Shown piece after piece: positions 1 to 64,000 of a DNA stretch of 64,000 nt. Each line of letters begins with the position of its first letter. Position 1 is the first letter of the stretch. Source of the DNA: Fusicatenibacter saccharivorans (GTDB lineage Bacteria > Bacillota > Clostridia > Lachnospirales > Lachnospiraceae). The stretch lies in contig NZ_JADNOP010000012.1 in assembly GCF_015557635.1 (NCBI RefSeq), positions 62,001 through 126,000 of the forward strand. Reading direction: 5' to 3'. Made by a program: the position numbers and the translations under genes. A model generated the notes under the pieces. That model did no database searches and had not been told where the DNA came from. It saw only the letters and a list, made by a program, of their open reading frames with translations.

Positions 1-895
1 TTTCCTCCGGGATGGCAAATTCATCGGTCATAAATTCCTGCTCGCTTTTGCCAAGGTTGCGGTCTACCTGCTTGCCAATGGAATAGGCTGCACTCTTTAC
101 ATCCTGGATAAAGGAGCGGAGTTCTTTCGGATCTTTCTGTCCGAATGCCTGCATCTGGCATACCTTGTCAAAGGAAAAACCGGAGACATCCACGCCGTAT
201 TTCTGTGCTGTCACATACGCCGCACAATAGGCCTGTGCCGATACCCCTGCCCGGCTGTAGCTTCCATCGTGATGGTCAAGGGATGCACAGGCCAACTCCC
301 GGCTGATGGAATGGAACGTTGCATTTTCGCTCATGCCATTTCGGACATAGATCGTCCGCTTGTTCGGGATGTACTGTGCCTGTACCTTATCCGGCAGATT
401 GTCTGCGATCTGAATCCGTACCTCGCTGTCGGTCAGCAGTGCTTCCATCAGCTGGTCCATCGGCTTTGGCTCTGCCTCTTCCGGCTGCTTGGTACGGATC
501 TGGCTGATGTCATAGGCTTTCTGGATGGAGTACCCCTGCTGGATGACACCGTCCTTTTCATATTCCTGTCCGACAATGAAGTTGTATCCCTTGCTTCCGG
601 TCTTGACTACCTTGCCTTCTTCCTTCCATTTTTCAAAGGTCTTGACCTGCCGGATCTCCGGATTCTGTGCATAAAGCAGGAACAGGTTGTCTGTCCTCTG
701 CGGCTTGCACTGTCCCATAAAATCAAGGAATCCTTTTAAGGAGTCCCCATTCTGGAAGACCTCCTGTGCCTTTCCATCGATCATACCCCAGATTTCTTCC
801 CTCTCCTGCTTTTTCTGTGCGGCATATTCTTCTTTCGATAACCGCTGGGCGGACTGCTCCTGCGAGTCCTGCCCTAAAAATTTTGTCAGGTCCAT
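1..895 (-). CDS. ArdC-like (LtrC-type) ICE protein, 3'-truncated by window edge
   Basis: The frame is open from an ATG at 895 to the window edge (298 codons). It starts MDLTKFLGQDSQEQS. Residues about 25-110, including the stretches FLDFMGQCKPQRTDNLFLLY and IRQVKTFEKWKEEGK, resemble the N-terminal single-stranded-DNA-binding domain of ArdC/LtrC antirestriction proteins. A later stretch (TFHSISRELA) sits where these proteins often have a metallopeptidase-like helix, but no HExxH is visible. The start has an AGGAG site that overlaps the end of pcfB, three bases upstream, so the two are probably co-translated. The likely role is protecting or processing incoming single-stranded DNA during transfer. 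The family call is by recognition only. Confidence 0.6.
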   Translation of the reverse strand, partial: MDLTKFLGQDSQEQSAQRLSKEEYAAQKKQEREEIWGMIDGKAQEVFQNGDSLKGFLDFMGQCKPQRTDNLFLLYAQNPEIRQVKTFEKWKEEGKVVKTGSKGYNFIVGQEYEKDGVIQQGYSIQKAYDISQIRTKQPEEAEPKPMDQLMEALLTDSEVRIQIADNLPDKVQAQYIPNKRTIYVRNGMSENATFHSISRELACASLDHHDGSYSRAGVSAQAYCAAYVTAQKYGVDVSGFSFDKVCQMQAFGQKDPKELRSFIQDVKSAAYSIGKQVDRNLGKSEQEFMTDEFAIPEE

Positions 896-898
896 CTC

Positions 899-1744
899 CT
901 ACCTCGCTTTCACCTTTCGTTTATTTCTTGCTTTCTTCTGCGTTTTCCTTGGTCCACGGTTCTTTTCCCGGCTCCGCTTCTGGGATTCCTCTGCTTTTTC
1001 CCGTTTGATGTTCTCCAGCTCCCGGCGGACACTGGGACGCTCCTGTTCCCTCTGCCCTGCATCAGTCCCTTTTTCCTGCCCGGTAGAAATATTTCTGCTG
1101 TGCAAGGAAGAGCCGGACAGATTCTCTTCCCCCTCTTCCTGCACCGGGATAAAATTTTCCGGTTCGGAAAACTCCTTTTCGGGATGATTCTGGTTCTTTT
1201 CCTCTTCAGAAAAGTCCATGTCACCGACCTGGAATGCTTCGTCCAGATCGCTGATTTCAAACTGCACCTCGCCCTCCGGCATCTGCACAGTTTCCTGTAC
1301 TGCTTCGGTTTCCGGTGCTTCCATTCCGGCGGTTACCTCATGGACAGCTTCCCCGACTTCGCTCCTTACAAAATCAAGGTTCATCTTATCCATGACACGG
1401 TTGACTTTGGCTGCATCATCGGCAAAGACCATGACCTCGCTCATCTCCGGGTTCTTTTTATCCCGGATGATCACATAGAGCAGTCCTCGTTTCCTGCCCT
1501 CACTGCAGAATTCACGCAGGCGGTCAGATGGCACAGTGAAGAACTTCAATGGCTTGTTCTCCTTTAACATCCGCACCATTCTGGTCTTGCCCCTCGTTTT
1601 CTTCTGGTCTTTTAATACGGCGGCAACAAATACCGCCAGATGCTTTGCCAGCGTACCCGAAAGCCTGAGCCCGTGGTCCACGCCGTCCAGGGAATACCGG
1701 ACGATCTGGTCCGCCGCATCGCCTCCATAATTCATATCGTTCAC
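899..1744 (-). CDS. pcfB: PcfB-family conjugation protein (DUF3801)
   Basis: 281 residues. The N-terminal 130 residues (NYGGDAADQIVRYSLDGV, then AKHLAVFVAAVLKDQKKTRG) match the PcfB/DUF3801 family, which in Gram-positive conjugation systems is encoded beside the VirD4-type coupling protein and acts in relaxosome processing. The C-terminal half is Glu-rich and then strongly basic (RKTQKKARNKRKVKAR), which suggests nucleic-acid contact. The GTG at 1744 overlaps the relaxase stop codon. An internal ATG at 1735 has a better spaced AGGTGA and may be the true start. A coupling-protein gene is expected to the left of the window but is not visible. Confidence 0.8.
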   Translation of the reverse strand: MNDMNYGGDAADQIVRYSLDGVDHGLRLSGTLAKHLAVFVAAVLKDQKKTRGKTRMVRMLKENKPLKFFTVPSDRLREFCSEGRKRGLLYVIIRDKKNPEMSEVMVFADDAAKVNRVMDKMNLDFVRSEVGEAVHEVTAGMEAPETEAVQETVQMPEGEVQFEISDLDEAFQVGDMDFSEEEKNQNHPEKEFSEPENFIPVQEEGEENLSGSSLHSRNISTGQEKGTDAGQREQERPSVRRELENIKREKAEESQKRSREKNRGPRKTQKKARNKRKVKAR

Positions 1745-3039
1745 CTGCTTTCTGTTTCCTTTTGTCTGGTTTTCTCCGTCTTATCTTCTTCCTGTTCTGC
1801 CTGTCTCTGGATCTGCTCTGCCAGACGCATCCGCTCTTCCATCTCTCTGGACTGCTGTTCGATCCGGATACAAATGCGGATATCCTTCCGAAGCGGCTTC
1901 AGTACTTTGTTGATCTGACCGATCCTGACACCGTCCGGTTCGCTCCGGTAGAGCCGCTTCCGTTCTTTCGTGAGTGCCTGCACCTGTTCTTCCAACGGGG
2001 TACGGTAGGCGAGCAGTTCTTCACGGGTGGTGATTTGATGCTTCTGGAGAAATTCCATCTGCTCGATCCTGGCATCCAGTTTCCGGATATCTGCCCGGAG
2101 CACCGGGGAGATCCTTTTCGGCTTCTGCTTTAGAACACCCATCTGATACAGATAGGAATAGTACAGGGCCTGTATCCCCTTTAGCTTCTTTTTCGGGGTT
2201 CGGGAAATTCCTTCTTTCCCAGCAGGTGTCCTGCTCTTTGGCTGTAAGATCCACTGCCGGATACTCTCTTCTGAGTAATGCTTCCCCAGGCTCCGCAGAC
2301 GGATATACCGTTCCATCCCCGGTGCTTTTAATGCAATGTACTTCCGGTTCAGCTTCCACTGGTATCCCCTCTGCTTCATCTGGTCCAGAAACTGTTTCCA
2401 TGTGAAGCTTTCTGCCACCGCATCCCGGATATCCAGACGGATCGAGGTTCTCCAGGTCGGCTTTCCGTCCTGTTCTGCCATCCACTGGGCATAGGACTTC
2501 CCTTTGCCGTTTTTCGGCTCGATGACAGATAAGCCGTATTTCAGGCATAAGGCATCCGAAGCTTTCCGCACATCCTCATAGTAACTCCTGCTGTTGCTGT
2601 GGTACTTTTTCCCATCTTCCATGCTAACGGAATTAAACACGATGTGGTTGTGGTAATGCTCCGTGTTCAGATGGGTGGTGATGACTGCTTCGTATTTTCT
2701 CTGAAGGAGCCTTTCTGCCAGCTCCATGCCGATCTGGTGTGCCAGTTCCGGGGTGACTTCCCCTTTGGCAAAGCTCTGCACCAGATGGTAGCCCTGTACC
2801 CCGTCCATCTTGTGGTAGCGTTTCTTCGTTTCTACCATATCTTGATAGGCAGTCTCGCAGACACAGCCGATGGCATCCTCAAAAACGGAACGCTCTGTCT
2901 TGTCCCGGTTCATGGCGTAATCAATGGCTTCTTCCAGAGAGCCGGCACTCTGCCCTTTCTTTGTGGTCTTATCCTTATTTCGGATGTAAGTGATGGAATT
3001 GTCCAGACGGCTGACCGGGATGATACTGGTGTATGCCAT
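1741..3039 (-). CDS. MOBP-type relaxase / mobilization nuclease (MobA/VirD2 family)
   Basis: 432 residues. The relaxase fold fills the first ~200 residues. The metal-binding motif HLNTEHYHNHIVFNS gives the HxxxHxH signature of the Relaxase family (PF03432), and tyrosines in the N-terminal part (AIDYAMNRDKTE) could supply the nicking residue. The C-terminal half is charged and coiled-coil-like (RIEQQSREMEERMRLAEQIQ). It would nick oriT and stay attached to the transferred strand. It follows mobC by three bases and overlaps pcfB by four, so the three form a tight operon. The candidate oriT lies about 0.9 kb upstream. Confidence 0.93.
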   Translation of the reverse strand: MAYTSIIPVSRLDNSITYIRNKDKTTKKGQSAGSLEEAIDYAMNRDKTERSVFEDAIGCVCETAYQDMVETKKRYHKMDGVQGYHLVQSFAKGEVTPELAHQIGMELAERLLQRKYEAVITTHLNTEHYHNHIVFNSVSMEDGKKYHSNSRSYYEDVRKASDALCLKYGLSVIEPKNGKGKSYAQWMAEQDGKPTWRTSIRLDIRDAVAESFTWKQFLDQMKQRGYQWKLNRKYIALKAPGMERYIRLRSLGKHYSEESIRQWILQPKSRTPAGKEGISRTPKKKLKGIQALYYSYLYQMGVLKQKPKRISPVLRADIRKLDARIEQMEFLQKHQITTREELLAYRTPLEEQVQALTKERKRLYRSEPDGVRIGQINKVLKPLRKDIRICIRIEQQSREMEERMRLAEQIQRQAEQEEDKTEKTRQKETESR

Positions 3040-3042
3040 CGG

Positions 3043-3351
3043 CTACCATTCCTCTTTGACCAGCCTCCATGTCTCTTTCGTCATGCGGAGCATTTCCCGG
3101 ATACTCTCTTCCCCGGCCATCCCACAGCCGTTGGCTACATGGGCAAGCTGGTTGGCATTGTTGCACAGACCGGATATTTTCCGTAAAAGCTCTGCATGAT
3201 GCTCACAGGGTCTTGCCCGGACTTCGCCGCCCATGACGATGGAACGGATATATTCCTCACGGGACAGGCCGCTTTTTTCTACCTGTTCTTCCAGAAAACG
3301 CAGCTCCTTTGCATTGAGGCGGACTGGTATCACATGGTTTCTTTTTCTCAT
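3043..3351 (-). CDS. mobC: MobC-family relaxosome accessory protein
   Basis: 102 residues. The N-terminus (RKRNHVIPVRLNAKELRFLEEQ) is a ribbon-helix-helix-like start, followed by the family-typical helix LSREEYIRSIVMGGEV and the conserved CNNANQLAHVAN segment seen in MobC (PF05713). MobC proteins bind near oriT and help the relaxase open the strands. Its position directly before the relaxase with a three-base gap fits that role. Confidence 0.85.
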   Translation of the reverse strand: MRKRNHVIPVRLNAKELRFLEEQVEKSGLSREEYIRSIVMGGEVRARPCEHHAELLRKISGLCNNANQLAHVANGCGMAGEESIREMLRMTKETWRLVKEEW

Positions 3352-3389
3352 CTCTTCACCTGCTTTCCAACGGGTTATTGATTACTCCA

Positions 3390-3470
3390 TTACATTTCAC
3401 GGTTTTTCCAGATCAGGAATCCTGTCAGCACGCCAATGGCTACGGCTGCAGCAATGATCTTTTTCTTCAT
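3390..3470 (-). CDS. Small single-TM peptide (26 aa)
   Basis: A 26-residue frame, MKKKIIAAAVAIGVLTGFLI then WKNREM, preceded by a strong AGGGGGTGAGG site. It consists of a lysine start, one hydrophobic segment and a charged tail, so it is a likely membrane peptide. It lies between the DUF3789 protein and mobC. A longer in-frame extension upstream overlaps the neighbour and lacks a ribosome site. The function is unknown. Confidence 0.5.
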   Translation of the reverse strand: MKKKIIAAAVAIGVLTGFLIWKNREM

Positions 3471-3477
3471 ATAGGCC

Positions 3478-3855
3478 TCACCCCCTTTCCGGTACCTGGC
3501 ACAGCTCCATCGGGGCAAGCATGATTCCCCTCTTTTCCATCTCTTTTGCAAATTCCAGAAGGTTCCATTTCTTCCCATCGATCATAGCAGAATCGGCATC
3601 CAGATAGTGGCAGGTGGATACGTTCCGCTCTCCATTTGGGGCATTCTGCACAAGGCTCTCCCCGTCTGCCAGACGGAACAGTTCCTCTCCCTGGCTGTTT
3701 ACAAAACAGATGCACACGCCGTGGTCGATGATCTCTTTCCGTTTTATCCGGCACCGCTCCAGCGCCTCGTCCTCCCGCTTTCCAGCTATGAAAAGACACA
3801 TTGCAAAAACGCCCATTACTCCTCCAGTCATTGTGCCAAGTATAAATCCCAACAT
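3478..3855 (-). CDS. DUF3789-type membrane protein with C-terminal soluble domain
   Basis: 125 residues from the ATG at 3855 (site AAAGGAGAACG). The first ~30 residues (MLGFILGTMTGGVMGVFAMC) match the very short DUF3789 membrane proteins common in Firmicute ICEs. They are followed by a soluble part of about 90 residues (ICFVNSQGEELFRLADGE, then KKWNLLEFAKEMEKRG) that looks like an associated domain of large polyvalent mobile-element proteins. DUF3789 proteins usually end after the membrane segment, so this is a fusion. The frame continues upstream to 3933, but that part overlaps the predicted oriT and has no ribosome site. Confidence 0.65.
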   Translation of the reverse strand: MLGFILGTMTGGVMGVFAMCLFIAGKREDEALERCRIKRKEIIDHGVCICFVNSQGEELFRLADGESLVQNAPNGERNVSTCHYLDADSAMIDGKKWNLLEFAKEMEKRGIMLAPMELCQVPERG

Positions 3856-3898
3856 TTTTTCGTTCTCCTTTCGTCTGTTTACGGCTCGGTATGGGGGA

Positions 3899-3934
3899 TT
3901 GGGGTTCTCCCCAAAGTGCGCTTGGATATCCAAA
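3899..3934. other. oriT: Candidate oriT (nic region) of the ICE
   Basis: The + strand reads TTGGGG-TTCT-CCCCAA (inverted repeat, 3899-3914), directly followed by AGTGCGC and then the perfect palindrome TTGGATATCCAA (3922-3933). MOBP/IncQ-type origins have an inverted repeat immediately 5' of a nic core of the form AAGTGCGC, cut near G/C. Here that core is 3914-3921. The site is in the non-coding gap upstream of mobC and the relaxase. Assignment is by motif and context only. Confidence 0.6.
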
Positions 3935-3997
3935 CGCTATGCTTGCAAAACCAGTCGCATCCGGTTTCGTCCCCTCTGAACCAGTCGTTTTTCTGAA

Positions 3998-4321
3998 TCA
4001 TTCATTTTCCTTGATTTTGCTCAACCCATCCAGTGTGGTACAGATGATATGGAGTCTGTCAGCCATGCTGATCTCCGTGTTCATCGTCCCGGTGGTCTCT
4101 TTTCCGCAGACGACCACCATCCTGCACCGCCTTAAGATCTGGTGGGACATTCTCCGCATGGCCTGCATATCCTCTGCGTCCCCATCATCAAGGAATGGGG
4201 AAAAGCTGTACTGCGGGCAGATCGGCACATATCCCAATTCGTAGATCTTCCTGCAGTACCGCTGTACTTTGGTCTTTCCCTCTTCTGCAGAACAGCAGAC
4301 ATAAGCAAGTGCCTGTTCCAA
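3998..4321 (-). CDS. DUF4406/nucleoside deoxyribosyltransferase-like protein
   Basis: 107 residues from a TTG at 4321 spaced nine bases after AAGGAG; the ATG at 4330 abuts that site. The pattern ALAYVCCSAEEG, RYCRKIYELGYVPICPQY, PFLDDGD, RRCRMVVVCG and GTMNTEISMAD follows the Rossmann-like deoxyribosyltransferase fold of small phage/ICE proteins often labelled DUF4406 or DUF7768. Such proteins are predicted to act on nucleosides or nucleotides. No biochemical role can be asserted for this one. Confidence 0.55.
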   Translation of the reverse strand: MEQALAYVCCSAEEGKTKVQRYCRKIYELGYVPICPQYSFSPFLDDGDAEDMQAMRRMSHQILRRCRMVVVCGKETTGTMNTEISMADRLHIICTTLDGLSKIKENE

Positions 4322-4405
4322 TACGACCATCTCCTTTCCTGACCGGACAGTTTACCTCTATCCGGCATGATCTAAAAAACACCCACAAAGCATTCTGGCT
4401 CTGTG

Positions 4406-4463
4406 GATGTCTTGTGGACATCTGGATTCTTTTCTTTCTTTTTTCAGATGTCTGGCAGACATC
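4406..4463. repeat. Two tandem GATGTC-N5-GACATC stem-loops
   Basis: GATGTC/GACATC pairs occur at 4406-4422 and 4447-4463, with five-base loops, 41 bp apart, between the N6/N4 methyltransferase stop codon and the next gene. They may act as transcript-stabilising hairpins or a binding site. No T-run follows, so they are not simple terminators. Confidence 0.5.
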
Positions 4464-4466
4464 CGG

Positions 4467-5279
4467 TTACTGCGATTCTTCGTTTTCCGCTTCTTCCAAT
4501 GCTTCCAGTGCAATGCGAACACGGTCGCTTCCCAGCTTATAATACACATCCGTCACTTCGATGCCGACCGCCTGATAGCCTGACTCTGCCGCCGCAAGGA
4601 TGGTAGTACCAGCTCCGGCAAACGGATCTAAGATCAGGCCGCCCGGCTCGCAGATCTGGATGACATCCTTCATCAGCTGGAGCGGCTTCTCTGTCACATG
4701 GATGCGGTTCTGTGGATTTCCATAACGGAACACACCCGGAAGGCAGGACACCGGGCGGTTGATCGGCATCGGGCCGTTGCTTCCCCATACAATATACTCT
4801 GCCTGCTGGCGGAACCTGCCTTTCTGCGGACGGGAGTTTCCCTTGTCCCAGACTGCGGTTCCTCTCCAGATCCAGCCTGCCCACTGAAGGGCATCGGTAA
4901 TGGACGGGTACTGTCTCCAGTCAATAAAGAGGCAGATCGGAGCCCCTCTCTTGCAGGCTTTCCGCACATCGTACAGCCATTCTGCCATCCAGTGGGTCCA
5001 GGAACGCTGGTCCTTATTATCCCCATCAAAATCCGGCAGGGCGTTTTCCGCTTTCATACTGCTGTACTTCTGGTTAGTGGTACGGTTGCGTTCATTCTGC
5101 TTGGTTCCCCCAGACGCATAAGGCGGATCGGTCACGACTGCATCAAAAATTCCCGGCTGGAATCCTTTTACCAGCTTTAAGGTATCCCCATGCAGGATAC
5201 GCCAGTTCGCCCCTCCGGCAGACTCATCCGGCAGGCAGTCCGGTTTTAAAAGATCTTCAAGTTTCAGGGTATTTCCCAT
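4467..5279 (-). CDS. N6-adenine/N4-cytosine DNA methyltransferase
   Basis: 270 residues. The catalytic motif DPPYASGG comes first and the SAM-binding motif LDPFAGAGTTILAA near the C-terminus, the order typical of beta-class enzymes of the N6_N4_Mtase family (PF01555). No restriction endonuclease is adjacent, so it looks like an orphan enzyme that could mask the element from host restriction. The ATG at 5279 is spaced eight bases from AAAGGA. The two upstream ATGs (5288, 5285) abut that site and are less likely. Confidence 0.85.
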   Translation of the reverse strand: MGNTLKLEDLLKPDCLPDESAGGANWRILHGDTLKLVKGFQPGIFDAVVTDPPYASGGTKQNERNRTTNQKYSSMKAENALPDFDGDNKDQRSWTHWMAEWLYDVRKACKRGAPICLFIDWRQYPSITDALQWAGWIWRGTAVWDKGNSRPQKGRFRQQAEYIVWGSNGPMPINRPVSCLPGVFRYGNPQNRIHVTEKPLQLMKDVIQICEPGGLILDPFAGAGTTILAAAESGYQAVGIEVTDVYYKLGSDRVRIALEALEEAENEESQ

Positions 5280-5345
5280 AGGCATCATCCTTTCGGTCGC
5301 TTATTTTCCAGATTTCTCTGGAAGTGCTTTTCTTTAGGGAACTGC

Positions 5346-6119
5346 TCATCGGCAGGTATCCTCTTTTTTCGGTATTTCTTTTCTCGGCGTTCTGGGCGGT
5401 TCATGGTGATCCGACAGTTCGGTTTCCACATATTCGCTGATGATTCCCAGTGCTTCATAATAATTGCCACTCTTGTGGACACGGTCTGCCATCTCGTTGG
5501 CCTGTTCGGACATCCCGGCACATCTGAGCAATCTTGAGGCATCGCCAAGGATTGAGAAAATATTTCCGTCATGCCCTAAGAGTTTCAGCTTCAGATGGGA
5601 CGGCTTTGGTTTCGATTGCTTTTCCTGCATCTCGTTTTCTGGTGCTTTCACCTGTATCTGGAAATCCGAGCCGGCACCAACATAGAAATGTAAGTATAAT
5701 TCACCACCGTCTACCTTGATCTCCCGCTGTTCCAGACTTTCTCCCCAGCCATCGCTGTACTGCCCTCTCAGATACTGCCCCACCACACGGTATTCCTCTG
5801 GGGTCAGATTCTCCCGGAGTGTCAGGTTTGCACAGCCATATAAAACACCCTCCTGTTCTTTTACCGCCATTGTAATGCGTTCCACTTTTTCCTTAATGTC
5901 CTTGTTTCGGTCAAAATAATCAATCAGGTTGCATGGCTGGTTGTCAGGCATACCGAGCCGGTTGATTTCATCAACCTTTTCTGCTATGGATGTCTGATAC
6001 TGCACCAGGTCAGGTCCTTCCAATGGCTCCGCATCATCCAGATCCACAATGTCTGAATAGTCCGGAATAAACTCTGCCATCAGAGGTGACAGCATTTCCA
6101 CGTCTATTTTATCTTTCAA
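5346..6119 (-). CDS. Conserved ICE hypothetical protein
   Basis: 257 residues if initiated at the TTG at 6119, which follows GAGGTGGT and overlaps the end of the Toprim gene by eleven bases; an ATG eight codons downstream is the alternative. The segment ENLTPEEYRVVGQYLRGQYS, followed by DGWGESLEQREI, is one I associate with conserved mobile-element proteins of unknown role. The C-terminal part (LGDASRLLRCAGMSEQANEM) is helical. The longer open frame back to 6287 overlaps the Toprim gene out of frame and is not believable as coding. Confidence 0.6.
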   Translation of the reverse strand: MKDKIDVEMLSPLMAEFIPDYSDIVDLDDAEPLEGPDLVQYQTSIAEKVDEINRLGMPDNQPCNLIDYFDRNKDIKEKVERITMAVKEQEGVLYGCANLTLRENLTPEEYRVVGQYLRGQYSDGWGESLEQREIKVDGGELYLHFYVGAGSDFQIQVKAPENEMQEKQSKPKPSHLKLKLLGHDGNIFSILGDASRLLRCAGMSEQANEMADRVHKSGNYYEALGIISEYVETELSDHHEPPRTPRKEIPKKEDTCR

Positions 6120-7095
6120 GGCACCACCTCGCTTCTCTGTTCTGCCGTTTCTCTGGTGTACGGGCAGCCATCTTTGCCACGTCTGCCCAGTCTGCCCCTT
6201 CGATCTCCGGCAGGTTCTCGATGATCTGATAGTTTCCCTCGTAGGCTTTTCGGATATGTTCACACGCCCACCGTCCGGCAAAGTCATTGTCGGTACACAC
6301 TTCGATCTCGGTGATCTCCGGGTGCTGGGACAGAAAATGTTCCAATGCCTGCGGCTTTTTCATGCTCCGCTGGCTCTGCCCTTCTTTTGGTGCGCTGATC
6401 CCGCCAAGTTCCAGACGGTACTTATCCCGGCTTCCCTGTCTCTGTTCCAATGTCATGTGGGCAAGCACATCCACACAGGCTTCATAAACAGCAACCCGTC
6501 TGCATCCTGTTTGTGCCGGAACACAAAAAGCGTATGCCTTTTCGCTTCCGGCCTGTTCCATCTTAAAAGACTTTCCGCTGGCATCGTAAATCCCACGCAG
6601 GAAAGCATACCTTGCCACCTGATTTTCGTCCTTGCCTACGAACACAGCATTGTGATAGGGCAGGCTTTCATACAGGATTCCCAGATGAACACACTGCTGT
6701 AAGACCTCGCTGCTGATGCCCCGCTCTTTCAGATATCGGAACACCCTGCGGCAGTCCGGGCTGGCTGGCGGCAAGACAAACGGCTTTTGGGGCTTTGTCT
6801 CCACAGGCGGAGGGATGTAGGTGGGATACTCACCTTTCAGCATTTGCACTGCCTCCAGAAAGGAACACCCATCTACATGGATCAGGAAATTTAATGCACT
6901 GGTTCCCCCGATATCTCTGGATTTCCAGTGCCACTGGCTGGTGAACTCGTTGATTTTAAAGCTATCGTGGTCTGTCAGCTCCCATTCATTTCTGGCTGAA
7001 GATTTTTTCAGGCGGTTCGGCTGGTATTTCTTCAGGTACTCAATGGCGGTGATCTCCCTTGCCCGTTTGATCTCTTCTTCCGGAATCCACGGCAT
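6109..7095 (-). CDS. DUF3991/Toprim primase-like protein
   Basis: 328 residues. The N-terminal ~95 residues (REITAIEYLKKYQPN, then WHWKSRDIGGTSALNFLI) resemble the degenerate zinc-binding part of primases. A DUF3991-like centre follows, then a Toprim segment with EVCTDNDFAGRWACEHI (the acidic DxD-type motif is TDND). ICE proteins of this type are thought to prime or process the transferred strand. The start codon overlaps the metK stop (TAATG). The next gene downstream overlaps its 3' end, so they are translationally coupled. Confidence 0.8.
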   Translation of the reverse strand: MPWIPEEEIKRAREITAIEYLKKYQPNRLKKSSARNEWELTDHDSFKINEFTSQWHWKSRDIGGTSALNFLIHVDGCSFLEAVQMLKGEYPTYIPPPVETKPQKPFVLPPASPDCRRVFRYLKERGISSEVLQQCVHLGILYESLPYHNAVFVGKDENQVARYAFLRGIYDASGKSFKMEQAGSEKAYAFCVPAQTGCRRVAVYEACVDVLAHMTLEQRQGSRDKYRLELGGISAPKEGQSQRSMKKPQALEHFLSQHPEITEIEVCTDNDFAGRWACEHIRKAYEGNYQIIENLPEIEGADWADVAKMAARTPEKRQNREARWCLER

Positions 7096-8255
7096 TACAT
7101 CACGGTATCCCGGAGCTGCTCTGCCTTATCCGTTTTCTCCCACGGGAATTCCTTTCTTCCAAAATGCCCGAACACGGCACTCTGTCGGTAGATCGGCCGC
7201 TTCAGGTGCAGGGTGTCACTAATCTGGCTTGGGGTAAGCCCAAACACCAGAGGAATCGCAGCGGCGAGGCAGTCATCCGCACAGATCTTTCCGGTTCCAA
7301 AGGTATCCACCTGCACCATGACTGGCTGGGCAACCCCGATGGCATAGGCAAGGGACACCTGGCATCGGCTGGCAAGTCCGGCAGCTACCATATTTTTGGC
7401 GATGTAACGGGCCATGTATGCCCCGGAACGGTCAACTTTGGAACAATCCTTCCCGGAGAATGCACCGCCGCCATGCGGTACCAGGCTGCCGTAGGTATCC
7501 ACCATTAGTTTCCTTCCGGTCAGTCCGGTGTCTGCATCCAGACCTCCGCACACAAATCTGCCCGATGGGTTAATCAGGATCTTGGTATCCTCATCCGGTG
7601 GCAGCATACGGAGTGCCGGGCGTAACACTTTCTCCCGGATCTCATGCTCCAGCTTCCGAAGGGATTTTTCCTTTTCATGCTGGCAGGACACAATGACGGT
7701 ATCCAGCCGGGCAGGTCTGTCATCTTCATACTCCACGGTCACCTGCGCCTTTCCATCTGGCAAGATTCCCGTGATATATCCGCTTCTACGGCTTGCAGAC
7801 AGTTCCCTTACAATGCGGTTCGCCAGAACCACTGGCATCGGCATAAGCTGCGGTGTCTCATCGCAGGCGTAGCCAATCATGATGCCCTGATCCCCGGCAC
7901 CGCTGGCAAGTCCGCTCTGAACAGAAACAGTCCCTGCCCTTCGTTCTCTGGATCTCTCCACTGCCCCGGCGATATCCGGACTCTGTTTGTGGATGAGGGC
8001 ATCCATGTGGATTTCCTCTGCTTCATAGCCTGCACTCTCCAGCACCTTTTTGATGATTTCAAACACCTGTGGCTCAAATCGGCTGGTGATCTCTCCTGCC
8101 ACAATGATGTTCCTTTTGGTCGCCAGCACCTCGCAGGCCACTCTGGAATTTTCGTCCTCTTTCAGACACGCGTCCAGAATGCTGTCTGCGATCAGGTCGC
8201 AGAGCTTATCCGGATGTCCTTCTGTTACGGATTCTGCTGTATAAAATCGTTTCAT
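7095..8255 (-). CDS. metK: S-adenosylmethionine synthetase
   Basis: 386 residues, normal for MetK. The N-terminus is MKRFYTAESVTEGHPDKLCD. The signature GAGDQGIMIGYACDE and the phosphate-binding GGGAFSGKDCSKVDRSGAY are intact, as are the ends of all three repeats, so the enzyme should be active and make SAM from ATP and methionine. The ATG at 8255 is chosen because the family begins there; the frame stays open upstream without family sequence. A housekeeping enzyme inside an ICE is unusual. It sits between sortase B and Toprim, near two SAM-dependent DNA methyltransferases. Two copies of an element motif lie in its upstream region. Confidence 0.93.
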   Translation of the reverse strand: MKRFYTAESVTEGHPDKLCDLIADSILDACLKEDENSRVACEVLATKRNIIVAGEITSRFEPQVFEIIKKVLESAGYEAEEIHMDALIHKQSPDIAGAVERSRERRAGTVSVQSGLASGAGDQGIMIGYACDETPQLMPMPVVLANRIVRELSASRRSGYITGILPDGKAQVTVEYEDDRPARLDTVIVSCQHEKEKSLRKLEHEIREKVLRPALRMLPPDEDTKILINPSGRFVCGGLDADTGLTGRKLMVDTYGSLVPHGGGAFSGKDCSKVDRSGAYMARYIAKNMVAAGLASRCQVSLAYAIGVAQPVMVQVDTFGTGKICADDCLAAAIPLVFGLTPSQISDTLHLKRPIYRQSAVFGHFGRKEFPWEKTDKAEQLRDTVM

Positions 8256-8339
8256 AATCGTTACCATCCTTTCCAAGTAAATAATAACGGCAGGAAACGC
8301 TCCTTTCTGGAACACTTTCTGCCGGATCTGGGTTATAAG

Positions 8340-8501
8340 TTGTCTCACATTCTGCACTTTTCTGGTACTTTCAGACACTTTTTTCAACCTAAATACTACC
8401 AATGCACACCCTTACATAATCCCCCTGTTTTGAACACATCCCTGCCCGTGCGGTCATTATTTGTCTCATTTTCTGCACTTTTCTGGTACTTACGAACACT
8501 T
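8340..8501 (-). promoter_or_regulatory. Two ~40-bp direct repeats upstream of metK
   Basis: Positions 8341-8380 and 8462-8501 match in about 34 of 40 bases. Each contains, on the minus strand, GTGCA-N5-TGAGACAA (8340-8357 and 8461-8478). The same motif occurs at the XRE control region (22376-22393). The repeats lie 85-245 bp upstream of the metK start, and the distal one runs into the sortase stop. They are candidate operator sites for the element's regulator. Confidence 0.6.
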
Positions 8502-9305
8502 CTGACTCCACACTGCCCCGGAAACCGGCACCGCCAGGACGATGTTCCTGGCACCGCTCCATTCATATGAACACGTGACGAGCGTCAAAACCTTATCGTA
8601 TATACACTTCAGGTAATCATCCCCGGTTTCGAACACTTCCCTCTGCTTAGCTGCTTTTAAATATTCCTGCACTGCCTCCGCATCTGCGAGTTTCTGCTGG
8701 AATGGGAACAAATTCCTGTCTGCTTTCAGCACCGTGACAATTCGGTATTCCTGAATGCTATCCTCTGTCTGAAGATAAGCAAAGGGATGCTCCTGATAGT
8801 ACGTTTCATCTGCATATAAGTCCAGATTTCCGAACATTGCCCCACTGTTCATGTTGTGACCGTAAATGATAAGGTTCCGACTTTCAGACACTTTACAGTC
8901 TGCCTGTAAAAACAGGCTTCCGTTGATGTCATATTCCTTTTTGTAATTCCGTTTCAGGTAAAACTCCTCATTCTCCTGTTCGGACTGAAGCACCGGGTAA
9001 TCAATCCCGGTATCCGGTATTGTCAGCCATCCCTGCACATCCGGGTATTGTTCCCGAAGAGAAACAAGGTCTACCGCAGCCACCGGGCATTTTCTTCCAG
9101 CTGGTTGGTCTTTCTTTTCAGAGCCTGAGGCTCCCGGAGCTTCCGGCTCCGGGAAATTCCCTTTCAGCTCTGCCACCAGCTTTTTGTTCTCCATTGGAAG
9201 ATATACCATGTGGTAAATCAGAAACCCGGCACTTGTCAGCGTCACTGCAAGGCAGATGATCTTGAAAAACCTCTGTAAGATTCCTGTCTTTGGTTTTTTC
9301 TTCAT
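8490..9305 (-). CDS. srtB: Class B sortase
   Basis: 271 residues. One N-terminal membrane anchor (residues ~14-32), a linker, then the sortase domain with the catalytic His in IIYGHNMNSGAMFG, the Cys in LTLVTCSYE and the Arg in WSGARNIVLAV. The class B form is supported by the DINGSLFLQAD and FGNLDLYAD segments. The likely substrate is the adjacent giant surface protein, whose C-terminus carries NPKTGD, a motif of the NPxTG type used by class B enzymes. The start overlaps the end of the cyclotransferase-like gene. Confidence 0.92.
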   Translation of the reverse strand: MKKKPKTGILQRFFKIICLAVTLTSAGFLIYHMVYLPMENKKLVAELKGNFPEPEAPGASGSEKKDQPAGRKCPVAAVDLVSLREQYPDVQGWLTIPDTGIDYPVLQSEQENEEFYLKRNYKKEYDINGSLFLQADCKVSESRNLIIYGHNMNSGAMFGNLDLYADETYYQEHPFAYLQTEDSIQEYRIVTVLKADRNLFPFQQKLADAEAVQEYLKAAKQREVFETGDDYLKCIYDKVLTLVTCSYEWSGARNIVLAVPVSGAVWSQKCS

Positions 9306-9799
9306 CGTTCCTGTCCGGCTTTTCTCTGCTTCTTTGGCTGACTCTTCTGCGTCTTTCCCGGCACAGGCGGTTTCCTTGCTGCTTTCAGGATCGGCTCTGT
9401 CGGGATTTGGTTCTGTCTGCAGCCCTTTAAGATCCCAGTCAGGTACGACCGTCCGGGCGGATTAAAGTTCTGCATGTAATCTTTTGTCATGATATAGACA
9501 ATGGCTTTGATCTCTCTTCCATCTTTGTTCTTGACAGTGATCTCCTGCTTGTCGTAAAAATCAGGATAGCCTTCATAAAGATCCAGGCTCTTTTCACAGT
9601 CCCCGGTCAGTGACCAGAGGACGCCGTCCACATGGCTTCCCTCTTCCGGGAAGATGGTGGCAAGGCCGCTTCCTGCGGCTGCAAAGGTCAGCCGATACCC
9701 CTCCAGGCGGACGATTTCTACCACCTCCGCCTTTGGGCACCGATATGCCATCTGGTCCAGATCCATGTTGCTTCCATACGCAAAATATAATTGTTTCAG
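9302..9799 (-). CDS. Gamma-glutamylcyclotransferase-like (AIG2/GGCT) protein
   Basis: The fold signature YFAYGSNMDLDQM opens the protein, with VDGVLWSLTGD and LDLYEGYP further on. These match the AIG2/GGCT family, whose members cyclise gamma-glutamyl amines to 5-oxoproline. The last ~40 residues are basic (KTQKSQPKKQRKAGQER). There is no AUG near the family start. A CTG at 9799, just after the adhesin stop and behind AAGGGGGC, gives the expected (M)KQLYFAYGSN; a GTG at 9841 is the alternative. Position between the adhesin and sortase, with an amidoligase upstream, suggests a shared modification pathway (inference). Confidence 0.8.
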   Translation of the reverse strand: MKQLYFAYGSNMDLDQMAYRCPKAEVVEIVRLEGYRLTFAAAGSGLATIFPEEGSHVDGVLWSLTGDCEKSLDLYEGYPDFYDKQEITVKNKDGREIKAIVYIMTKDYMQNFNPPGRSYLTGILKGCRQNQIPTEPILKAARKPPVPGKTQKSQPKKQRKAGQER

Positions 9800-9800
9800 C

Positions 9801-12800
9801 CTATCTGCCCCCTTTTTTCTTCTTTCTTCTGGATGCCACACCCATGCCGATCAGACCGCCTGCGGAAAGAATCAGGCACAGGGCCGGAATCCAGAGGTTG
9901 GTGTCATCGCCTGTTTTCGGGTTGCTTACAAACGGGGTATCCTCCGGCAGCTTCTCGTTCGTCACTTTCTGGATGACTTCGATCACTGGAGTTTTGTCAT
10001 CTACATAGGTAAATGTCACCTCATGTTTGGTCTCATCCAGCTGATAGCCCTCCGGTGCTTTGGTCTCAACCAGATAATAGGTGGCTGCCTTATCAAATTT
10101 GCCGTCCTTATAAGTTCCGATTGCAAGCAGTCCGCTGGTTGCATGGCCGTTTTCATCAGTGGTCAGGGTTTCTACCACTTTGCCATCCGCATCCCTCAGT
10201 TCAAATTCTGCATCTTTCAGTGCTGCTCCGGTATCCTTATCTGTTTTCTCAATGATCAGACGTCCCTTTGCGGTGTCATCTTTCATGGCTACCTTCTGGA
10301 TCTCTGCGGTATCTGCCACCTCGAAGGTGATCTCCTCTGCAACGACATAACCGTTTGGAGCCTGCTCTTCTTTCAGGGTGTATTTACCAATCGGAAGTTT
10401 TTCGATATAATGCGGCTCTTTACCGGAAGTCCAGGTTTCTACGATGTTGCCATTTTCATCTGTGATGGTCAGTTTGGCTCCTTCGATCTCATTATCTCCG
10501 GTAATATCCGTTTTGCTGATCTTCACTTTGGTCACGTCATCTTCCATTACCTGTTTCTGGATCTCCGCAGTATTCTCTACGGTGAATGTGATGCTTTCCG
10601 CAGTGGCATATCCATCGGCCGGCTTGTTTTCTGTCAGGGTGTAAGATTTTCCTACAACCAGTTCTTTGATGATGTGCGGCTCCTTGGTGGATGTCCATTC
10701 CTCAACAACAGCCCCGTTTTCATCCGTCAGCTGTAATCTGGCTCCCGGCAGTTCCTCGCCCGTGGTCAGATCGGTTTTGGAAAGCTCCACGGTTGTCGGC
10801 TCATCTTCAAATACAAATTCATAGGATGCTTCTACTTCTTTATCCCCCTGGTACTCAAAAACAAATTCCTGCTCTTCTCCGGTGGTGACAAATCCATCCG
10901 GTGCATACAGCTCCTTCACATAATAGGTTCCGTCGATCGGCAGGTCTGCAATAAAGGAAATCTTTCCATCTGCATCTGTTGTTTTTAACTCGATCAGGGT
11001 ATCTGCTTCCATCAGCACCTTTCCAGATGCGGACAGGATGTCGTTTCTGGTGTACAGTCCAAAGATGCCGCCTTTTAATACACGGTCGGTATCCTTTTCT
11101 TTCTTCAGGACGTTCACTTTTACTTTCTGACGGTTGTTCTGCCAGTCCTCATCGTATACGACAACCGGGGTATCCTGGTCACGGTAGGAAAGATCTACAT
11201 ATCGTGGTTCTTCATCCAGCACATAACCATATGCTGTGCCCACCTCTTTGACATAGTATTTTCCAACCGGAAGGTCAGATACTTCTGCAACACCGTTTGC
11301 ATCAGTAGTCACGGTTGCCACCAGCTCGTCCTTAGCATAATAATCCGGGCTTACACCATCGGCTGCTTTGATATCCTCTGCAGCGTAAATCTCAAAGGTA
11401 ACGTCTGACAGGCTTCCTGTGATGTACTCAAACAGATGCTCTACAACGCCTTTGACATTGTCCAGCAGGGTGATCTTATCAAGGAATTCACCCTTCTTGT
11501 TTACGATCAGCAGGGCTTTCGGCACATCGTCTTTCATTTCCACTTTCTGTACTTTTGCGGTATCCTGAACGGTGAATTCCACATCCGTGGTCTTTAAATA
11601 ACCAAGCGGTGCAAGAGATTCACGGAGGGTATAAGTTTTTCCAACGGTCAGGTATTTGATCACATGAGGCTCATCCTTTACGGAAGTCCAGCTGTCGATC
11701 ACATTTCCATCCTTGTCCAGAACAGAAAGGGATGCCCCGTTCAGCTCTACGCCTGTGGTCAGGTCGGATTTTGTCACCTCGATGGTGGTCGGCTGGTTCT
11801 TCTTCACAGATTTCAGCTTGATGGTCGGAATGTCCTGCCCCTGATAGGTGGCATCAAATTCCAGTATCTCGTCAGAAGATACAAAACCATCCGGTGCAGA
11901 AATTTCTTTCACATAATAAGTTCCAAGCGGCAGGTCCAGGGTGAAGTGTGCCTGTCCTTTTTCATCGCTTGTGATCTCCTGTAATAAGGTATCTGCTTTC
12001 ACAATAATCTTGTCACCGGATTTGATCTCGTTCTTATTGTAAAGACCGAATGTAGCTCCAGCTACCGTGCTTCCTGTTTCTGCATCCTGTTTTTCCACGG
12101 TGATGCTTACTTTCTGGCGTTCATTGGTAAAAGTCACTTCTTCGTCTACGACTGGGGTATCCTGTCCGGCATAGGTAAAAGTTACTTCTTCGCCTTTGGC
12201 ATTCCAGGTGTAGCCCTCCGGCGTTTTTTTCTCTTCTACACGGTATTTGCCGAGCGGAAGGTTCTCTACTACGGCACTTCCGGTTTCATCGGTTGTCACC
12301 GTTGCCACCAGTGTGTCTTTGGCATATTCCAGATAACGGTTGCCGTTCTCATCTTTCTGATGGTCTGCGGTATAGATATCTTCTGCGGCATAAACCTCAA
12401 ACACGGCTCCTGCAAGGCTGGCTTCCTCATAGGTGAAATCCTTGTCAAAACCTTTGACTACTTCTCCTTCCTTGTGGATGGTCAGTCTGCCTTTTGCCGG
12501 GTGGTTCTCGAATTCCACCTCGATGATCAGGTCACCGCTGACCGGATCTTCCTGGTATGCAGTATCGCTGTCTACCTTGATTTCCACGGTATTGGCACTG
12601 TGGGTGTATCCATCCGGTGCAGTCACTTCTTCGATGCGGTAATTTCCGCAAGCAAGATTCTGTGGCAGGATCAGGTATCCGTTTTCATCGGTAAAATAAG
12701 ATTTATGTACCGTAGTGGACGGGTAAGTGGTTACCTGTTCCACATACTTTTTGTTGTCCAGATCGTATACCTTGAACTCGGTATTCGGAACCAGGACAGA

Positions 12801-15800
12801 TTTCTTTGTCTCATCGTCTTTTTTGATGATCTTTAATTTTGCTTCAAACTCTTTATCCAGAAGCACACGCCATACCTGCGGCTGATCCGGATGATTCTCT
12901 GAGATCACAACCTTAAAATCATCGACTGGCGTGAGGTTGTGCGGTGTGGTGGTCTCCCTTACAATATAGGTACCGTATGGGAGCGGAATGGAGCATGCAT
13001 ATCCGCGCTCATCTGTGAACATTTCTGTCTGTCCGTCTGCGGTCAGCACGACCGGGGTAGCGGATGCAAAATCATAGGAGCCGTCCTTATTTTTCTTCAG
13101 GCTGCTCTCCAGATATGCACTGAATCCCACACCTTTTAACAGATCGGCATCGGTCTTACCATTGTTGGCTGCTTTAATGACCTGGAACGGCTGTTTGATC
13201 ACATCTTCCAGAGAAGTTGCGGTACGTTCTACCGTCTGAACCAGATCTCCCTCGTCATTACACTCCAGATCATGTTCTTCCGGGTCTGCCAGATATCCAA
13301 CAGGCGGCGTCAATTCTTTCACGTAATACTTTCCGAGATAGAGGTCTGCGATTTCTGCATTTCCCTCGGCATCCGTAGTCAGGGTTGCAATCTGCGTTCC
13401 TGCCGGGTAAAGGACACCTGTCTGTCCATCCGGATGAACGATATCCTCACGGGCATACAGTCCGTAAACCGCACCCTCAAGGGTTGCATCTCCCTGTGCG
13501 GTCTTTCCGGTTTCGGAATCCTCTTTTACCAGTTTGATCTTCGCATTGACACGCTCGTTCTGGAACGTGTGGCTGAAAGAAACGGTTGCCTCTTTGTCTG
13601 TGGTGTACTGGAACGTAAAAGAGTACACATCCTCACTGTTTCTGGTATATCCGGCCGGTGCAGAAACCTCTTTCATGTAGTAGCTGTTAGCGATCGGCAG
13701 GTCTGCCTGATATACGGCTTTTCCGTCTGTTCCGGTCACTGCCTTCTCAATGAGGGTATCTTTTTTGACCACAACGGTTCCGTCCGCTGCTTTGATGTCG
13801 TTTCCGGCATACAGGCCATAAGTGCCGCCCGGAAGGTATTTCCTGGTTTCCTTATCCTGTTTGTATACGCTTACGCTTGCTTTTTGGCGGTCATTTTTGA
13901 ATGTCACGCTTCCCATGACCTTCTCCACATTGCTTCCGGCATAGGAAAGGGTGATTTCCTGGCTTTCGCCTGTGCATACCAGATTTTGTGGTGCCTGCAT
14001 TTCTTTTACCACATATTTTCCCAGATATAGATTATCCAGTGTGACACTTCCGTCATCCCCGGTAGTAAGTCCGGCTTTGACCAGTGCGTCTTTTTTATAA
14101 ATGACGGTTCCGTCTGCGGATACAATATCCGCTGCGGCATAAACATTGTAAACCGCACTCTTCTGTTTCTGCTCGGTATAAACAAAGGAAACACCATCAT
14201 CAGTTACCTTTGCTCCGGTCAGGACTTCTCCTAATTTATACACAGTCAGGCTTGCCATCTGCTCTGTATCGGTAACGGTTTGTTTTACAGTATCTCCGAT
14301 GACCAGTTTCACATCGTAGGCTTTGGTATCCAGCAGATATCCGTTTGGTACGGAGATCTCTTTCAGGTATACGGTATCCTGTGTTTTGGTGATCGTAACG
14401 CTGGAAGCTCCGTTGGCATCTGTGGCCGGCATCTTTGTGATCAAGTTCTTTCCATCCTTGTCACTGTAAACGCCATAAACTGCACCTGCGATGGCTTTGT
14501 TGCTCTTGCGGTCCTTCTTTACGATCTCCAGAGTTGCCTGTTTTACCCATGATACTTTAAAATCTACATATTTCTCATCGGTCACACCCTCGCCAAATAC
14601 CAGGGCAAGGTCCTGTGTCTCGCTTCCGGTTGTGATCTTATAAGCGGAATAATCTTTGATGATGCTTCCCTTCATGGTGACAGACCATTCCCCTTTGACA
14701 TCCACTGCCTGTGTCAGCGGTGCAGATAAGTAGAATTTGGTACCGCCGCAGATCTCCACGGATGCACCTGCACTGCTTGTTTTTCCCGTTGTCACATTAT
14801 GCAGTTTGACACCGGACGGCAGCTTCATGGTGATGGTCTGCAGTTCGGATGCCTTGAAGGTGATCTCTTCTGTTCTCTGGCTGTTGCCGCTGATATATGC
14901 GGTAACATTTGCATTGGAGAAACTCATGTCCACTTCCGGTATCTCCGGCTGGCTCATGCAATAATTGTAGAGTTCCATTGCCAGAGCCTGTCCGGTTGCA
15001 TTCGTACCGGAAAAAGCGTCACTACTGTTATTGGCATAAGACGCAGCCAGATGGACAATGATAAACTGTTTTCCAGCGGAAAAATCAGGATGTTTCTCTG
15101 AGAAAAATCCATTTTCGCCGGATGCTTTTGTGCCGTAGTAGCATACTTTTGCCAGTGCTTTGCTGTCACCCAGTTTGGTGATCTTATAGACACCATCCCC
15201 AGGTCCTGCCTTGGACGGCTGCACACAGTAGGCAGTTGCAGACACGTTTCCAAATTTTACGGTATATTTATAAGTTACATAGGAACCCAGACCGTAGTCT
15301 GCATAATAGTATGCAGCCCCTCTTGTCACATCTACGTCCTGTGTTGCTCTTGTACTGGTATTGACTGCGGTGAATGAAACGGTTTCCCCATCTTCCATTG
15401 CCATAAGGTCAATATCCTGTTCCCCTGCCTGCTCCAGAACATCGCTGAGTGTCAGCCCGGATTCTTTATCGGTTGTATTTTCTGTTTCGGCTTCCTCTAA
15501 TGCGGCATCAAACTCAGATTCAGAAAGTCCACCCTGAAATTCGGATTCGGTTTCTTCCGGTTCTTCTGTCTCCGCTTCCTCTGTTTCAGATTCAGCTGTC
15601 TCCGGTTCAACGATTTCTGTCTCTACAGGCTCAGTCTCAGTTTCTTCCTGCGAGGCAGCTTCCTCATCATCAGAACCGGTATCCTCTTCTGTGACTGCCT
15701 GTTCTGTCTGCGGTTCACTCTGAGCCGCTGTCACAGGCTCTTTTACGATCAGGTTTCTTCCAATCTGGTAAACCGGATGGTTCTGGTTGACTGGCTCCAC

Positions 15801-16145
15801 ATAATAAACGGCATGGTAAGTGTCTGCATGGCTGGTGCTGAAGCTCTCCCCGGCGTCATTCTCTGCTTTCTGGAATGTCACCTTGACCTTGCTTTCATCC
15901 TTGATTTCCAGATTGGTGCGGTCACTGGAAGCATCAAACTCCTGTCCGGCTTCCAGCTCCAGATCGGTGGCTTTTACCACTTCCTCTTCATCCAGCAGAT
16001 CCTTTACAGATTCATAAGCTGGCGGTTCTGCCGCTTTTGGCTCTTCTGAAGCATAAACGGTCAGTGGTGAAATGACTGTAGATAAGATGGTAACTGCGGC
16101 CATCACCCCGGAAAGGATTCGCCTGAATCGATATTTATTCTTCAT
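9801..16145 (-). CDS. Giant LPXTG-like surface adhesin with ~14 Cna-B/SpaA repeats
   Basis: 2114 residues from the ATG at 16145 (site AGAGG; an ATG ten codons upstream is weaker). The layout is: signal peptide ending near PLTVYASEE; Glu/Thr-rich acidic linker at ~150-250; a thioester-like domain with AYCVQPSKAGPGDG; then about fourteen Cna-B/SpaA modules, each ending in an E-box such as GTYYVKEISAPDGF or GKYRVEEKKTPEGY; and finally the sorting signal NPKTGDD, a hydrophobic span and RRKKKKGGR. The modules probably form internal Lys-Asn isopeptide bonds and make a stiff stalk. Anchoring is predicted to be by the nearby sortase B. It is likely used for attachment to a surface or mating partner. 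Confidence 0.93.
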   Translation of the reverse strand: MKNKYRFRRILSGVMAAVTILSTVISPLTVYASEEPKAAEPPAYESVKDLLDEEEVVKATDLELEAGQEFDASSDRTNLEIKDESKVKVTFQKAENDAGESFSTSHADTYHAVYYVEPVNQNHPVYQIGRNLIVKEPVTAAQSEPQTEQAVTEEDTGSDDEEAASQEETETEPVETEIVEPETAESETEEAETEEPEETESEFQGGLSESEFDAALEEAETENTTDKESGLTLSDVLEQAGEQDIDLMAMEDGETVSFTAVNTSTRATQDVDVTRGAAYYYADYGLGSYVTYKYTVKFGNVSATAYCVQPSKAGPGDGVYKITKLGDSKALAKVCYYGTKASGENGFFSEKHPDFSAGKQFIIVHLAASYANNSSDAFSGTNATGQALAMELYNYCMSQPEIPEVDMSFSNANVTAYISGNSQRTEEITFKASELQTITMKLPSGVKLHNVTTGKTSSAGASVEICGGTKFYLSAPLTQAVDVKGEWSVTMKGSIIKDYSAYKITTGSETQDLALVFGEGVTDEKYVDFKVSWVKQATLEIVKKDRKSNKAIAGAVYGVYSDKDGKNLITKMPATDANGASSVTITKTQDTVYLKEISVPNGYLLDTKAYDVKLVIGDTVKQTVTDTEQMASLTVYKLGEVLTGAKVTDDGVSFVYTEQKQKSAVYNVYAAADIVSADGTVIYKKDALVKAGLTTGDDGSVTLDNLYLGKYVVKEMQAPQNLVCTGESQEITLSYAGSNVEKVMGSVTFKNDRQKASVSVYKQDKETRKYLPGGTYGLYAGNDIKAADGTVVVKKDTLIEKAVTGTDGKAVYQADLPIANSYYMKEVSAPAGYTRNSEDVYSFTFQYTTDKEATVSFSHTFQNERVNAKIKLVKEDSETGKTAQGDATLEGAVYGLYAREDIVHPDGQTGVLYPAGTQIATLTTDAEGNAEIADLYLGKYYVKELTPPVGYLADPEEHDLECNDEGDLVQTVERTATSLEDVIKQPFQVIKAANNGKTDADLLKGVGFSAYLESSLKKNKDGSYDFASATPVVLTADGQTEMFTDERGYACSIPLPYGTYIVRETTTPHNLTPVDDFKVVISENHPDQPQVWRVLLDKEFEAKLKIIKKDDETKKSVLVPNTEFKVYDLDNKKYVEQVTTYPSTTVHKSYFTDENGYLILPQNLACGNYRIEEVTAPDGYTHSANTVEIKVDSDTAYQEDPVSGDLIIEVEFENHPAKGRLTIHKEGEVVKGFDKDFTYEEASLAGAVFEVYAAEDIYTADHQKDENGNRYLEYAKDTLVATVTTDETGSAVVENLPLGKYRVEEKKTPEGYTWNAKGEEVTFTYAGQDTPVVDEEVTFTNERQKVSITVEKQDAETGSTVAGATFGLYNKNEIKSGDKIIVKADTLLQEITSDEKGQAHFTLDLPLGTYYVKEISAPDGFVSSDEILEFDATYQGQDIPTIKLKSVKKNQPTTIEVTKSDLTTGVELNGASLSVLDKDGNVIDSWTSVKDEPHVIKYLTVGKTYTLRESLAPLGYLKTTDVEFTVQDTAKVQKVEMKDDVPKALLIVNKKGEFLDKITLLDNVKGVVEHLFEYITGSLSDVTFEIYAAEDIKAADGVSPDYYAKDELVATVTTDANGVAEVSDLPVGKYYVKEVGTAYGYVLDEEPRYVDLSYRDQDTPVVVYDEDWQNNRQKVKVNVLKKEKDTDRVLKGGIFGLYTRNDILSASGKVLMEADTLIELKTTDADGKISFIADLPIDGTYYVKELYAPDGFVTTGEEQEFVFEYQGDKEVEASYEFVFEDEPTTVELSKTDLTTGEELPGARLQLTDENGAVVEEWTSTKEPHIIKELVVGKSYTLTENKPADGYATAESITFTVENTAEIQKQVMEDDVTKVKISKTDITGDNEIEGAKLTITDENGNIVETWTSGKEPHYIEKLPIGKYTLKEEQAPNGYVVAEEITFEVADTAEIQKVAMKDDTAKGRLIIEKTDKDTGAALKDAEFELRDADGKVVETLTTDENGHATSGLLAIGTYKDGKFDKAATYYLVETKAPEGYQLDETKHEVTFTYVDDKTPVIEVIQKVTNEKLPEDTPFVSNPKTGDDTNLWIPALCLILSAGGLIGMGVASRRKKKKGGR

Positions 16146-16230
16146 GTTTTCTACCTCTTTCTTCTTTTTCTTCATTTTTCATAAGAACAGCCGGATGTTT
16201 CCACCCGGCCGGTCTGTTCTCGTTATTCTG

Positions 16231-17190
16231 TTATCTTGCATCTTCTGTCCGTCTTGGATTCTGCAGACAGGCATAGGTACTTTTGTCATACCGCCATGCC
16301 TTATCCCCGTCCAGATTGGCAAGTAGATGCTTCCGTACATTTTTGTATTCGTCCCCGATCAATCCGAGGCGGAGCAGAAAGGTGCGGAACGTAAATGCCG
16401 GGTTATCCCCGATCTCCGTCTTTTTTGCATGGGTACAAGATTGGTTGATCGCCTGTGCGGATATGGCAAGTGCCAGTGTGATATTCGACCGGACTTTTCC
16501 TGCATGGAGGGTGCTTTCAAAACAACGCCATTCCAGTGTTCCCTTGGAAAAAACAGCATGTAGGTTTAAGGCATAATACCTTGTCCAGTTGTAATGCTCG
16601 GAGCTTCCGTCATTTCCCTCATACCATGCCCTTTTGAATTTTTCCATCGTGATGGTGCTGTTTGGCATCCGGCGGATCTTCTCCAATACCATAGGACGGA
16701 CTTTCTGGCAATACTCATCTTCCCTTCTCGTCTGTACATTTAAGGCTTTGAACAGAATATCCTCTTTGCAGTACATGATCGTCAGTGCATTTTTCAGACT
16801 CCTTGGTGTATGATTGGATGCGTCCACATGGACATGCATGCCACAGGATGAATTGACAAAAGCACCTGCGTTTTTGACACACCGCACCACTTCCTGGAGT
16901 TTCCCCATTTCCGAATATTCCAATTTCGGGGATACCATTTCCGTGGCATAGTCGCTGTCAGCATTCAGACATCTTCCGTGAGATTTGTACTGACAACGGA
17001 TACTGGAATCATAGGAAAACTTCCAGACCTTTCCATCCGGGTCTTTCACACACCATGAGCTGTAAGAGCGGATGGAATATGGCTCTGTTCCGAACATTCT
17101 TCCAACAGCGGCAGCCGCCTTGTAACGGCTGATGCCTGTCATCTCAATCTCTGTACCGAAATACTGGTTTTTTAAGTCGATCTGCTTCAC
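16231..17190 (-). CDS. Amidoligase (Amidoligase_2 / glutamine-synthetase-like fold)
   Basis: 319 residues. The motifs YFGTEIEMTGI near the N-terminus, TEMVSPKLEY, the metal-binding CGMHVHVDA and the later LEWRCFEST match the putative amidoligase family (PF12224), whose fold is that of COOH-NH2 ligases and which is predicted to form amide bonds using ATP. The ATG overlaps the methyltransferase stop (ATGA), and the adhesin follows 86 bases downstream. Published comparative genomics, as I recall it, links such amidoligases with GGCT-like partners, and one is present here. The substrate is unknown. Confidence 0.85.
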   Translation of the reverse strand: MKQIDLKNQYFGTEIEMTGISRYKAAAAVGRMFGTEPYSIRSYSSWCVKDPDGKVWKFSYDSSIRCQYKSHGRCLNADSDYATEMVSPKLEYSEMGKLQEVVRCVKNAGAFVNSSCGMHVHVDASNHTPRSLKNALTIMYCKEDILFKALNVQTRREDEYCQKVRPMVLEKIRRMPNSTITMEKFKRAWYEGNDGSSEHYNWTRYYALNLHAVFSKGTLEWRCFESTLHAGKVRSNITLALAISAQAINQSCTHAKKTEIGDNPAFTFRTFLLRLGLIGDEYKNVRKHLLANLDGDKAWRYDKSTYACLQNPRRTEDAR

Positions 17191-18473
17191 CCACCCTTCG
17201 CTTCTGGAACAGGTGAGCTGTTTCGGATCTCTTCATCCACGGCTTTCAGGTTTCTGCCTATTGCTTCGATGACATTGACGGTGACACCGTTCCCGGCCTG
17301 CTTGTAAAGCTGGTTATCCGATGTTTCTTTTTCCATCTTGGAAATCTGACCATCCCAGTATCCCTGCAGCCGTAGACACTCCCTTGGCGTCAGCCTGCGG
17401 ATTCTGCCGTGGTAAATCACTCCATGACGGTCAGTTGCCGTAATGGTGAACATTGGCTCTTCCGGTTCTTTCATTCTTCTTCCATTCTGGCGGACTTTTT
17501 CCCTGGCTGGTGTCAGCACTGCCCTTGGCGTTTCTTCCACCAGCACCCCGGAACTTTCGCCTCTGTGGTTATGGATGCTGGAATCCTGTCTGGTATTCAG
17601 ACATCTTGCAACGTCTGTCACCAGCGGCGGAGGGGAGATATCTACAAAATGCAGTGTTCCCTGCTGGTTTCCGGTCGTGAGGGTATGGGCGATTTCATGC
17701 CCGACTCTTCCCCTGCGGCTGTTGATACCCGGATAGCCGAGGTCGATGCTATCACCCTCATAAGCCATCTTGTATCCTTTTCGGGTGTTTTCCTTGATTG
17801 GGATACCGACTTCGTATAATCCGGTCTTACCGCCCATACCACCAGCCCCGCTGGTCAGCGTGCAGCTCAATCCTTCTTCTGCGTAGACTCTTTCTCCCTG
17901 TTTGCCAGCATGGACTTGTATAAGAGCTGTTCCATTTGCTTTTGGGAAAGGTAATATTTTTCCGGCACATCTTCCATCAAGATATCCGACAATATACACC
18001 CGCTTCCTTGACTGGGGGACTCCGAAATCCTTGCTGTTAAGCACTTTCCATTCGACATGATACCCCAGTTCAGATAGCGTACTGAGGATGGTGTGAAACG
18101 TCCGCCCTTTGTCATGCGAAAGCAGACCGGGTACGTTTTCAAGGAGAAAATACGCAGGTCGTTTGTCTGCAACCAGTCTGGCAACTTCAAAGAAAAGGGT
18201 TCCTCTTGCATCGGCAAATCCTTCCCTTCGTCCAGCAATGGAGAATGCCTGGCAAGGAAATCCCGCGCATAAAAGATCAAAGTCCGGCATTCGTTCTGTT
18301 TCAATATTTCTTGCGTCATTGCAGAACCACTCTCCTTCCGTATCAAACAGCACCCGGTAGTTGTGGTCTGCATACGCATCCGCTTCACAGTGTCCGACAC
18401 AGGTGAAGCCCCCTGCTCTGTGCAGTCCTTCTCGGAATCCTCCGATTCCGCTGAAAAGGTCAAAAAATCGAAT
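17187..18473 (-). CDS. C5-cytosine DNA methyltransferase
   Basis: About 428 residues. In order it has motif I DLFSGIGGFREGLHRAG, catalytic GFPCQAFSIAG (motif IV), FLLENVPGLLSHD (VI), SKDFGVPQSRKRVYIVG (VIII) and the C-terminal RRLTPRECLRLQGYWD with KQAGNGVTVNVIEAIG (IX-X), so it is complete. Homologues begin about four residues before the first Phe-Phe. At that point only ATT (18473) is present. A GTG at 18530 lies inside a terminator hairpin and a CTG at 18488 abuts AAGGGAGG. The start is therefore unsettled. The stop overlaps the amidoligase ATG. No partner endonuclease is seen. Confidence 0.88.
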   Translation of the reverse strand: MRFFDLFSGIGGFREGLHRAGGFTCVGHCEADAYADHNYRVLFDTEGEWFCNDARNIETERMPDFDLLCAGFPCQAFSIAGRREGFADARGTLFFEVARLVADKRPAYFLLENVPGLLSHDKGRTFHTILSTLSELGYHVEWKVLNSKDFGVPQSRKRVYIVGYLDGRCAGKILPFPKANGTALIQVHAGKQGERVYAEEGLSCTLTSGAGGMGGKTGLYEVGIPIKENTRKGYKMAYEGDSIDLGYPGINSRRGRVGHEIAHTLTTGNQQGTLHFVDISPPPLVTDVARCLNTRQDSSIHNHRGESSGVLVEETPRAVLTPAREKVRQNGRRMKEPEEPMFTITATDRHGVIYHGRIRRLTPRECLRLQGYWDGQISKMEKETSDNQLYKQAGNGVTVNVIEAIGRNLKAVDEEIRNSSPVPEAKGG

Positions 18474-18502
18474 TGTTCCGGCTATCAGCCTCCCTTCGCT
18501 GC

Positions 18503-18530
18503 GAAAAAAACAGTGCAGATTTCTCTGCAC
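18503..18530 (-). terminator. Intrinsic terminator just ahead of the C5 methyltransferase
   Basis: The minus strand reads GTGCAGA-GAAA-TCTGCAC, then TG and seven T. It ends transcripts from the upstream RHH gene, or acts as an attenuator for the downstream operon (methyltransferase, amidoligase, adhesin), since no other promoter is evident between it and that operon. Confidence 0.75.
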
Positions 18531-18563
18531 CGTTTCCGTCTCTTGGTTTCTGTTTTGTGATGT

Positions 18564-19136
18564 CTATTCTTCTGATTCCGCTTCCTCTGGCTCAGATTCT
18601 TCTGCTTCTTCGGTTTCCAGTTCTGTTGGCTCTGCTTCCGCTGGCTCTTCGTTTTCTGGCTCTGTCGGCTCTTCATCTGCTTCAGCTTCGTCCGGTTCTG
18701 TCATTTCTCCGTCTGTTTCAGCTTCCAGTGCTTCTGTCTCAGGCTCTTCTGCTTCAGGTTCTACTGACTCTTCATCCGGTTCTGATTTTGCAGTCTCAGG
18801 ATCTTCCATTTCTGTTTCTTCGGCTTCCTCTGACTCTGCTTTCCATTTGGCTTCTTCTTTTTCGATTGCATCTTCGATAAGCCCGATTAAGAAGTCTTTC
18901 TGTTTCATGCCATTCCTGGCGAGGACTGCTTTCAGTCTGGAAAATAAATCCTCGGTTACCTGTACTGCTACTGTTCTTAAATCTGCCATGTTCGCCTTTT
19001 CTCCTTTTCTTGTCATGTGTTCTTCGATTACCATTTCAAGGTATTTTGGTATGCTGATTCCTAACTCTTCGACTTCCAGTTTTAGCTTTTCATGCAGCTC
19101 TACCGGGATTTTTCCGCATATGTTTTTCATCTCCAT
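18564..19136 (-). CDS. RHH-like DNA-binding protein with acidic tail
   Basis: 190 residues. Two short segments, ICGKIPVELHEKLKLEVEEL and VAVQVTEDLFSRLKAVLARN, each resemble a ribbon-helix-helix strand-helix unit. The second is followed by GMKQKDFLIGLIEDAI, a segment I know from ICE proteins of unknown function. Residues ~95-190 are almost only Glu, Pro, Ala and Thr. The start has AAAGGAG ten bases upstream. The strongly acidic tail could mimic DNA or bind basic partners. It may be a regulator of the downstream operon, but that is inference from position. Confidence 0.65.
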   Translation of the reverse strand: MEMKNICGKIPVELHEKLKLEVEELGISIPKYLEMVIEEHMTRKGEKANMADLRTVAVQVTEDLFSRLKAVLARNGMKQKDFLIGLIEDAIEKEEAKWKAESEEAEETEMEDPETAKSEPDEESVEPEAEEPETEALEAETDGEMTEPDEAEADEEPTEPENEEPAEAEPTELETEEAEESEPEEAESEE

Positions 19137-19188
19137 TGTGTTCGTTCTCCTTTCTTTTTTCTACATACAACATACCCTAAAACGTGAC

Positions 19189-19202
19189 AGAAAGCTATTC
19201 AC
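19189..19202 (-). promoter_or_regulatory. AGAAAGCTATTCAC motif, copy 1
   Basis: A 14-base word (minus strand GTGAATAGCTTTCT), 53 bp upstream of the RHH gene. An exact second copy lies at 23405-23418 upstream of another element gene. It is followed downstream by T/A-rich -10-like sequence in both places. Confidence 0.4.
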
Positions 19203-19354
19203 AATACCCAACGAATATGAGGCTCTCAAAAGCTCCCAAAGGATGCAGATCCAATAACATTCAATAGGCATCACCCCTTTCAAAAATCCGTGATTTATAC
19301 TAATTTGACTGCTTGAAATTTGGCTATTTTATCACCAGGAAAGACTTGACTTTT

Positions 19355-19648
19355 TCAGAATGCATCCTCAAGCCCGGAGAGAAAATCCAGCATCTGGGAC
19401 GGGATTTCTTCCTTTTTTGAAACACTCTCCCCGGAGCCAGAAATGGAAACACCTGCCAGTTCTTCCCGGATTGCCTGCCGGATGCTTTTCTCCAGCTGGT
19501 TGTTTTCCTGATCTTTTAAGATCACCTGAACCAGATAGCTGCTCTTCTGTCCATCTGGAACACTTTGCAGGATCTCCCATGCCTTTTTGTGATCTGGGTT
19601 ATCAAGGTTCAGGCGGAACGAGAAAACGGGTCTCTTTACTTCGCGCAC
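19355..19648 (-). CDS. ParR-like partner of the actin-like segregation protein
   Basis: 97 residues from a GTG that overlaps the end of the ParM gene by thirteen bases. The N-terminal part (PVFSFRLNLDNPDHKKAWEI, then LQSVPDGQKSSYLVQVIL) looks like an RHH start followed by a helical tail, as in ParR/StbB-type adaptors that bind centromere-like DNA and the end of ParM filaments. The identification leans on gene order and size, as the sequence itself is poorly conserved. Confidence 0.6.
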   Translation of the reverse strand: MREVKRPVFSFRLNLDNPDHKKAWEILQSVPDGQKSSYLVQVILKDQENNQLEKSIRQAIREELAGVSISGSGESVSKKEEIPSQMLDFLSGLEDAF

Positions 19649-20544
19649 ATCTGCCCCACAATCCGCTCATAGCCGGAAGCATTGGCGTGTACGTCTGTCA
19701 GGTAAATCTGCCGACACAGCCCGTCCTGCGGTGTCACGTGCCGTTTCAGAATGCTGGCTCCGCCGCCCATGATCACGGACGGAATTGCCTTCAGATCGAA
19801 CCCGGCTTCCATAATTGCAGACAGTATTTTCTCCGTGTAGAGCCTTCCCTGCCGGACAATGATTTCTTTTGCGGCCGGGTCCATGCTGCAGCTCTGGCCG
19901 TTCAGAACACGTTCGATCTGAATATCCGTTACAGACAGTCCGGTATTTCTGCGTACCTGCTCGGTGATCTCATCCACACACCGGATCACACCAAGTTCCA
20001 GGCTGCGGCAGGTAGCGGCATTTGGAACACTGTTGTCCAGCCGCATCAGGTCTACGGTCCAGCCACCGATATCTGCGAGAAGAACAGAAGGCTCGTCCCG
20101 AACACATTCCGGGTGGAGAGCCAGGGCTGAGTATCCCTGTGGGAACAGTTTTACATCCTGAATCCGGATCTCATAGCTCTCATCCTCGTACCGGAAACGC
20201 AGAGGCTGCTCTTTCCGAAACAGATATTCCCGGAAACCTTTTTTCTCCCTGCCAAAACTTGCCAGTGGGAGGCCGGCTGCCAGAACCACATCTGTTTTCC
20301 TCTCTCCCCGGCGGTAGCGGATCTCCTGTGCAATGGCTGCCATTGTCAAAAGATAATAATTGTCATTGGAAGTCTTGCTTCTCACCAGCGTCTGCCGCCC
20401 AGTTCCACACACATAAAATTTCCCATTGTACTGCAGGACATTTTGCATGGTATACGGCTCATAATCGTACCCGGTCAGTCCAGTCGGGAAACACACATGG
20501 GGAGTTTTGATGGCATAATATCCATGATCGATTCCTATAATAAT
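19636..20544 (-). CDS. parM: ParM/StbA-like actin-type segregation ATPase
   Basis: About 302 residues. The phosphate-1 loop IIGIDHGYYAIKT, VVLAAGLPL, the phosphate-2 motif VLLADIGGWTVDLMRLD and the adenosine-binding IPSVIMGGGAS place it in the ParM family of filament-forming ATPases that keep low-copy or excised elements in daughter cells. The loop lies upstream of the first usual start (GTG 20496), so translation must begin earlier. An in-frame TGA at 20550-20548 leaves only CTT-ATT-ATT, so an ATT at 20544 or 20541 is the probable start, behind GAAAGGATGTGGTGA. Confidence 0.85.
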   Translation of the reverse strand: MIIGIDHGYYAIKTPHVCFPTGLTGYDYEPYTMQNVLQYNGKFYVCGTGRQTLVRSKTSNDNYYLLTMAAIAQEIRYRRGERKTDVVLAAGLPLASFGREKKGFREYLFRKEQPLRFRYEDESYEIRIQDVKLFPQGYSALALHPECVRDEPSVLLADIGGWTVDLMRLDNSVPNAATCRSLELGVIRCVDEITEQVRRNTGLSVTDIQIERVLNGQSCSMDPAAKEIIVRQGRLYTEKILSAIMEAGFDLKAIPSVIMGGGASILKRHVTPQDGLCRQIYLTDVHANASGYERIVGQMCAK

Positions 20545-20600
20545 AAGTCACCACATCCTTTCAGGTTTTTCTTGTTCTTTTCCAGCAGGTGGTCTTTTGG

Positions 20601-20642
20601 TCTGGAAAAAGAAAAAGGGCAGAACCCCGAAGAGCCCTGCCC
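20601..20642 (-). terminator. Intrinsic terminator after the DUF4062 gene
   Basis: The minus strand reads GGGCAG, a further G/C-rich paired segment around a TTCG loop, then CTGCCC followed by TTTTTCTTTTT. It sits between the DUF4062 gene end (20709) and the ParM start. Confidence 0.8.
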
Positions 20643-20708
20643 GTAATAAAAAATACAGCCATGTATATTTGCAAATAAATACGCATAACTGTATTAGTTT
20701 AATTCTTA

Positions 20709-21830
20709 TTAATCTTCAAACTCTTTTAACTCGTCAAGCGGTTCTTTTGAAGTATCTATTGCCATATTGTTCTTTAACCAATCAGCTTTGCTATAACCTG
20801 TTCCGGTCAATTCAAATATTTCACCTTTATACCCTACAGCTTTAACCCAGCCCCATTCTATAAGTCTGTCTAAAGCCTCTTCCCATCTCGCAGATTCTCT
20901 TTTTGAATTATCAGCCATAAACTGCTTACCTGATGTAAAAATCTGAGTAGGTGAACCAAGTGTCCGTATCTTTAGTATTTGCCCATCACCATCAGCCGCA
21001 TATACTAATAAAAAGGCAGAGTCCACTGGAATGTTCCCAACATCATCTAGCCCTACAACTGATTTATTTTCTTCTGGATTTCCAATAATTAACGTATTAT
21101 CTTCAACCTGGAACAATTTTTTGATATCTTCACTTGTTGCTGTAGGAATTTCTTTCAAGGTTAACTGGTTATTTTCTAGGTCAGTGAGTCTACTATAGAA
21201 TTGAGAAAACATCTCTTTCATGTCATCTAGCATCTTCTGCTGATGTTCTCCAAGTTCAGTATTTGCTTTATTTCGTCCTTCTGCCTCTTCATTAATTATA
21301 TCCACTATATCTCGATATCGAACCCATCCAGCGTTATCATCAACATAGTTAACGGCGTTCCTAAATGTCGGTGATGCCACATACTTTAAACTGTTTAAAT
21401 CTGTGAAAAAATCAACTGTATTTTTATCATTTTTGACTTTTTCTCTAAACTCATCCAGTTTCTTCATTTTATCATACTTATCATTTCCGGTATCCTTTTC
21501 ACTTTCAGAAATAGCCGAAGGTTGTTTAATCAATACAAGTACTGGTAATCCTTTAGTTTTTGCATAATTGTATTCTTTCTCTGTGTAACTTATACCAGTT
21601 TCTTCATCAATTGACCCATACCTAGCACCAATAACAAGAAGATAAAAATCACACTCATCAATCATTTTTGTTATAACATTCCATTGACTTGTAGGTGCAG
21701 CATGAAATTGCTCCATTCCTACCGGAATAAAATTATTCTCTAGTGCCACACCTACCAATGCCTGTCTTTCCTTTTTAAGATCTTCATAGGTAGAACTTAT
21801 AAAAATAGAAAACTTTCGTCTATTCTTCAT
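20709..21830 (-). CDS. DUF4062 protein (possible defence cargo)
   Basis: 373 residues. The first ~90 residues (FSIFISSTYEDLKKERQALV, then IPVGMEQFHAAPTSQW and FYLLVIGARYGS) match DUF4062, a TIR/Toll-like flavodoxin-type fold found at the N-terminus of many signalling and immunity proteins. A predicted coiled-coil follows, then a C-terminal winged-helix-like segment (WEEALDRLIEWGWVKAVG). The gene is AT-rich compared with the conjugation genes, so it looks like acquired cargo. Phage defence is possible; nothing in the sequence proves it. Confidence 0.75.
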   Translation of the reverse strand: MKNRRKFSIFISSTYEDLKKERQALVGVALENNFIPVGMEQFHAAPTSQWNVITKMIDECDFYLLVIGARYGSIDEETGISYTEKEYNYAKTKGLPVLVLIKQPSAISESEKDTGNDKYDKMKKLDEFREKVKNDKNTVDFFTDLNSLKYVASPTFRNAVNYVDDNAGWVRYRDIVDIINEEAEGRNKANTELGEHQQKMLDDMKEMFSQFYSRLTDLENNQLTLKEIPTATSEDIKKLFQVEDNTLIIGNPEENKSVVGLDDVGNIPVDSAFLLVYAADGDGQILKIRTLGSPTQIFTSGKQFMADNSKRESARWEEALDRLIEWGWVKAVGYKGEIFELTGTGYSKADWLKNNMAIDTSKEPLDELKEFED

Positions 21831-21952
21831 ATCAATATGCTCCTTTTATACTTATCTCTTATCACTCCAGGTTTCCGCAAAATCAAATTTCACAAACTCT
21901 ACTAATAATGATACCACAAAAATGAGTTAGGGTATATTTTTATTTACATTTC

Positions 21953-22297
21953 TTAAGCTAATTCTCGAAGCCATTCTCTGATTTCCATTGGTGTATTTTT
22001 GCAAAAATCCCTAATCCACATTTCATGCAATCTGGACTCTGATTCTGTATTTTCTATGCTCACAGCACATCCACCTGTTTCCTGAAGTGCTTCCAAACAA
22101 TCCCATTCTTTTTTAAAGTCTCCTGCAAATTCCATCCAAACTTTTATGTGATATTCCTTAAAACCAAGATGATAAATCAGATAAGTCAACCTGTCGAAAT
22201 CAGCTAACTGCATTTTTTCTTTCTTAAATAATAGCCTTTTATCATGCTCGCTGCATAAATATAAAAATGCAAACTGTTCTATTTTTACCTGCTCCAT
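21953..22297 (-). CDS. Hypothetical protein
   Basis: 114 residues from the ATG at 22297 (GGGAG seven bases upstream); the open frame to 22354 overlaps a likely operator. It is acidic, with several Trp and Cys and no membrane segment or motif I recognise. It diverges from the XRE gene across a 14-bp inverted repeat, so both are probably controlled together. AT-rich like its neighbours. Confidence 0.55.
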   Translation of the reverse strand: MEQVKIEQFAFLYLCSEHDKRLLFKKEKMQLADFDRLTYLIYHLGFKEYHIKVWMEFAGDFKKEWDCLEALQETGGCAVSIENTESESRLHEMWIRDFCKNTPMEIREWLRELA

Positions 22298-22318
22298 ATA
22301 TTTCTCCCTCTTCTGTTC

Positions 22319-22393
22319 TTGTCTCACTTTTACAACCGATTCTACCTTGTCCAATCGTTAAAATCAATACAGATGGTGCAAAAAGTGAGACAA
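22319..22393. promoter_or_regulatory. Divergent control region with 14-bp perfect inverted repeat
   Basis: CTTGTCTCACTTTT (22318-22331) and its exact complement AAAAGTGAGACAAG (22381-22394) lie 49 bp apart between divergent genes. The right arm extends to GTGCA-N5-TGAGACAA, the motif also found twice upstream of metK. It is a probable operator for the adjacent XRE protein. Confidence 0.65.
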
Positions 22394-22426
22394 GCCATCC
22401 TTTTACCAGAGAGGAAGAGATTTAAG

Positions 22427-22678
22427 ATGCCAAAGCCAAGGACACAGTCTGGTGAGAAGAATCTGATTAGCCAGCGATTGATTGAACTTCGCAAGACCCA
22501 CAATATGTCTCAGCGTGATCTTGCCTATAAACTCCAGTTAGCTGGTTACGATATGGATAAAAATGTAATCACCAGAATCGAAACAAACAAGCGTTATGTC
22601 ACTGATCTTGAATTAAAAGCCATTGCTGAAATCTTTCAGGTTTCATACATATTTCTCATTGATGGCAAAGATGAATAG
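22427..22678 (+). CDS. XRE-family transcriptional regulator
   Basis: 83 residues from the ATG at 22427. It is one helix-turn-helix domain: ISQRLIELRKTHNMSQRDLA, KNVITRIETNKRYVTDLELK, then AEIFQVSYIFLIDGKDE. It is likely the element's repressor, acting at the inverted repeat just upstream. The open frame upstream to 22319 runs through the operator and is not coding. The only rightward gene of the element seen here. Confidence 0.85.
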   Translation: MPKPRTQSGEKNLISQRLIELRKTHNMSQRDLAYKLQLAGYDMDKNVITRIETNKRYVTDLELKAIAEIFQVSYIFLIDGKDE

Positions 22679-22685
22679 AAGTGAC

Positions 22686-22719
22686 AAATGGGGAAGTTCC
22701 TTTCGTGCTTCCCCATTTT
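22686..22719. terminator. Bidirectional terminator
   Basis: AAATGGGGAAG pairs with CTTCCCCATTT around an eleven-base loop, with A and T runs on the two sides. It lies between convergent genes, eight bases after the XRE stop. Confidence 0.85.
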
Positions 22720-22732
22720 ATCCGTCCCTTTT

Positions 22733-23341
22733 TTACAAATTTAATAGTTCCAGAATTTTCTGCATGCCAGCCTGATATAAAGATTCCGCATATAATATCC
22801 ATCTCTCACTAACTTCAGTAACGTATTTGTCTATTGTTTTTCGCTTTTCTTTTGATAATCCCATTGTCTGAACCTGTTCTTCATATTTCGATATTTTTTC
22901 AAGCATTCCCTGGTACACTGTATTTTCTTTCAGCTGATCTTCAACCTCATCAATCCAGGTATCCAGCAGCAACTCCAGCAGTTTCTTTGTGTCACCGTCA
23001 TCATTTCCCAATATTGCTTTTTTAATTTTTCCAAGCATTGCTCCATAGGAGATCATTTGAGCCTGTCCCATATAAAAATGGTACTGTTCTTCTATCATTT
23101 CCTTTTCGCTTTCCAGTCGGAAATATTGATGCACTGCCTTATGCTCTTCTGTCGTTAGACTGATTGCCTGATTCGACTCCATAAATGTTTCTATTACTGG
23201 ATACCTCTCTGTAAGTTCCAGTATTTTATTTTGCAGTCTCTGGTATTCCGCATCATGCTTTTTCAGATAGGTGCAAACCTGTTCTCCTATCCGTATCCCC
23301 AAGCATTGCTCATTCCAGATGATATCTGGCTGTGCTGTCAT
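22733..23341 (-). CDS. Hypothetical ICE-end protein
   Basis: 202 residues, start ATG at 23341 with GGGAG eight bases before it. Mostly helical and charged (EYQRLQNKILELTERYPVIE, then EEQYHFYMGQAQMISYGAML) with two coiled-coil-like stretches and no catalytic motif. The segment around YHFYMGQAQ looks like helical-bundle proteins common in Firmicute mobile elements, but I cannot name a family. It is the last gene before the right junction. Confidence 0.6.
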   Translation of the reverse strand: MTAQPDIIWNEQCLGIRIGEQVCTYLKKHDAEYQRLQNKILELTERYPVIETFMESNQAISLTTEEHKAVHQYFRLESEKEMIEEQYHFYMGQAQMISYGAMLGKIKKAILGNDDGDTKKLLELLLDTWIDEVEDQLKENTVYQGMLEKISKYEEQVQTMGLSKEKRKTIDKYVTEVSERWILYAESLYQAGMQKILELLNL

Positions 23342-23404
23342 ATCGGTGTCTCCCTTCTGTGTAGTTTTCCTGTTCCAAGCACAAGACTATACCACACTTC
23401 TGGG

Positions 23405-23418
23405 AGAAAGCTATTCAC
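23405..23418 (-). promoter_or_regulatory. AGAAAGCTATTCAC motif, copy 2
   Basis: Exact match to 19189-19202. On the minus strand it precedes TATAGT by 21 bases, so it may overlap the -35 region of the promoter for the gene at 22733-23341. Confidence 0.4.
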
Positions 23419-23470
23419 CAAACCTACTGAAATCTCCTGGCAGATCCTGTGCAACCTATCCCTTTTTCCA

Positions 23471-23512
23471 CAAAAAAACTGGTATGAAAGACTCCTTGTT
23501 CTCTCATACCAG
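23471..23512 (-). terminator. Terminator near ICE right end
   Basis: CTGGTATGAGAGA pairs with TCTTTCATACCAG (one G-U pair) on the minus strand, followed by seven T. It would stop host transcription from the interrupted GntR-ABC operon entering the element. Confidence 0.75.
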
Positions 23513-23618
23513 CTATCTATTTCTTATTTAACTGAATACACATTCTTTTCTATTCTCTGTGTATCCTGTACTTATTTATGGCAAAAATCAGACTACAGAC
23601 ACGCTATACACTCTTATG

Positions 23619-24086
23619 CTACATAATCCAGTTTACGTCGAGGATCAGAAGCTGTGCCTTGTGTGACAGGGCGGTAAGTACACGCAGCTTCGCCTTCATT
23701 CCATTGGAAAATTCCTTGAACTGTTTTCCTTCCGGAAGATGCAGCTTCTGGCACTCTCTGGTGAACCAGCTTTCCTCAAACTTTGGATACATTTTCGCCA
23801 GAATTTTCTCCACTTCCACGATGGTAAACTGTCCGTTAAATCCAGATTCTGCCAGCGAAACGCCGATATTCTGCCGGTCCTCTGCCATAATTTCTGTGAT
23901 CGGTTTTCCAAAGAGTTCGATTATTCCGCCATCTGCTTTTGCAAGGCCGAGCATCAGCCGGATCGCCGTGCTTTTTCCGGCTCCGTTTTTTCCAATCAGT
24001 CCGGTGATTCTTCCCTCCGGAATCTCCATAGAAAGCTCAAAATCAAATCCCGGATACACCTTTCTGACATTCTGCATTTTTATCAT
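23619..24086 (-). pseudogene. ABC transporter ATP-binding protein, truncated by ICE insertion
   Basis: The Walker A motif GLIGKNGAGKSTAIRL and the C-loop FSNGMKAKLRVLTALSH are intact. The protein then reads LLILD and ends as VNWIM, where LLILDEP should give the Walker B glutamate and the rest of the domain (D-loop, switch His). Host sequence therefore stops at about 23636 and the last five codons come from the element. About half of the usual ~280-290 residues is missing, so the ATPase cannot work. It is paired with the upstream GntR gene, as in YtrA/YtrB-type operons. Confidence 0.88.
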
Positions 24087-24123
24087 GTCTGTCTCTTCCT
24101 TTCTGCCGCTGCTCCGGCATTCC

Positions 24124-24498
24124 TTATTTTTCCTCCAGAAGAAGGGTTACTGTCTCCAGAATATCCTCCCGGCTCATTCCCATCGCAAGGGCACGGTCGA
24201 TGGCTTTTTCAAAATCCGCCTCTGCTTCTCTCTGCCTTGCCTCCAGCGCGAGCTGTTTGTCGGAAGCCGTTACATACGTTCCCTTTCCGTGAATCGTTGT
24301 AACAAATCCTTCCTCTTCCAACTTGTCATACGCCTTTTTGACGGTCAGCGCACTGATCCGCAGTTCCCCGGCCAGAGAACGGACGGATGGGAGCGCCTCT
24401 CCTTCTTTTAATGCTGTATTGATAATTTCTGATTTGATCTGCTCCATGAGCTGCTCGTAGATCGGCACCATGGAGGAATGATTCAAAATAATATGCAT
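24124..24498 (-). CDS. GntR-family regulator (YtrA-type)
   Basis: 124 residues. The GntR winged-helix (YEQLMEQIKSEIINTALKEG, PSVRSLAGELRISALTVKKA, YDKLEEEGFVTTIHGKGTYV) fills residues 10-75. A short C-terminal helical tail replaces the large effector domain, as in the YtrA subgroup that controls ABC transporters. The ATG at 24498 matches family length. It is 37 bp upstream of the truncated ATPase. A perfect 20-bp inverted repeat on its promoter suggests autoregulation. Confidence 0.88.
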   Translation of the reverse strand: MHIILNHSSMVPIYEQLMEQIKSEIINTALKEGEALPSVRSLAGELRISALTVKKAYDKLEEEGFVTTIHGKGTYVTASDKQLALEARQREAEADFEKAIDRALAMGMSREDILETVTLLLEEK

Positions 24499-24519
24499 AT
24501 CGTTTCTCTTCTCCTTTAC

Positions 24520-24574
24520 AATAAACAGTATATAACAGTCAGCTACTGTTGTCAACTGTTATATACTGTTTATT
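24520..24574 (-). promoter_or_regulatory. GntR promoter under a 20-bp inverted-repeat operator
   Basis: AATAAACAGTATATAACAGT (24520-24539) and its exact complement (24555-24574) flank a 15-bp centre. On the minus strand TTGACA (24555-24550), 17 bases and TATACT (24532-24527) form a consensus sigma-A promoter whose elements lie in the two arms. A bound GntR dimer would block it. Confidence 0.85.
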
Positions 24575-24684
24575 TCAGAGAATTTTCTTTGTTTTCTTCT
24601 GCATTTTCCCCTCTTTTCTTTGCTTTCTATGGTTTTTCCTCTGCTGTACATGAAAAAAGCAATCAAAAAAATAGCAAAAAGTTC

Positions 24685-24713
24685 TTGACCAAATAAAAAA
24701 CACCCGTTATAAT
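24685..24713 (+). promoter_or_regulatory. Urease operon promoter
   Basis: TTGACC, 17 bases, TATAAT: near-consensus sigma-A promoter, followed by a leader of about 90 bases before ureA. Confidence 0.85.
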
Positions 24714-24732
24714 GCGTGATATAAAATATGAA

Positions 24733-24787
24733 AGAGCAGACAAAGGAGTCTGAACAGAAATGTTTTCTCCCTGGTCTGCTCTTTTTC
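24733..24787 (+). terminator. Terminator hairpin in the urease leader
   Basis: AGAGCAGAC (24733-24741) pairs with GTCTGCTCT (24774-24782), followed by TTTTTCT. It lies between the promoter and ureA, so it must be bypassed for urease expression, which suggests attenuation. Confidence 0.75.
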
Positions 24788-24813
24788 TATGCAAAAAAGG
24801 AGGAACACCATGA
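24760..24813 (+). CDS. Possible 17-codon leader peptide overlapping ureA start
   Basis: ATG at 24760 with AAAGGAG eleven bases upstream reads [17 protein letters not shown] and stops at a TGA overlapping the ureA ATG. It lies across the 3' half of the leader hairpin, so ribosomes on it could affect termination or couple to ureA. It could equally be chance. Confidence 0.25.
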
Positions 24814-25112
24814 GATTAAATCCCAAGGAACAGGAAAAACTGATGCTTCATATGGCCGGTAATCTCGCCAAAGAGCGGAGAGCACGCGGCCTGAAACTGA
24901 ATTACCCGGAAGCACTCGCCTACATCAGTTCCGAGCTTCTGGAACTGGCAAGGGACGGAAAGACCGTTGTGGAGCTGATGCAGCTCGGCACAAAGATTCT
25001 AACCCGCGACGATGTCATGGACGGCGTTGCCGATATGATCGGCGAGGTTCAGGTCGAGGCAACGTTCCCGGATGGAACCAAACTGGTCACTGTACATAAT
25101 CCGATTCAGTAA
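24810..25112 (+). CDS. ureA: Urease gamma subunit
   Basis: 100 residues, the normal UreA length. [20 protein letters not shown], then [20 protein letters not shown] and LVTVHNPI are characteristic. Forms the urease complex with UreB and UreC, hydrolysing urea to ammonia and carbamate in the cytoplasm. The ATG at 24810 has AGGAGG seven bases upstream; an in-frame ATG at 24789 would put extra residues ahead of the family start. First structural gene of the operon; ureB follows after fourteen bases. Confidence 0.97.
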
Positions 25113-25126
25113 GGAGGAGACATCAT

Positions 25127-25486
25127 ATGAAAATCGGTGAAATCATGGCTTCCGATCGCGAGATCACATTAAACGAAGGCAAAAAGACAGTCACTGTCAT
25201 GGTAGCAAATAAGGGCGACCGTCCCGTTCAGGTCGGCTCCCATTTTCATTTCTTTGAGGTCAACCGGTGCCTCTCTTTTGACCGGGAAACGGCGTACGGT
25301 TATCACCTCGATATTCCTTCCGGAACTTCGGTCCGTTTTGAGCCGGGCGAGGAAAAAGAGGTGCAGCTCGTCGAGATGGGCGGCAGAAAACGTGTCTTCG
25401 GTCTGAATGACCTGACCCGCGCACAGGCTACCGCTGACACGAAAGCCGCATCACTGGAAAACGCGAAGTTAAAAGGATTTCTGTAA
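25127..25486 (+). CDS. ureB: Urease beta subunit
   Basis: 119 residues. [17 protein letters not shown] and [16 protein letters not shown] are the UreB signatures, and the C-terminal extension to KLKGFL is slightly longer than minimal forms. A structural subunit of the urease trimer. Good AAGGAGG site. Separated from ureC by fifteen bases. Confidence 0.97.
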
Positions 25487-25501
25487 GGAGGGACAGCAAA
25501 A

Positions 25502-27223
25502 ATGAGTGTAAAAATTTCCGGAAGTAAATATGCCGCTATGTACGGTCCGACCGTCGGCGATAAGGTCCGCCTTGCCGACACCAGCCTTGTGATTGAAGTC
25601 GAAAAAGACTACACCACATACGGCGATGAAGTAAAATTCGGCGGCGGCAAATCCATCCGCGACGGTATGGGACAGTCCGTTAAGACCTGCAGCAGAGACG
25701 GAGACCTTGATCTTGTCATCACAAACGCTCTGATCGTGGATGCTACAGGCATTGTAAAAGCAGACATCGGAATCAAAGACGGAAAAATCGCCGGCATCGG
25801 AAAAGCCGGAAACCCGGATGTCATGGACGGCGTGACTCCTGGCATGACGGTCGGCGCATCGACCGAGGCTCTGGCCGGCGAGGGTATGATCGTTACGGCA
25901 GGCGGCATCGATACTCACATCCACTTTATCAGCCCGCAGCAGATTGACTGCTCCCTCTACAGCGGCGTGACCACGATGATCGGCGGCGGCACCGGCCCGG
26001 CGGACGGCACGAACGCAACGACGTGTACCCCGGGACCGTGGAATCTGCGCATGATGCTGAAAGCCGCAGAGGAATATCCGATGAACCTTGGTTTTCTCGG
26101 CAAGGGCAACTGCTCCGACGAGGCTCCGTTGATTGAGCAGGTCAAAGCCGGTGCGATGGGCCTGAAAATCCACGAGGACTGGGGCGCAACGCCGGCGGTC
26201 ATTAACCACTGCCTCAACGTTGCCGATGAGTTCGATGTCCAGGTTGCCATCCACACCGATACTTTGAACGAAGGCGGATGCGTCGAAGATACGCTTGCGG
26301 CCATCGGCGGAAGAACCATCCATACGTACCACACCGAGGGAGCCGGCGGCGGCCACGCACCGGACATCATCCGCGCTGCTGCTGCACCGAACGTTCTGCC
26401 TTCCTCCACGAATCCGACAATGCCTTACACTGTCAACACACTTGATGAGCATCTTGACATGCTGATGGTATGCCACCACCTCGACAAGCACATCCCGGAG
26501 GACGTTGCGTTCGCGGATTCCCGTATCCGCCCGGAGACGATCGCCGCAGAGGATGTTCTGCACGATATGGGTATTTTCAGTATGATGAGTTCCGACTCCC
26601 AGGCGATGGGCCGTGTCGGTGAGGTCATCACCCGTACGTGGCAGACCGCAAGCAAAATGAAGGATGAGCGCGGCGCTCTGCCGCAGGATGCCGGTCATGA
26701 AAACGATAACTTCCGCGTGAAACGTTATATCGCAAAATATACGATCAACCCGGCCATCACCCACGGTATCTCCGAGTATGTCGGCTCGGTCGAAAAGGGA
26801 AAATTTGCTGATCTCGTGCTCTGGAATCCTGCTTTCTTCGGCTCCAAACCGGATATGATCATCAAAGGCGGTATGATCGTCGCTTCGAAAATGGGAGACG
26901 CCAACGCTTCGATCCCGACGACACAGCCGGTCTGCTATCAGCCGATGTTTGCCGCTCACGGAAAAGCAAAACAGGAGGCATGCCTGACCTTCGTTTCCCA
27001 GGCTGCTTTCGATGCCGGTATCAAAGACGCATACGGACTGGAAAAAACGGTTGTCCCGGTACACGGCTGCCGCAGTATCAGCAAAAAGGATATGGTATGG
27101 AACGACCGCACGCCGGTGCTTACCGTAGATCCGGAGACATATAAGGTCACTGTTGACGGCGAGGAGATCACTTCCAAGCCAGCAGAAAAACTGCCGCTGA
27201 CCCAGCTTTACAGCCTGTTCTAA
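25502..27223 (+). CDS. ureC: Urease alpha (catalytic) subunit
   Basis: 573 residues, full length. Nickel ligands His139 and His141 in GIDTHIHF, the carbamylated lysine Lys222 in GLKIHEDWG, later ligands in HTDTLNEGG and [15 protein letters not shown], and the catalytic flap [14 protein letters not shown] are all present. The enzyme should therefore be competent once nickel is loaded by UreD-F-G-E. G/C-richer at third positions than the neighbouring ICE cargo, which suggests stable host residence or a different source. Confidence 0.98.
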
Positions 27224-27265
27224 ACGGCTCTGCATTCTGTAAAACCATACGAGGAGAATTTTATT

Positions 27266-27772
27266 ATGCTTGGAGTGTGTCTTTTATTTGTAGGAATTGT
27301 ACTGATCAACAACGGCATGTGCACCCTGTACCATGTGGATGGACGCTCGGCCGCTGTAATGAATATCTTTACCGGCGGACTTTCCCTTTTCATCAACTTC
27401 GTGAATCTCGTGCAGGGAAATTATTACGCTGCCGGAACGGGACTGCTGTTCTGCTTCACTTACCTCTTTGTGGCCGTCAATAAATTTTTAAACGCCAGCC
27501 CGATCCCTTTTGCGTGGTTTTCGACCTTTGTTGCCGTCAACGCTGTCATCTTCGGAACGATCGAAGGCTTCATTGGAAGCGCGGCGCTTGACATCACGCC
27601 GGATCTCCGCTGGGCGGGCATCTGGTATCTGTGGGCCATTCTCTGGGGTACTTCTTTTGTGGAGGATATCTGCGGAAAGAAGCTCGAAAAATTTGTGCCG
27701 TGCCTTCAGGTATTTGAGGGCGTTGTCACCGCGTGGATCCCGGGCGTCATGATGCTGCTTCAGATCTGGTAA
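27266..27772 (+). CDS. ureI: AmiS/UreI-family urea channel
   Basis: 168 residues with six or so hydrophobic segments (MLGVCLLFVGIVLINNGMCT at the start). It matches the UreI/AmiS family, which in Helicobacter is a proton-gated urea channel. The position between the urease structural and accessory genes supports urea uptake. Whether it is gated by acid cannot be read from the sequence. Confidence 0.92.
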   Translation: MLGVCLLFVGIVLINNGMCTLYHVDGRSAAVMNIFTGGLSLFINFVNLVQGNYYAAGTGLLFCFTYLFVAVNKFLNASPIPFAWFSTFVAVNAVIFGTIEGFIGSAALDITPDLRWAGIWYLWAILWGTSFVEDICGKKLEKFVPCLQVFEGVVTAWIPGVMMLLQIW

Positions 27773-27796
27773 TTCGGTAAGGAGGAACTTTTTTCA

Positions 27797-28273
27797 ATGG
27801 TTTGCGAACAGATTTTAGGAAAACTTTCGGAATTTGACACTTCCGGAAAAACGATCGAATACGTCGATATCGAATGGCATGAAGCCTTCAAAAAGATTCA
27901 TAAAAAGACGACCGACCACGGAACGGAGCTCGGCATCCGCATGGACGATTCCATTCTCACAAGGGGTCTGTATCAGGGTGATGTGCTCTATGCAGACGAT
28001 AAAAAAATCATCGCCGTCAATACGCCTCCGTGCGAGGTGATCCGCGTTTCCCTTACTCCGGGTCACGAAAAGCAGGCGGCAAAGGTCTGCTACGAGATCG
28101 GCAACCGCCATGCACCGCTGTTCTGGGGCGAAAACGATACTTTTATCACGATTTACAATGAGCCGATGCTTCTGATGCTTCAGAAACTCCACGGCGTTAC
28201 GGCCGAAAAAGAACTGAAAAAGCTCGACTTCGACCAGCGGATTTCCGCATCGATCCACAATCATCATCACTGA
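27797..28273 (+). CDS. ureE: Urease accessory protein UreE (nickel metallochaperone)
   Basis: 158 residues. N-terminal peptide-binding domain with RGLYQGDVLYADDKKI, a ferredoxin-like domain with YEIGNRHAPLFWGEND, where the conserved His should bind nickel, and a short C-terminal histidine tail (HNHHH). UreE hands nickel to UreG for insertion. Good AAGGAGG site. The 90-bp gap before ureF holds a possible hairpin (GAAAAG...CTTTTC around GGGCCGGCCC, about 28294-28318). Confidence 0.94.
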   Translation: MVCEQILGKLSEFDTSGKTIEYVDIEWHEAFKKIHKKTTDHGTELGIRMDDSILTRGLYQGDVLYADDKKIIAVNTPPCEVIRVSLTPGHEKQAAKVCYEIGNRHAPLFWGENDTFITIYNEPMLLMLQKLHGVTAEKELKKLDFDQRISASIHNHHH

Positions 28274-28363
28274 TGCGGTCTGTCCGCACGCAGAAAAGAA
28301 TGGGCCGGCCCCTTTTCGCAGGCAGGCTCATTCGATATCTTATGATTTTTCAGGAGACTTTTT

Positions 28364-29062
28364 ATGTCCGAACTTAATTTTTATCTTCTTCAGATCAACG
28401 ACGCCCTGTTTCCGATCGGCGCGTACTCGCACTCGCAGGGACTCGAGACGTATATTCAGCGTGAAATTGTGCACGATGAGGCGGCGGCAAAGGAATATAT
28501 CCACCACAAAATCCGATGGAATCTTGCCTTCACGGAGCTTCTCGCCGCAAGACTCTCCTATCTTGCTGCCGCATACGGGGATCTGGAACAGCTTCTTTCG
28601 ATTGAAGAAATTCTGGAAGCGTCGCGGATTCCAATGGAACAAAGGGAGGCCGCACGGAAAATGGGGTCCCGTTTTGCAAAGACGATCGAAAAGCTGGAGC
28701 TGCCCGTGACAAAAGAGGAAAACGGGATCTTCCGCCGTTATCTTACTGCCAGGAAAGGGCAGGCGATAAACCACTGCTGTATCTACGGTGTTTTCTGCGC
28801 TGCCATGAACATTCCGCTTGCCGATGCGCTGTCGCATTATCTCTATGCGCAGACTTCCGCGATCGTGACAAACTGCGTCAAAACGATACCGTTAAGCCAG
28901 AGCGCCGGACAGCAGCTTCTCGGCGGATGCTATGCGGAATTTGCCGAGATTTTAAAAGATCTGGAACACCGGAGTGCGGAGGATCTCTGTCTTTCTGCGC
29001 CGGGCTTTGATATCCGCGGGATCCAGCATGAAACACTGTATTCCCGTCTTTATATGTCGTAA
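28364..29062 (+). CDS. ureF: Urease accessory protein UreF
   Basis: 232 residues. FPIGAYSHSQGLETYIQ near the N-terminus and PLADALSHYLYAQTSAIVTN are the UreF signatures. All-helical protein that bridges UreD and the UreG GTPase in the activation complex. Start ATG follows CAGGAG. Complete. Confidence 0.95.
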   Translation: MSELNFYLLQINDALFPIGAYSHSQGLETYIQREIVHDEAAAKEYIHHKIRWNLAFTELLAARLSYLAAAYGDLEQLLSIEEILEASRIPMEQREAARKMGSRFAKTIEKLELPVTKEENGIFRRYLTARKGQAINHCCIYGVFCAAMNIPLADALSHYLYAQTSAIVTNCVKTIPLSQSAGQQLLGGCYAEFAEILKDLEHRSAEDLCLSAPGFDIRGIQHETLYSRLYMS

Positions 29063-29110
29063 TGTGTTTGTTTCGCGCAATCATTATTTTCAGGAAAAGA
29101 GGTATGTGTT

Positions 29111-29719
29111 ATGTCTTACGTAAAAATTGGAGTAGCAGGACCGGTCGGCTCCGGAAAAACGGCACTGATTGAGGCGCTGTCCCGAAAAATGGCAAACGAT
29201 TACAGTATTGGCGTTATCACCAACGATATTTATACAAAGGAGGACGCACAGTTTCTCGCGAAGAACAGCGTCCTTCCGGTGGAACGCATCATCGGCGTGG
29301 AGACCGGCGGCTGCCCGCACACCGCGATCCGCGAGGATGCTTCGATGAACCTCGAGGCCGTCGACGAGATGATGGAGCGGTTCCCGGACATCGAGCTTCT
29401 CTTTATCGAGAGCGGCGGTGACAACCTCTCCGCTACGTTCAGTCCGGAGCTTGTGGACGCCACGATCTTTGTTATCGATGTCGCTGAGGGCGATAAGATT
29501 CCGCGGAAAGGCGGCCCTGGCATTACACGGTCCGATCTTCTCGTCATCAACAAGATTGATCTGGCTCCGTATGTCGGTGCAAGCCTGGAAGTCATGGAAC
29601 ACGATTCGAAAAAAATGCGTGGCGAGCGTCCGTTTCTGTTCACCAACATCCGCGGCGACGTCCATGTGGATGATGTTGTTTCCTGGATCAAAGAAAATGT
29701 GCTCTTAGAAGGAATGTGA
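29111..29719 (+). CDS. ureG: Urease accessory GTPase UreG
   Basis: 202 residues. P-loop [18 protein letters not shown], the metal-binding CPH of [32 protein letters not shown] and the guanine motif [11 protein letters not shown] are intact. It uses GTP to drive nickel delivery to UreC. Its stop codon overlaps the first possible ureD start. Confidence 0.97.
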
Positions 29720-29724
29720 TGCTT

Positions 29725-30521
29725 ATGGAAAACAAATTCGGAAAATTTCCCGCATCACGGCCTGCGCGGCGTTAAAAAACGGAAAGACGATTCTCGAGGA
29801 CCTCTCCTTTACGGCGCCGTACAAGATTATGGCTCCGTTTGAAAAAGAGAACGGCGGAATCCAGATCATGCCTCTCTGTGCCTCCGCGGGTATTATGGAA
29901 GGGGATTCACAGGAATTTTCTTACCATGTAAAAGAGGGGGCGGATCTCGAGGTCCTGTCGCAGTCGTTTGAGAAGATCCACAAAATGGACGAGGGATCGG
30001 CATCCCGCACAATTTCCGTTCAGGTTGATCCGCACGCGGTACTTTACTACTATCCGCAGCCCGTCATTCCGTTTGCACAGTCTTCTTTTACGAGTACAAT
30101 GACGATTCATCTGGCAGACGAGACATCCCGCCTGTTTCTGCTGGAAATCATCTCCTGCGGACGGAATGCGCACGAAGAGCGGTTCCAGTACCGCCGCTTT
30201 GCCTCAAAGGTACAGATTTTCCGCGGTCAAAAGCTGATCTACCGCGACAACACCTGCTATCTGCCCGATCAGATGCCGATGGAAGGGATTGGTATGTACG
30301 AGGGATACACGCATATGGCGAACCTTTTTCTCTCACGGACAGAATACGCGGATACGCTTCTCAATGAAATCCGGGAAATTCTTGACGGCGATCCGGAAAT
30401 CGACGGCGGCGTAACGACGCTCTCCGGCGGTGATCTTGCTGTTCGGATTTTCGGACACCGTGCGCAGAAGCTGCAGCAGACGGCGGAAAAAATCAAAACT
30501 GTGTATGAAAAACTTCTATAA
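29725..30521 (+). pseudogene. ureD: Urease accessory protein UreD, frameshifted near 5' end
   Basis: From ATG 29725 (or 29719) the frame reads MENKFGK and then runs to a stop at 29773. The next frame, entered at GGAAAATTT (29740-29748), continues ISRITACAALKNGKTILED, then LSFTAPYKIMAPFEKENGG and reaches 30521. Adding one A to the run of four joins them into one UreD of normal length (about 268). The ATG at 29829 alone would lose the first ~35 residues. UreD recruits UreF-UreG to apo-urease, so loss matters. It could be a true mutation, slippage during expression, or a sequencing error. Confidence 0.8.
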
Positions 30522-30586
30522 AAACAGACTGGAAAATTTCTGATTTCAATCAATCAAAAATTACCGGAAAAATGTCAAAATAAGGT

Positions 30587-30615
30587 GTGACAACCTCTTT
30601 GGAATGTGATAAAAT
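30587..30615 (+). promoter_or_regulatory. Promoter of the MATE gene
   Basis: GTGACA, 17 bases, TAAAAT, about 60 bp before the start codon. Confidence 0.6.
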
Positions 30616-30674
30616 AGCTTTCGTTTGAAACGAAGATAAAACTAATTTTACCATCATTCTGAGGAGGTTTTTTC

Positions 30675-32045
30675 ATGGAAAGAGATATGACAAAGGGCAG
30701 TCCGCTTCCGGTCATTCTGCAGTTTACACTGCCGCTGATTATCGGAAACATTTTCCAGCAGCTCTACAACATGGCAGACACGATTATCGTTGGCCGATAT
30801 GTCGGAGCGGATGCACTGGCTGCAGTTGGTTCTACGGGAACGATTATGTTCCTGGTGCTTGGATTTGCGCAGGGCATCACAGCAGGCTTTACGGTTCTGA
30901 CATCGCAACGGTTCGGTGCAAAGGATACGCGCGGAGTAAAGCGAAGTGTGGCAAACGGCATTCTACTGGCTCTCCTTTTCACGGTTGTCCTGACATTCTT
31001 CAGCATGATCTCCATGCGGCCGTTGCTGCATCTCATGAACACACCGGAAAATATTTTTCAGGACGCTTATACCTATATTATGATTATCTGCGGTGGCCTG
31101 ATCGCTACGATTTTTTACAATCTGCTTTCCTCCTATCTGCGTGCAGTAGGAAACAGCCAGATTCCGCTGATGTTCCTGATTTTTTCGGCTGTATTAAATG
31201 TTCTTCTGGATCTGCTTCTCATCATTCGTTTTAAAATGGGCGTTGCGGGAGCCGGATATGCAACCGTTTTCTCTCAGGGAATTTCTGCTGTGCTCTGTCT
31301 TTTTTATATTTATCGCTCCATGCCGGATATGTGGCCGGAAAAACACCACTGGAAGCTTCATGCGGCAGATTCCCGCCATCAGCTCTCGATGGGCATTCCG
31401 ATGGCACTCCAGTTTGCCATCACCGCATCCGGTACAATGATTATGCAGGCTGCCATTAACCTGTTCGGCTCGGAGGCAGTTGCCGCTTTCACGGCGGCCT
31501 GTAAGCTGCAGAATCTGGTCACACAGGGCTTTTCCGCAATGGGACAGACGATGGCAACCTACAGCGGACAAAATTTCGGAAAGGGCGATATTCCACGGAT
31601 TAAAAAGGGAGTTCGCGCTGCACTTCTGACTTCCATCACATATTCGATCGCAGCCGCTGTTCTCGTCTTCCTTCTTCTGAAGCCATGTCTTTCCCTCTTC
31701 TTCTCGGGTGATGTCGATATGGCCGCCATGATGCCATGGGCAAAGACTTATTCCTATATGTGTGCTCTTTTTTATGTACCGCTCTGCACCATCTTTATTT
31801 TCCGAAATGCAATGCAGGGTTGCGGCTACGGTTTTCTGCCTATGATGGGCGGTGTTTCTGAACTCTTTGCGCGCCTTATTGTAGCTGTGATTGCCATAAA
31901 AGTCATCAGCTATCCGCTCGCCTGCTTCTGTGACCCGGCAGCCTGGGTGACGGCAGCTGTCTTTACCGGTGTTTCGTATCTGTTTGTCATGAAGGATATC
32001 GACAAAAAGTATGATTCAAAGACACCGACGGCTCCGATCAGCTGA
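30675..32045 (+). CDS. MATE-family efflux transporter
   Basis: 456 residues with about twelve membrane segments. The N-terminus (PLPVILQFTLPLIIGNIFQQ, then LYNMADTIIVGRYVGADALAA) is that of the NorM/DinF-type MATE family, ion-coupled exporters of cationic drugs and metabolites. The internal repeat is visible at IPMALQFAITASGTMIMQ. Start ATG follows GAGGAGG. It stands alone between its own promoter and a bidirectional terminator. The substrate is unknown. Confidence 0.92.
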   Translation: MERDMTKGSPLPVILQFTLPLIIGNIFQQLYNMADTIIVGRYVGADALAAVGSTGTIMFLVLGFAQGITAGFTVLTSQRFGAKDTRGVKRSVANGILLALLFTVVLTFFSMISMRPLLHLMNTPENIFQDAYTYIMIICGGLIATIFYNLLSSYLRAVGNSQIPLMFLIFSAVLNVLLDLLLIIRFKMGVAGAGYATVFSQGISAVLCLFYIYRSMPDMWPEKHHWKLHAADSRHQLSMGIPMALQFAITASGTMIMQAAINLFGSEAVAAFTAACKLQNLVTQGFSAMGQTMATYSGQNFGKGDIPRIKKGVRAALLTSITYSIAAAVLVFLLLKPCLSLFFSGDVDMAAMMPWAKTYSYMCALFYVPLCTIFIFRNAMQGCGYGFLPMMGGVSELFARLIVAVIAIKVISYPLACFCDPAAWVTAAVFTGVSYLFVMKDIDKKYDSKTPTAPIS

Positions 32046-32064
32046 CATTTTTCATACCAAACGC

Positions 32065-32112
32065 AAAACTGCGCGGAATGCACGATTCTGAAATGCATTC
32101 CACGCAGTTTTT
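32065..32112. terminator. Bidirectional terminator
   Basis: AAAACTGCG-C-GGAATGCA pairs with TGCATTCC-A-CGCAGTTTT across an eleven-base loop, between the convergent MATE and DUF3169 genes. Confidence 0.9.
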
Positions 32113-32125
32113 TGTATTTACAGGA

Positions 32126-32917
32126 TTACAGATTCAGTTTTGCTTTCTGCAGACTTACACAGGAACGATTATACGTGAGTGTCATCGTCAGATAAACGAC
32201 GCCTACAACAATGACTGCGAGAATACCGGTATGGAACACCAGATGCAGGAGCATTGTCGCACACAGCAGGATCTGAAGCATCTTGCCCAGTGCCGTATAG
32301 GCCTTGTAGGCACTCTGGTATACCATCTCTTTTTCTGCCTCATCGCAGCTTGCCATCCAGTCTTTCTGGAAGTTTTTCGAGTTCATATCTCCTCTCTTCT
32401 CCGGATGAGCCGCCTGAACCATTTTCACGTAACGCATCTGATAATAGCCATAGAGAAAGAAGTTGATACAAAACAGAACACAGGCTGCCAGGAATCCAGC
32501 AAGCTCTTTTCCCGATGCTTCTTCCAGCCAGGAACGGGAAAAGGTAAATGACAGCACGATGAAATCGCAGACCTGCGAAATCACATTGCAGTTCATCAGC
32601 ATCGCGCCGTATTTCTCTTCTTCATAGCTTAAGACTTCGTACTGTTCATCCTCTGCTTCTTCGAGATGCTTCATCGTATCCTTTAATTTCCGGCTGTAAA
32701 ATTCCATCAGGACAATGCTTACAACGAAAATTACCGCAATGATCGGCAGTGCCAGCGGGCGGACCAGATCGCTCAGATCACTCATGCCATTTTTCACTCC
32801 GAACGTCATAAAAATTCCGACAAAAAAACCGCAGACTCCGCCGATTCCCAGATAAATCAGCATCCGTTTCATCAACTTTCCGTAGGAATTTGGTTTGTTC
32901 CCCTGTTTTTCTTTCAT
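32126..32917 (-). CDS. DUF3169-family membrane protein
   Basis: 263 residues. Membrane segments at about 18-40, 55-75, 120-165 (two) and 215-250. Overall pattern and pairing with a small XRE regulator match DUF3169 proteins of Firmicutes, whose role is not known. The start codon overlaps the regulator's stop by four bases. Confidence 0.75.
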   Translation of the reverse strand: MKEKQGNKPNSYGKLMKRMLIYLGIGGVCGFFVGIFMTFGVKNGMSDLSDLVRPLALPIIAVIFVVSIVLMEFYSRKLKDTMKHLEEAEDEQYEVLSYEEEKYGAMLMNCNVISQVCDFIVLSFTFSRSWLEEASGKELAGFLAACVLFCINFFLYGYYQMRYVKMVQAAHPEKRGDMNSKNFQKDWMASCDEAEKEMVYQSAYKAYTALGKMLQILLCATMLLHLVFHTGILAVIVVGVVYLTMTLTYNRSCVSLQKAKLNL

Positions 32918-33123
32918 GATTCATCCTCCTCATATTGAAAAATATCTTCTACTTTTACTTCACAGATTTTTGCAAGTTTTAACGCCAGTGTCACCGACGG
33001 TGAATAATCTCCCCGCTCGATCAGGCTGATGGTCTGTCTCGATACCCCCGCCATTTTCCCAAGGTCGGTCTGGTTGATGCCGAGCTTCGAACGGTACTCT
33101 TTTAACTGATTGTACAGCGGCAT
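32914..33123 (-). CDS. Small XRE-family regulator
   Basis: 69 residues, a single HTH of the Cro/CI-like YozG type: YRSKLGINQTDLGKMAGVSR, then QTISLIERGDYSPSVTLALK. Such one-domain regulators commonly precede membrane proteins and autoregulate. Three similar palindromes lie in the intergenic region to its right, covering its likely promoter, so it probably represses itself and perhaps the divergent NYN gene. Confidence 0.88.
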   Translation of the reverse strand: MPLYNQLKEYRSKLGINQTDLGKMAGVSRQTISLIERGDYSPSVTLALKLAKICEVKVEDIFQYEEDES

Positions 33124-33167
33124 CGCAGCATCTCCTTTCTTGTCACGTTTTTAGATGAGCTCTCTAT

Positions 33168-33245
33168 TTGACAACTTTTCTTGTCATCTACTACTCTACT
33201 ATTGACAACTTTATTTGTCAATACTTTTGACAAGTTTTTTTGTCA
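33168..33245. promoter_or_regulatory. Three palindromic operators TTGACAA-N-TTGTCA
   Basis: Copies at 33168-33186, 33202-33221 and 33227-33245, each TTGACAA, a short T-rich centre and TTGTCA. On the minus strand the middle copy supplies TTGACA followed 17 bases later by TAGAGT, a likely promoter for the XRE gene. Confidence 0.75.
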
Positions 33246-33259
33246 TTTCAAACTCCCGG

Positions 33260-33288
33260 TTGATTTGCGGGCTGAAATGTACTAAACT
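33260..33288 (+). promoter_or_regulatory. Promoter of the NYN/OST-HTH gene
   Basis: TTGATT, 17 bases, TAAACT; about 50 bp upstream of the start codon and just right of the third palindrome. Confidence 0.55.
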
Positions 33289-33337
33289 AGAGGTATCTAT
33301 TTTTGTAACTATTCAAGCCGCAGAAAGGACAGAATCT

Positions 33338-34300
33338 ATGGAACAGAAAGACAGCCGGTTTGCCGTATTGATCGATGCGGACAATGTTTCCCCGAAATAC
33401 ATCAAATATATCCTGGACGAGGTTTCGGACCAGGGCGTCGCTACTTACAAGAGAATCTACGGGGACTGGACGGACATCTCGAAAAAGAGCTGGAAGGAAC
33501 AGCTTTTACGCTACTCGATCAATCCGATCCAGCAGTACAGCAATACGAACGGAAAGAACTCGACCGACTCTGCGATGATTATCGATGCCATGGATATCCT
33601 CTACTCCGGAAATGTGGAGGGCTTCTGCCTCGTCTCCTCGGATTCCGACTTTACGAAGCTGGCACAGCGTCTGCGCGAATCGGGCATGTTTGTGCTCGGC
33701 ATGGGCGAACAGAAAACGCCGTCCTCGTTCCGTGTCGCGTGTGATGCCTTTAAAATCCTCGAGGTGATCTCCCAGAATGAGGACGATATCTCCCCTGCTA
33801 TCACTGCTGTTTCGGAGAGTTCGGCACGCTACGGCGTTTCGCAGGATGAGGCTCCGTCGATTACGAGCAAGGCGGAGATTGAGCGGACCGTATCACGTGT
33901 GCTGACGGAAAACAATGACCACGGAAAGAATACGACACTCAGTGAAATCGGCAGTATCTTACAGAAGAAATTTTCGGAATTTGATGTTCGAAATTACGGC
34001 TATTCAAAGCTCTCGACGTTTTTAGAGAGCATGAACGATATCGAGGTACTGAAGACCGGCCACAATTACCTTGTAAAAGAACGCCAGAACACCGTATCGC
34101 GCCAGCAGATCGAAAAGTGCATCACCGACCTGATCTGCTCAAACGGCGGCCATATCGACAATCTGAGCATCATCCACGACGCTCTGCGGAGCCGCTTCCC
34201 GGGCTTTGATGTAAAGCAGTATGGGTACAGCAGGATTTCGAGCTTTATCAACAGCTTCAAAAAATTCAAAATCACGAATAATACGGTTCAGATGAAATAA
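33338..34300 (+). CDS. NYN-domain protein with two OST-HTH/LOTUS domains
   Basis: 320 residues from the ATG at 33338 (AGAAAGGAC). An N-terminal NYN (PIN-like) domain shows the acidic residues in FAVLIDADNVSPKYI, the central DSAMIIDAMDILYSG and CLVSSDSDFTKLAQRLRESG. Two OST-HTH/LOTUS domains follow (about 185-250 and 260-320), each ending in FDVxxYGYSxxSxF. NYN domains are predicted metal-dependent RNases and LOTUS domains bind RNA, so a role in RNA turnover is likely. The upstream open frame to 33215 overlaps the operators and is not used. Confidence 0.88.
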   Translation: MEQKDSRFAVLIDADNVSPKYIKYILDEVSDQGVATYKRIYGDWTDISKKSWKEQLLRYSINPIQQYSNTNGKNSTDSAMIIDAMDILYSGNVEGFCLVSSDSDFTKLAQRLRESGMFVLGMGEQKTPSSFRVACDAFKILEVISQNEDDISPAITAVSESSARYGVSQDEAPSITSKAEIERTVSRVLTENNDHGKNTTLSEIGSILQKKFSEFDVRNYGYSKLSTFLESMNDIEVLKTGHNYLVKERQNTVSRQQIEKCITDLICSNGGHIDNLSIIHDALRSRFPGFDVKQYGYSRISSFINSFKKFKITNNTVQMK

Positions 34301-34304
34301 AAAG

Positions 34305-34347
34305 GACCCCGGAAACGCCAGTTTTCACTGATGTTTCCGGGGTCTTT
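34305..34347. terminator. Bidirectional terminator
   Basis: GACCCCGGAAAC pairs with GTTTCCGGGGTC, with a T-run to the right and an A-run to the left, between the convergent NYN and dut genes. Confidence 0.9.
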
Positions 34348-34370
34348 CTATAATAATTCGCAGCTCAGAT

Positions 34371-34805
34371 TTACTGTTTTCCTGTACTTCCAATTCCGCC
34401 GCGGTCCTCGCCGTTTAAGTGATCAACTTCTTCAAAGCTGATCGTCGGCTGATGCTTCTCGATGCGGAACTGGCAGATACGGTCATTGACATGAATCACG
34501 GTGTCGCGCAGGGCGTACGCCGGCATGTAGAACCAGTCGTTTGGTCCGCAGTAGCTCTCGTCGATGATTCCGCAGTGGTTCGTCTGGATAATGCCGAAGT
34601 TCTTGAAGGTGCTGCTTCTCGGCACGATATGCGCCTCATAGCCTTCCGGCAGCTGCATCGCAACGCCGAGGTGGATCAGCTTGAATTCTCCGGCCTTTAA
34701 CTCTACTTCTTCTGCCGCGCGCAGGTCGATCCAGTCGGACTTTCCGTCGATATAGCGCAGGCGCTCAATTTCATCGTTTAAATACTGAATTTTAATGGTT
34801 TCCAT
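34371..34805 (-). CDS. dut: dUTP diphosphatase
   Basis: 144 residues. Five motifs of trimeric dUTPase are visible: SDWIDLRAA (1), [11 protein letters not shown] (2), [12 protein letters not shown] (3), NDRICQFRI (4) and RGGIGSTG (5, at the C-terminus). It removes dUTP and supplies dUMP. Motif 1 has Trp-Ile where GYD is usual, a known variation. Start ATG follows AAAGGAGACG; nrdG lies directly upstream, so both may be one transcript. Confidence 0.93.
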
Positions 34806-34832
34806 AAAGCGTCTCCTTTTCTTTTTGCGTGA

Positions 34833-35336
34833 CTACTTTTCGCCGAACAGTACGACTTCGCCGCGTGCTCTCGTCTTTTTCACATCAATGACTCTCTGAT
34901 TCGGGCTGCCCTTCCATTCCAAGGTAACGTCCCTCTGGGCAAGAATAAAGCGGCCGTCCACAACCACGTCCGTGTAATCCATCAGTTCCAGATCACAGAC
35001 GGATTCCCACTCATATCCGGTGTAAACCCAGATATCTTTTTTCGGATATCTTTCCTTGATCTCTTTTGCCAGAGCCGTCACATCCGCCCGGTTTGCCTCA
35101 TACAGCGGATCTCCGCCGGAGAAGGTGATGCCGGAAATGTAGTCCTTGTCCAGCTGTTCAAAAATTTCTGCCTTTGCCGCGTCATCAAACGGGATGCCGC
35201 CATTTGGATCCCAGGTAATCGGATTCTGACATCCCTTGCAGTGATGACCGCATCCGGCGACCCAGAGCACGACGCGCAGGCCGTCTCCGTTCAGCATATC
35301 GTCTTTCGTTATATTATGGTATCTCATAGCTTTCAC
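34833..35336 (-). CDS. nrdG: Anaerobic ribonucleotide reductase activating protein
   Basis: 167 residues. The radical-SAM cluster motif is CGHHCKGCQNPITWDPNGG, with the SAM-binding GITFSGGDPLYEANR. It creates the glycyl radical on NrdD under anaerobic conditions. No nrdD lies in the window. Its presence fits a strict anaerobe. Confidence 0.95.
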   Translation of the reverse strand: MKAMRYHNITKDDMLNGDGLRVVLWVAGCGHHCKGCQNPITWDPNGGIPFDDAAKAEIFEQLDKDYISGITFSGGDPLYEANRADVTALAKEIKERYPKKDIWVYTGYEWESVCDLELMDYTDVVVDGRFILAQRDVTLEWKGSPNQRVIDVKKTRARGEVVLFGEK

Positions 35337-35354
35337 TCCTATTGGACATAAGAA

Positions 35355-35398
35355 AACACAGAAAAACGAACCGTTTTGCAGATCCCTTTTTCTGTGTT
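35355..35398 (-). terminator. Terminator after pnp
   Basis: AACACAGAAAAA pairs with TTTTTCTGTGTT; the minus strand continues into TTCTT. It separates pnp from nrdG. Confidence 0.7.
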
Positions 35399-35427
35399 CC
35401 CCGCTCTTTATCGTCTGGCAGATCTAT

Positions 35428-37524
35428 TTATTTCGCGTCTGCCGGAACATCCTTGATACTGAAGCTTACACGGCCCATTTTATCTTTGCCCATGCAGACT
35501 ACTTTTACAACATCGCCAAGGCTGACAACGTCTTCTACTTTCTCAACACGCTGTTTGGCGAGCTTGGAAATGTGTACCAGACCTTCTTTTCCAGGTGCGA
35601 ACTCAAGGAAAGCACCGAAGTCTTTGATGCTGACAACTTTTCCGGTCAGGATCTGTCCCTCGGTAAAGTCGCTTGCGATGATCTCGATATATTTCTTTGC
35701 CTGATCCATCATAGCCTGCTCGGTTCCGCAGATGGAAACTGCACCGTCATCTGTGATGTCGATCTTTACGCCGGTCTCATCGATGATGGCGTTGATGGTC
35801 TTTCCTCTCTGGCCGACAACTTCACCGATCTTCTGCGGGTCGATCATCATCTGGATGATCTTCGGAGCGAACTCGCCGACCGTCTTACGCGGCTCTGCGA
35901 TCGCTTTCTCCATAACCTCGGTCAGGATGTACTCTCTTGCCTGTTTCGTTCTGGCAATCGCCTCTTCTACGATCTGACGGGTCAGTCCATGGATCTTGAT
36001 ATCCATCTGGATTGCAGTGATTCCGTCGTGGGTACCAGCTACCTTAAAGTCCATGTCGCCGAAGAAGTCTTCGAGACCCTGGATATCGGTCAGTACGAGG
36101 TAATCATCATCGGTCTCGCCTGTTACCAGACCGCAGGAGATACCTGCAACCGGTTTTTTGATCGGTACACCGGCAGCCATCAGAGACATGGTGGATGCAC
36201 AGATACTTGCCTGGGAAGTAGAACCGTTAGACTCGAAGGTCTCGGATACGGTACGGATTGCGTACGGGAACTCTTCCTCGGTCGGAAGTACCGGAACCAG
36301 GGCACGTTCTGCCAGAGCACCATGGCCGATCTCACGGCGTCCCGGTCCGCGGGACGGTTTTGTCTCACCTACAGAGTAGGATGGGAAGTTGTACTGATGC
36401 ATGTAACGTTTGGAGGTCTCGAACTCATCCAGTCCGTCCAGTTTCTGTGCTTCGGAAAGCGGAGCCAGTGTTGTTACGTTGCAGATCTGAGTCTGTCCAC
36501 GGGTGAACATAGCGGAACCATGAACACGCGGGATAATGTCAACCTCTGCTGCCAGAGGACGGATTTCTGTGATCGCACGGCCGTCCGGACGTTTGTGGTC
36601 TTTTAAGATCATCTTACGAACGGTCTTTTTCTGATACTGGTAAACAGCCTCGCCTAATACTGCCAGCCACTCTTCGTTGTCGGCAAATGCCTCCTCGAGT
36701 TTCTCGGTGATGACGCGGATGTTTTCTTCTCTTGTCTGTTTATCATCGCTGAAAACAGCCTCTTCCATCTCTGCCGGAGGAACGATCTCTTTGATCGCTG
36801 CAAACAGCTCTTCCGGAATAGCGCAGCTCTCATAAGCATGTTTCGGTTTTCCAACCTCTGCTACGATGCTGTCGATGAATTTGATGATTTCCTGGTTTAC
36901 TTCGTGTGCTTTGTAGATGGCGTCGATCATTTTTGCTTCCGGAATCTCTTTTGCTCCGGCTTCGATCATGATGACTTTCTCTCTGGTGGAAGCTACGGTC
37001 AGTTTCAGGTCGGATACGGCTTTCTGTGCGAGAGTCGGGTTTACGATGAACTCGCCGTCGATCATACCGATCTGAGTCATGGCACACGGACCGTCAAACG
37101 GGATGTCGGAAATGCAGGTTGCGATTGCGGAACCCAGCATTGCGACTACTTCCGGATCACACTCCGGATCTACGGACATTACCATGTTGTTTAATGTAAC
37201 ATCGTTGCGGTAATCTTTTGGGAACAGCGGACGCATCGGACGGTCAATGACACGACTGGTCAGAATTGCGTGCTCGCTTGCTTTTCCTTCTCTTTTGTTG
37301 AATCCGCCCGGGATTTTTCCAACGGCGTACATCTTCTCTTCGTACTCAACGCTTAATGGGAAGAAGTCGATGCCGTCACGCGGTTTCTCAGATGCAGTTG
37401 CTGTAGAAAGAACTACAGTATCGCCATAATGCATAAATGCTGCGCCGTTTGCCTGTTTTGCTACACGGCCTACGTCTACGGTCAGGGTTCTGCCTGCCAG
37501 TTCCATAGAAAAACTCTTGTACAT
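35428..37524 (-). CDS. pnp: Polyribonucleotide nucleotidyltransferase (PNPase)
   Basis: 698 residues from the ATG at 37524 (AAAAGGAG); the open frame to 37578 adds non-family sequence. Two RNase PH domains with a helical linker (first core TVDVGRVAKQANGAAFMHYG, second with FTRGQTQICNVTTLAPL), then KH (KIGEVVGQRGKTINAI) and S1 (GQILTGKVVSIKDFGAFLEF). It phosphorolytically degrades RNA from the 3' end. Located after rpsO as in most bacteria, with a terminator between them. Confidence 0.98.
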   Translation of the reverse strand: MYKSFSMELAGRTLTVDVGRVAKQANGAAFMHYGDTVVLSTATASEKPRDGIDFFPLSVEYEEKMYAVGKIPGGFNKREGKASEHAILTSRVIDRPMRPLFPKDYRNDVTLNNMVMSVDPECDPEVVAMLGSAIATCISDIPFDGPCAMTQIGMIDGEFIVNPTLAQKAVSDLKLTVASTREKVIMIEAGAKEIPEAKMIDAIYKAHEVNQEIIKFIDSIVAEVGKPKHAYESCAIPEELFAAIKEIVPPAEMEEAVFSDDKQTREENIRVITEKLEEAFADNEEWLAVLGEAVYQYQKKTVRKMILKDHKRPDGRAITEIRPLAAEVDIIPRVHGSAMFTRGQTQICNVTTLAPLSEAQKLDGLDEFETSKRYMHQYNFPSYSVGETKPSRGPGRREIGHGALAERALVPVLPTEEEFPYAIRTVSETFESNGSTSQASICASTMSLMAAGVPIKKPVAGISCGLVTGETDDDYLVLTDIQGLEDFFGDMDFKVAGTHDGITAIQMDIKIHGLTRQIVEEAIARTKQAREYILTEVMEKAIAEPRKTVGEFAPKIIQMMIDPQKIGEVVGQRGKTINAIIDETGVKIDITDDGAVSICGTEQAMMDQAKKYIEIIASDFTEGQILTGKVVSIKDFGAFLEFAPGKEGLVHISKLAKQRVEKVEDVVSLGDVVKVVCMGKDKMGRVSFSIKDVPADAK

Positions 37525-37736
37525 AAATAATCTCCTTTTTTTCTTCTGAGCAGAATTTCCGAAACAACTGAAAAGCACACCGGAATACGGACAGGATGCA
37601 GCTTTTCAATGTGTTTTTCAGTGGTCTCGGATAAAATTCCTGCACCTCCAGAACCTGCCACTGGCAGCTTCTTACGGATGCAATGCAGCTCAGAATGGCT
37701 CCATGTCGTTTGCGTCTTTGATCTTACAAGCAAAGA

Positions 37737-37764
37737 AACGGGCGGAAAATGTATCCCGCCCGTT
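37737..37764 (-). terminator. rpsO-pnp intergenic terminator
   Basis: The minus strand pairs AACGGGCGG with CCGCCCGTT around a ten-base loop, followed by TCTTTG. About 210 bases of leader, without a gene, separate it from pnp; a processed leader is usual here. Confidence 0.8.
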
Positions 37765-37776
37765 GTTCCAAGCTGA

Positions 37777-38043
37777 TTATTTTCTGATTCCTAACTTCTC
37801 GATTAAAGCACGGTATCTTTCAATATCAGTTTTCTTTAAGTAGTCAAGCAGACCACGTCTCTGACCAACCATTTTCAGAAGACCTCTTCTGGAGTGATGA
37901 TCTTTGTGGTGAACTTTCAGATGCTCAGTGAGCTCCTCGATTCTTGCGGTAAGAACAGCTACCTGTACTTCCGGTGATCCTGTATCTCCCTCAGTTCTTG
38001 CATACTCTTTGATGATTGCCTGTTTTTTTTCTTTCGAAATCAT
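37777..38043 (-). CDS. rpsO: Ribosomal protein S15
   Basis: 88 residues, exact family length. [17 protein letters not shown] and [18 protein letters not shown] are the S15 signatures. Binds 16S rRNA early in 30S assembly. Own promoter upstream, GGAGG site eight bases before the ATG. Confidence 0.98.
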
Positions 38044-38150
38044 TTTAAATTCCTCCTGTTATTTTGATTGCACCGCTGACTAAGAAGTGGTCGGAGTGTC
38101 CTGCCTCTGAATCAGGGTCCGGGGATCTTTTTTGTCCCGCATACTCGATT

Positions 38151-38179
38151 AGTATAGCATACGCTTTTCGAATTGTAAA
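38151..38179 (-). promoter_or_regulatory. rpsO promoter
   Basis: Minus strand TTTACA (38179-38174), 17 bases, TATACT (38156-38151). The ~110-base leader to rpsO includes GATCCCCGGACC-type G/C-rich sequence that could fold, as expected for S15 feedback, but I could not define a structure. Confidence 0.75.
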
Positions 38180-38329
38180 TACTAAAATCAGATGTTTTCG
38201 CGATGAATTTTCACGTAATTACAGTTCTCCGAACTGTAACTTTCGCAGCTCTCATTTTAAGTTTTGCTTCGCAAAAGGAGAGCTGCTCACACCTGAATCA
38301 CTTTCTTACGCAGCGAAACAGCGAGTGTT

Positions 38330-39265
38330 TCACTGCTGAGCGAACTTTTTTTCTACATATTTTTTTCCTGCCGCAACATCATGATCGAGCTGGTTTTTCA
38401 GCGCGTCGATCGAAGCAAATTTCTGCTCCGGGCGCAGGAATTTTAACAGAGAAACCTCCGCCTGTTTTCCATAGAGATCCTCGCTGCAGTCAAAAAGATT
38501 CGTCTCCACGCCGGTAAATTTTTCCTGTACCGTCGGCTTAACACCGATGTTTGTGATACCGTAATAAATTTTTCCTTCGATTTTCACCTCGGAAACGTAG
38601 ACGCCGAACGGCGGAAGCAGCTTTTCTGCCGGCGGGATCTGATTGATGGTCGGCACGCCGATCGTTCTGCCGAGTGCATGACCGTGGACAATCTCGCCGT
38701 GAACCGCGTAATCGTAGCCGAGCAGACCGCTCACGGCTTCCATATTGCCCTGTTCCAGCTCTTCCCGTGCCCAGGTGCTGCTGATCTCGCGGCCGTTTTC
38801 CTCTGCTTTTTCGATGATCTCGGTTTCAAAACCAAGGGACGGGCCCATTTCTTTCAGCATTTCGGCTGTGCCGCTTCTCTTGTAGCCAAAACCGAAATCC
38901 TTTCCCACAACAACTTTTTTCGCGTGCAGCTTATCCACCAGAATCTCTTTGATAAAGGCTTCCGGCGTCATGTGCATCACTTCATCCACAAACGGGCATT
39001 CCACAAGGCAGTCCATGCCAAGCTGTTCGAGGCGGGCTCTTCTCTCCTCATTCGTCAGCAGCTGATGCGGCTTGACATGCTGCACTTTCGACTGCGGCGG
39101 CACGTCAAATGTAAACACAACCGTTTCCAGTCTTTCCGTTCTGCCGATTGCAAGGACACGGCGGATCAGAAGCATATGCCCCCGGTGGAGGCCGTCAAAT
39201 TTTCCCAGGGTTACAACGCTGTCCCCTCTGCTGTCAAAATCCAGTGTTTTTGTTAGATATCTCAT
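38330..39265 (-). CDS. ribF: Bifunctional riboflavin kinase / FAD synthetase
   Basis: 311 residues. The N-terminal adenylyltransferase has LGKFDGLHRGHMLLIRR (HxGH-type) and the C-terminal kinase domain has GRTIGVPTINQIPP, then YGITNIGVKPTV. Makes FMN and FAD from riboflavin. The start overlaps the truB stop by four bases. No FMN riboswitch is present, as expected for this internal position. Confidence 0.96.
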   Translation of the reverse strand: MRYLTKTLDFDSRGDSVVTLGKFDGLHRGHMLLIRRVLAIGRTERLETVVFTFDVPPQSKVQHVKPHQLLTNEERRARLEQLGMDCLVECPFVDEVMHMTPEAFIKEILVDKLHAKKVVVGKDFGFGYKRSGTAEMLKEMGPSLGFETEIIEKAEENGREISSTWAREELEQGNMEAVSGLLGYDYAVHGEIVHGHALGRTIGVPTINQIPPAEKLLPPFGVYVSEVKIEGKIYYGITNIGVKPTVQEKFTGVETNLFDCSEDLYGKQAEVSLLKFLRPEQKFASIDALKNQLDHDVAAGKKYVEKKFAQQ

Positions 39266-40188
39266 GTTCTCTCCAGAAATAACTTGACCGGTCTGGTTAA
39301 GTTTTGTGATGGTCTGTATTGATAAATACCGACAAACGTTCCGTCATCGAGATAAAGGCGGAACTCCTCGTCTTCTGCGAAGTCCCCGCCGGAAGCAGTT
39401 TCCCCGATTTCGCGGATCTGCGCCGGTTTCAGCGGATTTCCGTTTTCCGCAAGCTTTTTCACATGATCGTCCGCTGTCGCAAAGCTGCGCAGCGCGGCAA
39501 ACATTTCATCGACCGGCACGAGGATCTCCGAAAGGCGGCCCTCACCGACAATCGCTGCGATCTCGTCAAGCGTGTGCGCTCCGTTTCGGTCAAACTGGCC
39601 GACTCTCGTGCGGATCAGCTGCTCCATACATCCGTGGCAGCCCAGTTTTTCGCCGATATCGTGGCACAGGGTGCGGATATACGTTCCCTTCGAACACGTT
39701 ACCTCCATGCGCACCAGCGGAAGCTTCACTTCCAGAATGCTGATCTCGTAAAAGTGCACCGTGCGGGCTTTCCGCTCGATCTCGATGCCTTCCCGCGCCA
39801 GCTCGTAGAGTTTCTTTCCATTAACCTTCAGCGCGGAATACATCGGCGGCACCTGCTGCTGCTCCCCGACAAACGAGGCGATGCAGTCCCGCACCTCTTC
39901 TTCCGTCACGGTCACTGGCGCTTCTGCTGTCACGGTTCCGCTCATGTCCTGCGTATCCGTTGCGATTCCAAGGTGAAGCAGCGCTTCATACGTCTTCGTC
40001 TCATCGGTCAGCATATCGCAGAGACGCGTTCCCTTTCCAAGGCAGACCGGAAGCACGCCCGTCGCATCCGGGTCTAGGGTTCCGGTGTGGCCGATTTTTT
40101 TCTGGTGCAGGATGCCGCGCAGCTTCGCAACCACGTCATGCGACGTAAATCCCGCCTCTTTCCATACGTTCAGAACTCCGTTTATCAT
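39262..40188 (-). CDS. truB: tRNA pseudouridine(55) synthase
   Basis: 308 residues. The catalytic aspartate lies in GHTGTLDPDATGVLPVCLG and GTYIRTLCHDIGEKLG is also typical. The extra C-terminal PUA-like part (LAENGNPLKPAQI, then EEFRLYLDDGTFVGIYQY) is present. Modifies U55 in tRNA. Coupled to ribF. Preceded by a terminator after nrnA, so part of its transcription must read through or start locally. Confidence 0.97.
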   Translation of the reverse strand: MINGVLNVWKEAGFTSHDVVAKLRGILHQKKIGHTGTLDPDATGVLPVCLGKGTRLCDMLTDETKTYEALLHLGIATDTQDMSGTVTAEAPVTVTEEEVRDCIASFVGEQQQVPPMYSALKVNGKKLYELAREGIEIERKARTVHFYEISILEVKLPLVRMEVTCSKGTYIRTLCHDIGEKLGCHGCMEQLIRTRVGQFDRNGAHTLDEIAAIVGEGRLSEILVPVDEMFAALRSFATADDHVKKLAENGNPLKPAQIREIGETASGGDFAEDEEFRLYLDDGTFVGIYQYRPSQNLTRPVKLFLERT

Positions 40189-40213
40189 GTTGTTTTGTCT
40201 CCCTCTTTTTCAC

Positions 40214-40249
40214 AAGAAAACCGGGCGTGGATATATTTTCTGCGCCCGG
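40214..40249 (-). terminator. Terminator between nrnA and truB
   Basis: The minus strand pairs CCGGGCG with CGCCCGG, followed by TTTTCTTG. Confidence 0.75.
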
Positions 40250-40260
40250 CTGTTTCCTGT

Positions 40261-41244
40261 TTATGCTTCTTCCTCTGTCGTCTCTTCTTCCTCTTCTGCA
40301 AGAAGCTGTTTTTCGATATACAGAGTCAGATTGTTGATTACATCATACGGAGAACCTGACATCGTGCAGCCAGCCGCACGGACATGGCCGCCGCCGCCGA
40401 ATACGGCTGCGATTTTGCTCACATCAACCAGCTCGTCGGAGCGGAGGCTTACTTTGAAGACCTGCGGCTCCAACTCATACAGGAAGATCGCTACGTGAAC
40501 GCCTTCTGTATTTTTTAACTGGCTGACAATGCCGTCCATATCTCCCGTTGTCAGGCCATAGAAGTCCATGACCTTCTTCCGCACGATACCGACAATACAC
40601 TGCTTGTCGAGAAGCATGATGCTTTCTGTCAGCGTGCGTCCCATAATCTGGTTCTGTACGTATGTTTTCTTGAAGAATGCATCCTCGATGATTCTGGTAA
40701 ACGGAACTCCCTTTTCCATCAGAGCGGCCGCAACCCGCATCGTGTGCGGAGAGGTGCTGCTGTACTGGAATACGCCGGAATCGGTCACAATACCGGTGTA
40801 CAGCGCCTCGGCGCACGGCTCGGAGATCTTTTCTTCCTCCAGAAGCCCAAACAGCACCTCGCAGGCAGAGCTTGCATCCGGCTCTACGTGATTGATTTCG
40901 CAATATTCTGTATTCGTCACATGGTGATCGATACAGATCGTCTTTCCCGCTTTTGCAAGAAGCGGTGCGGCAACGCCGATGCGTTCCTCGCTGGATACAT
41001 CCAGAAGGACCACAAGGTCGTACGCTTTCTCTTCACAGCTTGTCTTTACCTCAGAAAAGCCCGGAAGATAGGAAAATTCCGGCCGTGGATCCTCAAGATA
41101 GACATCTGCCTGAATCTCCGGCCGATTGTCGCGAAGATACTGGTATAATCCCAGGCAGGAACCGATGCAGTCACCGTCCGGACGAACGTGTCCGGCGATG
41201 GCCATGCAGGAGACTCCGTTTAGAATTTCATCAATTTTCTTCAT
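40261..41244 (-). CDS. nrnA: DHH-family phosphoesterase (nanoRNase NrnA-like)
   Basis: 327 residues. GHVRPDGDCIGSCLGLYQYL, VVLLDVSSEERIG and CIDHHVTNTEYCEINH give the DHH metal site, and GGGGHVRAAGCTM the DHHA1 domain. NrnA degrades short RNAs and dephosphorylates pAp in Bacillus. ATG 41244 sits eight bases after AAAGGA and overlaps the rbfA end. It lies in the usual place between rbfA and truB for many Clostridia. Confidence 0.94.
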   Translation of the reverse strand: MKKIDEILNGVSCMAIAGHVRPDGDCIGSCLGLYQYLRDNRPEIQADVYLEDPRPEFSYLPGFSEVKTSCEEKAYDLVVLLDVSSEERIGVAAPLLAKAGKTICIDHHVTNTEYCEINHVEPDASSACEVLFGLLEEEKISEPCAEALYTGIVTDSGVFQYSSTSPHTMRVAAALMEKGVPFTRIIEDAFFKKTYVQNQIMGRTLTESIMLLDKQCIVGIVRKKVMDFYGLTTGDMDGIVSQLKNTEGVHVAIFLYELEPQVFKVSLRSDELVDVSKIAAVFGGGGHVRAAGCTMSGSPYDVINNLTLYIEKQLLAEEEEETTEEEA

Positions 41245-41617
41245 TTTCCTCATCCTTTTTGTCTTCTTTGTGTGTTACTTCATCAATCAGTTTTGACATC
41301 GTAACGCCATATTCAATCGACTCATCCAGGACAAAGGTCAGCTCCGGTGTATTGCGGAGGTTAATGGTCTTGGCCAGCATACGGCGGATGAAGCCCTCCG
41401 CGCTCTTTAAGCCGCGGATGGTTTCTTTCTTCGCCTCATCATCGCCAAACACACTGATATATACTTTACACGTCTTCAGATCCGGCGCTACCTCTGCCGC
41501 TGTGACAGAGGTCATCATTCCGATGCGCGGATCCTTGATCTCGTTCCGGATGATGTTGGAAAGCTCTTTCTGTACTTCCCCGTTGATCCTGGTGTTTTTA
41601 ATACTGTTTTTTCTCAA
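41231..41617 (-). CDS. rbfA: Ribosome-binding factor A
   Basis: 128 residues. A KH-type fold with NSIKNTRINGEVQKELSNII, DPRIGMMTSVTAAEVAPDL, and LRNTPELTFVLDESIEYG. Helps mature the 16S rRNA 5' end and cold adaptation. An acidic tail (KEDKKDEENEEN) overlaps the nrnA start. Confidence 0.95.
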   Translation of the reverse strand: MRKNSIKNTRINGEVQKELSNIIRNEIKDPRIGMMTSVTAAEVAPDLKTCKVYISVFGDDEAKKETIRGLKSAEGFIRRMLAKTINLRNTPELTFVLDESIEYGVTMSKLIDEVTHKEDKKDEENEEN

Positions 41618-41632
41618 CTTAATTCCTCATTT

Positions 41633-44308
41633 CTATCTCGGCACTTCTACCATGATATAGGCCTCGACCTGATCGAACTCCTGAAGATCGTTGAATCCTT
41701 CAAATACAAGACCGCACTCATAGCCGGAGCGCACTTCTTTGACATCGTCTTTGAAACGTTTGAGGGATGCCAGATTTCCTTCGAAGATCTGGTTTCCTTC
41801 GCGGCTGATTCGAACTTTGCAGCCTCTCTGGAACGTTCCGTCCAGTACATAGCTTCCGGCGATCGTTCCGACACCGGATGCCTTGAAGAGCTGACGTACC
41901 TCGGCATGGCCGATAACTTTCTCTTCGTAAACCGGCTCAAGCATACCCTTCATAGCTGCCTCAACATCCTCAATTGCCTGGTAGATGACACGGTACAGAC
42001 GGATGTCTACGCCGTTCTGCTCTGCCATGGATTTTGCGTTCGCATCCGGGCGTACGTTAAATCCGATAATGATGGCGGAAGATGCGGTTGCCAGCATAAC
42101 GTCGGACTCGTTGATCGCACCGACACCGCCGTGGATGACGCGTACGGCAACTTCCTCGTTGGAGAGTTTGACAAGACTCTGTTTTACTGCCTCGACAGAT
42201 CCCTGTACATCGGCTTTGACAACGAGTGCCAGTTCTTTTAAGTTACCCTCCTGAATCTGGTTGAACAGATCATCCAGGGACATCTTCGCTTTTGTCTCCT
42301 CAAGCAGGTTCTTCTTGTTCTCTGCCACGAAGGTTGCTGCGAAGTTCTTTGCTTCTTTATCGTTATCGGTCTGAACGAGGATCTCTCCTGCGTTCGGAAC
42401 ATCGGAAAGTCCGAGGATCTCAACTGGAGTAGACGGGCCTGCCTCTTTGACGCGGCGTCCCTTATCATCCATCATCGCACGGACTTTACCGGAGCATGCG
42501 CCTGCTGCGATGTAATCGCCGACATGCAGGGTACCTTTCTGTACCAGAATGGTAGCAACCGGTCCTTTTCCTTTATCCAGCTCAGCCTCGATGACAAGAC
42601 CTCTTGCTTTCCGGTTCGGGTTTGCTTTCAGCTCGAGCACTTCGGAAGTCAGAAGGATCATCTCCAGCAGATCGTCGATACCTTCGTTGTTCTTTGCAGA
42701 TACCGGAACGAATACGGTGCTTCCGCCCCAGTCCTCCGGAATCAGTTCGTACTCGGAGAGCTCCTGTTTTACACGCTCTACGTTTGCGCCTGGTTTATCG
42801 ATCTTATTGATCGCAACGATGATCTCAACGCCGGCTGCTTTTGCATGGTTGATTGCCTCAACGGTCTGCGGCATCACACCGTCGTCTGCTGCGACAACGA
42901 GAATGGCGATATCCGTTGCATTGGCTCCACGCATACGCATAGCGGTGAATGCCTCATGTCCTGGGGTATCGAGGAACGTAATCTTCTGTTTGTTGATCGA
43001 AACGGTGTATGCACCGATGTGCTGGGTAATACCGCCAGCCTCGCGGTCGGTGACATGGGTGTTCCGGATGCAGTCCAGAAGAGATGTTTTACCGTGGTCA
43101 ACGTGTCCCATAACGCAGACTACCGGCGGACGCGGAACCATATCTTTTTCATCCTCTTCGTCCTCTTTTAAGAGCTCTTCGATCACATCGACTTTCTCTT
43201 CCGGCTCAGCGATGATGTTATAATCAAGCGCAATTTCCTGTGCTTTTTCGAAATCGATCTCATGGTTTACGGTAACCATCGTTCCTTCCATGAACAGTTT
43301 CTTTACGATGACTGCCGGCTGCATTTTCATCTTCTCAGCCAGCTCGCGGATGGTCATTTTCTCCGGCAGGGTAATCTCCTTTACCTCGTCCTTCGGTGCT
43401 TCCTGTTTCGGTTTGTTGACCGGTTTCTGGAGCGCTTTCGGGAGTCTGGACTGCTGATGATGTCCCTGGTTCGGACGGTTTCCGCCTCTTCCTCTGTCTT
43501 CACTGAATTTATTTTCTCTTAAAGAATCTTTGTTTTTGTCTTTTTCTTTTCTTCCGGTATCACGGCCTGGCTTCTTGATGCCAAGGCTCATTGTATCGCC
43601 TGCAGAGCTCTTATGCTCGGTTCTGCGGCGGTCTCCTCCCGGACGGCGGTTCTGATTCTGGGAATCATCATCCTTTCCTGCGAACGGTCTTCCGCCATTA
43701 TTTCCCGGTCTGCCTCCGTTTGGACGTGCGGAACGCTCACCGAATGGTCTTCCGCTTCTCTCACCGTTTCCACTTCTTCCGCCGTTATTGCGGTCTCCTC
43801 CCGGACGGTCTCCGCTGCGGTTCGGGCGGTCTCCATTGTTTCCGCCGAAGCGGCGTTCTCCCTGCGGACGGTCTCCGCTGCGGTTCGGGCGGTCTCCGTT
43901 ATTGTTGAAGCGGCGCTCTCCCTGCGGACGGTCTCCATTGCGGTTCGGACGGTCTCCGTTATTGTTGAAACGGCGCTCTCCCTGCGGACGGTCTCCATTG
44001 CGGTTCGGACGATCTCCATTTCCGCCGTTTCCGTTTCCACGGTTCGGACGGTCCTCGCTTCTTCCGTTTCCATTGCGGTTTCCTTCCGGACGGCCGTTTC
44101 CGCGGGACGGACGGTCTTTTTTCTGTCCCTGGTTCTTTGTGAACTCTTTTGCTTCTTTACTTGTTGCGTTCTGCGGACGCACAACGGAAATAATTTTCTT
44201 TTTCTTCGGTTTTGCCTGCTCTTCCGGTTTCTTCATTTCCATATTTTCTGTATCTTTCTTTTCCAATGATCTTTTCTCCTCTTTCTGCGGTTTTCGTGTT
44301 TCCTGCAT
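41633..44308 (-). CDS. infB: Translation initiation factor IF-2
   Basis: 891 residues. The G domain begins near 400 with [16 protein letters not shown], followed by [19 protein letters not shown] and [12 protein letters not shown]; the IF2_N module ([20 protein letters not shown]) is around 315. The N-terminal ~300 residues are low complexity, rich in Gly, Asn, Arg and Asp, with a 20-residue repeat of the type [18 protein letters not shown]. Recruits fMet-tRNA to the 30S subunit. The long disordered N-terminus is common in Firmicutes, but this one is unusually regular. Confidence 0.97.
43801..44010. repeat. 60-bp tandem repeat inside infB
   Basis: Units begin at 43801, 43861, 43921 and 43981 (last one partial). 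The units at 43861 and 43921 differ at about four positions. They encode the 20-residue Gly/Asn/Arg repeat of IF-2. The unit preserves frame, so copy number could vary without breaking the gene. Confidence 0.85.
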
Positions 44309-44337
44309 CCATCCACCGACCTTTCCGGCCTTACGCC

Positions 44338-44622
44338 TTACGCTTCTGCCAACAATGCTGCTATTTTTTCTGCAAAATGCGCTTCACATACGGCAAGGGA
44401 AGAACGGTATTCTCTTCCGATGGCTCTTCCAAGCTGCTCTTTGTCCCCAAAAAGAATGCATGGCACTTTATAGTATGCACACATATTGCGAAATTTCTTC
44501 TGTGTATTGGCCGACGCCGTTTCCGCCAGAATGACAAGGTATGCGCTGCCGCTCTTTACGGCCTGCTCGGTCGCAAATTCGCCGCTCGATACCTTACCCG
44601 CCTTCATGGCAAGGCCCAGCAT
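44338..44622 (-). CDS. ylxQ: L7Ae-family RNA-binding protein YlxQ
   Basis: 94 residues from the ATG at 44622 (AAAGGA six bases before); a TTG at 44658 overlapping ylxR would add twelve. [37 protein letters not shown] and [19 protein letters not shown] fit the L7Ae/L30e/YlxQ family. Binds kink-turn RNA in related proteins; role in Firmicutes is unclear. It sits between ylxR and infB as usual. Confidence 0.88.
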
Positions 44623-44632
44623 GGATAATCCT

Positions 44633-44911
44633 TTACTTTGACTGTTCAATCTTCGCAAATGCCTCCTTTAACTGCTCATAAACCTCTGATGGAATTTCTG
44701 CCTTCAGAGAACGGGAAAGTCCTTTGTTTTTCATTGCTTTCCCCAGACATTCCAGAGAGCAGACATAAGCACCGCGTCCGTTCATTCTTCCGGTTGTGTC
44801 CGGAACAATCGTTCCTTCGGTGGTTTTCACCACGCGGATCATTTCTTTTTTGTTTTTCATTTCATTGCAGCCAATGCATTTACGCAGCGGCACTTTACGA
44901 ACTGTACTCAA
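44633..44911 (-). CDS. ylxR: YlxR/RnpM (DUF448)
   Basis: 92 residues. PLRKCIGCNEMKNKKEMIR and the invariant GRMNGRGAYVC-type motif, followed by CLGKAMKNKGLSRSLK, define the family. Recent work names it RnpM, an RNase P modulator. Part of the nusA-infB operon. Confidence 0.93.
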   Translation of the reverse strand: MSTVRKVPLRKCIGCNEMKNKKEMIRVVKTTEGTIVPDTTGRMNGRGAYVCSLECLGKAMKNKGLSRSLKAEIPSEVYEQLKEAFAKIEQSK

Positions 44912-44941
44912 ATGCTCATCCCGCCTTTGTTTTTATTTTAA

Positions 44942-46126
44942 TTACTCTTCGTCTCCGGCTTTCTCTGCTGTTTCTACATCATTCTCGTCGAAGTTTTCTT
45001 CTGCAGAGATGGTTTCCTCCTCTGCTGCGGACTCATCGTAATTGTCCTCTTCCTCGTATTCCTCTTCGTCTACGTAGTCGAAGTCTCCTGCCTCGCGTGC
45101 CTGGGTCTCGCTCTTAATGTCGATCTTGAATCCGGTCAGACGTGCGGCAAGTCTTGCGTTCTGTCCCTCTTTACCGATGGCAAGGGAAAGCTGGTAATCC
45201 GGAACGATTACTTTTGCGGTCTTCTCATCCGGATCTGCCATAACGGAGATAACTTTTGCCGGGCTCAGTGCGTTCTCGATCAGGAGTGCCGGGTTCTCAT
45301 CCCATGTAATGATGTCGATCTTCTCTCCGTTCAGCTCATTGACAACCGCGTTGACACGGCTTCCGTTCATACCGACGCATGCGCCGACTGCATCGACGTT
45401 CGGATCGTTGGACCATACTGCCATTTTCGTACGGCTTCCTGCCTCACGGGCAATGCTCTTGATCTCTACGATGCCTTCTGCAACCTCGGAAACCTCAGAC
45501 TCAAAGAGACGTTTTACGAGTTCCGGATGGGTACGGGATACCATGACTTTCGGTCCCTTGGTTGTATTCTTTACTTCCAGAACGTATACTTTCACACGCT
45601 GGGTCGGCTCAAATTTCTCGCCTTTGACCTGCTCGTTCTCGGTCAGCAGAGCGTCTACTTTACCGAGGTTGATGCTGACGTTGCGTCCTACATAGCGCTG
45701 TACCACACCGGTAACCACATCGTGCTCTTTCTCGAAGTACTGATCAAACAGAACTTTACGCTCTTCCTCACGGATCTTCTGAAGAATGACGTTTTTGGCA
45801 TTCTGGGTTGCAATACGGCCGAACTCTTTGGATTTGATTTCTACCGGAACGATATCGCCGAGTTCATAGCGGGAGTCTGCACGTTTTGCATCGGAAAGGG
45901 CGATCTCCATGATCGGATCCTGTACCAGATCAACAACGGTTTTCTCTGCTACGACTTTGAAATCACCAGTCTGGGCGTTGATGCTTACCTTTACATTATC
46001 TGCTTTGCCAAAATGGTTTTTACAGGCCTGGATCAGCGACTGCTCAATTGCCTCAAGCAGGGTATCTTTGCTGATATTCTTCTCTTTCTCAAGAACTTCA
46101 AGGGCCTCCATTAATTCTGTATTCAT
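44942..46126 (-). CDS. nusA: Transcription termination/antitermination factor NusA
   Basis: 394 residues from the ATG at 46126 ([18 protein letters not shown]); the frame to 46168 overlaps rimP. N-terminal RNA polymerase-binding domain, S1 ([19 protein letters not shown]), two KH domains ([20 protein letters not shown], then [17 protein letters not shown]) and an acidic tail of about 45 residues rich in Glu and Asp. It stimulates pausing and intrinsic termination. A hairpin in the operon leader could be its own target. Confidence 0.97.
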
Positions 46127-46157
46127 TTTTCTCTTTTCCTCCTGTATCTGCGTCTGT

Positions 46158-46625
46158 TTAGAAATCAAATGCTAAACGGATCAATGCAATATCGCTTTTC
46201 TGGAAGACGCGCTCTGTTCCGTCCTCCTCCAAAATGGTCACACTGTTATCATCATATGCGGTGAGTATTCCGTAAAATTCCCGGTTTCTCTCGATCGCAC
46301 GGTATGTCCGGATTTCCAGCTCTTTTCCCATGCTTCTCTTATAGTCTTTCTCTTTTTTCAGCGGACGTCCAAGGCCCGGGGAGCTGACCTCCATGATATA
46401 GGCGTCATCGATAAAGTCCTCTGCGTCCAGCCGGTCAGAAAATGCACGGCTGACGATTTCGCAGTCATCTACGGTAATTCCGCCTTCTTTGTCGATGTAA
46501 GCACGCAGGTACCAGGTACCGCCCTCTTTGACATACTCCACATCCACCAGTTCAAAACCATTGGCTTCTACAATCGGAGTGATCAGTTCTTCTGCCTTCT
46601 GTTCGTATTCTTCTCTTCTGCTCAA
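46158..46625 (-). CDS. rimP: Ribosome maturation factor RimP
   Basis: 155 residues. ELITPIVEANGFELVDVEYV, YIDKEGGITVDDCEIVSRA and YIMEVSSPGLGRPLKKEKDY are typical. Needed for 30S assembly. The start is a TTG at 46625 behind AAGGTGGTGAGGA. First gene of the operon. The next gene, nusA, starts 31 bases after its stop. Confidence 0.96.
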   Translation of the reverse strand: MSRREEYEQKAEELITPIVEANGFELVDVEYVKEGGTWYLRAYIDKEGGITVDDCEIVSRAFSDRLDAEDFIDDAYIMEVSSPGLGRPLKKEKDYKRSMGKELEIRTYRAIERNREFYGILTAYDDNSVTILEEDGTERVFQKSDIALIRLAFDF

Positions 46626-46693
46626 ATCCTCACCACCTTTTTTGATTCAGGGAAACTTTCGAAAAATTCTTTCATTTCCCTGTACACAAGAAA

Positions 46694-46715
46694 GAGTGGA
46701 CGAAATCGTCCACTC
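46694..46715 (-). terminator. Hairpin with T-rich tail in the rimP-nusA leader
   Basis: The minus strand pairs GAGTGGACG with CGTCCACTC around ATTT, then TTTCTTG. It follows the predicted promoter at 46742-46770 and precedes rimP by ~70 bases, so it is either a terminator for mscS or an attenuator of the operon. Confidence 0.7.
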
Positions 46716-46741
46716 CTTAACAGTCACTTATTAACAACTTT

Positions 46742-46770
46742 ACTATAGCACCTTTTCCGTGCAATTGCAA
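46742..46770 (-). promoter_or_regulatory. Promoter of the rimP-nusA-infB operon
   Basis: Minus strand TTGCAA (46770-46765), 17 bases, TATAGT (46747-46742). Confidence 0.65.
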
Positions 46771-46792
46771 GGGTTAATTTTCAAAATATCCT

Positions 46793-47665
46793 TTATTTAT
46801 CGCCTTTTCCGGCTTTTTTGTTCGCCGGTTCCGGGCAGATGTGGACATCGAGCTGGTTATACGGGATGGAAATTCCCGCCGCGTCAAACTCTTCTTTGAT
46901 GCGCTCATTCATTTTCCATTTGACCGGCCAGTAATTTTCCGTTGCGACCCAGGCGCGCAGACCGACCGTAATCGCGCTCTCGCCCAGCTCATCTACGAAA
47001 AACTGCTGTTCCTCCGACTGAAAATGCGGCTCCTCCTCAACGAGGCGGCGCAGGATGTCCTTCGCTTTTCTGATATCGGACTCATAAGAAATGCCGACTT
47101 TGATCTCCAGCTTTCTCCGGTCCATCGCCGTCACGTTGATGATGGTGTGGTTCGTCAGATTGGCGTTCGGGATCATGATGGTACGGTTGTCGATGCTGTT
47201 GATTGTCGTGTAATACATCTCAATCTTTTTGACCGTTCCCTCCTGGCCTTCGCCCGGGAAGATAATGTAGTCACCGACCTTAAATGGCTTCAGCAGCAGA
47301 ATCATCACCCCGCCTGCAAAGTTCGAGAGACCGCCCTGCAATGCCAGGGATACGGCAACGCCGGCGGAGGCGATAGCTGCTGCGATCGACGCTTCGGATA
47401 CGATACCGAGCTGAACGATAATGGTCAGCACCAGCAGCGTGTTCAGACTGTATTTCACCATGGAAACGGTGAAACTGACCACCGCCTCCTCCGTGTGAAA
47501 ACGCCGCATGTTTTTCCGGATCAGACCACAGAGCCACAGGATCAGTTTGCGTGCAACCAGAAACAGAATTACTGCAAACACGATCTTCAGCACCAGATCG
47601 GCAGCCGAAGAGGCCTTGTCGATCCAGTATTCATAGACGCGTTCCGCCGCTGTCAGATTCACCAT
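46793..47665 (-). CDS. mscS: Small-conductance mechanosensitive channel (MscS family)
   Basis: 290 residues. Three membrane segments (about 17-42, 65-85, 90-125); the third is the Gly/Ala-rich pore helix AIASAGVAVSLALQGGLSNF. The beta domain has GDYIIFPGEGQEGTVKKIEM and PNANLTNHTIINVT. Releases osmolytes on hypo-osmotic shock. The start lies four bases after the glgB stop, so the two are co-transcribed. Confidence 0.94.
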   Translation of the reverse strand: MVNLTAAERVYEYWIDKASSAADLVLKIVFAVILFLVARKLILWLCGLIRKNMRRFHTEEAVVSFTVSMVKYSLNTLLVLTIIVQLGIVSEASIAAAIASAGVAVSLALQGGLSNFAGGVMILLLKPFKVGDYIIFPGEGQEGTVKKIEMYYTTINSIDNRTIMIPNANLTNHTIINVTAMDRRKLEIKVGISYESDIRKAKDILRRLVEEEPHFQSEEQQFFVDELGESAITVGLRAWVATENYWPVKWKMNERIKEEFDAAGISIPYNQLDVHICPEPANKKAGKGDK

Positions 47666-47668
47666 GTG

Positions 47669-50389
47669 TTATCTCTCCTCTGTCTCGAATTTTCTCTGCA
47701 GCTCCTCGCCGAGTTCACTCATGCCTGTGCTTTTTTTCGTTTTTGTCTCTGGTTTTGCCTCTGATTTTGCTTCCGACTTGGTTTCCGGCTTTGTCGCCGG
47801 CTTCTTTTCCGGATCGGCGGCTGCGCGGTATTTTTCCACGGCTTTTGCTGCCTCTGCCGCTGCGGATTTTCCGGCTTTCACCAGCTTGTCCACCGTCTGC
47901 TCTACCGTTTTCACCGGTTTGCTGTCGATCGCCTGCTTTACGACTTTCTCCACCTTCTCTGTCGCAGTCGTAGTTCCCTGCTTTTTCTCTGCGGTTTTCA
48001 CCGTTTTTTCCGATACCTTTTTCTCTGCTTTTTGGGCAGTCTTTGTTGTTTTCTTTGCTTTTACTGCTTTTACTGCTTCTTCCGTTTTTCCAGCCGGTTT
48101 TCCCTTCTTTCCGGTTTTCTTCTCTGCTGCCGCCTTCGCTGCAGTTTTTGCCTTTGCGCTCTTATTGCTTGCAGCGCCCGTCTCCGGCTTCGTATAAGAA
48201 AATACCTGAACAGAAAGCGGTGCGAGTTTCACGGTAATCGAGTTTTTCCGTTCGTCGCATTCTGTCTTTTTCGACATTTTCACGCGTGGATTTCCGACGC
48301 CTGTTCCGCCATAGCTTTCCGCATCGCTGTTGAACATCTCTTTGTACTTTCCTGGATACGGCACACCAATGCGGAAATCATCGTACTCGACATTCGAGAA
48401 GTTGCATACGACAAGCAGCGTGTCTTCTTTCTTCCTTGTTCTGCGAAGGAAGATCAGAAGATTCTTTTCCCACTCCATGCCATTGATCCACTCAAAGCCC
48501 TCCGGCTTTTCGTCAAGCTGATACAATGCCGGATTTGCTTTGTAGAATGCATGAAGTGCCGCCATATAGTTTTTTAGCTGCAGATGTTCCTTGTCCTCAA
48601 GAAGCTCCCAGGACAGGGACTGTTTCTCATTCCACTCTTTTTCCTGTCCGAATTCCTGTCCCATAAAGAGAAGCTTCTTTCCGGGATGCACCATCTGATA
48701 AGCGTACGCCAGACGAAGATTTGCCATTTTCTGCTCCGGTGTACCCGGCATTTTGGTATACATAGACCCTTTCAGGTGAACCACTTCATCGTGCGACAGA
48801 CTCAGCATGAATTTCTCCGAGTATGCATATACCATAGAAAAAGTCAGCTGATCGTGATGTGCCCCGCGGTATACCGGATCGTTTTTCATATATTCCGTAA
48901 AATCATTCATCCAGCCCATGTTCCACTTGTAGTCGAAGCCAAGTCCTTCATCGTCGAGTTCTCCCGTCACCTTCGGCCATGCGGTCGATTCCTCTGCGAT
49001 AAGAAGCGCATCCGGGAACTCTTTTTTGAAGATGGAGTTCAGATGTTTTAAAAATTCGATTGCCTCAAGGTTCTCATTTCCGCCGTAGATATTTGCGACC
49101 CACTCCCCGTCCTGCTTGCCATAATCAAGATACAGCATCGATGCAACCGCATCCATACGGATTCCGTCGGCATGGTACTCTTTTGCCCAGAAAAGCGCAT
49201 TGGCGATCAGGAAGTTCTTTACTTCCGGTCTGCCGTAATTGTAAATCAGCGTGCCCCAGTGTGGATGGGATCCCTGTCTCGGGTCAAAATGCTCGTACAG
49301 ACACGTTCCGTCAAACGCAGAAAGTCCGAAGGTATCGCGCGGGAAGTGTGCCGGTACCCAGTCGAGAATAACACCAATGTCGTTCTGGTGCATCGTATCC
49401 ATAAAATAGCGGAAGTCATCCGGCGTTCCGTATCGTGCTGTCGGTGCGTAATAGCCCGTTACCTGATAACCCCAGGATTCATCGAGCGGATGCTCCATCA
49501 CCGGCATCAGCTCAACATGGGTGTAGCCGAGCTCTTTCACATAAGAAGCCAGCATCGGAGCGATCTCACGGTAGTTATAAAATTCACGGCCATCGTCCGG
49601 TTTTTTCCAGGAGCCAAGATGCACTTCATAAACAGAAATCGGCGCTTTGTCGCCCTGTGTGACACCACGCTTCTTCATCCAGTTCTCATCCTGCCAGGCA
49701 TATTTTCCAAGATCAACCACAACACTCGCATTGTTCGGACGCAGCTGTGCTGCATTCGCGTATGGATCCGATTTCAGATACGTCAGACCGCCCTTTGCCT
49801 TAATTTCATATTTATAGATGTCGCCCGCGCGAACACCGGGGATAAAGAGCTCGTAGATTCCGGACTCCAGAAGATTCATCTGATATGCTCTTCCGTCCCA
49901 GTTATTGAAATTTCCGACAACACTGACACGGATCGCATTCGGTGCCCAGACAGCGAAGTAAACACCGCTGATACCATCGATCTTTACCGGGTGTGCACCC
50001 AGCTTCTCATAGATGGAATAACAGATGCCGTTTTCAAACTGTTTCTGTTCCTGCTCGGTGAACTGCATCGGATAGGCGTACGGATCGTAATGCTCCATCT
50101 GGTTTCCGTCGCCGTCCCAGTAGATCAGCGTATAGGACGGAATTTTCTTTCCTGGAAGCAGCACAGCGAAAAATCCCGCCTCATCCTCGCAAACCATCTC
50201 GGTCTGTTTTCCGTCGCGGATCGTATGTACGGCTGCACGGGTTGCGCCCGGGAAAAACGCCTGAATCAAAATACCATCCTCCGTTACGCGCGGTCCCAAG
50301 ATGTCTCTTGGATGATTTTCCTCGGAATAGACCACGGCTTCTATTTCCGCCCAATCCATATAATCGTATAATTTTTCTTCCATTTTCAA
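47669..50389 (-). CDS. glgB: 1,4-alpha-glucan branching enzyme with Lys/Ala-rich tail
   Basis: 906 residues. CBM48 domain, then the GH13 barrel with DWVPAHFPRDTFGL, the nucleophile in DGIRMDAVASMLYLDY, the acid in LLIAEESTAWPK and LSHDEVVHLKGSM. It makes alpha-1,6 branches in glycogen. The catalytic part ends near residue 734. About 172 further residues are almost all Lys, Ala, Thr, Glu and Pro, an unusual tail, ending in SELGEELQRKFETEER. Start is TTG 50389 behind AAGGAGGGG; ATG 50383 is possible. No other glycogen gene is nearby. Confidence 0.95.
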   Translation of the reverse strand: MKMEEKLYDYMDWAEIEAVVYSEENHPRDILGPRVTEDGILIQAFFPGATRAAVHTIRDGKQTEMVCEDEAGFFAVLLPGKKIPSYTLIYWDGDGNQMEHYDPYAYPMQFTEQEQKQFENGICYSIYEKLGAHPVKIDGISGVYFAVWAPNAIRVSVVGNFNNWDGRAYQMNLLESGIYELFIPGVRAGDIYKYEIKAKGGLTYLKSDPYANAAQLRPNNASVVVDLGKYAWQDENWMKKRGVTQGDKAPISVYEVHLGSWKKPDDGREFYNYREIAPMLASYVKELGYTHVELMPVMEHPLDESWGYQVTGYYAPTARYGTPDDFRYFMDTMHQNDIGVILDWVPAHFPRDTFGLSAFDGTCLYEHFDPRQGSHPHWGTLIYNYGRPEVKNFLIANALFWAKEYHADGIRMDAVASMLYLDYGKQDGEWVANIYGGNENLEAIEFLKHLNSIFKKEFPDALLIAEESTAWPKVTGELDDEGLGFDYKWNMGWMNDFTEYMKNDPVYRGAHHDQLTFSMVYAYSEKFMLSLSHDEVVHLKGSMYTKMPGTPEQKMANLRLAYAYQMVHPGKKLLFMGQEFGQEKEWNEKQSLSWELLEDKEHLQLKNYMAALHAFYKANPALYQLDEKPEGFEWINGMEWEKNLLIFLRRTRKKEDTLLVVCNFSNVEYDDFRIGVPYPGKYKEMFNSDAESYGGTGVGNPRVKMSKKTECDERKNSITVKLAPLSVQVFSYTKPETGAASNKSAKAKTAAKAAAEKKTGKKGKPAGKTEEAVKAVKAKKTTKTAQKAEKKVSEKTVKTAEKKQGTTTATEKVEKVVKQAIDSKPVKTVEQTVDKLVKAGKSAAAEAAKAVEKYRAAADPEKKPATKPETKSEAKSEAKPETKTKKSTGMSELGEELQRKFETEER

Positions 50390-50676
50390 AATTATAACCC
50401 CTCCTTTTTTATTTTACGTGCTCTCGCTGCTGCTTCCCCCATACAAAATCGCATAAAAAAGCACTCATTCATGCCAGAGCGTGTTTGAAAAAAGCTTTTC
50501 GTGAGCTGCGAGTCCCATTTTCAGCCCAAACGGTCTGCAGCAACCGGATAAGGTCAAAACAGATCGCGAAGTGGGGCTTGCAGATTGTGGAAATGATTTT
50601 TCAAATTCTGTTTTTATTCTACCATCCTAACCGCGATTGTACAATGCAAATCTGGTTTGTTTTTTATTCTGTTTTT
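50390..50676. other. glgB leader and intergenic region, no gene
   Basis: Non-coding. The minus strand holds a promoter at 50616-50644 and a ~215-base leader. The leader contains ATTTGAAAAATCATTT at one end and the complement of GTGTTTGAAAAAAGC at the other, a weak inverted repeat that may fold. No open frame is convincing. Confidence 0.5.
50616..50644 (-). promoter_or_regulatory. Promoter of glgB
   Basis: Minus strand TTGTAC (50644-50639), 17 bases, TAGAAT (50621-50616). Confidence 0.55.
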
Positions 50677-51912
50677 TTATTTATTCACCGCTGTCACGGA
50701 AAACTTTTCGTCTGTGGTCTGAATCTCATTGTTCTCAAACCAGACACTGTAAATTTTCTGTGAAGCCAGTGTTTTCAGGGACTCCCCGGAAAGCGATTCG
50801 GCCTGATAATCGAAAAATGCTGCAAGCAGCGTATCAGCACAGCCATATTCACCGGAATAGACAAGCAGTTCGGATGCTGCTGTGTGGTCTTTTCCGTCTG
50901 CCGCGCTAAGATACGGCGTGCACATCGTTTTGTCCTGATACTGATAATAGCGGTACGCATCCGGGCTGCCCGCCTGGTAAGCGTGGAAAAACACGATGCT
51001 TTTCGGTCCTTCATACGTCATTGTTCCGTATGACTGGATTTCGTTCCCGGAAAGATGATACAGTGGATACCGGTACTCTTTTTCTCCCGTTTCATCGAGA
51101 CAGCGCACGAAACCGTCCTTACTGGAAATAATGCCGAGCTGATAGCCCTCGCCGCGAATCGTATCTGCCAGATAATCAATCAAAAAAGCATTTTTCATCC
51201 AGAAAAAGTCGAGATATGCGGTATAGCCCATCTCTGCGGCATACGCCTGATACGCGTCTGACACATGCAGACAGACCTGGTTTTCCCCTGGCAGCTCCAG
51301 TGAAATATCATCCGGGTTCTGTGTAAAGGCAGCAACTGCTGCCGTTTCTTCTGCTGCCGCATCGTTCCGGTTCGGATCAAACTGCGCTGCAGCCGCATCA
51401 TCATTGCTGGCGCAGAGATTTTCCAGGGACGCATACAGCGGTCCCAGATAAATTTCCCGGCAATTGGCATCGGATACTTTTTTCAGTGCATCGTATAAAA
51501 CCGGATCTACCGTCAGCACTTCATTTGGATGTTGGTTGATATCATACAGGTTTGTCACATCCTCAAAGCTCTCATCTATATTGAAAAGCCGGTAGCCTTT
51601 CACCGCCGCATCTGTGTAAAGCAGCGAAAGTGCCTTTGCCTCCCCGCCTGCGGAAACCCCGCTTGCGCCAACGTTATATTTCAAGGTAAAATCCTCACCG
51701 CAGTTCAAATCCGCGCCTGCCTTTACACTGATCTCACGCCAGCCGGAATCTCCGTGCAGAAAGTTCATAAAACCATACACCAGAAAACCGGATCCAATCG
51801 CCAGAAGCAGTACTACAAGCAGGATGCGCCGTCCGACATTTTTTTCGGAAAGCCAGACCTTCTGTACCGGCTTTGGCAGCCGTCTGTTCGGATCTTTTAC
51901 TGTTCTTCCCAT
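50677..51912 (-). CDS. Membrane-anchored protein of unknown function (distant ApbE-like?)
   Basis: 411 residues. A basic N-terminus and one membrane segment (RILLVVLLLAIGSGFLVYGF) anchor a large extracellular domain. The order of segments (HPNEVLTVDPVLYDALKKVS, then YLDFFWMKNAFLIDYLADTI and YQLGIISSKDGFVRCLD) loosely recalls ApbE flavin transferases (LxVxPELYxLL, then DxGGIAKGYxxDxI, then SxGGN). The glycine and Asp residues needed for flavin and metal binding are missing, so if related it is probably inactive. Treat as unknown. Confidence 0.6.
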   Translation of the reverse strand: MGRTVKDPNRRLPKPVQKVWLSEKNVGRRILLVVLLLAIGSGFLVYGFMNFLHGDSGWREISVKAGADLNCGEDFTLKYNVGASGVSAGGEAKALSLLYTDAAVKGYRLFNIDESFEDVTNLYDINQHPNEVLTVDPVLYDALKKVSDANCREIYLGPLYASLENLCASNDDAAAAQFDPNRNDAAAEETAAVAAFTQNPDDISLELPGENQVCLHVSDAYQAYAAEMGYTAYLDFFWMKNAFLIDYLADTIRGEGYQLGIISSKDGFVRCLDETGEKEYRYPLYHLSGNEIQSYGTMTYEGPKSIVFFHAYQAGSPDAYRYYQYQDKTMCTPYLSAADGKDHTAASELLVYSGEYGCADTLLAAFFDYQAESLSGESLKTLASQKIYSVWFENNEIQTTDEKFSVTAVNK

Positions 51913-51958
51913 TTTTTTGCTCCTCTTTCATTCTAATTTTCCTTTTCCGCTGTGATTT

Positions 51959-51987
51959 ATTGTCCCAAAAAACACATCGCCCGTCAA
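51959..51987 (-). promoter_or_regulatory. Promoter of the 50677-51912 gene
   Basis: Minus strand TTGACG (51987-51982), 17 bases, GACAAT (51964-51959). Confidence 0.6.
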
Positions 51988-52172
51988 GTAAAATCGGAAC
52001 GGAATTCATCTCGCACTTCGTTCCGGAAGCCACAACTTTTTTAATTTACAGAAAATTTCAACGAAGTTTCCTGTAAACTATGAGAAACACGCTCTGCGAG
52101 TTTCTCAAGTTATCGCGGCAGTCGCCAAGGTCTCGTGCAAGCACGGACTTTGGCTCGTTGCTCGCGTAAATC

Positions 52173-52214
52173 AAAAAAAGCGGCACCGGAACCTTTTTCC
52201 TGGTTCCGGGCCAC
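52173..52214 (-). terminator. Terminator of the opp operon
   Basis: The minus strand pairs GTGGC-C-CGGAACC with GGTTCCGG-T-GCCGC around an AGGAAAAA loop, then seven T. Confidence 0.88.
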
Positions 52215-52231
52215 TTTTTCTTTCCTGTCCA

Positions 52232-53536
52232 CTATAGGGCAACTAAAATCAATGCAAGGATAAAGATCAGGAGGATCACAGCCAGTACGGCAAATCCGTA
52301 CAGCGCGCCCTGCTTGCATGCTTTGTAGTTGTGATAGTACTGTTTCTTTTTGTAAACACAAGCTGCAATAATACCGATGATCGGAAGGAAGAACGACAGC
52401 ACTTTGTACCAGATGCTTCCGGTATCGTGAAGCGGAGTTTTCAGGAACTCATCTTCTGCCTTGGAGAAATGAACCTCGTGGTCCTCCTCTTTTACTTCCT
52501 CATCCGGCTTGCGGATGGTGATCGGCTGCAGCGGCTCTCCCTTTTCACGGAGTGCCTTGTACTCTTCGATCTCTTTCTTGTTTCCGTATACAAAGTGATT
52601 GTGTCCGATATCCACGAACTCCGGTTTGTCCACGGAATAATCGTGAATGGACGGATCGTAGGTGTACAGCACTTTGTTCTTCTCAAGCTGCGGATCCGGA
52701 ATCGGGATCGCAGAGATCAGGGAATGGGTGTATGGATGCAGCGGGAAGTTGAACAATTCCTCTGCGTCCGCAACCTCTACGATATTTCCTTTGTAGATAA
52801 CACCGATACGGTCGGAAATGAACCGTACGATGGAAAGGTCATGGGCGATAAACAGATAAGTAACCTGTTTTTCTCTCTGGAATTTCTTCAGCAGATTGAG
52901 GACCTGGGCACGGATCGATACGTCCAGTGCGGAGATCGGCTCATCGGCTACAACCAGCTCCGGCTCCATAACCATGGCACGGGCCAGACCGATACGCTGG
53001 CGCTGTCCGCCGGAGAACTCATGTGGGTAACGGGTCAGGTGCTCCGGCAGAAGACCAACTTCGTTGATCATGTTCTCTACCTTTTTCACACGGTCTGCCT
53101 CGTTCTCGTACAGATGGAAGTTGTAAAGACCCTCGGATACGATGTAATCGACCGTCGCACGCTCATTTAACGATGCGGCAGGATCCTGGAATACCATCTG
53201 AATGTTTCGGATAACCTCCCGGTCCAGGGAATGCGGAATCTTGCCGGAAATTTTAACACCCTTGTACAGGATCTCTCCTGCGGAACACGGGTTGACACGA
53301 ATGACCGCACGGCCGATCGTGGTCTTTCCGGAACCGGACTCGCCTACGAGGGAGAAGGTTTCTCCCTTGTAGATGTCAAAAGAAGCATTTTTTACCGCTT
53401 TGACTGCGTCATCGCCCTTGCCGAAAGTGATATCTACATTTTTTACCTGCAGTAAGATTTCTCTTCCATTTTCGTCAATCGGACCATGCTCCGGCAGATG
53501 CGAAACAGTGGTCTTGCTTTCCTGCTTTGTAGACAC
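52232..53536 (-). CDS. oppF: Oligopeptide ABC transporter ATPase OppF with membrane tail
   Basis: 434 residues from GTG 53536 (AGGAG nine bases before; TTG 53542 is closer). Walker [21 protein letters not shown], signature [18 protein letters not shown], Walker [15 protein letters not shown], and the OppF-type C-terminal extension ([18 protein letters not shown]). Beyond residue ~370, where most OppF proteins end, a further ~65 residues form two hydrophobic segments ([37 protein letters not shown]). Last gene of the operon. Confidence 0.93.
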
Positions 53537-53720
53537 TTTCAAACTCTCCTATTAGTTGATTCCTGTAACACCAGATTGCTTCGCAATCTTAAAAACTTTC
53601 GCAATCCGCTCATTTTTCTCCGAAAAATGGCTACTTGCTCATGTTTTTGCAGGTCTCAAACTCAAAAACCCTCGTGCAAGCTTTGCTTGCGTCGGCTTTT
53701 CGACCTTGATCCCCTTGGTT

Positions 53721-55469
53721 TTACAAGTTGTATGCTTTTAATAATTTTTCGTGAATATTCTGAATTGCCTCCGGCTTCTCCGTCTTTGGTGCTCTCGGAT
53801 CCAGCAGCCAGGTTTTGGCGTAATGGGTATCCGTTACTTTGAACATCGGCGGCTCTTCCAGTGTGTCGATTTTCAGACAGTACTGGTTACGCGGCGCGAA
53901 CGGGTCTCCGATAATTTTGTTGTACAAAGACGGCGGGGTACCGGTAATCGAGAACAGCTTTGTATTCCGCTCCGCAAGCTGCGGCAGGGAAGAAAGCAGT
54001 GCCCAGGTGTACGGATGGCGCGGGTCGTAGAACAGCTCTTCTACATTCGCAAACTCGATGATCTGTCCTGCGTACAGAACGGCAACACGGTCAGCGATAT
54101 TCGCTACGACACCAAGGTCGTGGGTAATAAACACGATAGTGTAGTTGTACTCTTTCTGAAGATCCTTGATCAGCTTCAGGATCTGTGCCTGAATCGTAAC
54201 GTCCAGCGCAGTTGTCGGCTCATCGCAGATGAGGATCTTCGGACGGCAGGAAAGTGCAATCGCGATAACGATACGCTGTCTCATACCGCCGGAATACTGG
54301 AACGGATAATCATCGAAACGCTGCTCTGCGTTCGGAATACCAACCTTTTCCATCAGCTCAAGCGCCTGTGCTCTCGCTTCCACCTCGCTGACATCCTGAT
54401 GTTTCATAATAACAGAAGTGATCTGTTTTCCGATCGTGATGATCGGGTTCAGGGAAGTCATCGGGTCCTGGAATACGGTTGCAATTTTCTTACCACGGAT
54501 CTGGCCCCAGTCATTCGGGTCCTGGATTTTTGCCAGGTTGATGATGCAGGTTCCGTGGAGCTGCTCCGGTGTCTCATCCAGATAGCGTACGCGGAAGGTA
54601 GCCTGGTCAAAAATGCCGTTTCGCTTCTGCTCATCGTTCAGATCCACACCGCGCTCCATTGCAGCTTTGAATGCCTCGTGCAGCTTTTTGATCATGCGGA
54701 CTTTTTTGCGCAGTTTGTAACGTCCAACAGAAAGATAGATCTCTTTGGCAAGAATCTCATTTCTCTTTCTTGTCTCGTCCGTAATTTCTTTTGCTGTCAG
54801 GCCGGCATACTCTTTTTTGTACTCTGCCATCTTTGCATCATACGCCTGATTGTAGGCCGTATCGTTCATGGCAGCCTGTTTGTGTGCCTTGATTTTTTCC
54901 TCTTTTGCTTTCTGCAGAGCCTTGATCTCTCCATCCAGTCTGGAAATCTCGGCAGATGTCTCTTTGATTTTCGCTTTTTCTTTGGAAGTATCGAGTGTCT
55001 GCTTATAGTTGAAAAGTTCGGTTCTCTTTATTACAAGTTCCTTGATTTCAGCATCTGCTTTCTCACGCTCTTCCTCGCTCAGCGTCATTTTTTCTTCTTT
55101 TTCCTGCTCCAGCGCCTTCATTTTCAGGAATACTTCTGAACCATATTCCAGTTTGGAATACTCATTCAGTTTTTCCCAGGTGGATGCGATGGTCTTTTTC
55201 GCATAAGAGTTCAGCGGCACAACGGTATCGCTCAGCTCGGCATCGTTGAAAATGATATCTCCCTGGTCAATGAAGCCGTTGCTGTCCAGCATGCCCGCAA
55301 ACGCTTTTGTGAATACGGATTTACCGGCACCGGACTCTCCTACGATAGCAATGGACTCATTCTCGTAAATATCCAGCGTTACGCCCCGGATTGCCGTCAG
55401 GATACGGCCGCGGACACGGAATTTTACCTGTAAGTCCTTAATCGATAATAATACTTTTTTATCTTCCAT
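53721..55469 (-). CDS. oppD: Oligopeptide ABC transporter ATPase OppD with coiled-coil insertion
   Basis: 582 residues from ATG 55469. Walker A AIVGESGAGKSVFTKAFAGM, signature YSGGMRQRIVIAIALS and Walker B ILICDEPTTALDVTIQAQ are intact. The C-terminal OppD extension with the cysteine of FAPRNQYCLKIDT is present. Between Walker A and the Q-loop (VFQDPMTSLNP) an extra ~210 residues is inserted, highly charged and helical (LEQEKEEKMTLSEEEREKAD, then ISRLDGEIKALQKAKEEKIK). Usual OppD is about 330-360 residues. The gap to oppF (~185 bp) holds no gene. Confidence 0.92.
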   Translation of the reverse strand: MEDKKVLLSIKDLQVKFRVRGRILTAIRGVTLDIYENESIAIVGESGAGKSVFTKAFAGMLDSNGFIDQGDIIFNDAELSDTVVPLNSYAKKTIASTWEKLNEYSKLEYGSEVFLKMKALEQEKEEKMTLSEEEREKADAEIKELVIKRTELFNYKQTLDTSKEKAKIKETSAEISRLDGEIKALQKAKEEKIKAHKQAAMNDTAYNQAYDAKMAEYKKEYAGLTAKEITDETRKRNEILAKEIYLSVGRYKLRKKVRMIKKLHEAFKAAMERGVDLNDEQKRNGIFDQATFRVRYLDETPEQLHGTCIINLAKIQDPNDWGQIRGKKIATVFQDPMTSLNPIITIGKQITSVIMKHQDVSEVEARAQALELMEKVGIPNAEQRFDDYPFQYSGGMRQRIVIAIALSCRPKILICDEPTTALDVTIQAQILKLIKDLQKEYNYTIVFITHDLGVVANIADRVAVLYAGQIIEFANVEELFYDPRHPYTWALLSSLPQLAERNTKLFSITGTPPSLYNKIIGDPFAPRNQYCLKIDTLEEPPMFKVTDTHYAKTWLLDPRAPKTEKPEAIQNIHEKLLKAYNL

Positions 55470-55482
55470 GCGGCTTTCCTTC

Positions 55483-56451
55483 CTACATATGTGTTCTCGG
55501 GTCGGACGCATCTCCAAGGTTCTGTCCAACTACATATAATACTACGGTGATGATTGAAGCGACAACAACCGGACTCCAGAACTCGAATCCCCATCCCGGT
55601 GTCAGCATGGCACCCTCAGCCTCATAGATCAGTCTTCCCAGAGACATGTCAGAAAGTCCCATACCAATGTAAGCCAGGAACACCTCGTAAGAGATGTAGG
55701 ACGGAATCTCAGTTGCCGCCAGAGTAACAATGACAGATGTCATAAACGGGAGAATATTCTTCATCGCAATTCGGAAAATAGAGGTTCCGAGACATTTTGA
55801 TGCCAGATTATACTCTCTGTCACGGATGATAACGACCTGTGTACGGATAAAATACGCTATAGCGAGCCATCCGGTAACGGTCAGTGCAAATACCATAGTC
55901 CAGAAGCTCGGAGAAAAGATAAGCACCAGGACGGAGATCAGAAGTACATACGGAATATTTCCGATGATGTTGTAAACCTCCATCATGAAGACATCAACCT
56001 TCTTCGAAAATCCCCAGACAGATCCGACAATCACACCAATCGAAAGGTTGATGAGCGCACAGATAAATGCCAGGGAAACTGAAATTCTGGAACCAAACCA
56101 GACAGCATCAAAGGTTGACTGTCCGGAAGCACCGGATCCTAAAATCCAGTGAATATTGAATCCAAGCTGCTGCAAGGCTTTGCCTGGAGACAGATGTTTT
56201 GTCGCGCCGTTCATCAGATTGGCGAAACGGTCGTACTCCACAAAGAGCGGATACACATACGTCATCAGCAGAATCACACCCAGGAGGCAAAGTACGGCAA
56301 TGTTGATTTTTTTCTTAAAAAATACGCGGAACACGGAATGCCAGTAGGAATATCTCGGAGCCGTAATTTTCTCAGACTCCAAACTGCTGTTATCTACAGG
56401 AGAAAACAGTTCTTCCTCAGACAGACCGAATTTATCTAAATCATAATTCAT
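55483..56451 (-). CDS. oppC: Oligopeptide ABC transporter permease OppC
   Basis: 322 residues. Cytoplasmic N-terminus, membrane segment KKINIAVLCLLGVILLMTYV, and the permease core with the EAA loop at MEVYNIIGNIPYVLLISVLV and CLGTSIFRIAMKNILPFM. Pairs with OppB to form the channel. Complete, with an AGGTAGGG site; its 3' end precedes oppD by thirteen bases. Confidence 0.94.
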   Translation of the reverse strand: MNYDLDKFGLSEEELFSPVDNSSLESEKITAPRYSYWHSVFRVFFKKKINIAVLCLLGVILLMTYVYPLFVEYDRFANLMNGATKHLSPGKALQQLGFNIHWILGSGASGQSTFDAVWFGSRISVSLAFICALINLSIGVIVGSVWGFSKKVDVFMMEVYNIIGNIPYVLLISVLVLIFSPSFWTMVFALTVTGWLAIAYFIRTQVVIIRDREYNLASKCLGTSIFRIAMKNILPFMTSVIVTLAATEIPSYISYEVFLAYIGMGLSDMSLGRLIYEAEGAMLTPGWGFEFWSPVVVASIITVVLYVVGQNLGDASDPRTHM

Positions 56452-56457
56452 AAGTCC

Positions 56458-58029
56458 CTACCTGTCTTTCGTTGAGAATGAGATTCGCGGATCTACCATG
56501 GACATTAAAACATCGCCCAGGATGATGGAAATAACGGAGAGCACTGCGTAGAACAGTGTAACACCTACGATAACACCATTATCATATTTGCTGATTGCTT
56601 CCGTCAGCAGATTACCGGCACCAGGTACTACGTACACACGCTCGGTGATGATGGCTCCGGTCAGTGCGAACAGTACGCTCGCCGGAACACCCTGCACGAT
56701 CGGAATCGCTGCATTCTTCAAAATGTGTTTCGTAAAGATTTCTCCCTCTGTCAGACCACCGGATCTTGCGAATTTTACGTAATCGGAGTTCATCTGGTCG
56801 ATCATGTATCGACGCAGCCATTTCATCAGGTTTGCCACCTGCGGCAGTGCCAGGGAAACGATCGGCAGAATATACATCAGCTTGCTCTTCGAATCCATGT
56901 CAAAGGTGGTTGGCAGACCCATTTTTCCTCCGATTGCCTTAAACAGGAAAATATAGGCCAGTGAAGGTACTGCTATAATGAATACAATATAGATGGTTCC
57001 AAGCTGGTCAACCAGTTTGTCTTTCTTTCTCGCCATCAAAATGCCAAGCGGCACCGCGATGAGATAGGAAAGAATTACGGCAATGATACCGATCACAAAG
57101 GAATAGCCGATTTTTGATTTACCACTCTTAATTGTATCCACGTTGGTATAGTCATCTGTGAACCGATCGGAATGAACAGCGCTTGCATCCTGAGATTCGC
57201 TCATATACGTTGCGCTGTGCAGATCGTCTGCACTGTATTCCACCAGACCGCTTGGATAGGTAATCTCCGATTTTACGTAGGATCCCTGCGCGCGGGTCAT
57301 GGTCAGTGCTACATCCACACCCTCATTTACGGAATAGGACTTTCCTAAATTTATGGTGATTATATTCTGATGGAAATATGGGAATTTTGAGTCAAAGTAC
57401 ATCAGGTACTTGTGTGTTGTGCCATTTCCCATGATGGCCGGTGAAAATTTCTTTCCCCCATATACCGGATCGTGTAAGGTAAATGTAATCCCCCTCTTAC
57501 CTTCTACCTTTGCAGCATCGTGAATGCTGTCGATGTCAATCAAACCGGAAAAATATTTTCCGAGACGCGTTGCAAGCGGAATATCCTTGTACGCAAACAG
57601 CTGCTGCTGTCCGCCGTTAGCATATTTTTTCTTACCCATCATGATCGCATCGTATCTTCTTACGGTGTAACCTTTTGCTTTATAATAAGCTGTAAATTTC
57701 TTTACATATTCAGATACCAGTTCTGAATCCTGGTCTTTCGTTCTTCCGAATGCTACTGCTTTGGATCTCGTATCCTCGTCAATTTCGCCTTTTGCTTTGA
57801 GAGCGTTCAAATAATCTGCATAGGTTACATAATCAAGATATCCGTATGTCTCCCACTTCTGATATTTGTACACCTTTTTCTGGTTATTGCTCTGATGGGA
57901 ATAGGTGGCGTCCTGTGCGAAAATCAGATTTCGGTCCATCAGAGAATAAATCATAGTCATAACGCATCCAACAACGATTACTACGGAAACAAGGCCATGC
58001 AACAAACGCTTAAAAAGATATTTTGTCAT
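56458..58029 (-). CDS. oppB: Oligopeptide ABC transporter permease OppB with large external insertion
   Basis: 523 residues against a usual ~310. The first membrane segment (LLHGLVSVVIVVGCVMTMIY) is followed by about 280 residues, charged and probably outside the cell (YADYLNALKAKGEIDEDTRS; YGGKKFSPAIMGNGTTHKYL), before the permease core resumes at YSFVIGIIAVILSYLIAVPL. The core ends with the EAA loop region and GDVLMSMVDPRISF. The insertion probably contacts the binding protein or peptide. Confidence 0.93.
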   Translation of the reverse strand: MTKYLFKRLLHGLVSVVIVVGCVMTMIYSLMDRNLIFAQDATYSHQSNNQKKVYKYQKWETYGYLDYVTYADYLNALKAKGEIDEDTRSKAVAFGRTKDQDSELVSEYVKKFTAYYKAKGYTVRRYDAIMMGKKKYANGGQQQLFAYKDIPLATRLGKYFSGLIDIDSIHDAAKVEGKRGITFTLHDPVYGGKKFSPAIMGNGTTHKYLMYFDSKFPYFHQNIITINLGKSYSVNEGVDVALTMTRAQGSYVKSEITYPSGLVEYSADDLHSATYMSESQDASAVHSDRFTDDYTNVDTIKSGKSKIGYSFVIGIIAVILSYLIAVPLGILMARKKDKLVDQLGTIYIVFIIAVPSLAYIFLFKAIGGKMGLPTTFDMDSKSKLMYILPIVSLALPQVANLMKWLRRYMIDQMNSDYVKFARSGGLTEGEIFTKHILKNAAIPIVQGVPASVLFALTGAIITERVYVVPGAGNLLTEAISKYDNGVIVGVTLFYAVLSVISIILGDVLMSMVDPRISFSTKDR

Positions 58030-58148
58030 ATTCTCTCATTCCTTAACACAATATGACAGGGGAATGGCTTTTTTTGTTCCCATCCCCCTGCCGGTTTATT
58101 CATTGGCTTTCAACTGTTCTGATCTTTCCAATTTTATCTTTTCCAAAA

Positions 58149-60362
58149 TTAGAAGATACCGAAACATTTGGTCATGTATCCTTCGTAGTCCGGAAGCATG
58201 GTATCCAGGTAAGAGCACGGATCACCAAAGTCCGGACTCCATCCGGAGACATCGTATACGTCGTAGTTTGCTTCATAACCATAGTTTGCATAGTATCCTG
58301 CATAGTACCATCCATCCAGGTCTACGGCATCAACCAGATTGATCACAACTTTTCCGCCAAGGGCAGCCTCTACTGATTTCTTGTAGGAGTTTGCTTTGTT
58401 GGTGTAAACTTCTACTGCAGACGGATATGGATATTCCATCTGGATCGGGTTGCTCTCATCGATGGTGATGCCCTCTTCTGCGAGCTCCTCGATTGCGGTA
58501 TTCAGTTCTTCTACTGCGTTTTCCGGATTGTACCATCCATCAAAGCCATCGCTGGTCTTGTTTTCGGCATCCCATACTTTGATCTTCACGCCGTCGGCGT
58601 CGATCTGTTTCTGTACGATTTCACCATAGTAGGTGCCTGCCGGGAAGGTTGTGTCGGTTCCGTTGATCTGAATGGTAGTGTCTTTTGACAGGCTTACGAA
58701 ATATCCCGGGGTAAAGGTATTTCTAAGGGAAGTATACTTCAGATCCTCGCCAACCTGCTGTGCATTGTAAGCGCCACGATCTGCTGCAAAGCTGATCGCT
58801 CTTCTGAAGTGAACGTTCTGCAGTGCTTTGTTCGTTCTCTGGATTTCTTCGTCAGACTTTGTACTCTTTGCTGTTGTTCCGTCGTTGGCATTTGCAGTCG
58901 CAGTACGGTTGATATTGTAGAATGCCATGAAGGAAGTAGCATCGGTATCTGAAACTACTGCGTACTGGTCGTACAGACCTTCGGATTTTGCTGTCTCCAT
59001 AGTGGAGGTGTTCAGGTTTACATAGTCAACGGTACCTGCTTTTGCATCTGTGTACATTTTGGTAACATCAGACTGGTCATTGAACAGCCAGGTCAGGGTT
59101 TTAATGTTTACGTTGTCTTTGTTCCAGTAAGAATCGCTCAGTTTAAAGACGATGGTATTTTTCGCTGTAGCGTTGGTTACCAGGTACGGTCCGCAGTATG
59201 CGATCGAGTTGGAATCTTTTCCGTACTGATAATCTGCTGCGGAGGAATCGTACTCAGCACCAAATTTACCGCCCTGGGACTGATAGTAGCTTCTGCTCAT
59301 CGGCATGAAGATGGTGTAGCCAAGCATGGTCATGAAGTAGCTACATGGCTCTTCCAGTGTGTACTCTACGGTATAGTCATCAACAGCTTTTACACCAACC
59401 TCGTCGAAATCGGTAACTTCACCGCTGATGTACTGGGATACGTTTTTGATCACGCCCTGTACCAGGTATTCCAGACCGCCCTGTGCATCACACATGTGCT
59501 GCATTCCAGCCACGAAGTCATCTGCTTTTACAGTATCCACTTCACGTCCCTGGGAATCGGTCCATTTTACATCTTTACGAAGGTGGAAGGTATAGGTCAG
59601 TCCGTCATCGGATACTTCATAGGATTCTGCCAGTGCCGGCTGCAGAGTTCCCTCTACATCGTACTCCATCAGTCCGTCATAGGTATTGATGATCGCATCG
59701 GTATCTGCCGCACGGGAAGTTGCAAGTCCGTCCCATGTTACCGGATCACTCGCATACGGCATGGAGAAGCTGTCTTTTAAGGTGTAACCTTTTCCTGCCA
59801 GATATTCTTTTACCCAGCTCTCATAGGTTCCTGTTCCTTTGAGCTCATCCCATTTTGCTCTCATCTCGTTGTAATCTTCTGCTTTGATAAAGTCAGTTGT
59901 TACAACATACTGATGATAACGGTCGTTATCGCTTCCCCAAAGGGTATAGTCCTTGGTGCGCGGAGCCATTCTGTACATCGCGTACGTACCACCTCTTGAG
60001 GTGAGCGGGTACATCATGGCGGACTCCATCAGTTTTCCCTCGGCAACTGCCATCAGGGCATATCTCTCATCCACCGTTTCTGCTTCCTTTGCAGTAGCAA
60101 GTGCATCGTTGAAATCGCCCAGTGCCTCGTTATAGAGCTCTGTGCTGGTCTCGTCGTATCCTTCCGGCATTTCGGACTCCTCTGCCTCGGCTTCGCTCTC
60201 ACTGCTTGCAGATGCGCTTGCATCGCTTTCGGAAGACGCGCTGCTGCTTACGCTTACACTCTCATCTGCCGGATCAGAACTTCCGCTGCCGGAATTTCCA
60301 CAGGCAACCAGGCTTGCAGTCATACTCATAACAAGTAATGCGCTTACAATTTTTCTTTTCAT
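58149..60362 (-). CDS. oppA: Oligopeptide-binding lipoprotein OppA
   Basis: 737 residues, longer than the usual 530-600. Lipobox LVACGNSG at residue ~20, then a Ser/Asp/Glu linker (SSSASSESDASASASSESEA). SBP_bac_5 features: WDGLATSRAADTDAIINTYD, LAESYEVSDDGLTYTFHLRK and RRAISFAADRGAYNAQQVG. Captures extracellular peptides for the OppBCDF complex. First gene of the operon with its own promoter; the 119-bp gap to oppB may reduce downstream expression. The extra ~130 residues are in the N-terminal part. Confidence 0.95.
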   Translation of the reverse strand: MKRKIVSALLVMSMTASLVACGNSGSGSSDPADESVSVSSSASSESDASASASSESEAEAEESEMPEGYDETSTELYNEALGDFNDALATAKEAETVDERYALMAVAEGKLMESAMMYPLTSRGGTYAMYRMAPRTKDYTLWGSDNDRYHQYVVTTDFIKAEDYNEMRAKWDELKGTGTYESWVKEYLAGKGYTLKDSFSMPYASDPVTWDGLATSRAADTDAIINTYDGLMEYDVEGTLQPALAESYEVSDDGLTYTFHLRKDVKWTDSQGREVDTVKADDFVAGMQHMCDAQGGLEYLVQGVIKNVSQYISGEVTDFDEVGVKAVDDYTVEYTLEEPCSYFMTMLGYTIFMPMSRSYYQSQGGKFGAEYDSSAADYQYGKDSNSIAYCGPYLVTNATAKNTIVFKLSDSYWNKDNVNIKTLTWLFNDQSDVTKMYTDAKAGTVDYVNLNTSTMETAKSEGLYDQYAVVSDTDATSFMAFYNINRTATANANDGTTAKSTKSDEEIQRTNKALQNVHFRRAISFAADRGAYNAQQVGEDLKYTSLRNTFTPGYFVSLSKDTTIQINGTDTTFPAGTYYGEIVQKQIDADGVKIKVWDAENKTSDGFDGWYNPENAVEELNTAIEELAEEGITIDESNPIQMEYPYPSAVEVYTNKANSYKKSVEAALGGKVVINLVDAVDLDGWYYAGYYANYGYEANYDVYDVSGWSPDFGDPCSYLDTMLPDYEGYMTKCFGIF

Positions 60363-60570
60363 AATTTCTTCCTAACTCCTTTCATGGATTCGCGTTGTTT
60401 TGCATCATCCGGACATTTACCGGAACGGCTTCGCCATTCCACCGTTTTTCATTTTGGCACTTTACCACATTAAAACGAATAGTACAAAAAGGAGATGCGT
60501 CCAACAAGATTTGTTTTCTTCATCCCTCATGCCCGTACATTTGTCCGTTTGTCCAAAAACAACTGGGTTC

Positions 60571-60600
60571 ATTATAACCAGAACTCGCTCCATTTGTCAA
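60571..60600 (-). promoter_or_regulatory. Promoter of the opp operon
   Basis: Minus strand TTGACA (60600-60595), 18 bases, TATAAT (60576-60571). Confidence 0.8.
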
Positions 60601-60997
60601 TATCCGATGCAGGGGAAAAGTGTATAAACTGCATTTAAAGTAATCAAAATCCTCTATTTTTCTCTTTTTGGGTATTGTTCTGATGCCGTTTTTCTATTTT
60701 CCTGTATTCTTCGGTTTTATAATGAAAAAAAGATTACACAAATAATTGTTTCTTTCCATTTGCGTTCTGCAGCACTGTCTTTTTGTATTTGTTTCAGATT
60801 TTGCTCCGGGAAAGAATCCTGCTGGACGAAAAAACAGACTTCTGAAAATCACATTTCTTCTTATCTAAAAGCGTCATACTGTTTTTTACTTTCGTTTTTT
60901 ACTTTCGTTTCCTTCTTTTACAAAGCAAAGCCTTCCATGAAGACCGCTCACACCGAAATCACTTTCTTACTTTTTGTCTTCGACAGTCTCCGGACTA

Positions 60998-61026
60998 TTG
61001 ACATCAAAAAAAAATCCTGCTAATAT
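60998..61026 (+). promoter_or_regulatory. Promoter of cysS
   Basis: TTGACA, 17 bases, TAATAT: near-consensus. Confidence 0.85.
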
Positions 61027-61077
61027 TAATTTTAATAAGGAACCAGTGCAGTACACGGAAAACAGGCACCGCACGCG

Positions 61078-61118
61078 GCGTCTCTGATATCCTTGTCGGA
61101 TACAGCAGACGCTTTTTT
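61078..61118 (+). terminator. Terminator in the cysS leader
   Basis: GCGTCT pairs with AGACGC and inner GATATCC with the GGATAC-type arm, followed by six T, ~70 bases before cysS. Between promoter and gene, so a candidate attenuator. Confidence 0.7.
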
Positions 61119-61191
61119 GCTTTTTTGCTTTCTTGTGTATCATCACTTCTGCATCCGTATCCGCACGAAAAGAAAAAAGGAGACTTCTTTT

Positions 61192-62640
61192 ATGTATCTT
61201 TATAATTCTGCAACCCATAAAAAAGCTGAATTCCTGACACACACACCGGGCCGTGTAGAAATGTACACCTGCGGACCTACCGTTTATCATTTTGCGCACA
61301 TCGGAAACCTGCGCAGTTATATTATGGAGGATGTCCTGGAAAAGGCACTCCGCTATGAAGGCTACGACGTCAACCGTGTCATGAATATCACCGATGTCGG
61401 CCATTTAAGCTCCGATGCGGACACCGGCGAGGACAAGATGGTCAAAGGTGCAAAGCGCGAGCACAAAACAGTCATGGAAATCGCACAGTATTACACCGAT
61501 GCATTCTTTGCGGATTGCAAAAAGCTGAATATCAAGCGCCCGGATGTCGTACAGCCGGCAACGGGATGCATTGACGAATATATCAAAATCATCGAAAAGC
61601 TGATGGACACCGGCTACGCTTACTTTGCCGGCGGAAATGTTTACTTTGACACCAGCCGTCTTGACCACTACTATGTATTCAACGACCACGATGAGGATGA
61701 TCTTGCCGTTGGTGTCCGCGAGGGCGTAGAGGAAGATACCAACAAACGTAACAAAAACGATTTCGTTCTCTGGTTTACCAAATCAAAATTCGAGAACCAG
61801 GCGCTCAAATGGGACTCTCCATGGGGCGTCGGTTATCCGGGATGGCACATTGAGTGCTCCGGTATCTCCATGAAATACAACGGAGAATACCTCGACCTGC
61901 ACTGCGGCGGCGTGGACAATGCCTTCCCGCACCACACCAACGAGATTGCGCAGTCCGAAAGCTACCTTGGCCATGCATGGTGCCCGCAGTGGTTCCATGT
62001 ACATCACCTGAATACCTCGACCGGAAAAATGTCGAAATCAAAAGGTGAGTTCCTGACGGTTTCTCTTCTGGAAGAAAAAGGCTACGATCCGCTTATCTAC
62101 CGTTTCTTCTGCCTGCAGTCCCATTACCGCAAGGCGCTTGTGTTTACCTGGGAGAACCTGGACAACGCAAAAATCGCCTACGACAAGCTGATCGCCCGTA
62201 TCGCCGCTTTAAACCCGGAGAACGGATCCGTCGATGAAGCTTCTATGACTGCTTTAAAAGAAAAATTCCAGAAAGCACTCGACGCTGACCTCAATACTTC
62301 GCTTGCCATCACAACGCTGTATGATGTCTTAAAGGCAGACATGAACGACGCAACGAAACTGGCACTTCTCGACAATTTCGATCAGGTGCTCGGTCTTGCC
62401 CTTCTCTCCCATGCAAAAGCAAAGAGAAAAGAGGCCGCAAAGACAACTTCCGCTTCCACTGCATCCGGTTATCAGATTACCGGCGAGGGAGATCCGGAGA
62501 TTGATGCGCTCGTTTTAAAACGATATGAAGCAAAGAAAGCCAAAAACTTTGCGGACGCAGATAAGATCCGTGACGATCTGAAAGCACAGGGCATTGAAGT
62601 TGCCGATGTACGCGGCGGAGCCGTCTGGAAACGAATCTGA
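61192..62640 (+). CDS. cysS: Cysteinyl-tRNA synthetase
   Basis: 482 residues from ATG 61192 (AAAAAGGAGA). Zinc ligands in MYTCGPTVYH, GWHIECSGIS and FPHHTNEIAQSE; class I motifs FAHIGNLRSY (HIGH-type) and TGKMSKSKGEF (KMSKS). C-terminal helical domain with AKNFADADKIRDDLKAQGIE. Charges tRNA-Cys. Its own promoter and leader lie upstream. Confidence 0.98.
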   Translation: MYLYNSATHKKAEFLTHTPGRVEMYTCGPTVYHFAHIGNLRSYIMEDVLEKALRYEGYDVNRVMNITDVGHLSSDADTGEDKMVKGAKREHKTVMEIAQYYTDAFFADCKKLNIKRPDVVQPATGCIDEYIKIIEKLMDTGYAYFAGGNVYFDTSRLDHYYVFNDHDEDDLAVGVREGVEEDTNKRNKNDFVLWFTKSKFENQALKWDSPWGVGYPGWHIECSGISMKYNGEYLDLHCGGVDNAFPHHTNEIAQSESYLGHAWCPQWFHVHHLNTSTGKMSKSKGEFLTVSLLEEKGYDPLIYRFFCLQSHYRKALVFTWENLDNAKIAYDKLIARIAALNPENGSVDEASMTALKEKFQKALDADLNTSLAITTLYDVLKADMNDATKLALLDNFDQVLGLALLSHAKAKRKEAAKTTSASTASGYQITGEGDPEIDALVLKRYEAKKAKNFADADKIRDDLKAQGIEVADVRGGAVWKRI

Positions 62641-62671
62641 AAATCTTTTCGTAACCATACATTACAGGCAA

Positions 62672-62704
62672 AGAGAACTGTCCCAGGGCAGTTCTCTTTT
62701 TTGT
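62672..62704 (+). terminator. Terminator of cysS
   Basis: AGAGAACTG pairs with CAGTTCTCT around TCCCAGGG, then T-run. Confidence 0.9.
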
Positions 62705-62757
62705 GCCGTTCTTTACCCAAAGGAAGTCAAACAGCAGTAACTTCTGCCGTTCTTGAC

Positions 62758-62799
62758 AGGAAAAGGCGGTACCCCTGTTTTCGGGCACCGCCTTTTCCT
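62758..62799. terminator. Bidirectional terminator before serA
   Basis: AGGAAAAGGCGGT pairs with ACCGCCTTTTCCT. It serves the leftward serA and could back up cysS. Confidence 0.85.
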
Positions 62800-62827
62800 G
62801 TCACTTTTTGATTTTCTTTGATTCTCT

Positions 62828-63991
62828 TTATTGAATGATACGAACCTTTAATACACCATCAACTGCTTCGAGGGCTTTTACTATCTCCTCGGTTGCTTCG
62901 CTTTCCAGATCCATCATCGTGTAAGCGTAATCGCCTTTACCTTTGTTTGTCATATCGCTGATGTTGACACCTGCATTACCCATAACGGTGGTGAATGCTC
63001 CCAGCATACCAGGGATATTCTTGTGGCAGATTGTCACACGGCCTGCACCGGTGCATACGCCCATATCGCAATTCGGGAAGTTGACGGAGTTTCTGATGTT
63101 TCCGTTCTCAAGGAAATCCCGGATTTCCTTGACTGCCATCACAGCACAATTGTCCTCGGATTCCTTCGTGGATGCTCCAAGGTGCGGGGTAACGATCGTT
63201 CCCTCTGCACCGACTACCTTCGGATTTGCAAAGTCGGTCACATATTTCTTCATTTTTCCGGCCTTTAAAGCCGCGAGAACAGCATCCTCGTCAACGAGAA
63301 GATCTCTTGCATAGTTCAGAAGAACCACGCCGTCTTTCATCTCATCGATTGCTGCTTTGTTGATCATACCTTTCGTGCTGTCCAAAAGCGGCACATGGAT
63401 GGTGATATAATCGCAGGTGCGATAGATATCTTCTACATTCTGGATGTGATGGATGTCGCGGGACAGGTTCCATGCTGCATCGACGGAAATGTATGGATCG
63501 TATCCGTATACTTCCATACCAAGATGGGTGGCTGCATTTGCCACAAGCTGGCCGATGGCACCAAGGCCGATGATACCGAGTTTCTTTCCGCTGATCTCGC
63601 AGCCGGCAAATTTCTTTTTCTGTTTTTCTGCCGTTTTTGCGATGTCGCCGTCTTCTTTGTCACTCTTCACCCATTCGATACCGCCTGCGATATCACGGGA
63701 TGCCAGCAGCATACCGGCAAGTACAAGCTCTTTGACGCCATTTGCATTGGCTCCCGGTGTATTGAAGACCACGATACCCTGCTCTGCGCAGTCGGTAAGC
63801 GGAATGTTGTTGACGCCGGCTCCTGCTCTTGCTACAGCGAGGAGGCTCTTCGGCAGCTCCATGCCGTGCATGGCTGCACTTCTGACGAGAACCGCATCGG
63901 CATCTTCCAGACTCTCGGTCTGCTGATAGTTTTCATTAAAATTTGCAAGGCCTACGCCTGCAATCGGATTTAAGCAATGATACTGAAACAT
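62828..63991 (-). CDS. serA: D-3-phosphoglycerate dehydrogenase
   Basis: 387 residues with C-terminal ACT domain. Substrate segment ARAGAGVNNIPLTDCAEQGI, NAD-binding GLGAIGQLVANAA, catalytic Arg region LLNYARDLLVDE, Glu in the E/D segment and His in TPHLGASTKESEDNC. The ACT domain (RVTICHKNIPGMLGAFTTVM) probably senses serine. Catalyses the first step of serine synthesis. The ATG is at the family start; only nine bases upstream are visible. Usually next to serC, which would be outside the window. Confidence 0.93.
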   Translation of the reverse strand: MFQYHCLNPIAGVGLANFNENYQQTESLEDADAVLVRSAAMHGMELPKSLLAVARAGAGVNNIPLTDCAEQGIVVFNTPGANANGVKELVLAGMLLASRDIAGGIEWVKSDKEDGDIAKTAEKQKKKFAGCEISGKKLGIIGLGAIGQLVANAATHLGMEVYGYDPYISVDAAWNLSRDIHHIQNVEDIYRTCDYITIHVPLLDSTKGMINKAAIDEMKDGVVLLNYARDLLVDEDAVLAALKAGKMKKYVTDFANPKVVGAEGTIVTPHLGASTKESEDNCAVMAVKEIRDFLENGNIRNSVNFPNCDMGVCTGAGRVTICHKNIPGMLGAFTTVMGNAGVNISDMTNKGKGDYAYTMMDLESEATEEIVKALEAVDGVLKVRIIQ

Positions 63992-64000
63992 TAGAGATTT

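Follow-up and report, generated by a model that had tools for sequence, protein, structure and literature searches.

In the window (the whole 64,000-nucleotide stretch of DNA analysed here, part of contig C3 of the 3.6-Mb genome, assembled in 52 contigs, of a gut-type bacterium), the ureD gene of an otherwise intact urease operon is displaced by one base at a run of exactly four A residues (29742–29745, plus strand). We lean towards the view that codon 7, within this short A run, has very recently undergone a real one-base frameshift, either fixed in the strain or present in the culture that was sequenced; the weights that we give to a real lesion and to a sequencing or assembly error are the analyst's judgement. 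UreD (UreH) forms a complex with UreF and UreG, and this complex loads nickel into urease. Initiation at the proper ATG would give a 16-residue peptide followed by a stop, leaving full-length UreD absent or present only in traces; since UreD is needed together with UreF and UreG for nickel loading, the prediction, given a correct base call, is that the strain produces apo-urease and is urease-negative. We infer both a correct base call and a loss of activity.

The original ureD start codon (ATG, 29725–29727) is preceded by a Shine-Dalgarno-like AAGGA, identified by direct reading at 29709–29713 on the plus strand. The frame that begins there (29725–29775, plus strand) encodes MENKFGKFPASRPARR and then reaches a stop at 29773–29775. 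The bulk of UreD is encoded in a different frame, which reads ISRITACAALKNGKTILED; this frame is open from 29709 to 30521 on the plus strand and contains no ATG, GTG or TTG until 29829. The longest ATG-started ORF remaining in the UreD frame (29829–30521, plus strand; 230 aa) has no Shine-Dalgarno-like sequence ahead of it, and ureD has no intact ORF from its canonical start. Read through, the frame encodes a full UreD, matching Pfam PF01774 with an E-value of 4.9e-49 over profile positions 3–200 of 201, and UreH (3sf5) with an E-value of 3.2e-42; the match is not due to chance. The frameshift that the original prediction described at 29717–29850 is thus present as described.

We compared the junction with those of related loci, using comparison genomes at one per species. 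The resulting table has 47 rows, 3 of which are the window's own DNA and lack an in-frame start; all 44 others have an upstream in-frame ATG, GTG or TTG. The tree and distinctness analysis took 43 of these 44 rows, omitting L008 as the second piece of the L004 locus, and yielded 36 distinct relatives, counted as UreD proteins. None of the 36 lacks an in-frame start, and relative to them the one-base disruption of the frame is established. The closest urease relatives of the window are Lachnospiraceae, mostly Blautia. The nearest loci, L009–L011 (B. wexlerae, Blautia sp. MSJ-9 and B. caecimuris; UreD 77–78% identical), read MDNKFGKISRIS in a single frame, and all three carry an A run one base longer than that at 29742–29745, bearing out the earlier claim that one A is missing.

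The remaining urease genes had been predicted to look intact, and all seven match their Pfam families and align over their full or nearly full length with B. wexlerae (L010). The operon occupies 24789–30521 on the plus strand, in the order ureA-ureB-ureC-ureI-ureE-ureF-ureG-ureD, with ureD located alongside ureABC and ureEFG. The three structural genes, all on the plus strand like the rest, are ureA (gamma subunit, 24789–25112; PF00547, E-value 2.2e-47; residues 3–107 94% identical to B. wexlerae), ureB (beta subunit, 25127–25486; PF00699, E-value 2.7e-44; 92% over the full length) and ureC (alpha, catalytic subunit, 25502–27223; PF00449 and PF01979; 95% over the full length). They are followed by ureI, encoding a urea channel of the AmiS/UreI family (27266–27772; PF02293, E-value 1.3e-52; 89% over the full length), and by the accessory genes ureE (nickel-binding protein, 27797–28273; PF02814 and PF05194; 85% over residues 1–153 of 158), ureF (28364–29062; PF01730, E-value 2.2e-37; 78% over the full length) and ureG (GTPase, 29111–29719, with its TGA stop at 29717–29719; PF02492, E-value 5e-43; 95.5% over the full length). 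A 588-aa open frame on the minus strand (25469–27235) lies antisense to all of ureC and is probably a shadow of codon usage. Upstream of the operon, also on the minus strand, an ABC-transporter-type ATPase (23619–24086; read by eye, without a family search) stops just past the motif LLILD, and the other two frames show no continuation down to 23200; this gene is apparently truncated.

A spare copy of ureD that would make the lesion harmless was rejected, as the search of the window's own genome gave only one ureD match; a search for a second ureC likewise gave a single place. Of 397 genomes of the family, 28 have a strong ureC match, and exactly these 28 also have ureD; ureD is thus retained in every genome that retains urease, and a general absence of ureD among urease-positive relatives was rejected. 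PF00449 matches were found in 64 genomes; the 36 genomes outside the 28 have weak matches (best E-value 1.1e-6), which we read as other amidohydrolases. Searches of viral contigs gave no match to the ureD junction and three pattern stretches for UreD, none of them a relative, and searches of plasmids for the urease operon recovered only about 300 bases of ureG in four records (74.5–78.9% identity).

UreC is 93–95% identical to those of the Blautia operons. In the UreD tree, the window protein clusters with Blautia (support 100/97), apart from G002 and G005, the two genomes of the same genus in which a UreD was found (~51% identical). UreF behaves like UreD, with 78–79% identity to two Blautia loci versus 53–54%. 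This grouping of UreD and UreF with Blautia suggests that the operon at 24789–30521 may have been transferred or replaced. Among the relatives, we also observed a second damaged urease operon, in Hominisplanchenecus faecis CLA-AA-H246 (L017:4526–8759), with three deletions that join ureB (1–53) to ureC (17–443), ureC to the end of ureI (120–168), and ureE (1–108) to ureF (84–232); ureA, ureG and ureD are whole. The L004 locus, from G033, has the same junctions over the part that it covers. In G375, a congener of G033, both ureC and ureD lie in long open frames. The deletions in L017 and L004 represent either real erosion or misassembly.

The remainder of ureD appears to be maintained. No stop occurs in the 259 codons read, and over 256 codons aligned with B. 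wexlerae there are 37, 24 and 135 differences at codon positions 1, 2 and 3, respectively, placing 135 of 196 differences at the third position. Against three Blautia loci, ureD has a dN of 0.11–0.15 (dS is saturated, and uncomputable, in two comparisons and 2.05 in the other); for comparison, the intact ureF has a dN of 0.14–0.17. This pattern shows ureD downstream of the shift to be under apparent purifying selection. In relative-rate tests of ureD, changes found in the window alone and in the sister alone numbered 10:12, 11:19, 12:8 and 13:15, with chi-square values of 0.14–2.13 across the four comparisons and no significant excess. For ureF (17:6, chi-square 5.26) and ureA (6:0, chi-square 6.00), the window had an excess above the 3.84 threshold in one of four comparisons, unrepeated in the other three, indicating that the intact genes are, if anything, faster than ureD. 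In the UreD tree, the end branch of the window is 0.18, and from the same fork B. wexlerae lies at a distance of ~0.12 and B. caecimuris at 0.25. Thus, ureD carries one disabling change relative to intact orthologues, with the remainder in frame, as in a single-lesion pseudogene; an old pseudogene was rejected on the absence of further stops and the ureD chi-square values. Since the body of ureD looks constrained, the frameshift is either very recent or a sequencing error.

The second of these possibilities, in which the consensus dropped one base in a short A run whereas in the strain itself ureD is intact and urease works, is a tentative alternative that we regard as less likely than a real lesion. 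A sequencing or assembly error would give the same picture as a real lesion: the urease operon is complete, ureD is otherwise constrained, and only the frame itself shows decay, with no further stop and no rate excess in ureD, all of which counts against a real lesion. The shift is also a one-base difference in run length, which is a common type of error; however, the run here is only 4 or 5 bases, and on most platforms run-length errors tend to affect longer ones. The authors of PMC3711429 anticipate that a lone frameshift with BLASTp confirmation is a sequencing error and not a genuine indel and, where Pfam confirms it too, that it is an error or a pseudogene indel.

As an indirect test, we used a hidden Markov model to scan 370,349 bases, comprising the window and 16 other stretches of the same genome, for frame changes, flagging any that lacked a ribosome-site-like start close to the old stop. 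When single bases were deleted artificially at 101 places in long coding runs, the scan saw 92 of the deletions and flagged 72 (~71%), such that flagging misses about three in ten artificial shifts; an earlier version of the frame filter, which passed just 8 of 32 artificial deletions, was replaced. The scan found 68 frame changes, of which 56 were unflagged; the one-by-one review covered the 12 flagged changes, including that in ureD. Seven of the 11 other flagged changes have a different Pfam family on each side (window 9808 and 7101; C3a 21453 and 18144; C1 31480; C2 106047 and 47961). At two more (C3a 27784 and C1 49026), one side carries a complete or near-complete Pfam domain and the opposite side matches no family. 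The change at C1:1554 opens a near-complete acyltransferase domain, and that at C1:60386 lies in a receiver-domain remnant broken at both ends. This remnant of a response regulator (C1:60200–60720 of the window's genome, G000; ~200–720 of L056) covers positions 26–94 of 111 of the PF00072 profile, with frame breaks at both ends, and is an older pseudogene; real gene decay therefore occurs in this genome. Across 370 kb at ~71% sensitivity, none of the 11 other flagged changes looks convincingly like a one-base shift in a gene that is intact elsewhere. Hence, such shifts are rare and errors of this kind are not common in the assembly, which does not look indel-ridden, and a real ureD mutation is mildly favoured.

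Recoding would restore UreD in a fraction of products, either by a minus-one ribosome slip at the A-run lysine codon or by slippage of RNA polymerase, and we consider this very unlikely. A slip on AAA would enter the UreD frame, the gene beyond the shift appears to be under purifying selection, and in insect endosymbionts slippage has been reported to rescue frameshifted genes that contain A/T runs (PMC3017870). Against this, the shift is common to none of the 36 distinct relatives, and no X XXY YYZ heptamer lies in the right phase, the phase being GGA AAA TTT. The run of four compares with more than seven (A) or eight (T) in known transcriptional slippage (PMC3711429). The downstream RNA folds no better than shuffled sequences (z-scores of +0.29 and +2.13; −0.47 for the whole junction). 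Homologues with the same four-A arrangement, which the original prediction named as a sign of slippage, were looked for and not found (0 of 36). A programmed frameshift gene would have a frame change conserved across relatives, and a stimulatory structure next to a slippery heptamer or a long run; neither feature is seen here. Nor does the tract have the length typical of a phase-variable gene: it is a run of four, and the window contains 721 runs of four and 262 of five (any base). Among the three options that the original prediction had offered, we therefore retain recent loss and sequencing error and regard programmed slippage as unlikely, given that none of the 36 relatives shares the shift, that the run has only four A residues and that the downstream fold is no more stable than those of shuffled sequences.

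It is similarly improbable that the shift is real but tolerated, with low-level minus-one slipping on the four A residues or a weak restart supplying enough UreD; urease would then be throttled by recoding at the nickel-loading step. A shortened working UreD made by restarting at ATG 29829, or by starting at one of two ATT codons of the UreD frame (29736 and 29745), is hardly to be expected. The frame is indeed open, and the entire Pfam UreD match (residues 56–253) is retained in the 230-aa ORF, which starts at residue 41 of the read-through protein, but ATG 29829 has no Shine-Dalgarno-like sequence ahead of it, the product would lose 17 residues with counterparts in the H. pylori UreH alignment (the match starts at residue 24 of the read-through protein, residue 19 of UreH), and the start is farther upstream in all 36 distinct relatives.

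Surveys of gene presence would call this genome urease-positive, since homology detects every structural and accessory gene, and the strain, given a correct base call, is probably urease-negative. In acetogenic Lachnospiraceae, urease channels urea carbon into short-chain fatty acids (PMC12001548), so silent losses of this kind matter for the prediction of function. The presence of urease genes varies between strains in several Blautia species (PMC12001548). The case itself is ordinary, and nothing points to a new mechanism.

The closest operons in sequence are those of Blautia (B. wexlerae and B. caecimuris), in which ureD is in one frame, and functional urease has been published for Blautia isolates (PMC12001548). 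In the openly licensed literature, so far as its text was available, we found no description of a disrupted ureD from Lachnospiraceae. Blochmannia likewise has frameshifts at A/T runs in otherwise conserved genes, possibly corrected by transcriptional slippage (PMC3017870); however, Blochmannia genomes have 27–30% G+C and are rich in runs of at least 9, whereas the run here is of 4 at 48.5% G+C, and ureD is not among the frameshifted genes named in the available part of that paper. Klebsiella pneumoniae with ureC::IS5075 has likewise lost urease through one lesion in the operon, but there the lesion is an insertion sequence in the gene for the catalytic subunit, found in 14.1% of 9,755 genomes (PMC8269217). 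The closest precedent is ureD of Yersinia pestis, where the same gene, with the same kind of lesion, is listed among genes inactivated by indels (PMC9248902), and where loss of urease activity has been linked to transmission by fleas (PMC12654628). The Y. pestis lesion predates the ancestor of modern strains (PMC9248902), whereas that described here is in one genome related to Lachnospiraceae. The ureD lesion in the window is one more case of this known kind.
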